The position numbers and the translations under genes are program-made. Source: Pempheris klunzingeri (Eukaryota > Chordata > Actinopteri > Acropomatiformes > Pempheridae). Taken from it: 64,000 nucleotides of DNA. Positions 1 through 64,000 of the stretch are shown piece by piece. The notes beneath the pieces are model-generated. The model had not been told where the DNA came from and did not search any database. It saw only the letters and a program-made list of their open reading frames with translations. The stretch spans positions 19,780,162-19,844,161 of the forward strand of contig NC_092031.1 of the NCBI RefSeq assembly GCF_042242105.1, in the 5' to 3' direction. Each line of letters begins with the position of its first letter. Positions within the stretch are counted from its first letter, which is position 1.

Positions 1-502
1 AGATGCTGGAGGCTATTGTGGTATAAAGAGCAGCAAGGTCTGCGTAGAGAGGAGACACACAGGGTTTTCACCCAGGAGAGCAGTGTTTTAACATACGTCT
101 AACCTTAACTCTTACGCCTTCAGCTATGTTAGACGGACAGAGGCTGGTGCATCTCATAAAGAGGGGAATGGATGCCTATTGTGCGCGTATCAGATGTCAG
201 AACATGACAAAGCATCAGTATTTGACAACCTGAGAACAGGTTGGCTCACAGTACATCAGATTCGTCCTCCTGAGTATCTTGGGTCCAGTTTAATTTGGAC
301 CAGAATGCAACATTGGATTGGATCCAGATATAAACTTTTCCAGGTTACCAATTCAACATCACCAGTGCTCTTAATGTTATTACACATCACAATGTAGGCT
401 ACAAGCTATGTCAAGACATACAAGCAGAATAGCCAGAGGCACAACACAGCACAATAGAACAATAGAACAATACAAACACAAAAATGTCGGATGTCAGAAC
501 GT
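1..502. other. Intergenic, nothing recognised
   Basis: Non-coding stretch. Short open frames occur but none resembles a known protein, and no structured repeat or RNA gene is visible. Confidence 0.6.
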
Positions 503-860
503 TCAGAGTTCTTCTTTCTTTGAGGACAGACCTGTATTTTGAAGCTGTGTTTTTAGGAGGTGGATCTTAAGTCTGGCTTTGATTTGCTGTGGTTGGGTAA
601 GAATGGACCATGCTGCTTGAGCATGGTCCTTTGTTGCCTTCCAATTCTTCCATCTAAAATTGAGGTGCTCCCTGGTCCTGTCCCGGCCAGACCCCATGGC
701 ACCCACATCCTGGGTGATTTCAACCCAAATGTCTTTTTTCATTTTGTTATTCAGCTCTCCACCCGTAGTAGAATTCAGACGTCCTATTATTGATCCATAA
801 TGACACTTAACAGCCTCCAGCAGTACAGGAGTTTGTGCAACAGTGAAATCTTGTTGAGTC
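503..860 (-). pseudogene. Myb/SANT-like (trihelix) DNA-binding domain fragment, probably transposon-derived
   Basis: An open frame of about 115 codons on the minus strand carries the pattern of the Myb/SANT-like domain found in Harbinger-associated Myb-like proteins and in NAIF1/MSANTD-type vertebrate genes. Visible pieces are DFT near the start, LLEAV, GRLN, then W-x2-I-x3-V-x-A-x-G, and R-x4-L-x2-RW-x-NWK. In such proteins the domain binds DNA and helps a transposase, or acts as a transcription factor. No transposase, clear start context or downstream domain lies beside it, so it looks like a stranded piece of a Harbinger-type element or a retrocopy of an MSANTD-like gene. Family assignment is by pattern only; transcription cannot be judged. 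Confidence 0.5.
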
Positions 861-3156
861 TTTTTGAGTCCATGGATCAACCTGTCTGCTGTACTGAACC
901 CCAACGGGTCGAGCTGTCACAGTCTGTCTGTGGAAGAATGGGTTCCATGTCCAATACTGTTGTGGTTATTAACTGTACTCTGTATGAGAGGGAGTGGGAG
1001 GACACGGGGGGGGGGGGGCACAGCACCAACATCAGTCGTGAAGTAGCCTGGGACTGTCCATGAGCACTCTATAGAGAGAACTCCAAACCAATCAACTGGA
1101 TGACATAATATTAGAAAACAGTGCCTGTGCCAAATGTGATCGATATGGGCTGTGGGGGGGCCATGCTATGGTAGCTCTTTCTATTCACAAACTCCCCTCC
1201 TCTTGCATGGTATGTGCAATCAGTCACACCAGTGGTGTTAGGCACCCTGCCTAGTGAGAAAAAATCTTTGTCTGGGTTATTTCATCTTCATTTTCAGGGA
1301 ATTAAACAAATTGACCCAGAAGACTGGCGAGGGCAGATCTCATTGATTCCAGCACATGGCCCACTGTGGATTTAGTCACTGCCGCCCACTCAGCTTCTCT
1401 TCAGGTAGTGAACTTGTGCTCCTGACACCGGTGGTCCAAGCGTCTGCACCAGCCCACCTTTTGCCAGACGCGTACGGGCATTTGTTACACTTAAACCAGT
1501 TTTAAAAGTCTCTTCAGGAAGCAGTATTTTACAAATCGACAACATGTGCCAACTGAGTTATCTTTATGACAACTGAGCAAACTCCATTCTCAGAAGAACC
1601 ATCAAAAAAGCTAGTAAGTGGACCTTCAGTTAATAAGTGCACATTTACATTACATCTTCCAGGAGATAAAGCTAAATCCTACATGCTGGTGTGAGTAATC
1701 ATACTAGTATACATAGAAATAAGGAAGTAAACTCAGTGACTGTTAATTACGATTTTGGAATCTCGAAGCACTAGAACAATGCAGCCTGCCTCTGTTATGC
1801 ATTGGAGTGTTGTGTTTGGAACTGTGTTTGACAGAGAGACACAGACGCACATTTCTCCACAAAAGCCTGTGGCTGTATGTGTGTGAGTTCACGTCTAGAA
1901 CACTGGTTGCCAGAGAGAGACATCTTTTCCACCATCCGCCTGCAAGGACAAAGAGCACAGCAGGTCACAGCTTCCATCTGCAGCAGTGTCTCAGCCAGCA
2001 TCATTATGGAAGCAGGACACAAAAACAAGAAGGCGGGAGTTTCACATATTGTCAGGTTTAGGTTTCAGCAAAGACCTGAGCTTTTAACAGCTGAACTGTA
2101 AAGATCCGACTGACTCGTTCCCTCCACAGCGTGTCTGTGGTTTCGTTGAGCAGAACGCCTACATTTGCACTGCTTCTCTGGCCAGAACTCTCATTTACCG
2201 AACATCTTCATGTGCTTGGAATAGCTACAGCATATGAGTGTTCCCTCAGCTGACAATCTACATGGCTCCTAGAGAATATCATCTGGAAAAAAGGTGACGC
2301 TTTCTACAGCCAATTTGAGCCAAAAGTCAGAACGTAAGTTTGCAGCATAGATCACCTTGGCGATTTAGCCAGGTTAAAAGAGAGCCACCTTCATTGCACT
2401 GTGAGATCTAGCTTTAGGCTTAAAGGGGACGTATTCCACTAAATGCACTTTTTAATGTCTTTTCAGTTAGGGGTAATGTACAGCGAGGCGGTCATCACTG
2501 CAAAACGAACCCCTTCAGAATGATTTAAGACCCTGACGCTAAGTGGAGCATCATTGCAACCAATTTGCAATCATGACCCCCGCTCACTGTACATTATCCC
2601 GCTTATTGTACCACTTATTGATTTGAAGATGATTTTCTTGCTTCCGCTATCAGAACTGTGCCTTCAGCAACAGTCCGTTATACAGAAATAACAGACTGAA
2701 GATTGCCATAACTGACCAATTTCAATCGAATGGAATTGAATCGTGTTCAACAACAGTGTGTAATAGATATAATATATGTGCCTGGTGTCCCTGGAGACCC
2801 TGAGACTATGAGAAAAGGTCATCCTCTCTCTTCCTCTTTCTCCGTCTTTCAGTAAATATGTGTAAGAATGTTCCGTTTAGTTTTGGCCGTGTGTGTGACG
2901 TCAGCTGCAGGGATCTGTTGACATGTGACCTAGCTCTACTAATAAGATGTTGAAGGTACAAACAAATCATGCAAATTGTTCAGTTGTTGGCTGTAAAACT
3001 CTAATAACAGTGTTCATAACAGTGTTCCTCCCCCATCTAAAGAGATGAGGACCAGAGGATTCTGTGTCCTCACAGCCACTGCAAAACACAGCTGTGTAAC
3101 ATTATTTTACTTGGGTCTGCTTTATTAAAGAGAGAGAAGCTGTAGAAAGTATACAG
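861..3156. other. Intergenic, no gene recognised
   Basis: Non-coding. It holds a short G run near 1008-1018 and one copy of a 22-bp segment (1566-1587) that recurs at 5018-5039. The stretch around 2420-2640 reads like a dispersed teleost repeat, but I cannot name the family. Confidence 0.5.
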
Positions 3157-3600
3157 CACATTTTTCAGTGTTAATGTATCACTAATAGGGTTAAATTTAA
3201 CACTATTTCCAGTGTATTTGGTGCCATTCGGAATTAGTGTTAAATTGACTCTTGCCCCAGTGTTAAAATTTTAGAGTTAAATTAACTTTAAGTTACACTA
3301 TAGTGTAACTTAAACATAACACTATAGGCTACGAGGTATAACTGAGGGGTGTACATTTCATTCTGAGGAGTGCTGACAAATCAACTGTGATTGTGTTAAA
3401 TTCTGGTTTACACTACTTACACTACAATGAGCTATTACAAGTTAACACTGGAGGGTCAAATAACTCTCATAAGTGATGTTGATTCACAAAAATGTGTCAA
3501 TAATAAACCCTCTTTCAGTGAAAAACAGTGTTAAGGAGTTGAATCCTAACATTTATTAACACTCCTCGGGACTCTTAGTGTCAAATTACATCTAAGCACA
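3157..3600. repeat. Palindrome-rich, MITE-like AT-rich repeat
   Basis: The segment is built from many forward and inverted copies of the word AGTGTTAA and close variants. It contains a perfect 28-bp palindrome at 3287-3314 (14-bp arms, no loop). It has no coding capacity. This composition is typical of miniature inverted-repeat transposable elements of fish genomes; the exact ends and the family were not determined. Confidence 0.5.
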
Positions 3601-3769
3601 TTTTATTAGCTTCTTCCCCAAAGCTGTCACCTTTTTGAACTCTGATCTGCACTGACGTTTCTGCACTGATGTCACCTCATTATTACTTTACTGCATTCCA
3701 GCACTGATGCCACTTATTTAATTATTTATTACTGTGTTTTTATACTGTGTTATACTTTTTTTTGTGCCT

Positions 3770-4034
3770 GCAGTTTGCATACCAGGCCGACATCGGTGTG
3801 GAGGATGCCCTGATCTATATGCGTCACAGAGCCTATTCACACCTGGAGAAGCCACAAAGCACCGTGAGGATTATGTTTTTTGACTTTTCCAGCGTTTTTG
3901 ACACGGTGCAGCTGCTCCAGCTGGCTGAGAAACTCTCTGTGTTGCAGGTGGACCAGGATCTTGTGGCCTGGATCCCAGACTACCTGACAGGATCCTGGTC
4001 CTGGTTCTCCTGCTCTGGTTCTCTGGCTTCATGA
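3770..4034 (+). pseudogene. Non-LTR retrotransposon reverse-transcriptase fragment (L2/CR1/Rex1-like)
   Basis: The translation reads FAYQAD-x-GVEDAL, then a block corresponding to RT motif A (MFFDFSSVFDTVQ), then LLQLAEKL and W-x-PDYLTG. This is the usual order in the reverse transcriptase of teleost L2/CR1/Rex1 LINEs, where motif A normally reads FVDFSSAFNT or similar and carries a catalytic Asp (kept here in FDFS). Only about 85 residues remain, without endonuclease or the downstream YxDD motif, so this is a dead 5'-truncated fragment. The following LINE-type 3' tail probably belongs to the same insertion. Confidence 0.75.
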
Positions 4035-4401
4035 ATCACTGCTGCGGATCGTCGGCCACCCATCATGTTTTTCAATGTTACCATATTGCTAATTATTAGT
4101 CACACTCCTATTGTCAGTGCTATAGCTGCTGTTAGTATGTTGGTCGCTGTTTGTTCTCTCTCTCTGTCCAACCTCCACCCAACACATTGAGCCTGGGTCT
4201 GTTGGAGGTTTCTTCCTGTTAAAGGGGAGTTCTTCCTCCACTGTTTCCTAATATAATATCTGATGCTGCTCATGTGGGGATTGTTGAATCCTTAATGTTG
4301 AATTCCTGAATCGTTGGGTCTCTCTCTAATTAAAGAGTTTGGTCTAGACCTGCTCTTTATGGAAAGATAACGCTGTTATGAATTAGCACTATATTAATAA
4401 A

Positions 4402-4435
<34 letters not shown>

Positions 4436-4436
4436 G
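4035..4436 (+). repeat. LINE 3' tail ending in (ATTG)n
   Basis: The segment has the familiar teleost LINE tail: GTTGGAGGTTTCTTCCTGTT, then AAAGGGGAG, TTGTTGGGTCTCT-like and GGTCTAGACCTGCTCT words, then AATAAAG and eight or so ATTG units at 4404-4435. Such tails are read by the element's own reverse transcriptase. It follows the RT fragment in the same orientation. Confidence 0.7.
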
Positions 4437-4602
4437 GGACAGTACCTGCTGATTTGCAGACTGGGGTAGTGGTCCCCATTTTTTAAAAGGGGGACCAAAT
4501 GGTGTACTGTAACTATCAGGGTGTCACACTGCTCCCAGGGAGAGTCTACTCCAGGGTGATGGGTAGACTGAGTGCACTGGGAAATAGATATAAAGAAAAA
4601 CA
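4437..4602 (+). pseudogene. RTE-clade LINE reverse-transcriptase fragment
   Basis: The nucleotide sequence decodes, with a stop inside, as QTGVVVP-x-F-x-KGD, then NYQGVTLL and GRVYSRV. This matches the block before motif A in RTE/Rex3-type reverse transcriptases (usually NYRGITLL). It is about 55 codons of a degraded copy, next to the L2-like tail, suggesting nested insertions. Confidence 0.5.
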
Positions 4603-4640
4603 ATGGAAGGTGTGTCCAAACTTTTGACTGCTACTGTACA
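4603..4640. mobile_element. Tc1/mariner-like terminal repeat remnant
   Basis: The word GTGTGTCCAAACTTTTGACT followed by a TACTGTAC-like end is the outer terminal sequence of a common teleost Tc1 family. The same terminal sequence in reverse complement opens the element at 14391. No transposase is attached here. Confidence 0.45.
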
Positions 4641-7600
4641 TTGAAACCTTGATACCGTATGTTTGATAAATGGGATGGGGGTGGTTCTGATGGTCCCTGT
4701 TAGGTTAGCAGCATTCTTCTAATCTAAGGACAGGGCAGGATTTTTATCATCTACTATCATCAACCTGTTGGCCCTGAGTGGCCCTCTCTCTCTCTCCCTG
4801 TCCTCCTCCTCCTGATAAGATGTCTTGTTGTCCACTACGCACCATTAACCTTTTATGTTGAGTGATGATTAGAGTCCTAATTGAAATACTGATCTGTGTC
4901 ACTGTTTCCTGTACACTGTAGTGTTCCCATCAGCCTTGGATTGATCTTTCATACTTGATGTGTTTCCACTGACCTGATGCCAATTATGATTTTATGAGCT
5001 GATGACACACTATCTCCATGACAACTGAGCAAACTCCATCAGCTGATGAGAAAAGTAAAATGTGGTTGAGAGCTCTGGGGAAAGGCTAGTGAGTAAGCAG
5101 TTGTTTAAGATTATTTTGTCAAAGTACATGACGGTAACTAGACGTGACTAATCTTAAAATGATTATCTGTTACGCTACACCAAACATTCCCAAATGTAAT
5201 GATAGGAATTATCATAGCTGTCAGGTATGTGTACATCAAATGTTCCATTGTATTAACGTCTATTCCCTCCTCATACTTTGCGTTGGTTCAGCCACTTATA
5301 ACTCCAGTTGTTATTTACTATCAGTGTGTGAATAAGATATCACTGGGAATTGCATCAGTATATTTCAGTGTGTGTACAGAACTGAGGAGCAGCAGCTCAT
5401 TGTCTGATAATACACATCATAGACCGTACTTTAATGAACATGGTGCAGCTCCACGTCCACTACACTGCTCTTCAGCATCTTACGAAAGAAGCACTTCAGC
5501 TGAGTTTTCTTTCACCGTTTGGCTGCACTACTTTCAAACATCCACTAGATGTCCCCATTAGTGAGGGAAACTGCTGAAGACATCACCCAGATGAGTGTTT
5601 GTTGAGATTTGTAAACCCTGGATAATCAGGATTCAGCTGGTAAATCTACGTTCCTCTTATCTTCACCTATGAATTCAACTATTATCCTACATACTCTGCA
5701 TATACAGTATGGCCCCACACTGACCAGTGGTCCTCTGGACTCACTGCTGTGTTCAGAGACTAAAACTGCACCTCCATGTCTCTACAAACTCATGCTTGTC
5801 TCAGCCAATTATTTATGGGTGTAGATCACATTAAGTCTGTGTAAGGAGCTCAGGGGCCCTTTTTAGAAGCTCAGGTTTTTGACCATTAGGCTGTAATGAG
5901 GTGGGCAAAAATGAGCTAAAGCAGTACAGTGTGTCCCACCTTCAGACAAAGTTTATTGGTTATTGATTTAATTTTCTGCACTGATTAACAGCCATTTCAG
6001 AATATGTAAAAATAAATATTGGACAAACATACACTTCAGTTTGGTATTAGTGAGCTACTCAGCTGTAACATCCAATATACTGTGTGTGTTCTGTGGTATG
6101 CCCTGCATATGTCTGGACATGGTTTTGATGCGGGGTAGAGAACAGAAACCCTCTAGTGATTGGATTAAACCTCCTCAACCCTGGCTGCTTGCCAACTAGC
6201 CAGGAGTACACTCTGTCCTACACTACACTGTCTTCACTGGTTTTCATATACAAAGTTAAGGGAAGGTTAGCGTGCGTGTTGTGCTTGGATCGGTCTTTCC
6301 TCAAAGTCTCCACGAACACCACACCTCCTGTTCTTCAATCAGAGCAAATGGTAAAGAAGACCTCTATTACTGAAAACACTCCACTTTAGTTTACAGGAGG
6401 TTAATATTAGAACTATCTGGAGCCTTTGCCAGTATATACATGAGAGAGGAGCAGGATAAACCGTGGCCAGGTCACTAGTCTGTCACAGGGCTAGAAACAC
6501 ATTCAGACTCATGCCCACACCCACTGTCTCTGTGTTCTGGACTGTGGGTGGAAACTGGATCGGCTGTCAGTTGTCGATGGGATATAGATTTCAAATTATA
6601 CCAAAGGCAAACATTTTTCATCATTCTTCAGAACTACATTCTTTTTGCCATTGTGTCATCAAAACTCTGGTTAATATCATTACATTATATGGTATATGGT
6701 GAACACTGCAGTAAATGGTTTGCTGTATAAATATCGAAAATTGGATTTTTCTAAGTGATAAAGTGCAAAGACGGCATAAAAAAGACCATCGCAAGAAACT
6801 GGTGGAGAATCATGTCTGAGCTTGTGAACATGTCATTATCATCACATGTCATTATTCCTACAGGATGTGAATGCAGCCTGCAGACTCCATGGAGAGCATT
6901 GGTCTACACGTGCCACTTGGTTATCCAATGTGTAGAACAACAGGTCTGCCATGTGAGCTGCCTCAGCCCTATGTTGAGTGGCTCACAGGCGACCAATAGG
7001 AGAAAATCTGCGTGGCTGGTCCATATGCAGCCAATCAGAAAAATCTCAGCTCGCACCAGTGGGCGTGGCTACAGAGCTGGAGCTGACCTAACTTGGACAT
7101 GAATAGGATCTCCTCTGTCTATGTAGCTATGGGATCTGTCAGTCTCTTCCTGTGTCGCTTCATATGCTCATCTAAACAGAATTCAAGCATATAAAAAGGA
7201 AATGACAATGTGTCGGCACTTTCCAGTAGCTGCCAGATGGCTGCAAAAACACGATGCACCTCAGCTGCCAAACAATACATCTCTCACCTTGTCATTTGTC
7301 GCCCTGACTAAATGATAGCAAGCTCACCTTCTGTCATTTGTCACCTATTTTATTTCCTCACAACATGTATTATGTTATAAATTTGGAAAATATATGATGC
7401 AAACTTAACTAATACTGTAAAACTCCTTGTTTATCGGTTGCCTTTCTGGCAATAAGGGCGAGCCTCTGACTGCTCCTTTACTTCTCTAGAACAGGGACAT
7501 ATATTCCTCCTCTGATTGCCTCTGCCGTCACCTTTCATGTGATGTATTCCAAGGGGAAAGTTCCATGGCCTACTTCTCCTGGACCTGAGACTGACAGAGG

Positions 7601-8700
7601 AAGTGGGTGCTAAAAGATGCTGACTCAGAGTGGTTTTTCGATGTTGCTGTTGTGTAATAAACCCAACAAACAACACTACATTTCACCTCTGTTTGTCACC
7701 TTGATTATCACAGTACCATTTGGTAGGGGACGCTGTGTGTCTCAGTGCTGTGGACCGTGAATGCTGTAACAACACACAGATTTAATGCGTCTCATCTCAA
7801 GCAAAATGTAAATCAAACGACATCCATGGGAGTGGGGCTCATGGGGGTTGTTTTTGGCTACCACAAAAGTTTGGTAACATACAGTCTAGGTATTTCTAAA
7901 ACTGAAGGACTTTGTGTCGCAGATTCATTGACAACAGATTTCTCTGACACCATGACAACACGTACATACCACACACAGTAGCTGCTGTGCTACTCTGAGA
8001 ACAAACCGCGGTCCAAACATGCACATGCATGCTGTGGCCTGGACCGGTTTCATTCTTGTTTGGCTGAATCAGCTCTGCAGAGCACTGCTGGCAGCAGGTC
8101 GAAGGCTGCGTGTTCGTCTGCAAATATCTGTGTGTGTTCTTCTATACTGTGCATCACATAATTTAGCTTTGAATTACTACTTCCAATGAATAAACAAGAG
8201 AGTCATTAATATGTTAACTGTGGGGTGGTCAGTGTATCTTCAATAAGCCTTTCATTTAGTGTTACTGAATATTGTCGTGTTTTATTCTCTCCAGTGGACA
8301 AAATGTAGATATAGTTATGCCTGGGTGACACGTTGAACTGTTTGTATTTTACTCAAGTAAGAAGAATTTGGTGATAATATTCTAAACGTTAGTTCGCTGG
8401 CAGTCTACGGCTACTTGTGTCACACACAACATGAAGTTCACTGCGAGCAGAAGAAATCCAGGTGTAGTCTGCGTCCAGGGAGAGGCTGCAGCAGAGCTCA
8501 GGTCTGCTGGTTAGTCATGTGGTCACAATGAGGCATTGCTACAGCAGGTGAGCCAGTTCCCAGTAAATGAAACATTTCATCCAGTCTGTGGAAGCAAAGG
8601 AAGACATGATGTATCTGTATGGAAATAACCTTGGCACATTGTAAAACGACCAACTTCTGTCTGCCTCTCAGCACACCGCCACACTGTTTCAGGGCTTTTT
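4641..8700. other. Intergenic, no gene recognised
   Basis: About 4 kb without a supported gene. Contents are a second copy of the 22-bp word (5018-5039) and a badly decayed dispersed repeat near 6440-6560. The longest open frames (115-120 codons) have no recognisable motif and sit in repeat-like sequence. Confidence 0.55.
6440..6560. repeat. Decayed copy of the interspersed repeat seen at 10799, 28405 and 51439
   Basis: Words resembling GGTCACTAGTCTGTCACAGG, then ACACATTCAGACTCA, then TGTTCTGGACTGTGGGTGGA occur in the same order as in the better preserved copies. The match is loose. Confidence 0.35.
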
Positions 8701-9163
8701 CCACATTTGCCTGCAGTTGCTAGGGGAAGTGACGTCACCAGCGAATGACAGCTTTCACGGTGGAGGAGACGTCGGACCGTTGAGTGGAGCGGCGAACGAC
8801 TGGGAGCGAGTCGACCTGCGAAATCCGTCTCCATCTTCATGCTTCTTGGCAACAATGACCCCCAAAATGCGGAGAACATAAACTACGCCTTTTACACTAT
8901 CGGGCGATATCGATATTATAGGTCTTCGTTCCTCAGAAAGATAGAAAAGGGATGGTGACATTTACATTGTTTCAGAAGGAACTGGGATTGTGGGGGACGG
9001 GGTGATGTCAGTGTGAGTTAATGGGGTTGTAAACCGGTCACGGAAGGTGGACTATTTGCCGAGGTGCTGCAAACAAAGGCTGAAAGGCTGAGCAGTGCGG
9101 AAAAACACCGTTCATTTCCCGGGGACAAGCGGAGCAGCAGACGTAGCGCTAGCTAACAGCGAC
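8701..9163 (+). promoter_or_regulatory. csnk1d: csnk1d promoter region and 5' UTR
   Basis: The 460 bases before the csnk1d start are richer in G+C and CpG than the flanks, as expected of a housekeeping-type promoter without a TATA box. The start codon at 9164 sits in a good context (purine at -3, G at +4). No splice acceptor is obvious just upstream, so 5' UTR and first coding exon are probably one exon. The transcription start cannot be placed from sequence alone. Confidence 0.6.
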
Positions 9164-9611
9164 ATGGAGCTCAGAGTGGGAAACCGATACAGACTGGGCA
9201 GGAAAATAGGAAGTGGCTCTTTCGGCGACATCTATTTGGGTGAGTAACGTGTTATTTTCCGCTTGCTGGCACGTACACTACGCAGGTGTCGTCCCCGGCC
9301 CTTCGCCGTTACTGACAGCCAGCCCACACCACCGGAGGGTCACGTTATGTCACGCTCGTATTAACCTCGGCCCGTTACGTCAGCACGGACCGGTCGGTGT
9401 TTGTCAGTGAGCTGCTGAGCCTGCTGCCTCAGCAGGGGGAACTTAGGAGGAACCCCACCGCATTACATGAAGCTTCCCAGCAAACTGTCATCTGCCACCG
9501 TGGACATAGTACATCCCATAATACACCTGACAGGCGACAGCCAAGGCTTTCGTTTTGCTCCTCATAGAAATTACAACTAAGTAAATAGATAGCCTGAGAT
9601 GGCTCATCCTG

Positions 9612-9660
<49 letters not shown>

Positions 9661-12600
9661 TGAGAGAGTGTGTGTGAGAGTGTGTGTGAGAGTGTGTGTG
9701 AGAGTGTGTGAGAGTGTGTGTGAGTGTGTGTGTGTCCTCAGATCTGTTGCATGCTAAACAGAAACCAGTGGACCCACTATAACCAGTCCTATCAGCCCCT
9801 CTCACTTGTCCAACATAGCTTCTTTTTCAGTCTCATAGAGCCGTTGTGTAGTCATGTGAAAATGTTTGTGATGACTTAACCAATGGTCACACTGGTTTTT
9901 CCGGTCGAGGAAGACATCAGTTTCCTCTCATGCAAAACAGCCTTTGATATGCAGGTTTAGGAAGCTTCTCAGTAAGCAGTTATTTACAACTCGGTTTAAT
10001 CTCCCCATGTCATAGCAACGTGCCGGGGTAGTCTCCTTCTCTCACAGAGCCTGTAATACCTTCTCCAGGTGTGGGCATGTTACCTGTCTGTTCTTGACAG
10101 AAGCCTGTAGAAATTGGAGTCCATCCCACATGAATACTGAGTTTGGCACCGCACATGGTACAAACGGTGAAAAAGTATCTGATTTCCTTTGGATAACTTG
10201 GGCTGGTTGCAGCCCCCTCTTGGTGAAGCGTCGGAGTGGATGTGGAAACTGTCCTTAATAGGTGACTGCGACCAGCTAATGTTCCCCCGGTGTTCCCACC
10301 CGGCCATAGAGGAATGTCCACTGAGTGAAACAACTTGGATGCATGAATAGTGAACTTTGTGATGTTTGAGACTGAAGAGAGGTTTTGGAACTTTAGAAAT
10401 GGGGCAGCAACAACAGCCAGCAGACACCAGGGTGACAGAATTAGAGGAAATGGACACATCAGTGGAAGTCATTGCTAGTTTTCTCAAACGGGAAGCGTTG
10501 GTTTCTCAAACCCATGAAGCGTCCCGTATTATGTGAAACACAAAAGCTGCTTTCAGGGCTACAAGTAACGATTAGTTTCCTTATCAATTATTTTGTCTGC
10601 TATTTTCACAAAGAACTGTATGATCTATTAAATGTTCAAAAATAGTGATTAGTGGCATTTAAGCTTGATAAACTACTAAAACAATCAATTATCAAAACTG
10701 TGGCTGAATAATGTTCTGTAAGTAGGCCAGGGTTTCTGGTCCAGATTTCAGTGTCCCAGTTGATAGGCAGGTTATATAAAGAATGAAATCATCAAATCAT
10801 CCAGCCATTATCTATACTGCTTATCCATCAGGGGAGCTGGAGCCAATCCCAGCTGACTTTGGATGAGAGGCGGGGTCATCCTGGACCGGTCGCCAGCCAA
10901 TCACAGGGCCACACACAGAGACAGACAAACACTCAGACTCACCAATTAACCTAACCTGCATGTCTTTGGATTGTGGGAGGAAGCCGTAGTACTCGGAGAA
11001 ACCCCACACAATAAAGTCCTGTCAGTTGAACATGAAACATGTCTGCTGACTGCGTGTTAGTGGCTCCACCTGCAGCACAACACACAGGTGTCAGGTAGTG
11101 GAGTCACAGGAAAAACAAGACGTGAGGTTTAGTTTCAAGATTGTGTTTTTAGACCCAGAACTGCACTGTGAAACTTCAACTTTGCCACTGACTTTGTGCA
11201 ATAAGTTTATATCTACAGGCCTCAGTACACACAGGACACTTTCTGACTTGTTTCCGTGTAAAAGGGCTGTGTACACCAGTCATGACTTTCAAATATTCGC
11301 TCATCTCAAATCTGAAAAAATAACGTAGAACTGCAGAGCGACAGGCCTGGTGTGAATGAAATGTATGAAAAATCAATGTGATCTCTTATCAGTTACAGTA
11401 ACTAATCACAAAGTAAAGCAGAGAAATATGAAAAATCTCCGTATCTGACGAGAATTCAGAAGAACTATACTAGATCATCGTCCCCGCCATCTCGTCAGGG
11501 GTGTCATGGGAGGCATGGCTGAGGTGAACACAGGTGTGTGTGCTGGTGTTAGGTAGTCCTCCAGACAAGTAGACAGAGAGAAGCTCTGGTCAAACCCGAC
11601 TCACCAGCATCATAGCTGGAAGCACTGCAGTTGGTTTTAAGTAAGCATGCCTGGGTCATCAGACATGACTGTACATGGAGAAGTTCAGACTGCTGAGCAC
11701 TCCTATCATGTTGTTGGACTCTTGATAGATAGTTTTAAAAAAATAGCTTGATACTTGCCGACTTGCCATAGATGCCCCGGAGTGTGGCTGCAATGCCCCT
11801 ACTAAAAGTGAACTACCCACACAGTCTGGTATGGTCTGTTGGAACTTAAATCCTTCAAAGAAACTTGTGGATTTCCTCCTTTAAACAACATGCAACGCAG
11901 CAAATTAACAAACGTATGTTTCCCACAGTCTCCATCATCACGTGGGATGTTTTCTCTCACCCTCACCAATATATGTGTAGCGTAATGTTAACTTAAGGAT
12001 TAATAGCTAACACCTCCTCCTAAGTGATGTGTACTGTACAGATGAAGTATTAAACAAGTCCACCAGGATATTACTTCAAGTTTGCGATCCTTAGTGCAGA
12101 GCTGGGCTTCTAATTCACTGAGCTTCACCTCCAACATCATAAACTGCACTTAGTCTGTACCGTTACCATGATTAACACATGTTGAATTTGATGTTCTTAT
12201 CTCTAAGGCGTAACATTTCTGCCTGTATGCTGAATGAACTCTCATGGTTAAGGTTCTAAACAGCTTTGAAAGACCTATTTTATTGACTGATTGCTGATCC
12301 TTCACTCCTCCTAACCAGCCGGTCGGTGCCTCAAGACATCACCAGCTGTTTCAATCTGACATCTTAGAGCAAAAGGCATCTGGCGAGTTTAAAAACAAGC
12401 CTCACCTCATCTGTTCAGGAGACATTTTGGCCTTTGTTGTGACTCAGAAACAGACATCTATAGGAAAGTTTGGTCTGGTTATGAACCGGAGCACCTGCAG
12501 ATGAATTCGATGCCCGGTTCCATGTTCTGATGTTTCTGTTGTCTTTGCTGCCATCTAGTTTATTTTGAACAACTTAATTACAACAGTTACACTAAACAGC

Positions 12601-15600
12601 TGGGGTGTAATATTACACAGAATTCATGGTTCAGTATGTACCTTGGTTTTGGTACCTTTTCTGTGTGACTACAGCAGAAAAACTTTGGTCTTGGAAAATG
12701 TAAATGATCCAACATTGGCTCATTGGTCATAAGTTGTACTAAAACAGTTTAGTCTTGTTGCAGTGGAAAAGGAAGACTACCTTTTTCTTTGTTGCACGGA
12801 GTCAGGCCAGCTGCTGACAGCTGTATTCTGCTGATTTATGGTGTGACTGTGTATAAAGTAGTTAAACCAGCTCCACTTCCACCTCCAGCAGCTCCAACAG
12901 TAACATGCTGCTCTAACACTGATGCTTCACTGGTAATAATCTAATGATGTCATGTATAATAACACAGGGTCTCTCCCTCAGAACCGCCTCTGGATATATT
13001 GGACAATATATGAACAATGGTGCATATTTTAAAAATAGTGTTGCCCTGTGTCAGTGTTGTGGGTCTCTGGTTTGTGATTCAGATGGCAGTGACAGCAAAT
13101 TGTAACCAGCATAACCAGAAAAGTACAAAAGTATTAGCATCAAAATATCCTTAATGCATGTACTTCTTCTCAGAATATTTATTCTATTATTGGATTATAA
13201 CTATGAATGCATTAATGTGTTCTCTCTTTTTGTACTGTTAATCCAATTCTGTAAAATAACTAAAGCTGTCAGATGAATATAGTTAATTACAAAGTACAAT
13301 ATTTGCTTCTGAGATGTAGTAGAGTAGAAGTATAAGGTTATGGACCAGAAAATAGAAATACTCAAGTAAAGTACAAGTACCGCAAAGTAGTACTTAAGTA
13401 CTGCACTTGTAAATATACTGCTAAGGCAGAACCTGTGGTTGCAGCTAATGCACATGGAAAAATACTTATGTATTTGTGCAAAATGTCAATCTTGGATTCA
13501 CAAATACTTTTGCATAGCGTATTAAATGTATGAATCATTTCATATTCAGTCAGATGTCAGTTAAGTGACACTAGTTGACTCTTAGTATTGACCCATTAGT
13601 ATTAATAGTTCTGAGACAAATCTCTCTCCTTTGGTGGCGCCATTAAATGGGAATGAATGTGGAGTGACATCCCTGCATTGACAGGCTGATGACAACAGCT
13701 CTTCATCAGCTGTGAGCAGTGATGAAAGAAATGTTCAGGTCTTTGACTTAAAAGAAAGTAATACCACAGAGTAAAATACTGTGGTACAGGTAAAAGTCCT
13801 GCATGCAAACTCTTACTTCAGCAAAAGTAGTATTATCAGATGTACTTGAAGCAAAAGTAGCAAAAATGCAGAATGGCCCATTTCAGAATCATATATATAT
13901 ATATATATATTATTGTTATTGGGTTATAAGTAATGTGGTCATCACTGTAATGTTTCATCTGGTAAAGGTGGCACTCATTTTAATAACTATATACTGAAGG
14001 TTGACCTACTGTAATACATCATATTTTATATAACTCATTAGAATCTGTAAAAGTAACTATTATCCACTAAATAGATGTGGTGGATAATAAGTACAGTATT
14101 TCCCTTTGAAATGTAGTGGAGTAAAAATATAAAGTGACAAAGTTTGAGTGTGTGAAATGAATTTAGGGCCGTTATAAATTTAGCTTGGATCGTTCAGCCA
14201 TTTGCCTAATCAGGCCAGTTACTGTAGGACGCTGCCTGTACGCAGGCTCTGACTGAGCATTAGGTCTCCCTGCTCTGCACACAGTGAATACTCTATGAAT
14301 GCATCTATGCGTTGATCAGATAGTTTGCACAGTTGACGTGCTCTCACATAGACTCAGGAATGACATGCCTCCCTGCCAGACACATCTCATACAGTACCAG
14401 TCAAACGTTTGGACACACCTTTTCCTCATTGGTTTTCCTATATTTTTCCAATTTTCTACATTGTACATTAGTATTAAAGACATCAAACTATGAAGGAACA
14501 CGTGGAATTTTGTAGTAAACAAAAAAGTGTCTATTTAATATTTTAAATTCTTTAAACTAGCCAACATTTGCTTTGATAGCAGCTTTGAAACCATCTCAGC
14601 TGGGTTCATGTCAGGTGACTGTGGAGGCCAGGTCATGTGACGCAGCCTCCATCACTCTCCTTCCTGGTCAAACAGCCCTCACACGGCCCGGAGGAGTGTT
14701 TGGACTCATTGTCCTGCTGGAAAACAAATGATGGTCCCACTAAGCTCAAACCACATGGGATGGCATGTGGCTGCAGAACATTATTAAGTAAACAAAGTGT
14801 TAATAAAGTGTCTAGTAAATTGATGATTAGTGTAATATTATTGTGTTGAACTTGCTTGCCACCTACCACCAGCTGTTAAGCAGAAGCTAGGTAGCTGGCT
14901 AGCAGATGTCAGCAGATACAACGTAGCAAAGGACCTTGATATCAATTTTCAATGTAGCACACAGGAGAACATAACTGCTCTGCCATTCACAATATTGTGG
15001 GTATAGATACCATCGTAGCTCATTATCTTATCATATCACAATCTCCACTTTGTAAAACAAGCCAACGACAAACGGTTGTATTTTCTTACCAGAAACTTTC
15101 AGCTCCCTTCAGCACGTTGCTGCAGCCACAGAAATGTTCCAGCCTTTAGCGTAGTGGCTGTACTCAGATCAGCTGCAGCTGCAGTAGAACAGTTACTGAA
15201 GCTGTGCTGTTTGCTGCCACAGAAAGAAGTAAAACGTCTGTCTGAATAACGCTACTCTTCACAGCTGTGTAAAGCTAACATCAGTTAGCAGCTATGAATT
15301 TACATTAAAACAGCCTAAACTGGTTCAGGGCTGGGGCACTAACAAGCACACCCAGATGACAGATCATGTTTGTTTTGATCACAGAACTCTCTACTGTGAT
15401 TGGCAGCTGGTGGAATTTTGTTCAAAACCTACAAGTCCCACACTTGTAGTTTTTGAACAAATCACAGCAGAGAGAATAAAACATTACGTGGTTTGTATCT
15501 TGACTCGCACATTGTGTTCGTGAAATGCTTTTTCCGTCTAGTTTGCATAAACATGTATTCTAGTGGCAAATGTGAGTGAAATAATCACAACGATGGCTAA

Positions 15601-18600
15601 AATGAATGCAGTGGAATGCAACCATCCTGCAATAAATCCTACTTTTCGTTTTTGCTGAACTTGATGAGAATTCACTCCGTACCTCTCCCTGTGTTGTTTA
15701 CCTCCTAAACTTCTGTGTATCAGCACAGTCACACCAGGTGCTTCTGCATGCTTACCTGGGCCTTGTTAAACATTTTGGTCCTCTCTATTAAAAGCACTTC
15801 TGGGTCCTGTAGAAAGCCAGGACGGCTGTGTCTTGATTTCCTGCAGGCAGGGACTCGTTCCATCGGAGTCATCTGTGTTTTGTGTTGGAAGTATATTATG
15901 ATGAAAAATGTACAAGTTCTGAATACCCTTATTCAAACTTAAATCTTCATGCAGATTTACACACGTTTGCCCTGTGAAGCTGTACTATTCAGGGAAAGAG
16001 AAACTAAAGTTCAGACGTAAGGTAGATATTCAGCATAAAAGGAAAAATGGAATTGGGTCTAAACACAAAACAATTAATCCAGCCCTGCTCACAGCATTAA
16101 AATACCACAAGTGAGCAATACAGTAGCAATTGAAGACGTCTCAGTAGTTGATAGTTCAAAACTCTGGCAGATCAAACTGATGGTATCTGTGTATCTACAT
16201 GCCACAAGGTTTTGTGAATTGGATGAACATGTGTGTGAACATTTGTGTTTTTCCAGGCACCGATATTTCAGTGGGTGAGGAGGTTGCGATTAAGTTGGAA
16301 TGTGTGAAGACCAAACACCCCCAGCTCCACATCGAGAGCAAGATATACAAGATGATGCAAGGAGGAGGTGAAGTATTGACTCACATACTGGAATCCACAT
16401 CTTTGGTGGACTTCTCCACCTCAGCCTCAGTGTGCTCAGTTTCCACCTCCTCATTTCCTCTCTCTCTGTCCTTAATATTTATTTTCTCCTCTTTTCATAC
16501 CTAGTCCTCTGAGCCCCTACCGTATCTGCTTTTTTTGCAGTCTGCTTCCTTGTTGATTCTCTCCTCTCCCTGCCACCCACACTCTTCCTCCTCCATGGAA
16601 ATGTAAAGCATACATGGCTTCAACAGCCAGTGATGCACATGAGTCACTAAACAAAGCAGAGGGAGAGAGAAAGAGAGACTGCAGCATTGAATCTGCTCAC
16701 AGCCTTAAATTTACTGTGATCCTGTATCTACACCCGTGGGTGAAGGAACACAGCTGGAGATGATGCAGTCCTTAAAGTATGGGCTCAGAAGCCATCCAAC
16801 CTCCATGGTGGTAAATAGTGGGTGTAACACATCCTTTACTCCATAGTTTTGAAGTTGTAAATATTGAGCAAACTGCTTAGGAATTAAAGGCTCTTTTCTG
16901 CATTAGCCCTCTACTGAAGGCAATCAGAGTGAATGAACAAATGAACATGCTTTTCAGATGAAAGTATGAATATGTGGTGGAATGCCTGCAGCCTGGTCTT
17001 TATCCAGTGAAACACAGGTGGTGGTCCCTACACTGTCTTTGTATTCTTCCTGTTATAATTATGTTAACTCCCATGTTTTTGCAGTGGGCATTCCCACAAT
17101 CAAGTGGTGTGGAGCAGAAGGGGACTATAATGTGATGGTGATGGAGCTACTGGGGCCCAGCCTGGAGGATCTCTTCAACTTTTGCTCTCGCAAGTTCAGC
17201 CTCAAGACGGTCCTGCTGCTCGCCGATCAGATGGTGAGACTGACTCACTTCACTTTACCTTCTGACCACCGTCCGCATGCATCCTACAGTCAGAAAACAG
17301 GAGTCTCTACCTCCAGTCCAGGGCAGCTGAAAATGAGAGCCTCAGTAGTAGACGTCTAAATGGGTCTACCCGAACTGTAGGATCTGAGACCTGTACGGGT
17401 TTGGGTTACGATCAGATTACAAGAGTGAAAGGAAGTGGAAAATGGATACCTTCTTCACTGAGGTGAAGAATAAACTAAAAGGAAATGAATATAGAGAGGT
17501 CAAACCTCTTCTGTCTTACCTGTTATATTCTATTATGGAGTCTCACTGTCATCTACTGGACAAACTGTAGAACAGCACCAGTTGGCAAGTCTGTCTTGTT
17601 GTATCGATGTATCCGACATGGCAGTAGAACAGCAGAATGATGTGTGACTGGGTGAATGAGGATGTGACGTAAAAGCTCTTTGAGTACTCGAAATGACTAG
17701 AAAGGTGCTTTACTAATACAGACCACTTACCATTTCTGAATAAACATCAACCCTTTGTTAATTCAAACATGAAGAACAAAAACAAACATCTTGATTATTT
17801 ATTATTATTTATTTAAGGAGGCCAATGGTTCGATCTGATTATCGCCACAGTCAGTAAACTCATCCATCTGCCATTATCCTCCCCCAAAATGTGCTTTGGC
17901 TGTGATGTAGAGGATGAGCCATCAGACGCAGGTGGGGGTGTCGGCCGATGACCTCATATTAACACGGTGTAGCGAATTTATTTGTCTGTTGTTTTGTTCT
18001 TCTTCCCTATAGATCAGTCGCATTGAGTACATTCACTCCAAGAACTTCATTCACAGAGATGTGAAGCCTGATAACTTCCTGATGGGACTGGGAAAAAAGG
18101 GCAATCTGGTCTACATTATCGATTTTGGCCTGGCTAAAAAATACCGTGATGCTCGCACACACCAGCACATCCCCTACCGTGAGAACAAGAACCTGACTGG
18201 GACGGCACGCTACGCCTCAATCAACACACATCTGGGAATTGGTAAAAAAGAAATCACCCAATAGGCTGTTTGACAAGAACACGTTACTGCTTTTGCTAGA
18301 CAGTTCATTTGAAGTTGTGTTTTTGTAGTTTGTGTTTTTCTGTGTGCAGTAATGACTTTTTCTTCCTGTCCTCTTCATCCTTCTTGTCCGATGTTTCTGT
18401 CCTCAGAGCAGTCGAGGCGCGATGACCTGGAGTCCTTGGGCTACGTCCTCATGTATTTTAATCTGGGATCGCTGCCTTGGCAAGGCCTCAAGGCTGCTAC
18501 CAAGAGGCAGAAATATGAACGGATCAGTGAGAAGAAAATGTCCACCCCTATTGAGGTGCTTTGCAAGGGATACCCCTGTGAGTCTCAACTTATTTTAGGA

Positions 18601-20326
18601 TCTCTTCATTCAAAATTGTCCCAAAATAATGTAATAATTCCATATTGAGCAAGAATAGTCAGGCACTGCGGTCAGCTGAGAAATGTTTTCTCCCTCTTTG
18701 TCACAGCGGAGTTTGCGACCTACCTGAATTTCTGTCGCTCCCTGCGCTTTGATGACAAGCCGGACTACTCATACCTACGGCAGCTCTTCAGGAACCTGTT
18801 CCACAGACAGGGCTTCTCTTATGACTATGTGTTTGACTGGAACATGCTCAAGTTTGTGAGTACTGATAGTGAAGTCTGAACTGGTGTTGTTAGTCAGCTA
18901 CAGTAGATGTTGTAAGAGGTACAGTTGAAAACTGCCTCGATTCAGGGTGACGGCTTGGTGTTGTCCCTTGTTGATTGGTGTTGCTGTTGTACACAGGGAG
19001 CCAACCGTGCAGCAGAGGAAGCAGAAAGAGAGCGCAGAGACCGTGAGGACAGGCTGAGGCACGGCAGGAACCCAGGGGCCAGAGGAATACCTGCCGCGTC
19101 AGGACGACCACGGGGAACCCAGGACGGAGCCCCGCCCACCCCGCTAACACCCACCTCACACACAGGTCAGTTGACTCCAGCCTGCCTCAGCCCCTCTGGA
19201 CTCCACATGTGTTAGCAGGTGGGGCATGATCCTAACGCACAGGCTGTAAAAACCAACAGTGTAGTGAAGTGTTTGATGATTTTAAGATTTCAAGGCAAGA
19301 ATTCAGTGACAGCAGAGGCTCACTGCAGCAGTACAGTAGTGAACATATGTACGGTGGTCTGTGTCATGACGGCAGTATTCAGAAACTGGCACTTCAAGTT
19401 CCCAGGTGTCATAATATATGACGGTGTGTAGATACAGTCAGTATGTAGTTGTTAGTTATGACAACCTAAATGTAGTTTTGGCTGATAAAAAAAACACAGC
19501 GATGTGGAAAACAAGATGTGGAAAATGTTGGTGTTACACATTAACTCAGGCACTTGAGTCAGACATTGGACAGGCCTGTTTATGTGGAATCTGAGGCTAA
19601 TAGGGAAGTATTCATGAATTTTATCGTATCCATTCCCTGAAGAGTACATGGTGCTGACGCTCTTGTTTGTCTCCAGCGAACACATCCCCTCGACAAGTGT
19701 CTGGTATGGAACGTGAACGAAAGGTCAGCATGCGACTCCACCGCGGCGCTCCTGTCAACGTGTCATCCTCAGATCTAACAGGACGGCAGGACACCTCCCG
19801 CATGTCCACCTCACAGGTACAAGACAGCAGGCGCCTCTGCTAGCACGGGCAGACAGAAGAACCTCTGTGCTTACTAGAAGTGATTCCACCTCACCCCAGG
19901 CTAGGCTTGACGTCCACTTCTGAATACATACCAGGAAGCTGTGCTTTAAGCTTCACAGTAACCAGTGGCAGGCAGAATTACATTAAAAGTTCACTAACCT
20001 GTGTCTTCATGGAACATTTATCTTGTTGCTTCATGACATCATTAGGAATGAGTCTCTGATTACAGGAGATGCTCACAGAGGTTTGTGTACATGATTTACC
20101 AAATACTGATGTGTAATGCTTCGCACATGACTCAGGTCCAGAGCAGCTGAAGAAGTCTTGATGTTCTGTTGCAGCACACCAGCGTCATGTTTCTTAGAGA
20201 CAAGCCAAGTGCTGCTTCAGCCAGTTTTCTCCAGCAGGATGTGGGTTCTGACTTGACATATTGGGCCTTCTCTCTCCCTTCCCCCAACCTCAGAATAGCA
20301 TTCCCTACGAGCATCACGCCAAGTAG
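9164..20326 (+). CDS. csnk1d: Casein kinase 1 delta, nine coding exons, 408 aa
   Basis: Ser/Thr kinase of the CK1 family, acting in circadian PER phosphorylation, Wnt signalling and centrosome/trafficking control (family knowledge). Exons: 9164-9239, 16257-16367, 17085-17233, 18013-18241, 18407-18577, 18707-18855, 18997-19165, 19677-19816, 20294-20326; every junction is GT-AG with matching phase. Residues 1-10 are [10 protein letters not shown]; the glycine loop is [12 protein letters not shown], the ATP lysine K38 lies in VAIKLE, the catalytic loop HRDVKPDN has D128, and DFG is 149-151. The CK1-specific SIN motif follows in [11 protein letters not shown] and a KRQKYER basic stretch in the C lobe. 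The tail after ~295 is rich in Ser/Thr/Arg, the autoinhibitory region. The protein ends [10 protein letters not shown], the mammalian CK1-delta short-isoform type ending, which with the neighbouring genes favours delta over epsilon. It is intact. Teleosts may hold a second paralogue, so a/b is not assigned. Confidence 0.95.
9613..9735. repeat. (TG)n microsatellite passing into GTGTGAGA-type units
   Basis: About 45 bases of pure TG are followed by interrupted units with a GAGA insertion. It lies 370 bp into csnk1d intron 1. Confidence 0.95.
10555..10690. repeat. Possible dispersed teleost repeat (ATTA/ATCA-rich)
   Basis: Words such as AACGATTAGTTTCCTTATCA resemble a widespread fish interspersed repeat that begins near AACGATTATTTTCATTATCG. 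The copy is short and diverged. Confidence 0.35.
10799..11010. repeat. Interspersed repeat, copy 1 (in csnk1d intron 1)
   Basis: The order is CCAGCCATTATCTATACTGC, then GCTTATCC, AGGCGGGGTCATCCTGGAC, CGCCAGCCAATCACAGGGCC, and CATGTCTTTGGATTGTGGGA. The same order recurs at 28405-28650 and 51439-51690. It is non-coding, a common teleost repeat type; family not named here. Confidence 0.8.
13115..13415. repeat. Dispersed teleost repeat, copy A
   Basis: It contains AGTACAAAAGTATTAGCATC, ATTATTGGATTATAACTATG, AATGTGTTC, AAAGCTGTCAGATGAATATA and CTCAAGTAAAGTACAAGTAC in the order known for an abundant non-coding fish repeat. A second copy starts about 320 bp later in the same orientation. Confidence 0.65.
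13735..14150. repeat. Dispersed teleost repeat, copy B, with internal (AT)n
   Basis: It shares with copy A the ordered words AATACTGTGGTACAGGTAAA, AGTCCTGCATGCAAACTCTT, GCAGAATGGCCCATTTCAGA and GAAATGTAGTGGAGTAAAAA. A (AT)n run of about 20 bases sits at 13891-13911. Copies A and B overlap in the middle part of the family's consensus but keep different halves. Confidence 0.65.
14391..14790 (-). pseudogene. Dead Tc1/mariner element: terminal repeat plus transposase remnant
   Basis: The left end opens with CAGTACCAGTCAAACGTTTG, the outer end of a common teleost Tc1 family, and continues with its typical subterminal sequence. On the minus strand the C-terminal part of a Tc1 transposase is readable: [10 protein letters not shown] (second catalytic Asp region), then HSSGP[13 protein letters not shown], then, after a frameshift, [15 protein letters not shown]. 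The third acidic catalytic position and the other terminal repeat are missing. It cannot encode an active enzyme. Confidence 0.8.
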
Positions 20327-22911
20327 ACGCTCGCCACGTCCTTGTGTGACGGCGGCAACACTGGGTGAGTCCCGTCCCTTAAGCACCAGGGATGCATGGG
20401 TCTAAACTCCAGTTCTGCACTGGGCTGCCTCAGAGTCTGGTGTTCACTCCTGGCTCCAGCATGTTTTCTCTTCAGCCTAGTGTCTGCCATCTTATCTGAG
20501 ACAGATTCTCTAAATAGATGAAAAAACATGATTGGCATGAGAGTGGACTGGCACCATTAACATGAAGAAGCTGCACCTGGAATCAGGGGTGAACACACAG
20601 CAATGTTCAGTCATTCATTCATTAGCTGGACATCCAGTTTGTGAATGAGACTCGGCCAGCTAGTTATTGATGCCATATTTCATATTACCATCCCAGCAAT
20701 TAGCTCATACATTTACCTGGGTGTTGATGACTGTATTGTCCAATACACCAGTCAGACACTGGCTATTTTCTGAGCAGGGTGCAGTCCTCTGAGAACTGGA
20801 GTGGATAATGCATCGTAGTGCACCAGAGCCTGAGAATGTAACTCCCTCATTGCCTACTCAGGGTTGACACAATGTCCCTCTAATCAGCTCTGTGCCTGTG
20901 GCTTGTTGCTTGCACTGTTGGTTTGACGCCTGAGGCCTCATCGATCAGATGGCAGGCTTGCAGCCATAGCATCCAAAAGGATTCTATCTGCCAACACCAC
21001 CGCCCCAGCCTTGCTTGGTGCAGTCCAGTGTTATTTCACCTGCAGGTTTCTGCCTCCCTGTTATTTCCCACTAAACACTTGCATGATATGACGCCTCTTG
21101 TTTCAGCGTCCAGCTCTCTTATGGCTTTGGCTGAAAGCATGTCATCAATTATTCACAAATGGAGGGCTTTTGGGAGGGGAAAAGTCAGTCTACAATCAGT
21201 CGAATCACAAACAAAAAAAATGTATGTTTGCACAGTATTGGTGTGTGCTGGTGGTTGCATGAACTGTAGGTTTGTTGCCAGAATAAACGCTGGCACTAAA
21301 CCTACACGACTACCAGGATACCCGGTAACATGTAAGCCTTAACCACCACAGGAACTTAACAACCCCTAACTTAGGGAATGGCCGTTGTCACAGGTTCTGC
21401 TCCTGTACCCTCATCCTCCCCCTGCCTTGGGGGAGGGGAGGGAGGGGGGTGTGCCACAGTGTGTTTACAGCACGGTAAACATGGCAATTACTCATGCAGA
21501 ACTTGTGTGTAGATAAGCAGTGCAAGCAAGTCTGTACGTATCCAGGTGAGATCCAGCTTGAGAATATTAGATGCGTGTTTTGTTGCGATGTTGTTCATGT
21601 AAACTGTCGATTCTCTGCACGGGCTCGGGCCCACGCATTATGCTGCTGCTCTCCTTCAAGAGCGACTCGACCATGTAAGGCACAGAGAAAGTGGGAGTGA
21701 CAGCTGCCAGTGCTCCGTTCAGGGTAGCATCCCGTCCCAACAGAGCTCTGGTCAGCAGACAGAGCTGGTCTTGCCAGTCACGTGAACTCCTACCAGGGAT
21801 GGGGCTCCTCTGTTAGTTTAACTATACTAACATTAAACAGTAAAAAAAACTACAGATCCATCCAAGCTTATCAGCTCTTTTATCAATGCTGGCATGTTTT
21901 TCTCTTATCGCAAGACAATGACTAAAAACTCCTGTGGCAACGCTGCTGTAAACGTGCAGGAGAGGAGTCATGGGGGGGAAGAGGGAACGGTCCACAGAAA
22001 GATGAAACAGAGCTGTGGTTTGTGAGACTCGTGGAAACAAAGCAGGACGTACCCCTCGGCCTTGTGGGTTCTTACAGGTTCACGTTATGGGAGGCTCCGA
22101 GTTACGGGTTGCTAAGATCCTGCTGCAGGAAATGGCAAACATTAGCTTCATCTCAACTTCTGAACACCTTTTCAACAGAATGACGACGGTGGCTTTTCAT
22201 CCTGAATCATTTAGTGTAGCAAGCCTTCATAAGGATGAGAGGAGGAACAGTAACAGGGACCAATAATCCTGTCACGTGTCAGTGTTGCTTTCAGATGAAA
22301 CAAGTCCAAACCACAGCTATTTTCCCTCTCAACCAAGTTATGGCACAGACTGGCTGACTGTCTGTCTGTATATTGTCTTGGTTGTACCCAGGGACAGGCA
22401 TTAGAAAAACCATGAACAGTGCTATCCATATTGATGTTTGTGATTGGCTTCATCAGAGTGTGCACACCTGCCACTCTGTGGATCTCTGCTGGGCTGCAGT
22501 GAGTGGACCCCGTCACATGTACATGCTGTGCCACTAATCATTACGCTCCATATAGATTTGAAGCATGTCTTCAATGACCTCTTCTAATGTGCAGTTAGAA
22601 GGGCACTAAAAAGTTGAAGATGTGATTAGCAGGACTCAGCCATCCCTGACTACAACCCTGCTGCTTCCTCCATGTGGAAACAGCAGTTTTTGATAATGTG
22701 GCGTATGGGCTGAACATGACTGATGCGTTTCAATTGAACGTGCATTTAGACTGTGGATGAATTTAAAGGCATAGTTTAGGCTTTAATCCAGAAGCAGTGG
22801 CAGCACAGGGGAGCATGCATGCAAAGGTTCGAATGGGTCCAGAGGTTTGGAACAGATGTAGGGTGGCTGTTTGGTTTGACCCTCCTGCTTCCTGTCCTGT
22901 GCTTCCTCTAG
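20327..22911 (+). other. csnk1d: csnk1d intron/3' UTR of the short isoform; no other gene
   Basis: The stretch lies between the two alternative terminal exons. Open frames of up to 139 codons (20923-21342) and 107 codons (minus, 22211-22534) have no recognisable motif or biased codon use. A pyrimidine run at 22878-22911 leads into the alternative acceptor. Confidence 0.6.
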
Positions 22912-22962
22912 ATGGTGTCCGGTGTAGCGCCTGCTGGTCTCCATCTTCTAGCTCCTCGATGA
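22912..22962 (+). CDS. csnk1d: Candidate alternative terminal exon of csnk1d (16 codons + stop)
   Basis: A strong acceptor (pyrimidine-rich tract ending CCTCTAG) precedes an open stretch in the same phase as the end of the TSTSQ exon at 19816. It gives MVSGVAPAGLHLLAPR and a stop. In human CK1-delta the long isoform has a 16-residue ending, IPGRVASSGLQSVVHR. Length, the VA and GL pairs, and the final R before the stop all line up. The exon order (short-isoform exon first, long-isoform exon last) is also that of mammals. The peptide is clearly diverged, so either the ending is under weak constraint in this lineage or the match is partly chance. With this exon the protein would be 414 aa. Confidence 0.5.
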   Translation: MVSGVAPAGLHLLAPR

Positions 22963-23448
22963 GACCCTACAGTGCAACTAGGCGGACGATGCCCTGAAGC
23001 ACTCCCACATACTAATACTACCACCACCACTATTAATTACTACCACAGCTACTATCAGAAGCCAGCCCCTGACTCGGCACAAACTGCTTTCTGACTGACT
23101 GCTCACAGTACTGATGCCTCATTCAGAATCCTCCCTCTCTCTGTCTCTCTCCCTCTCTCCCTCCCTCACTTTCTGTGTGTTGGTCTGACCTCCCAAAACG
23201 AAGGGTGTCGGACCTCAGGACTGCTCTTCGTCCACTTTTTCAGGAGACATTTGCACAACCCTCCACACTGCCCCCCACAGACCTCCAGATTGTGAATGGG
23301 CAGTGCTTGGTCCAGGAGTCTTTTCTAGGACATTGGCTGGCTGCTGAAGCAACAACTAAGGCCACCTGCTCCTCCTCCCTCTGTGGAAACATTCATCATT
23401 GACGGCCCTCCACTTCCACTGTCACTGTCTGCTACTCCATACCTGACC

Positions 23449-23454
23449 AATAAA
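23449..23454 (+). terminator. csnk1d: Candidate proximal poly(A) signal of csnk1d
   Basis: AATAAA followed within 30 bases by a T-rich and TGTGTG-containing stretch, about 490 bases after the long-isoform stop. Confidence 0.4.
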
Positions 23455-24624
23455 ACTTTTTTTGCAGTACGGTGTATCAAGCTGGACCACAGCTCTTCAT
23501 TGTGTGTGTATATATGTGTGGGTAGTTTTTGGGGTGTGATGCTTTTCATTGGTATGTACAGTTTTCATCCTCTCACCAGCCTCTTTTCCTGTTTTTAATC
23601 ATCCCCACCACTGATGGCTCTCTTCGCTAACTTTATAGCCATTTGTAATAACAAAAGAAACTAATTCTTTGCATGTTTTAGAGGTGAGCCTTCAGAGTCA
23701 GGTGTGCAGGCTCGAGCGCTAGCTGAACCCATGAATGTACCAAAAATATGCTTTGGTATGTTGGGTGCAGGAGGTTGTGTATTCACCTAGTAGATGTTCT
23801 GTCTGTTCACCTCCAGGCTCTGGTGTGCTGTCCAATGAGCCCTATTCCCTTTGTAGTGTTCTGTACAAAAGAAGTGCACTTTATGAGGGGGCATAGGCGG
23901 CATCCTGACATATTGTACCAGATGTCCACTCACTGTGTACAGATACACATTCACATGTTTATTTGTATTATTTTGAAGTTGTGAATTACTTGTAATATTG
24001 ATGTGCAAAAGTTTTCCCATATTTTACTTTCACTGACATGTAGGGGTGGGTCTGCACAGGACATCTAAGCTTGGCCCAGGAACTGAGCCGCTACAGTGCA
24101 GTACCCCCCCCATGAGTCTGCCCTGCTCAGCAATGGAGTGGCTACAGAAAGCAGTGATGAATGTGAAAGACATTTTGTAGAACATGCTTTCCTGTCACTC
24201 AGAAGCTCCGTGATCCTGCACCGCTGCTGCAGATTGCAGCCTCATCATGTGATCTGGTCAGAAGATGCGTTTTTCATGTATTATTACATCAACAATTACT
24301 GAAACGATTGTTTGTTCACAGGAAAGCTGATTACCATCTTTTCCGGGGCTTCTCCAGCACCGTTTGGGTTTTTTTTTTTCTATTAAACTCAACTCTTCTG
24401 ACACCTGTGGCTGCGATGAATAACTGCCATGCCTGTCGGAACAAAATGGTCCTGTTGTAATTAGTTTTTGTTTCATTTGCATTCTCCAAATAGTTTTTGA
24501 GTTTGACCCTTGGCCCCTTTGGGCAGCCGCTCTACACTTAATGAATTATGTAACCTACCTGATCAGCAAGATTTACTTCTCTCACCTTTATATTTGCCAC
24601 TGTATTTGTGTACTTAAAAGTGTA

Positions 24625-24630
24625 AATAAA
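24625..24630 (+). terminator. csnk1d: Candidate distal poly(A) signal of csnk1d
   Basis: AATAAA is followed by a TTCCTTGTATCTTGTAG stretch that would serve as the GU/U-rich downstream element. A long 3' UTR is usual for CK1-delta transcripts. It faces the slc16a3 poly(A) signal about 200 bases away. Confidence 0.5.
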
Positions 24631-24829
24631 TGAATTCCTTGTATCTTGTAGCGTCATTTCTGCGTAGTGCATGTGCACCAGGAGGGGCTGCTGCAGGAGA
24701 GCGTAGCAGGTCTTAGTTGGCACGTGTGACCTATCGTTTACACATGACTGATCATCTGAGGAATCCAGCCAGCAGTGCAGTCGTATGTGGTGAGTGTCAG
24801 AAGGAATGGAACAAAGATGTCATTCAGTC

Positions 24830-24835
24830 TTTATT
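24830..24835 (-). terminator. slc16a3: Candidate poly(A) signal of slc16a3
   Basis: Minus-strand AATAAA, followed in that direction by a T/GT-rich stretch (TCTTTGTTCC). It would give slc16a3 a 3' UTR of about 1.55 kb. Confidence 0.5.
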
Positions 24836-26385
24836 CTCAACAGAAAAAATATTTAATGGGAAAGTAAGTGTCAGACAGCACTGAGAAAAATACTGGTGTA
24901 ATTGCCGTGGGTGAGTGCTACATTTCCTCACCCATGTAAGTCGTGGCTGCCCTCTAGTGTCGGCCTGTTGAGCATAAGAGCCAACAGATACACGGAGGGC
25001 ATCAAGCACATGCTGTAGAAAACAGCATCTGGCATCACACCTACATGTAACACGGTGGTGCTGCAGCATCAGACCTTGACGGAGCGGTAAAGGCCGTGTA
25101 GGTCACAGTGATCAGACCAACACTCAGAATGTAACACAGCAATCATGGAACAAACAAGACCACAGAAAGACTTACAATTGCAGCTACAGTCTAGAGTTCA
25201 GCTGCCAGGGGGCATGCTGAGTGCTCCAAGTGTGAAATGTGTATTTAACTAGTTTCTGAATGTGAGTCGTCCTCACGTTGCGTAGAATCAATAAATACTT
25301 GCAATAAATAAAGCAAAAAAATAGCAACAAACAAACATGTTATCTGGGGGGAGCGAGAGTCTGATTCTAAACTCTTAACTCCACTTTCTGGCCTTTTCCA
25401 GAGCTTTCAACAGCACCTCATTAGTGAATGGAGTTTGCCAAGTTGTCATGTGACCTAAGCATGGCGTTATGTAGAGGGGAGGGGGCTCTAACCTCTTCTG
25501 TCTCTGTATGACAGGGGGAGTCCCTCACCTGCCTGCACCAGACCCTACACAGTCTGCAGGTCCGAAGGAGTCAGCACTCACCTCATCTCTGTCGGCCCAC
25601 AGTGGAGCCTGGACTCTTGACATGCCAATTGACAAATACTGTGACGTGGTTGAAAGCTCCAGAAAGAGCCAGTAAATGGGCCTTGGGTGAAGGGTTAGGG
25701 ATTCTGTAATCAAACGGAAGGCAGAATAGCCTGAGTGGAGGAATCAGGATCTGTCTGTGCTAAGAACACAGTCAGTGGGCCTCATGCACCAACATCTCAT
25801 CCACACACAGAAGAAAGTCTTTTTTCTGAACTTGTTCTTGAGAAAGATCCTATAATGAGGATGATATAATGTCCTGAAGAAGAAATGTTGAGAGACTAAA
25901 CTAAAATCTAAAGGCTCTGTGGTGTCACCAGAGCTGGACCAACACATGGGGGGGGGGGGGTTGTTGGAGAGACACTCTCAGGTGTGTATGTACTGCTTTC
26001 TAAACACAATTATTCAAAGAATTAGAATTCGAGGAAGCTAAATCCTGTAATATTACACACTGAAGAGAACAGAAAAAACATCTCTAAGTGTCTTGATTCT
26101 GTTCAGTGAACAGTTAATGTCACAATCTAAACTTAAACTTTGTAACTGGCTCTTCAGAAGAAACGTCGTTTTTAAGGCGGTTGGTGAATGAGGTCCATCG
26201 TCTGAGCAGACAGGCTGGGGGACACGTTCTTGCCAGTATGAGCAGCATTTCGACTGTTCTATTGTATCTAACTGTGATTTTCATTAAAGGGTAGCATAAG
26301 CCCCCCCCCCTGTGTGACTCCCTGTCTTTGCCACACACCACCTTCAGTGCTTTAATGTGTCCTCTTGGTGCACATTTTGTTTTTC
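24836..26385 (-). other. slc16a3: Inferred slc16a3 3' UTR; no gene inside
   Basis: No coding frame with family resemblance lies here. There are homopolymer runs (G10 near 25950, C10 near 26301) and forward AATAAA words at 25269-25310 that read on the wrong strand for slc16a3. Assignment as 3' UTR depends on the poly(A) signal at 24830. Confidence 0.45.
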
Positions 26386-29300
26386 CTAGTCTTGCTGTTC
26401 ATGTGGAAGCGATGGGTTTTCCTCCCCCATCTCCTTCACCATCATCATCTCTTCCCCCTCTTTCACAGCACCGACTTTTCCATTCTCTTTTGTTGTCGGC
26501 TCTTCTTTGCCTTTGTCGTCATCCTCACCTTCCGCCCCGCGGTTCAGCCCTTCCTTCTCCGCTGCAGTCAGAGCCATCTCCATCTTGACCTCCGGGTCTT
26601 CCTGCTTCTTGCTGATACAGAAGAAGTTACCAAGGGCGAGGACGAAGGCCGCCAGCGTGACCTCACAGCCCGCCAACAGGAAGACATACATGTACCGATG
26701 GGTGTAATCCAAGAGGCGACCTGGGGGGGGTTGCAAGAACATTGTAGCATGATAGTTAGTGAAATACCTTCACTGTCCCAGAACTACAGGGACAATAACA
26801 CTGTGGCAAATCAGCTTTTCTTTGACGGACGTCAGTGAATAAAGGTTTCTTTGATGGACTTTTGTGTCCAAAACTACTGTGAGCTTCACTTCATGACTGT
26901 TTTTACGTCTGTCTGCTAAACCCAGTGGCTGTATACCAACAAGTTCACCATTCATAACAGATGCTTACAACGTGGCACGCCTGATAATGACGAGCCCTGT
27001 TATGAATGACGCAGTCTCAGATGAACCGTGCTCTGACCTGCTCCAGGAGGTCCCACCAGGACAGCAATGGCTTCCATGAGCAGCACCAAGCCAATGGCAC
27101 TGGAGAACTTCTCCGTCCCTACGATAGCCATGAGGACCTCGAACTGCAGCGCTCCCACCATGCCATACGACACTCCAAAGAAGATACAGAAGATCACCAG
27201 ACCTGTGTAGTCAGACGCCTGCATGGAGAGAACATGACAGCAGGTGATGGAACAGGAGAGACATACAGTAACCTGGTCTATACAGGAACCTGGTCTGTAC
27301 AGTAACCTGGTCTATACAGTTACAGGTCTATACAGTAACCTGGTGTATACAGTAACCTGGTCTGTACAGGAACCTGGTCTGTACAGTAACCTGGTCTATG
27401 CAGGAACCTGGTCTATACAGTAACCTGGTCTGTACAGTAACCTGGTCTATGCAGGAACCTGGTCTATACAGATCCACACAAGACAACTTTAAAGTCTTCA
27501 CTTTAAAAGTGAATGAACTGACCAACATCTGCATAACGACAGTCATTTACTTTCCTCCCTGCTCAACTGTTACCTGTGATCCGACGATGTCAGTGCAGCC
27601 ATTGAAGATTATAGCAAAGCTTAACAGGTAGACGCTTCTGGGTCGTACCCACTTCATGCCTGCTATGAGTCCCGACACAGGCCGAGCAAACATATCAACA
27701 AATCCTAAGACGGTGAGCAGCAGTGCCGACTTAGTGTCCTCATAGCCGAGGCCTTTAGCGTAGTTCACCACAAACACAGGGGGCACAAACAAGCCCAGCA
27801 CCATAATGGAGGCAGCGACGGTATAGATAACAAATCCTCTGTCCTTGAACACTTGGAAATCCAACAGTTTCTTCTTTGGCGTGGGCTTCTTCTCCTCCTC
27901 TGCAGCTGTGGGAGTGCTCTCCTCCAGCTGTGCGGGCTTCTTAGGGGGCAACAAGGGCCTCATGAGGGCAGCACAGACACAGCAGTTGAGCAGCATCCCT
28001 CCCAGTATGAGGAACCCCCCCCGCCAGCCATACTGGTACTGGAGAATCTGTCCCAGTGGGGAGAGGCAGCACAGCGCCACCGGGCTGCCCGCTGCCGCCA
28101 AACCGTTGGCCAGAGGACGCTTCTCACTGAAGTAGCGATTCAACATTATCAGAGATGGCTGGAAGTTTAATGCCAGACCTAGACCTGAGGAGAGACGGGG
28201 GGGGGGGGGGGGGGTTACAAAGACGTGTAAAGGTTATGTTGTATATGTAACTTGAGCAGAAGGCTCTGCAGTGTTAGTCTTCTGTTGTTGTCTCCTTTGC
28301 ATTTCTCTTTTCTTTATTCTTTATCATTTGGGCTTCATGTGATTCCATCACTGTTGGTGAGCAGCACCTCAACCAGGGTTAAACATGCATGTCCACACAC
28401 TGAGACATCCATCCACTGTCTATACTGCTTATCCTTAAGGGTCGCAGGGGGGGCTGCCAGTCCCAGCTGACACTGGGTGAGAGGCGGGGTCACCCTGGAC
28501 TGATCGCTTGTCAATCACAGGGCCGACACACACAGACAACCACTCACATCTACATGTACTTTAGAGTCACCAGTTAACCTGCATGTCTTTGGACTGTTGG
28601 AGGACTCGTAACATGGGGGGAACATGCAAACTCTACACAGAAAGGTTCAAGGTGAAGAAAAGGGGACTACACGGAGAAGGTTGTTGCTACAGTGCAGTCC
28701 ATTTTCCACTGAAAGTCCCATCAGCAGTGGGGTCAGGAATGTAGTTTATCCTGAGAGCGGTGTTGGAGAATAAATCAAAACTTCTATGTCCACTGACAGC
28801 GTGGATATGGAAAGACCCTTACATCACTGTGTGTTGACCTGGTCGTAAGCGAGTGAAGCTCAGAGGGCTCAGCTTCGTCTGCTGCATGAATGTGCTCAAT
28901 GAATTCACACAGAAATCTGGCCATTAGTTTGAATATTTCTTTGGGTGACTTTGTAGAGGAAAGGTCAGGGCACCACCAAAAACACCCAGGTTCCTCCCCC
29001 ACTCTGAAGAGCAAGAATATCCACCGTGATCCAGAATTCACATTTAAGGGCACCGTTAGAGAGTAGTTGTTAAGATAAGCTGCAGTGGACCAAAGCCTTT
29101 GCTGAGTGTGTTTTTGCTGTGTGGCATCTATGCTGTGGCTCTACCTGTAATTACTCCAGTGCACAGGTAGATGTGTATGATGCTGGTGGCAAAGGATGCC
29201 AGAATCATTCCCAGCGAGGCAAAGATCCCTCCAACCATCATCACCGGTCGACAGCCAAACCTGTTCACCAACACACTGCACAGAGGGCCTAAGAAACACA

Positions 29301-29622
29301 GTGAGTCAGTGAGAACACAGTACACACGTGTAGGGTGCTGTTTAGCATTTTGAAGCTAACAATGAATGCTTATGGGATGTGTGCGTCACCCTCGTCTACC
29401 TGTGCCGTACAGCATGGCGAGCAGAATCGATGAGATCCAAGCGGTGTCACTGTAGCCGACGTCAAACTCTCGGATCAGCTCCTTGAAGAAGACGCTGACG
29501 GCCTTGGGGAAAGCATAGGAGAAGCCAGTGATGACGAAGCCGCCGGCCAACACGGCCCAACCCCAGCCGCCATCTGGGGCCTTCACCCCCGGGGGCGCGT
29601 CGTCCACCACTGCTCCTCCCAT
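26386..29622 (-). CDS. slc16a3: Monocarboxylate transporter 4 (lactate/H+ symporter), five coding exons, 497 aa
   Basis: Plasma-membrane proton-coupled lactate exporter of glycolytic cells; in mammals it needs basigin to reach the surface (family knowledge). Minus-strand exons in order: 29622-29400, 29288-29145, 28184-27574, 27218-27038, 26720-26386; all junctions GT-AG with matching phase. It begins MGGAVVD, followed by the MCT signature DGGWGW in TM1. K40 in [10 protein letters not shown] corresponds to the MCT1 substrate lysine (K38). D286 and R290 in VDMFARP match the TM8 Asp/Arg pair needed for transport. [14 protein letters not shown] is the TM4-5 family block; a Lys/Pro/Glu-rich loop (about 200-230) separates the two six-helix halves. 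The C-tail after ~420 is unusually acidic and ends EQQD; human MCT4 has 465 aa. The start follows a good ATCATGG context. [21 protein letters not shown] and synteny fix it as MCT4. It is intact. Confidence 0.95.
27262..27471. repeat. 17-bp minisatellite in slc16a3 intron 3
   Basis: About 12 units of the form AACCTGGTCTATACAGT, alternating with GTCTGTACAG and GTCTATGCAGG variants. It lies just beyond exon 4, in the intron between exons 3 and 4. Confidence 0.9.
28197..28214. repeat. G18 homopolymer acting as poly-C tract of a splice acceptor
   Basis: On the minus strand this is C18 and sits 12 bases before the slc16a3 exon 3 acceptor at 28185, in the position of the polypyrimidine tract. The exon 5 acceptor likewise follows a C8 run (26723-26730). 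Confidence 0.9.
28405..28650. repeat. Interspersed repeat, copy 2 (slc16a3 intron 2)
   Basis: It shares with the 10799 copy the ordered words CCATCCACTGTCTATACTGC, GAGAGGCGGGGTCACCCTGG, AATCACAGGGCCGACACACA, CATGTCTTTGGACTGTTGGA and GAACATGCAAACTC. Confidence 0.8.
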
Positions 29623-30016
29623 GATGCTCTCTGACTGCTGTGCTGAGGTCAGTGGCTGTGAAGTGGTGAAAAACACAGACTGATCCATGAGAATGTTCCT
29701 GCTGATTGTGTGAGTCATCTTATTCCAGCACTTCATGCTCCCTGTAGTTCACAGCAGTATGTTCATAGTAACTTCAGAACAAACCTTCTGGGTGTTAATA
29801 CATAGTCAGTGCACTAGGTGCTGGTACCCTGCTGCTGCTGGATGCTGTTAACGAGGGAACTTTATTCCATCGGTGTGTGAGGCTCTGTATCCACACGCCG
29901 CTGGGTGTTATCCCACTGGGCCTGTTGGTGTCCAGGCTGCAGCCTGCTTTTATTTACAGTGCGAGCTCCTTTACTTTAAGTGTGTGTCCCCTGTAGAGTG
30001 TGTCTGTTATGTTGGA
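29623..30016 (-). other. slc16a3: slc16a3 5' UTR part and intron start
   Basis: The bases just upstream of the ATG are transcribed leader. Minus-strand AG sites at roughly 29640-29665 could be the acceptor of the first coding exon, but none can be chosen. The frame stays open upstream to another ATG at 29736, but that extension has no counterpart in MCT4 proteins. Confidence 0.45.
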
Positions 30017-30284
30017 GAGTGTGTGTGTGTATTATGTAAAGTTTATTTGTGTTATGTAGAGTGTTGGTGTGTGTGTGTGTGTGGTATAGTGTGTGTGCGT
30101 GTGTTGTGTTGAGTGTGTGTGTTATGTAGAGTGTGTGTGTGGTATAGTGTGTGTTCGTGTTATATAGAGTGTGTGTGTGGTATAGTGTGTGTGTGTGGTA
30201 TAGTGTGTGTATGTAGTATAGTGTGTGTGTGTGTGTGTGTGTGTTATGTAGAGTGTGTGTGTGGTATAGTGTGTGTATGTAGTA

Positions 30285-30315
<31 letters not shown>

Positions 30316-30374
30316 GTATAGTGTGTGTTCGTGTTATATAGAGTGTGTGTGTGGTATAGTGTGTGTATGTAGTA

Positions 30375-30411
<37 letters not shown>

Positions 30412-30528
30412 TGGTATAGTGTATGTATGTAGTATAGTGTGTGTGTGTGTGTGTGTGTGTGTGGTATAGTGTGTGTATGTAGTATAGTGTGTGTGTGTGT
30501 GTGTGTGGTATAGTGTATGTATGTAGTA

Positions 30529-30574
<46 letters not shown>

Positions 30575-30674
30575 TATAGTGTGTGTATGTAGTATAGTGT
30601 GTGTGTGTGTGTGTGTGTGGTATAGTGTATGTATGTAGTATAGTGTGTGTGGTATAGTGTGTGTGTGTGTGTTA

Positions 30675-30709
<35 letters not shown>

Positions 30710-30724
30710 AGTGTGTGTGGTGTG
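30017..30724. repeat. Large compound TG satellite with GTAGTATAGTGTG higher-order units
   Basis: About 700 bases of TG repeats are interrupted at intervals by TATGTAGTATAG and GGTATAG words, giving higher-order units of some 40-70 bp. Long open frames through it (Cys/Val repeats) are artefacts of the repeat. Confidence 0.95.
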
Positions 30725-30821
30725 AAGGTGTAAATATGGGAAAATGGTATCTATCTGCTGGAGGTGATTTATTGTTAACAGCTTGTCAAGGCGGCTAAAG
30801 CTTGTGCCTTAGCCAGAAGAA

Positions 30822-30825
30822 ACAC

Positions 30826-30871
<46 letters not shown>
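30822..30871. repeat. (CA)n microsatellite
   Basis: Nearly pure CA with CCCACC interruptions at the left end. Confidence 0.95.
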
Positions 30872-30873
<2 letters not shown>

Positions 30874-32488
30874 CACATGCAGACACGATGTGCTGTCTCG
30901 TCCTGCCAGCCTTTCCCCTGCTGTGTATCTGCTCAGATCTACCGTCCATACATGTCTCTCCTATGAGGCACACACACATTCTACTTGTACAGTTCAGGTG
31001 TTCACGCTGCCCACTGTGGACTGAAGGTGTTTCCTCTGTGTGTTCCTACAGGAATGAAGTAATGACACATGATCCACTGGATTCTCTTTGCAGTATTCCA
31101 CCATGTTATATGACTCGTTTTGCCGTCAGGCCCCCCCGGGCTTTGGAAGTCTCACACCTCAGCGACTCCACTGGGTGAAAACCACTTTTAGAGATTTGCT
31201 TTTATGTGAGGCCCATTTTATTGCTTTTGTTCTTTTATTTGTCTTCATTTAGATCGACAGTTTTTTAATGGTTTTTATTGTCTTTCATCTCTTCTGCCAT
31301 CCTTATCCTTCATCCTCTCTCAGGCTTCTCTGCTGTGTTGACCTCCAGCTGAACTTTTGGCTTATCTTCCATATATTCTGTATGTGTTATACATGTTTTC
31401 CCTCTCCGTTAGATATCACACAGCCACCAGAACAACCTTTTCTGTATTTCCTTGAGACAATTTGACATTCCTCCCTTTGTTTTAGTTTAATCATCTATGG
31501 TTGTTGCTCAAGAACTCAATTGTCTTTAGCATTTTCTTCAAGCACTCCTGTGAACACTCTTTCCATGACAGGATATTTCATCATGGTGTTGACAAATTCA
31601 GGAACTCGTGAACATTTAATGCTGACTCATGGGCAAGTTGTAGTTTTTAAAGTTGCACATTCATTTCCTGTGGCCCCGACGTGACACTCCCCTTAGTGAG
31701 GAGCTGTCGTCCTCAGAAACATTCTGAGTAACAGGCCAGAGTGTGTCAGATGGGATCAGAGCCTCATTCTCAGACTGTACACATCCCTTATGTCAGTAAG
31801 GAGAGGCTTCTGAAGCCTGCTACTGACCACCATTAACAACTGTACATAGAATGTAAACAGTCAAAGGATCACACAACTTCTTACACTTCTAATCTGTTTA
31901 TAGCCAAGTCCCACTGTGTTGCCTGACACTGTGTGCTAGTCTTCCTCTTCAGCCTTAAGCTGCAGACAGACTACACTTCACCTGGCAAAATGGAGCTGTG
32001 CGGTGGCAGCGTGGGTGGGGTTGTAAATGAGTGGAGCTGGCATGCCTAGCAGGCTAAGGACAGCAGGCCATAACAGAGTAAATTGTATAATGTGTATATG
32101 TGTATATGTGTATATGTGTATGTGTATAATGAAATGACGTTGTGAACATGAATGTCACACAACATCTCAGTCAGATGAAACCAAACGTTCTGTGACTGAC
32201 TGCAGACACTCCTGTGGGCCTGTGGGGGCTCCAGACAGACACGTGCTGCCTCTGTGGCACGCTGCCGCCTCCACAACCAGCAGGAGACACTGGAGCAGGG
32301 ACGGGGCCAAGAAGCTTCCAGCTTTCAGCCTGCAGACACGGCCAGTGGTGAGTACTGTACTGCACAGCAAGTACATGAGATCAGTGACATTATTATGGCC
32401 CTCCCCCTCTCATAGGCCCACCACACACCACACATGGGGTCCCATGACCACCCATACTAAAATAAGACCCTCAAATTCTACATGAACC

Positions 32489-32490
<2 letters not shown>

Positions 32491-32522
<32 letters not shown>
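32491..32522. repeat. (CA)n microsatellite
   Basis: Pure CA dinucleotide run. Confidence 0.95.
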
Positions 32523-32524
<2 letters not shown>

Positions 32525-34027
32525 ACGAGCCCTCACACAGGGATCACTTGTCATCCCTGACATGCGGCTGAAAGGCTCTTGGAAGTTCTCCTGCACTGTG
32601 AATGAGAGTGAGAGACACAGGAGAACAGCACTCTCACACTCACGTGTCAGCATCGTAACAACTGCAACCCAGGTGCTCAGACCAATCAGTGCTGCAAGGA
32701 CACGACAAGGAACCTCTCTCACCTTCCACTCAGCCAACACTGTAAATTTACAGCTGAAACCAAATTCTAGTGTCCCATGAACAGCTAGAGGGACATCTAG
32801 ACAAAGCTGGGACCTGCCCGCGACAGCTGAACATGCAAAATATCATTTTCAACCATATTTAAAGCATGTAGTGGTGAATCTACAGAGCATTACTGTATAC
32901 CGAACCTGCAGCTCCCCTCAGCTTTACACAACTTTATAGTCACTTACAGCTCGTTGTTTAGCTGTCTGGACACATCTTTACTGTTCTGGTTCCCTCTCAG
33001 TGCTCTCGTAGCATCATTTCCAGCAGCAGGCAGCTGTTATCAGTGATAAGGCTCTATAAACCCAGTGTTCACTACCTGCTCAACTGCAGACAGACACATT
33101 CAGAGAGCTGGTGAACACAGTGCGACAGGAAACAGCTACAGAGCCACATATTTCCCCTAGGAGGTGGTAGGGACCAAAACCTGAGCTAAAAGAGGGCAAA
33201 GACTCTGACTCTGGACACCAACTGAACGATAACAGAGCTCTGTAACTTCTGGATGTGTAAATAAGCAGCTGTTTGCAGTAACACTTAAAACGGGGCAGAG
33301 TGTCTTTTTTATGTTCCCAGACCTTTACCTTCTTATTCCCTGATCCCACATCTTGTTCTTTTGCACCTACATGGACATGTAATTATGTAGTGTATTGGTA
33401 CACCGAAAATGATGCTCTACGCTGCGTGATGTGAGCTTAAGTGTTACTCTGTTTGATGCATTTCTGCTGACAGTATTGATCAAACATCATACACATCACG
33501 TGGGTTCTAATGTTATGATCTCTTTTAAGCTGCTCAGTGGAGCTTTAACTGTGATTAGACACTAAATAACTTATTACATCTTAAAGTTGCTAAGTACAGC
33601 TCAACATTTCAACAGTGGACAACACAAGTCTTCTGTACCATTTGTCACATGTGTCATCATCAGGGGCCCTCCACCTGAATGAGTCTGACTGAGGGCCTCA
33701 TCATCCCCTCAAAGGACTCCAAAGTGATCCCAACATTCTGTCAACAGAGAGCACGGCTGAAGCCTAAAGTGATGCACACAAAGACACATCCACACCTGTC
33801 AGAGAGACATTTTTGGGGGAGACGTGTCACTCCCAAAAATGTCATATAATGATTTGTCCACCTTATTTAACTCTGTCTAATTGTGATGATGACAGGCAGG
33901 TCATTGCATTCAGCCACAGGTGTAATCTGAGCTGCTAACACCAGTCATACAGTAGATCACCCATCACCCACCGAGAGGGCAACATTTTCCACCGGTCACT
34001 TTTACTTCATGCAGTTAATCACGCAAC

Positions 34028-34030
<3 letters not shown>

Positions 34031-34071
<41 letters not shown>

Positions 34072-34073
34072 GT
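34031..34073. repeat. (TG)n microsatellite
   Basis: TG run with one GC interruption near the right end. Confidence 0.95.
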
Positions 34074-34491
34074 TGTGCTCCCTGTAGCTCTCGGTCACAC
34101 TGCTTTGGTTTCTGTCAAGATAACACTGGACACTGGGCTTGTCTGGCAACGTTACTAGTGCATAACACAGGGCCTTACTTCCCCTGGAAAATCTATATAC
34201 GGTCTGTCTGTGCAGTGTTGTTTTACTCTTCTTTTTCATTATGGCTCTTCATTTTCTCTTTTTTGCTATCTTATTTCTTCATTTACTGTTCTGACTCCGG
34301 CACCTAAACTAATTCCTTGGTCAATGAAGTCTGGTTGTGATTCTGTGACTGTTTGGACAGCCAGCCTTTATTATTACAGGTACTATTACAGTGCAGGAAT
34401 AAACACAAGTCCACTCTGCTACTGTGTAAAGTAGAGCCTCCTCCTCAGCAGGCTGCTCAGGGCTGAGTCTGAATCACCCTTACTGCTGCTA

Positions 34492-34582
34492 CATCACCAT
34501 CCTCTGACATCACCATCCTCCATCCTCTGACATCACCATCCTCCATCCTCTGACATCACCATCCTCTGACATCACCATCCTC
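34492..34582. repeat. Short tandem array of CATCACCATCCTCTGA units
   Basis: Four to five imperfect units of 16 or 23 bases (a CATCCTC insertion makes the longer form). It ends abruptly at the CpG-rich stretch that starts near 34583. Confidence 0.9.
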
Positions 34583-34945
34583 GCGGATGCAGCCGGGCGC
34601 ACGTAGGCAGCCCCCGCCCCCCGCGCGTCACACCCACTGGTCCAAACTGTGAGGGCTCGTTGCTTCACATCGGACCTCCTGAGGAAAGGCCTGGCGCTGT
34701 GTGCCCCCCCCCCCCGCCTCCTGTTGGCCCCCGTGCGTTCAGCCGGACGTGTGAGGACCGTTCGGTTTCACTGTGCTAGTTTTACAGCCTGGAAGTGACG
34801 AGCAGTGACATTGAGCTGCCTCCACCTTCCGCATCCTCCGGGCTGACCACAGCAGACAGAAGTCCTTATTAACAACAATGGTCCCAGGCTGAAAACTAGT
34901 CCCAGCCTCCTCACTCAGTGTCCGCTGGAGATAAACCCCCCCCCC

Positions 34946-34976
<31 letters not shown>

Positions 34977-35120
34977 ACTGGATGGGACTGTTTTTCCCCG
35001 GTGTGAGTGTGACAGACAGATGCGGGCGACGAGCGCGTGGACTACGTGAGGACCGAGGCGTGGGTCTGTGATGTGCACCCCCGCGGACCTGGCTGGTCTG
35101 GGGGGGGTCCAGGAGCAGTA
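34583..35120. promoter_or_regulatory. CpG-rich region between the divergent genes slc16a3 and ccdc57
   Basis: CpG density rises sharply here and again at 35340-35580 against CpG-poor flanks. RCGTG words (core of the hypoxia response element) occur at 34600-34604 (minus), 34747-34751, 35035-35039 and 35044-35048. Mammalian SLC16A3 is a HIF-1 target, so these are candidate sites, but the word is short and frequent in CpG-rich DNA. Confidence 0.4.
34946..34978. repeat. (CA)n microsatellite after a C run
   Basis: A run of about ten C passes directly into CA repeats. Confidence 0.95.
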
Positions 35121-35236
35121 AAACACGTTACATCTACTCCACCAAGTGTGGACGACACGTCTGACAGCGTGAATAATAAAAATGAAGACATTCACGAGAA
35201 CAGTCCGCCACCTGTTACTCTGGCGTCCCACAGGCT

Positions 35237-35239
<3 letters not shown>

Positions 35240-35308
<69 letters not shown>
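35240..35308. repeat. (CA)n microsatellite
   Basis: About 34 uninterrupted CA units, 15 bases from the putative donor of the slc16a3 leader exon. Confidence 0.95.
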
Positions 35309-35310
<2 letters not shown>

Positions 35311-35323
35311 ACCGGTCCCCTAC

Positions 35324-35395
35324 CTGTTCAGGTGATCCTGTCTCACTCCTTCACACGCGCTTCTACTGAAATCGCGTGCGCGCTCTCCATTTATG
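35324..35395 (-). promoter_or_regulatory. slc16a3: Candidate slc16a3 core promoter and non-coding first exon
   Basis: On the minus strand a TATA-like word CATAAAT (35395-35389) lies in GC-rich sequence. About 65-70 bases downstream is a good donor, CTGAACAG then GTAGGG, which would end a leader exon at 35324. A minus-strand GCGTG word (HIF core) lies about 115 bases upstream, at 35510-35514. Mammalian SLC16A3 also has untranslated first exons. The spacing is sensible but there is no direct evidence of transcription. Confidence 0.35.
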
Positions 35396-35780
35396 TCACT
35401 GCGGCGCGCGCACAGGAAACTCCTGTCATGTTCTCAAACTCCGCCTCACCCCTCCTCACCCCCTCCTGCAGGGATGAAACATCTTCTAAATGTCCCTCTG
35501 CCCCTGCGTCACGCATCCGCGTTTCATGAGATGTCAGAAGCAGCTCAAACACTCAGAGACTTAGTGAAGAGAAGTGAGCGTACTGTCAGGTGAGGGTGGT
35601 GGCGGAGATGCTTTCTAATGTTCTCGGCTTGTCTCACTGAAGCGCACACAGCAGCAGCAGCAGCGCTGCCTCACTTTAACTGTGCCCCCCCCCCCCCCCC
35701 CACAGACCGCGTGTGGTCACAAAACTAACCTGGAACCAAAGTCTGCCGCTGTAGCTGGGGAGCACTTTGACAGACGCACG

Positions 35781-35795
35781 GTTGCCTGGGAGACC
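35781..35795 (+). promoter_or_regulatory. ccdc57: Candidate X-box (RFX site) upstream of ccdc57
   Basis: The 15 bases GTTGCCTGGGAGACC hold a perfect left RFX half-site (GTTGCC) and a degenerate right half (consensus would end GYAAC). X-boxes mark many ciliary and centriolar genes. It lies about 630 bases before the ccdc57 start codon. Confidence 0.3.
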
Positions 35796-35984
35796 GTTTG
35801 CCTCAAAGAGGAGCGAGCAAGTTTGACCAGTTAGCCGATAAGTGATTTTATGAAGTTGAGTTTAGTCAGTTTAGTTTAGTCAAGTTAGCTAGTCATTAGT
35901 CACCTGGTCTGTGACGTGAGAAGACTGAGGAGCCCGAAACAGAAGCTAAGCTGCTAAAGCTAAAGCTAAAGCTACCACACCAGG

Positions 35985-36059
35985 GGCCCTCAAAGCACCG
36001 AAGGAGTTCTGTCAGCAAATGTCCTCACAGCAGGTAGCATACAGCAGGTATGTCCTCAC

Positions 36060-36066
<7 letters not shown>
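35985..36066 (+). repeat. Partial copy of ccdc57 exon 6 and its splice donor, upstream of the gene
   Basis: Bases 35985-36020 match 44373-44408 in ccdc57 exon 6 at 35 of 36 positions (the difference is CACCG versus CATCG). The end, CAGGTATGTCCTCACAT then TG repeats, matches the exon 6 donor at 44469-44486. The ~50 exon bases between are missing or replaced, and TGTCCTCACA occurs twice within the copy. It lies in the same orientation, 390 bases before the ccdc57 start codon. It could be a dead duplicate or could act as part of a leader exon, since the donor is intact. Confidence 0.85.

Positions 36067-36152
<86 letters not shown>
36062..36152. repeat. (TG)n microsatellite, about 45 units
   Basis: Pure TG run, directly following the copied exon 6 donor, just as the TG tract at 44486 follows the true donor. 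Confidence 0.97.
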
Positions 36153-36153
<1 letters not shown>

Positions 36154-36409
36154 CTAAGAATCCAGTATTCCAAACAAGAACTGAGTAAAATGTGTAACTG
36201 CTGAAGGTTTGCTCTTCCATCTATTTTGGTTTTTGTGTGATTATTGGCCTCAAGCATGTAGATGGCTCAGGTTTAAGGTACTTAAGGTTCATCTGTAGCA
36301 TACACATAGTTGGGGCATTGCTACAGGACAGAAGCTATTAGCATGAATACTGTGTGTTGCGATGCGTGATGACCCATAGTGTGTCTCCTCGGCGTATCCC
36401 AGTTCCACC

Positions 36410-61628
<25,219 letters not shown>

Positions 61629-61712
61629 CACAGGGCCGTCCGTCTGTGTTCGAAGCATTCTGTGCTCCTGTATATCTCTCAAGCTTTGGCAGGTCTGAGA
61701 AAACAAGCCGGC

Positions 61713-61718
61713 ATTAAA
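61713..61718 (+). terminator. ccdc57: Candidate poly(A) signal of ccdc57
   Basis: ATTAAA about 85 bases after the stop, followed by a TG-containing stretch (TGCAGTGTCAG). A short 3' UTR would result. Confidence 0.4.
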
Positions 61719-63370
61719 AACTAAGGACATGCAGTGTCAGAGGGAGGGTCTAAGAGATCTTTCCATGTGTACCGGTCATTTAGGATCCATCTCTAATGAG
61801 TTCTGGAGGTGGGGGCCTCATTCACAGCCAATTTGTGTCAAATCTTAATTAATCATGGCTTCACACACGAGAGTAAACGCCCCAACAAAAGAAATGCTCT
61901 CCAACAAGAGATACTTCAAATACCAAAACACTGCATTCTGCATTGGCTTTTAGAATTAAACTGTGTTCCTGCTCATATCACCATCAGGGCTCGAGTGTTT
62001 GAGCCTTTATTATTGATGATAATTATCATTGTTCTTTTGTGTGTATGGGCTGTTTAAGGCTGTTCGGTGTGTTTCACTGCTTTGTAGTTAACTCATGTTC
62101 TTTATTTACTTTGCGTTCCCATAAAAACTGTTCAAAGTTTGTTAGTCAAATTATCTGTTGACTGAACTCTGTAAACTGTCACATGCAAATCTGGCAGGGC
62201 CTCCCCAGGGAAAAGGAGCCAGAGTCTGTCCAAAAAGTCAAATGAACTTGTGAATGGGGCCTTGACCTAAGTGGGGGCACCCTGTTGGTTCATGGTGTAA
62301 GCACCAACCCCGCCTATTGGTCTTGGCAGGTTTTCTGAGTGAAACGTCACTTCCTTCCATGTGAGAGCTGTGTGCTGACTCAGAGACAGGACTCCTCTTC
62401 CTGTCTCTCACACAGTGTGGGCTGCAGAACTGATTCCCATAAAACAAACTGTCTCTCTTGAAGTCACTCTGGCCCGAACACGTGCCCACTGATGTGACCG
62501 TCCACAACATCAAGAAGAGCTCATTCATTCCGGTGTGCGTCTCTGCTGATCCCAGGTCAGTGTGTGCTCTCAGGTCTGTTATCACCACAGTGGGTCAGTG
62601 GGAAAGCCTCTCCTCAGAACATCATGCTATCTGAAGGATGAACTCCAGTAACCCCCACCAGTCACACCAGCTTTCCTGCCTACGTCATCACCCGGGCACC
62701 GCCTTGTAATCACCCTATCTCCCAACGACACCCTCTCGTCTACTGTGATTGGTTGAAGCCTCACACCCCCGGCCCGTGATTGGCCAACCTACATGTCATC
62801 CACCATACTCCCATGTGTGCACCCACGTGTGCCGACGCCGGCCTGTGCGTTCACGGTCAATGTAAAGTTATGTAAACTTGAGTGTTGTGAAAGGAAACGT
62901 GCACATGATAAAGGCTGTGTTGTTTGAGGCTAGGAGAAGAATGTGTGCCAGTTTCTTCTTCATGTGTAGCTGTAGGCTGCAGTAAAGCACAGCTTCTCTC
63001 CTCTCATTAGAATAAGAAAGTAGTCGGAGCAGGGCCCCAGCCGAACATGAAAGGAAACATCAGGAAGAGGAAGTGGTGTCCAGTCTTTACTGTGTGGGTA
63101 AAGCAGAGGTCATGATGGTGACATGTTTGGACTGGTCCAGACTGCACAGCTGCACAGGATCACATGTGTTCTGATCATTCTGCTCAAACACACTTTGGCT
63201 CAGTGCTAATGATCAGACAGCATCCCACGAAGGATGATGGCCTCAGTGGAGCCCTCACACTCACACACACTCACACACACACTCACACATGGTTCATTTT
63301 GTACAGTTAACTGTGTGTGTGTGTGTCTTTGGATAACTGACACACAGGAGGATGCTGAGTGCTGTTAGAA
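61719..63370. other. Intergenic between ccdc57 and fasn, no gene recognised
   Basis: Non-coding. Short CA/CACT simple sequence at 63255-63290 and TG at 63311-63326. Minus-strand frames up to 116 codons have no family motif. Confidence 0.6.
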
Positions 63371-63760
63371 GTACTGTCCTGTGTACAAGTACTGTGTCTT
63401 GTGTACAAGTACTGTGTCCTGTGAGTACTGTGTACAAGTACTGTGTCCTGTGTACAAGTACTGTGTCCTGTGTACAAGTACTGTGTACAAGTACTGTGTC
63501 CTGTGAGTACTGTGTCCTGTGTACGAGTACTGTGTCCTGTGAGTACTGTGTACAAGTACTGTGTCCTGTGTACAAGTACTGTGTACAAGTACTGTGTCCT
63601 GTGAGTACTGTGTCCTGTGTACAAGTACTGTGTACAAGTACTGTGTCCTGTGAGTACTGTGTCCTGTGTACAAGTACTGTGTCCTGTGAGTACTGTGTCC
63701 TGTGTACAAGTACTGTGTTGTGTACAAGTACCGTGTTGTGTACAAGTACCGTGTGCAAGT
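63371..63760. repeat. Minisatellite of TGTACAAGTACTGTGTCCTG-type units
   Basis: Some 20 units, with a full 20-bp form and a shorter form in which GTGTACAA is reduced to GAG. The two forms alternate in blocks, giving a higher-order pattern. Long minus-strand frames (up to 179 codons) through it are repeat artefacts. It ends about 190 bases before the fasn CCAAT box. Confidence 0.95.
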
Positions 63761-63774
63761 GTTCCCACAGCCCA

Positions 63775-64000
63775 CCGGGCTCTCATCGGTACCCCGGCCG
63801 TGTGCTGCCGCCGGGCCGGGCGGGGGGGCGGAGCAGCGCTCTGAACTGCAGTAACCTCGTCTCAACATCGGGTTTTTTTCGCTCCGTGACTGCGGGGCGT
63901 TCAACGAATGACTCCATCAGTGGCTGGATCCGAGAGCCCTGCCTCCTTTCTCATTGGACTGCGCGGCCAAGCCAAGCTGTCAGCCCATGTGGCGTGGCCA
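63775..64000 (+). promoter_or_regulatory. fasn: Fatty acid synthase (fasn) proximal promoter
   Basis: The last 50 bases reproduce the core of the mammalian FASN promoter almost letter for letter. An inverted CCAAT box (ATTGG, 63953-63957; NF-Y) is followed 33 bases later by the block GTCAGCCCATGTGGCGTGG with the E-box CATGTG (63986-63991; USF), overlapped by tandem sterol-response half-sites for SREBP-1. In rat and human these lie at about -100 and -65 with the same spacing, so transcription should start about 60 bases beyond the window, on the + strand. GC boxes (GGGCGGGGG at 63818-63826, Sp1 type) lie further up. Insulin/SREBP control of fasn is established in mammals; its operation here is inferred. 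Confidence 0.85.

Follow-up and report, generated by a model that had tools for sequence, protein, structure and literature searches.

An inverted CCAAT box and an E-box/SRE shared with mammalian FASN lie directly upstream of fasn in the teleost Pempheris klunzingeri

Introduction

Two elements of the mammalian Fasn promoter are established, namely the E-box named -65 (PMC5790437) and a CCAAT element (PMC12673625). According to the passages available from these papers, activation of the FASN promoter by feeding/insulin requires that USF1 bind the -65 E-box (PMC5790437), and NF-Y binds the Fasn CCAAT element, where an “ICE” probe spanning -110 to -86 places ATTGG at -98 (PMC12673625). For fads2, the conservation of CCAAT boxes between fish and mammals has been aligned earlier, and the Sp1 site was found to be less conserved (PMC5832746, in the sections available).

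The window analysed here is a stretch of 64,000 nucleotides (G000:C20:19780162-19844161) from the 646-Mb genome of P. klunzingeri, which comprises 439 contigs; positions beyond 64,000 are given in extended coordinates. An earlier note had placed a fasn promoter core at the very edge of the window, and this location proved correct, as both a CCAAT box and an E-box/SRE reside in the last 50 bases. In the following we describe this block and the gene downstream, compare the block with human and mouse text and outline why it very probably represents the core of this teleost's fasn proximal promoter, acting through NF-Y and a bHLH factor.

Architecture of the promoter core

The part of the fasn proximal promoter that falls within the window extends over 63801-64000 (+ strand), with a GC content of 0.67 and then 0.60 per 100 bases. 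A motif scan together with mouse Fasn text identified an inverted CCAAT box (ATTGG on the + strand) at 63953-63957, likely an NF-Y site and the sole CCAAT on either strand within 63700-64260. Further downstream, the E-box/SRE CATGTGGCGTGG occupies 63986-63997 (+), with its E-box CATGTG at 63986-63991, and forms part of the 19-mer CAGCCCATGTGGCGTGGCC at 63981-63999 (+). Read as half sites, SREBP-like motifs presumably overlap the E-box in this 19-mer. The spacer CCAAGCCAAGCTGT (63967-63980, +), which separates the place of the GC box from the 19-mer, may be conserved and identical in mammals, too, although its letters turned up no FASN promoter in the paper texts searched.

Counted from start to start, ATTGG (63953) and CATGTG (63986) are 33 bp apart, in agreement with the 33-34 bp claimed previously. 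In mammals, ATTGG at -98 (PMC12673625) and the E-box at -65 imply the same spacing of 33 bp, with the reservation that the base and the species meant by “-65” are unstated in the available passages of PMC5790437. Judged by its letters, the segment 63981-63999 is the counterpart of the mammalian -65 E-box/SRE.

The fasn gene downstream

Vertebrate FASN genes feature a TATA-like box about 30 bp before the transcription start, a non-coding exon 1 and an ATG in exon 2. The sequence of the fish locus contains candidate signals for such a layout: past the window end a TTTAAA box (64017-64022, +) is followed by a first-exon donor CAG/GTGAGT (64176/64177, +) and by an acceptor, about 3.5 kb after the first exon, that precedes the ATG ATGGATGAG at 67743 (+). 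No fasn coding sequence was seen in the first exon. This start codon, located in the first coding exon, is 3,743 bp away from the window end, and exons matching the Pfam ketoacyl synthase (KS) domain begin in this region.

When the joined KS peptide was compared with the database, each of the six top matches bore the name fatty acid synthase (1.5e-119 to 5.7e-111, among the best 60 of 110 matches), and the best polyketide synthase match within the same 60 of 110 reaches 3.9e-78. A Pfam scan of seven downstream frames recovered KS, acyltransferase, PKS_DH_N, KR, PP-binding and thioesterase domains in this order in six of them, while the frame picked for the enoyl reductase yielded no Pfam domain. 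The prediction that the next gene is fasn is borne out by the ATG at 3,743 bp, the KS exons, the fatty acid synthase matches and the FASN domains in 6/7 frames. Extending the sequence downstream, the check proposed in the earlier note, revealed both the first exon and the ketoacyl synthase exons, and the latter begin about 3.74 kb on, well inside the 10 kb or so within which their absence was to count against the claim.

The promoter is flanked by a tandem array on either side. Upstream, a minisatellite with the unit TGTCCTGTGTACAAGTACTG and higher-order periods of 36, 49, 98 and 147 covers 63375-63754 and ends approximately 200 bp upstream of the CCAAT box. Downstream, the first intron of fasn (L008:576-1194) harbours a 49-base minisatellite of 12.8 copies with 95% matches.

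Comparison with human and mouse sequences

The mammalian side of the comparison consists of letters printed in papers available in part, amounting to nine human and mouse pieces. Each piece was scored against 63750-64260 (+) and, in a wider run, against 63001-64600 on both strands, and 200 dinucleotide shuffles were scored each time.

The human FASN EMSA probe P2 (PMC13314538, partial text) matches the fish sequence at 20/24 positions and was equalled by 0/200 shuffles in both runs. Its first 19 letters are CAGCCCATGTGGCGTGGCC (19/19), and it differs from the fish right after this 19-mer; common to both species are these letters and their place directly upstream of fasn. The assignment of P2 to the -65 E-box is our reading, and the available text of PMC13314538 calls P2 an HRE-containing probe. 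At the CCAAT end, a 17-letter mouse Fasn primer (PMC12611978) agrees at 15/17 positions (0/200 shuffles as good in both runs) and the ICE probe (PMC12673625) at 17/24 (2/200 in both runs), two pieces that overlap and hence are not independent. Within the printed letters of these two papers, the inverted CCAAT element CTCATTGG is identical in fish and mouse, whereas the bases 5' of it are mostly unlike (17/24 over the ICE probe), and one of the two changes in the 17-mer disrupts the adjacent GGGCGG. The base before CCAAT also differs, being T in the fish (GTCCAAT) and G in the mouse. A T at this position possibly is weaker for NF-Y, given the binding preference of this factor.

The six pieces from outside the core did no better than shuffles in either run. 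This holds for the human forward primer, the HRE probe P1, the reverse primer, P2-F2 and P1-R1, as well as for the merged first-exon primers (PMC4169611 and PMC6120245, as far as printed there), with 83-188 of 200 shuffles as good over 63750-64260 (+) and 25-188 of 200 over 63001-64600 on both strands. The match of these mouse first-exon primers at 14/24 positions was rejected, since it was equalled by 100/200 shuffles and by 171/200 in the wider run. Because the three core pieces beat their shuffles and the six outside pieces do not, conservation looks limited to the CCAAT-to-E-box core, as far as short printed pieces show.

The claimed span of 48 bases contains 34 comparable positions, the 14 spacer bases at 63967-63980 being excluded, and 31 of these agree (12/14 with mouse, 19/20 with human). 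The description “near letter-perfect” is therefore appropriate for 31/34 compared positions but too broad for all 48 bases, and conservation “from mammals to fish” applies to P. klunzingeri versus human and mouse text and no wider. A 21-mer of the core had no match in viral_contigs or in genome_contigs.

Divergence from the mammalian promoter set

At the place of the mouse GC box (63958-63966, +) the fish reads ACTGCGCGG and the mouse CCTGGGCGG, according to the primer printed in the available part of PMC12611978. The GGGCGG core that adjoins the mouse CCAAT box thus reads GCGCGG in the fish. A motif scan located the GGGCGG boxes nearest to the fish CCAAT box at 63818-63823 and 63826-63831 (+), and these two GC boxes are candidate substitute Sp1 sites. 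Rodents possess a second SRE near -150 with the consensus ATCACCCCAC; the best match to it in 63701-64000 was 7/10, which leaves this feature of the mammalian set without a counterpart there. ChoRE and LXRE patterns were absent from 60001-64260. As the tandem array fills 63375-63754, distal mammalian elements have no obvious counterpart in that interval.

The notion that the fish employs the “same DNA grammar” as mammals is accordingly valid for the CCAAT box, the E-box/SRE and their spacing, yet it fails for the GC box, which is broken (GGGCGG to GCGCGG). One might speculate that in this fish the lipogenic switch has been pared down to a rigid NF-Y plus USF/SREBP unit with a fixed distance of 33 bp and without the mammalian GC box in between, such that SREBP-1 would act via NF-Y alone. 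We consider this doubtful; if it were true, fish that carry the GC box and fish that lack it should differ in their SREBP isoform preferences.

Gene order upstream of fasn

The earlier note had also proposed that fasn completes a csnk1d-slc16a3-ccdc57-fasn synteny. Three joined exon pieces at 16181-18876 (+), one of which contains a Pkinase domain, match casein kinase I delta (1e-105, 353.6 bits) slightly better than epsilon (2e-103, 346.2 bits), and the kinase gene is likely csnk1d. On the minus strand, exons of a monocarboxylate transporter occupy 27003-29748, the outer frames being assigned by eye. The frame 27550-28233 yields MFS_1 (2e-22), and the database matches of the transporter include MCT2 (1.4e-57) and MCT1 (1.8e-52) and no MCT4 chain; such an MCT1/2-type transporter on this strand is consistent with slc16a3.

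Coiled-coil-like open frames on the + strand, likewise assigned by eye, extend from 36342 to 61627, near which the last frame ends. None of ten frames gave a Pfam match over the cut-off, and the name ccdc57 is our assumption from the human gene order, which along with the coiled-coil-like frames makes the assignment plausible. The proposed synteny holds for fasn, with csnk1d likely and the transporter fitting slc16a3, but ccdc57 was not identified (0/10 frames with Pfam matches). Inside the putative ccdc57, a 20-base tandem array of 20 copies occupies 59842-60242, and remnants resembling non-LTR retrotransposons by eye are found at 37434-37784, 38566-38901 and 59023-59304, all on the minus strand.

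Proposed mechanism and alternative explanations

By analogy with mammalian work, NF-Y would occupy the inverted CCAAT box at 63953-63957, and a bHLH factor, either USF after feeding/insulin or SREBP-1, would bind CATGTGGCGTGG 33 bp downstream. A distance of 33 bp corresponds to about three helical turns and may bring both factors to one side of the helix. Together, NF-Y and the bHLH factor might, after feeding, recruit the transcription machinery to the TTTAAA box located another 31 bp downstream. Points against this explanation are the T before CCAAT, the loss of the mouse GC box, the restriction of the comparison to a single fish, and the statement that fish and mammals do not always share conserved core promoter elements (PMC6071087, partial text).

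One alternative is that the block, lying in a GC-rich promoter, resembles FASN by chance and is uninformative about fasn, considering that the GC content is 0.60-0.67 over the last 200 bases and that E-boxes are common. However, if three or fewer mismatches are allowed, the 19-mer CAGCCCATGTGGCGTGGCC matches the window once and none of 100 dinucleotide shuffles, and the whole 646-Mb genome contains exactly one exact copy (reversed-pattern control, 0). When both strands of the window and of the next 30 kb are scanned, the runner-up score for the 19-mer is 14/19 (two places), and the pattern TCATTGG-N(20-40)-CATGTGGCGTGG likewise occurs once in the window and in 0 of 100 shuffles. Moreover, fasn exons follow immediately downstream of the block. 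In light of the shuffles, the single genomic copy and the KS match to fatty acid synthases, chance similarity was refuted and retains a negligible probability. Equally negligible is the chance that the gene downstream of the block is a duplicated fasn-like or polyketide synthase gene and not the fasn ortholog. The genome does contain more ketoacyl synthase loci, with two KS match groups on opposite strands of contig C21 and one group on contig C16. Yet the KS parts are 36-49% (C21) and 25% (C16) identical to the fasn KS, the block is absent from 40 kb around the C21 loci, where the best score is 14/19, and the joined KS peptide described above prefers fatty acid synthases (1.5e-119 to 5.7e-111 for the six best matches) to polyketide synthases (3.9e-78), as judged from the best 60 of 110 matches. 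A duplicated fasn on C21 was rejected on grounds of the KS identity and the missing block. The C21 groups, at G000:C21:16633208-16634747 (+) and 16648640-16647905 (-), are convergent and possibly represent animal FAS-like polyketide synthases.

A further alternative concerns the factor rather than the gene: the block might be kept mainly for a non-SREBP/USF factor that uses the same E-box, such as HIF-1 or a circadian bHLH protein. The same human 24-mer indeed served as EMSA probe P2 for HIF-1alpha binding (PMC13314538), and hence other factors may share the site. Nevertheless, the available passages of that paper do not state whether P1 or P2 shifted, the human HRE probe P1 lacks an above-chance match in 63001-64600, and the accessible part of PMC5790437 attributes the site to USF1. 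This alternative appears improbable.

Comparison with known systems

The P. klunzingeri locus, whose downstream gene is proven by genomic sequence, contributes a teleost case to the evidence that the core switch of de novo fat synthesis has kept its spacing and most of the compared letters since the split between fish and mammals, whereas pieces printed from the flanks have ceased to match. With a preserved core, unmatched flanks and a broken GC box, the locus offers a sharp test of which promoter part is indispensable. For fish nutrition, the bases to assay are now marked.

The earlier note overstated the surprise of aligning promoters between fish and mammals, since the elements are established and the conservation of fads2 CCAAT boxes was aligned previously (PMC5832746, sections available). 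The element, the factors and the gene all are known, and the block is a real but expected case that leaves the known picture unchanged. A printed alignment of fish fasn promoters was not found among the matches listed from the literature searched, which covers few subscription journals; this absence is weak. A study by Carmona-Antonanzas from 2014 refers in its title to regulation that is conserved between fish and mammals.

Among described systems, SREBP1 sites have also been predicted in the FAS promoter of another teleost, the yellow catfish (PMC6071087; GenBank MH253820); in the accessible material of that paper the word E-box is missing from the main text and no promoter sequence is printed. 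The fads2 promoters of teleosts and mammals differ from the P. klunzingeri fasn promoter in that they belong to another gene and feature two CCAAT boxes and another SRE sequence, but like it they combine conserved CCAAT sites beside an SRE with a less strictly kept Sp1 site (PMC5832746, in part).
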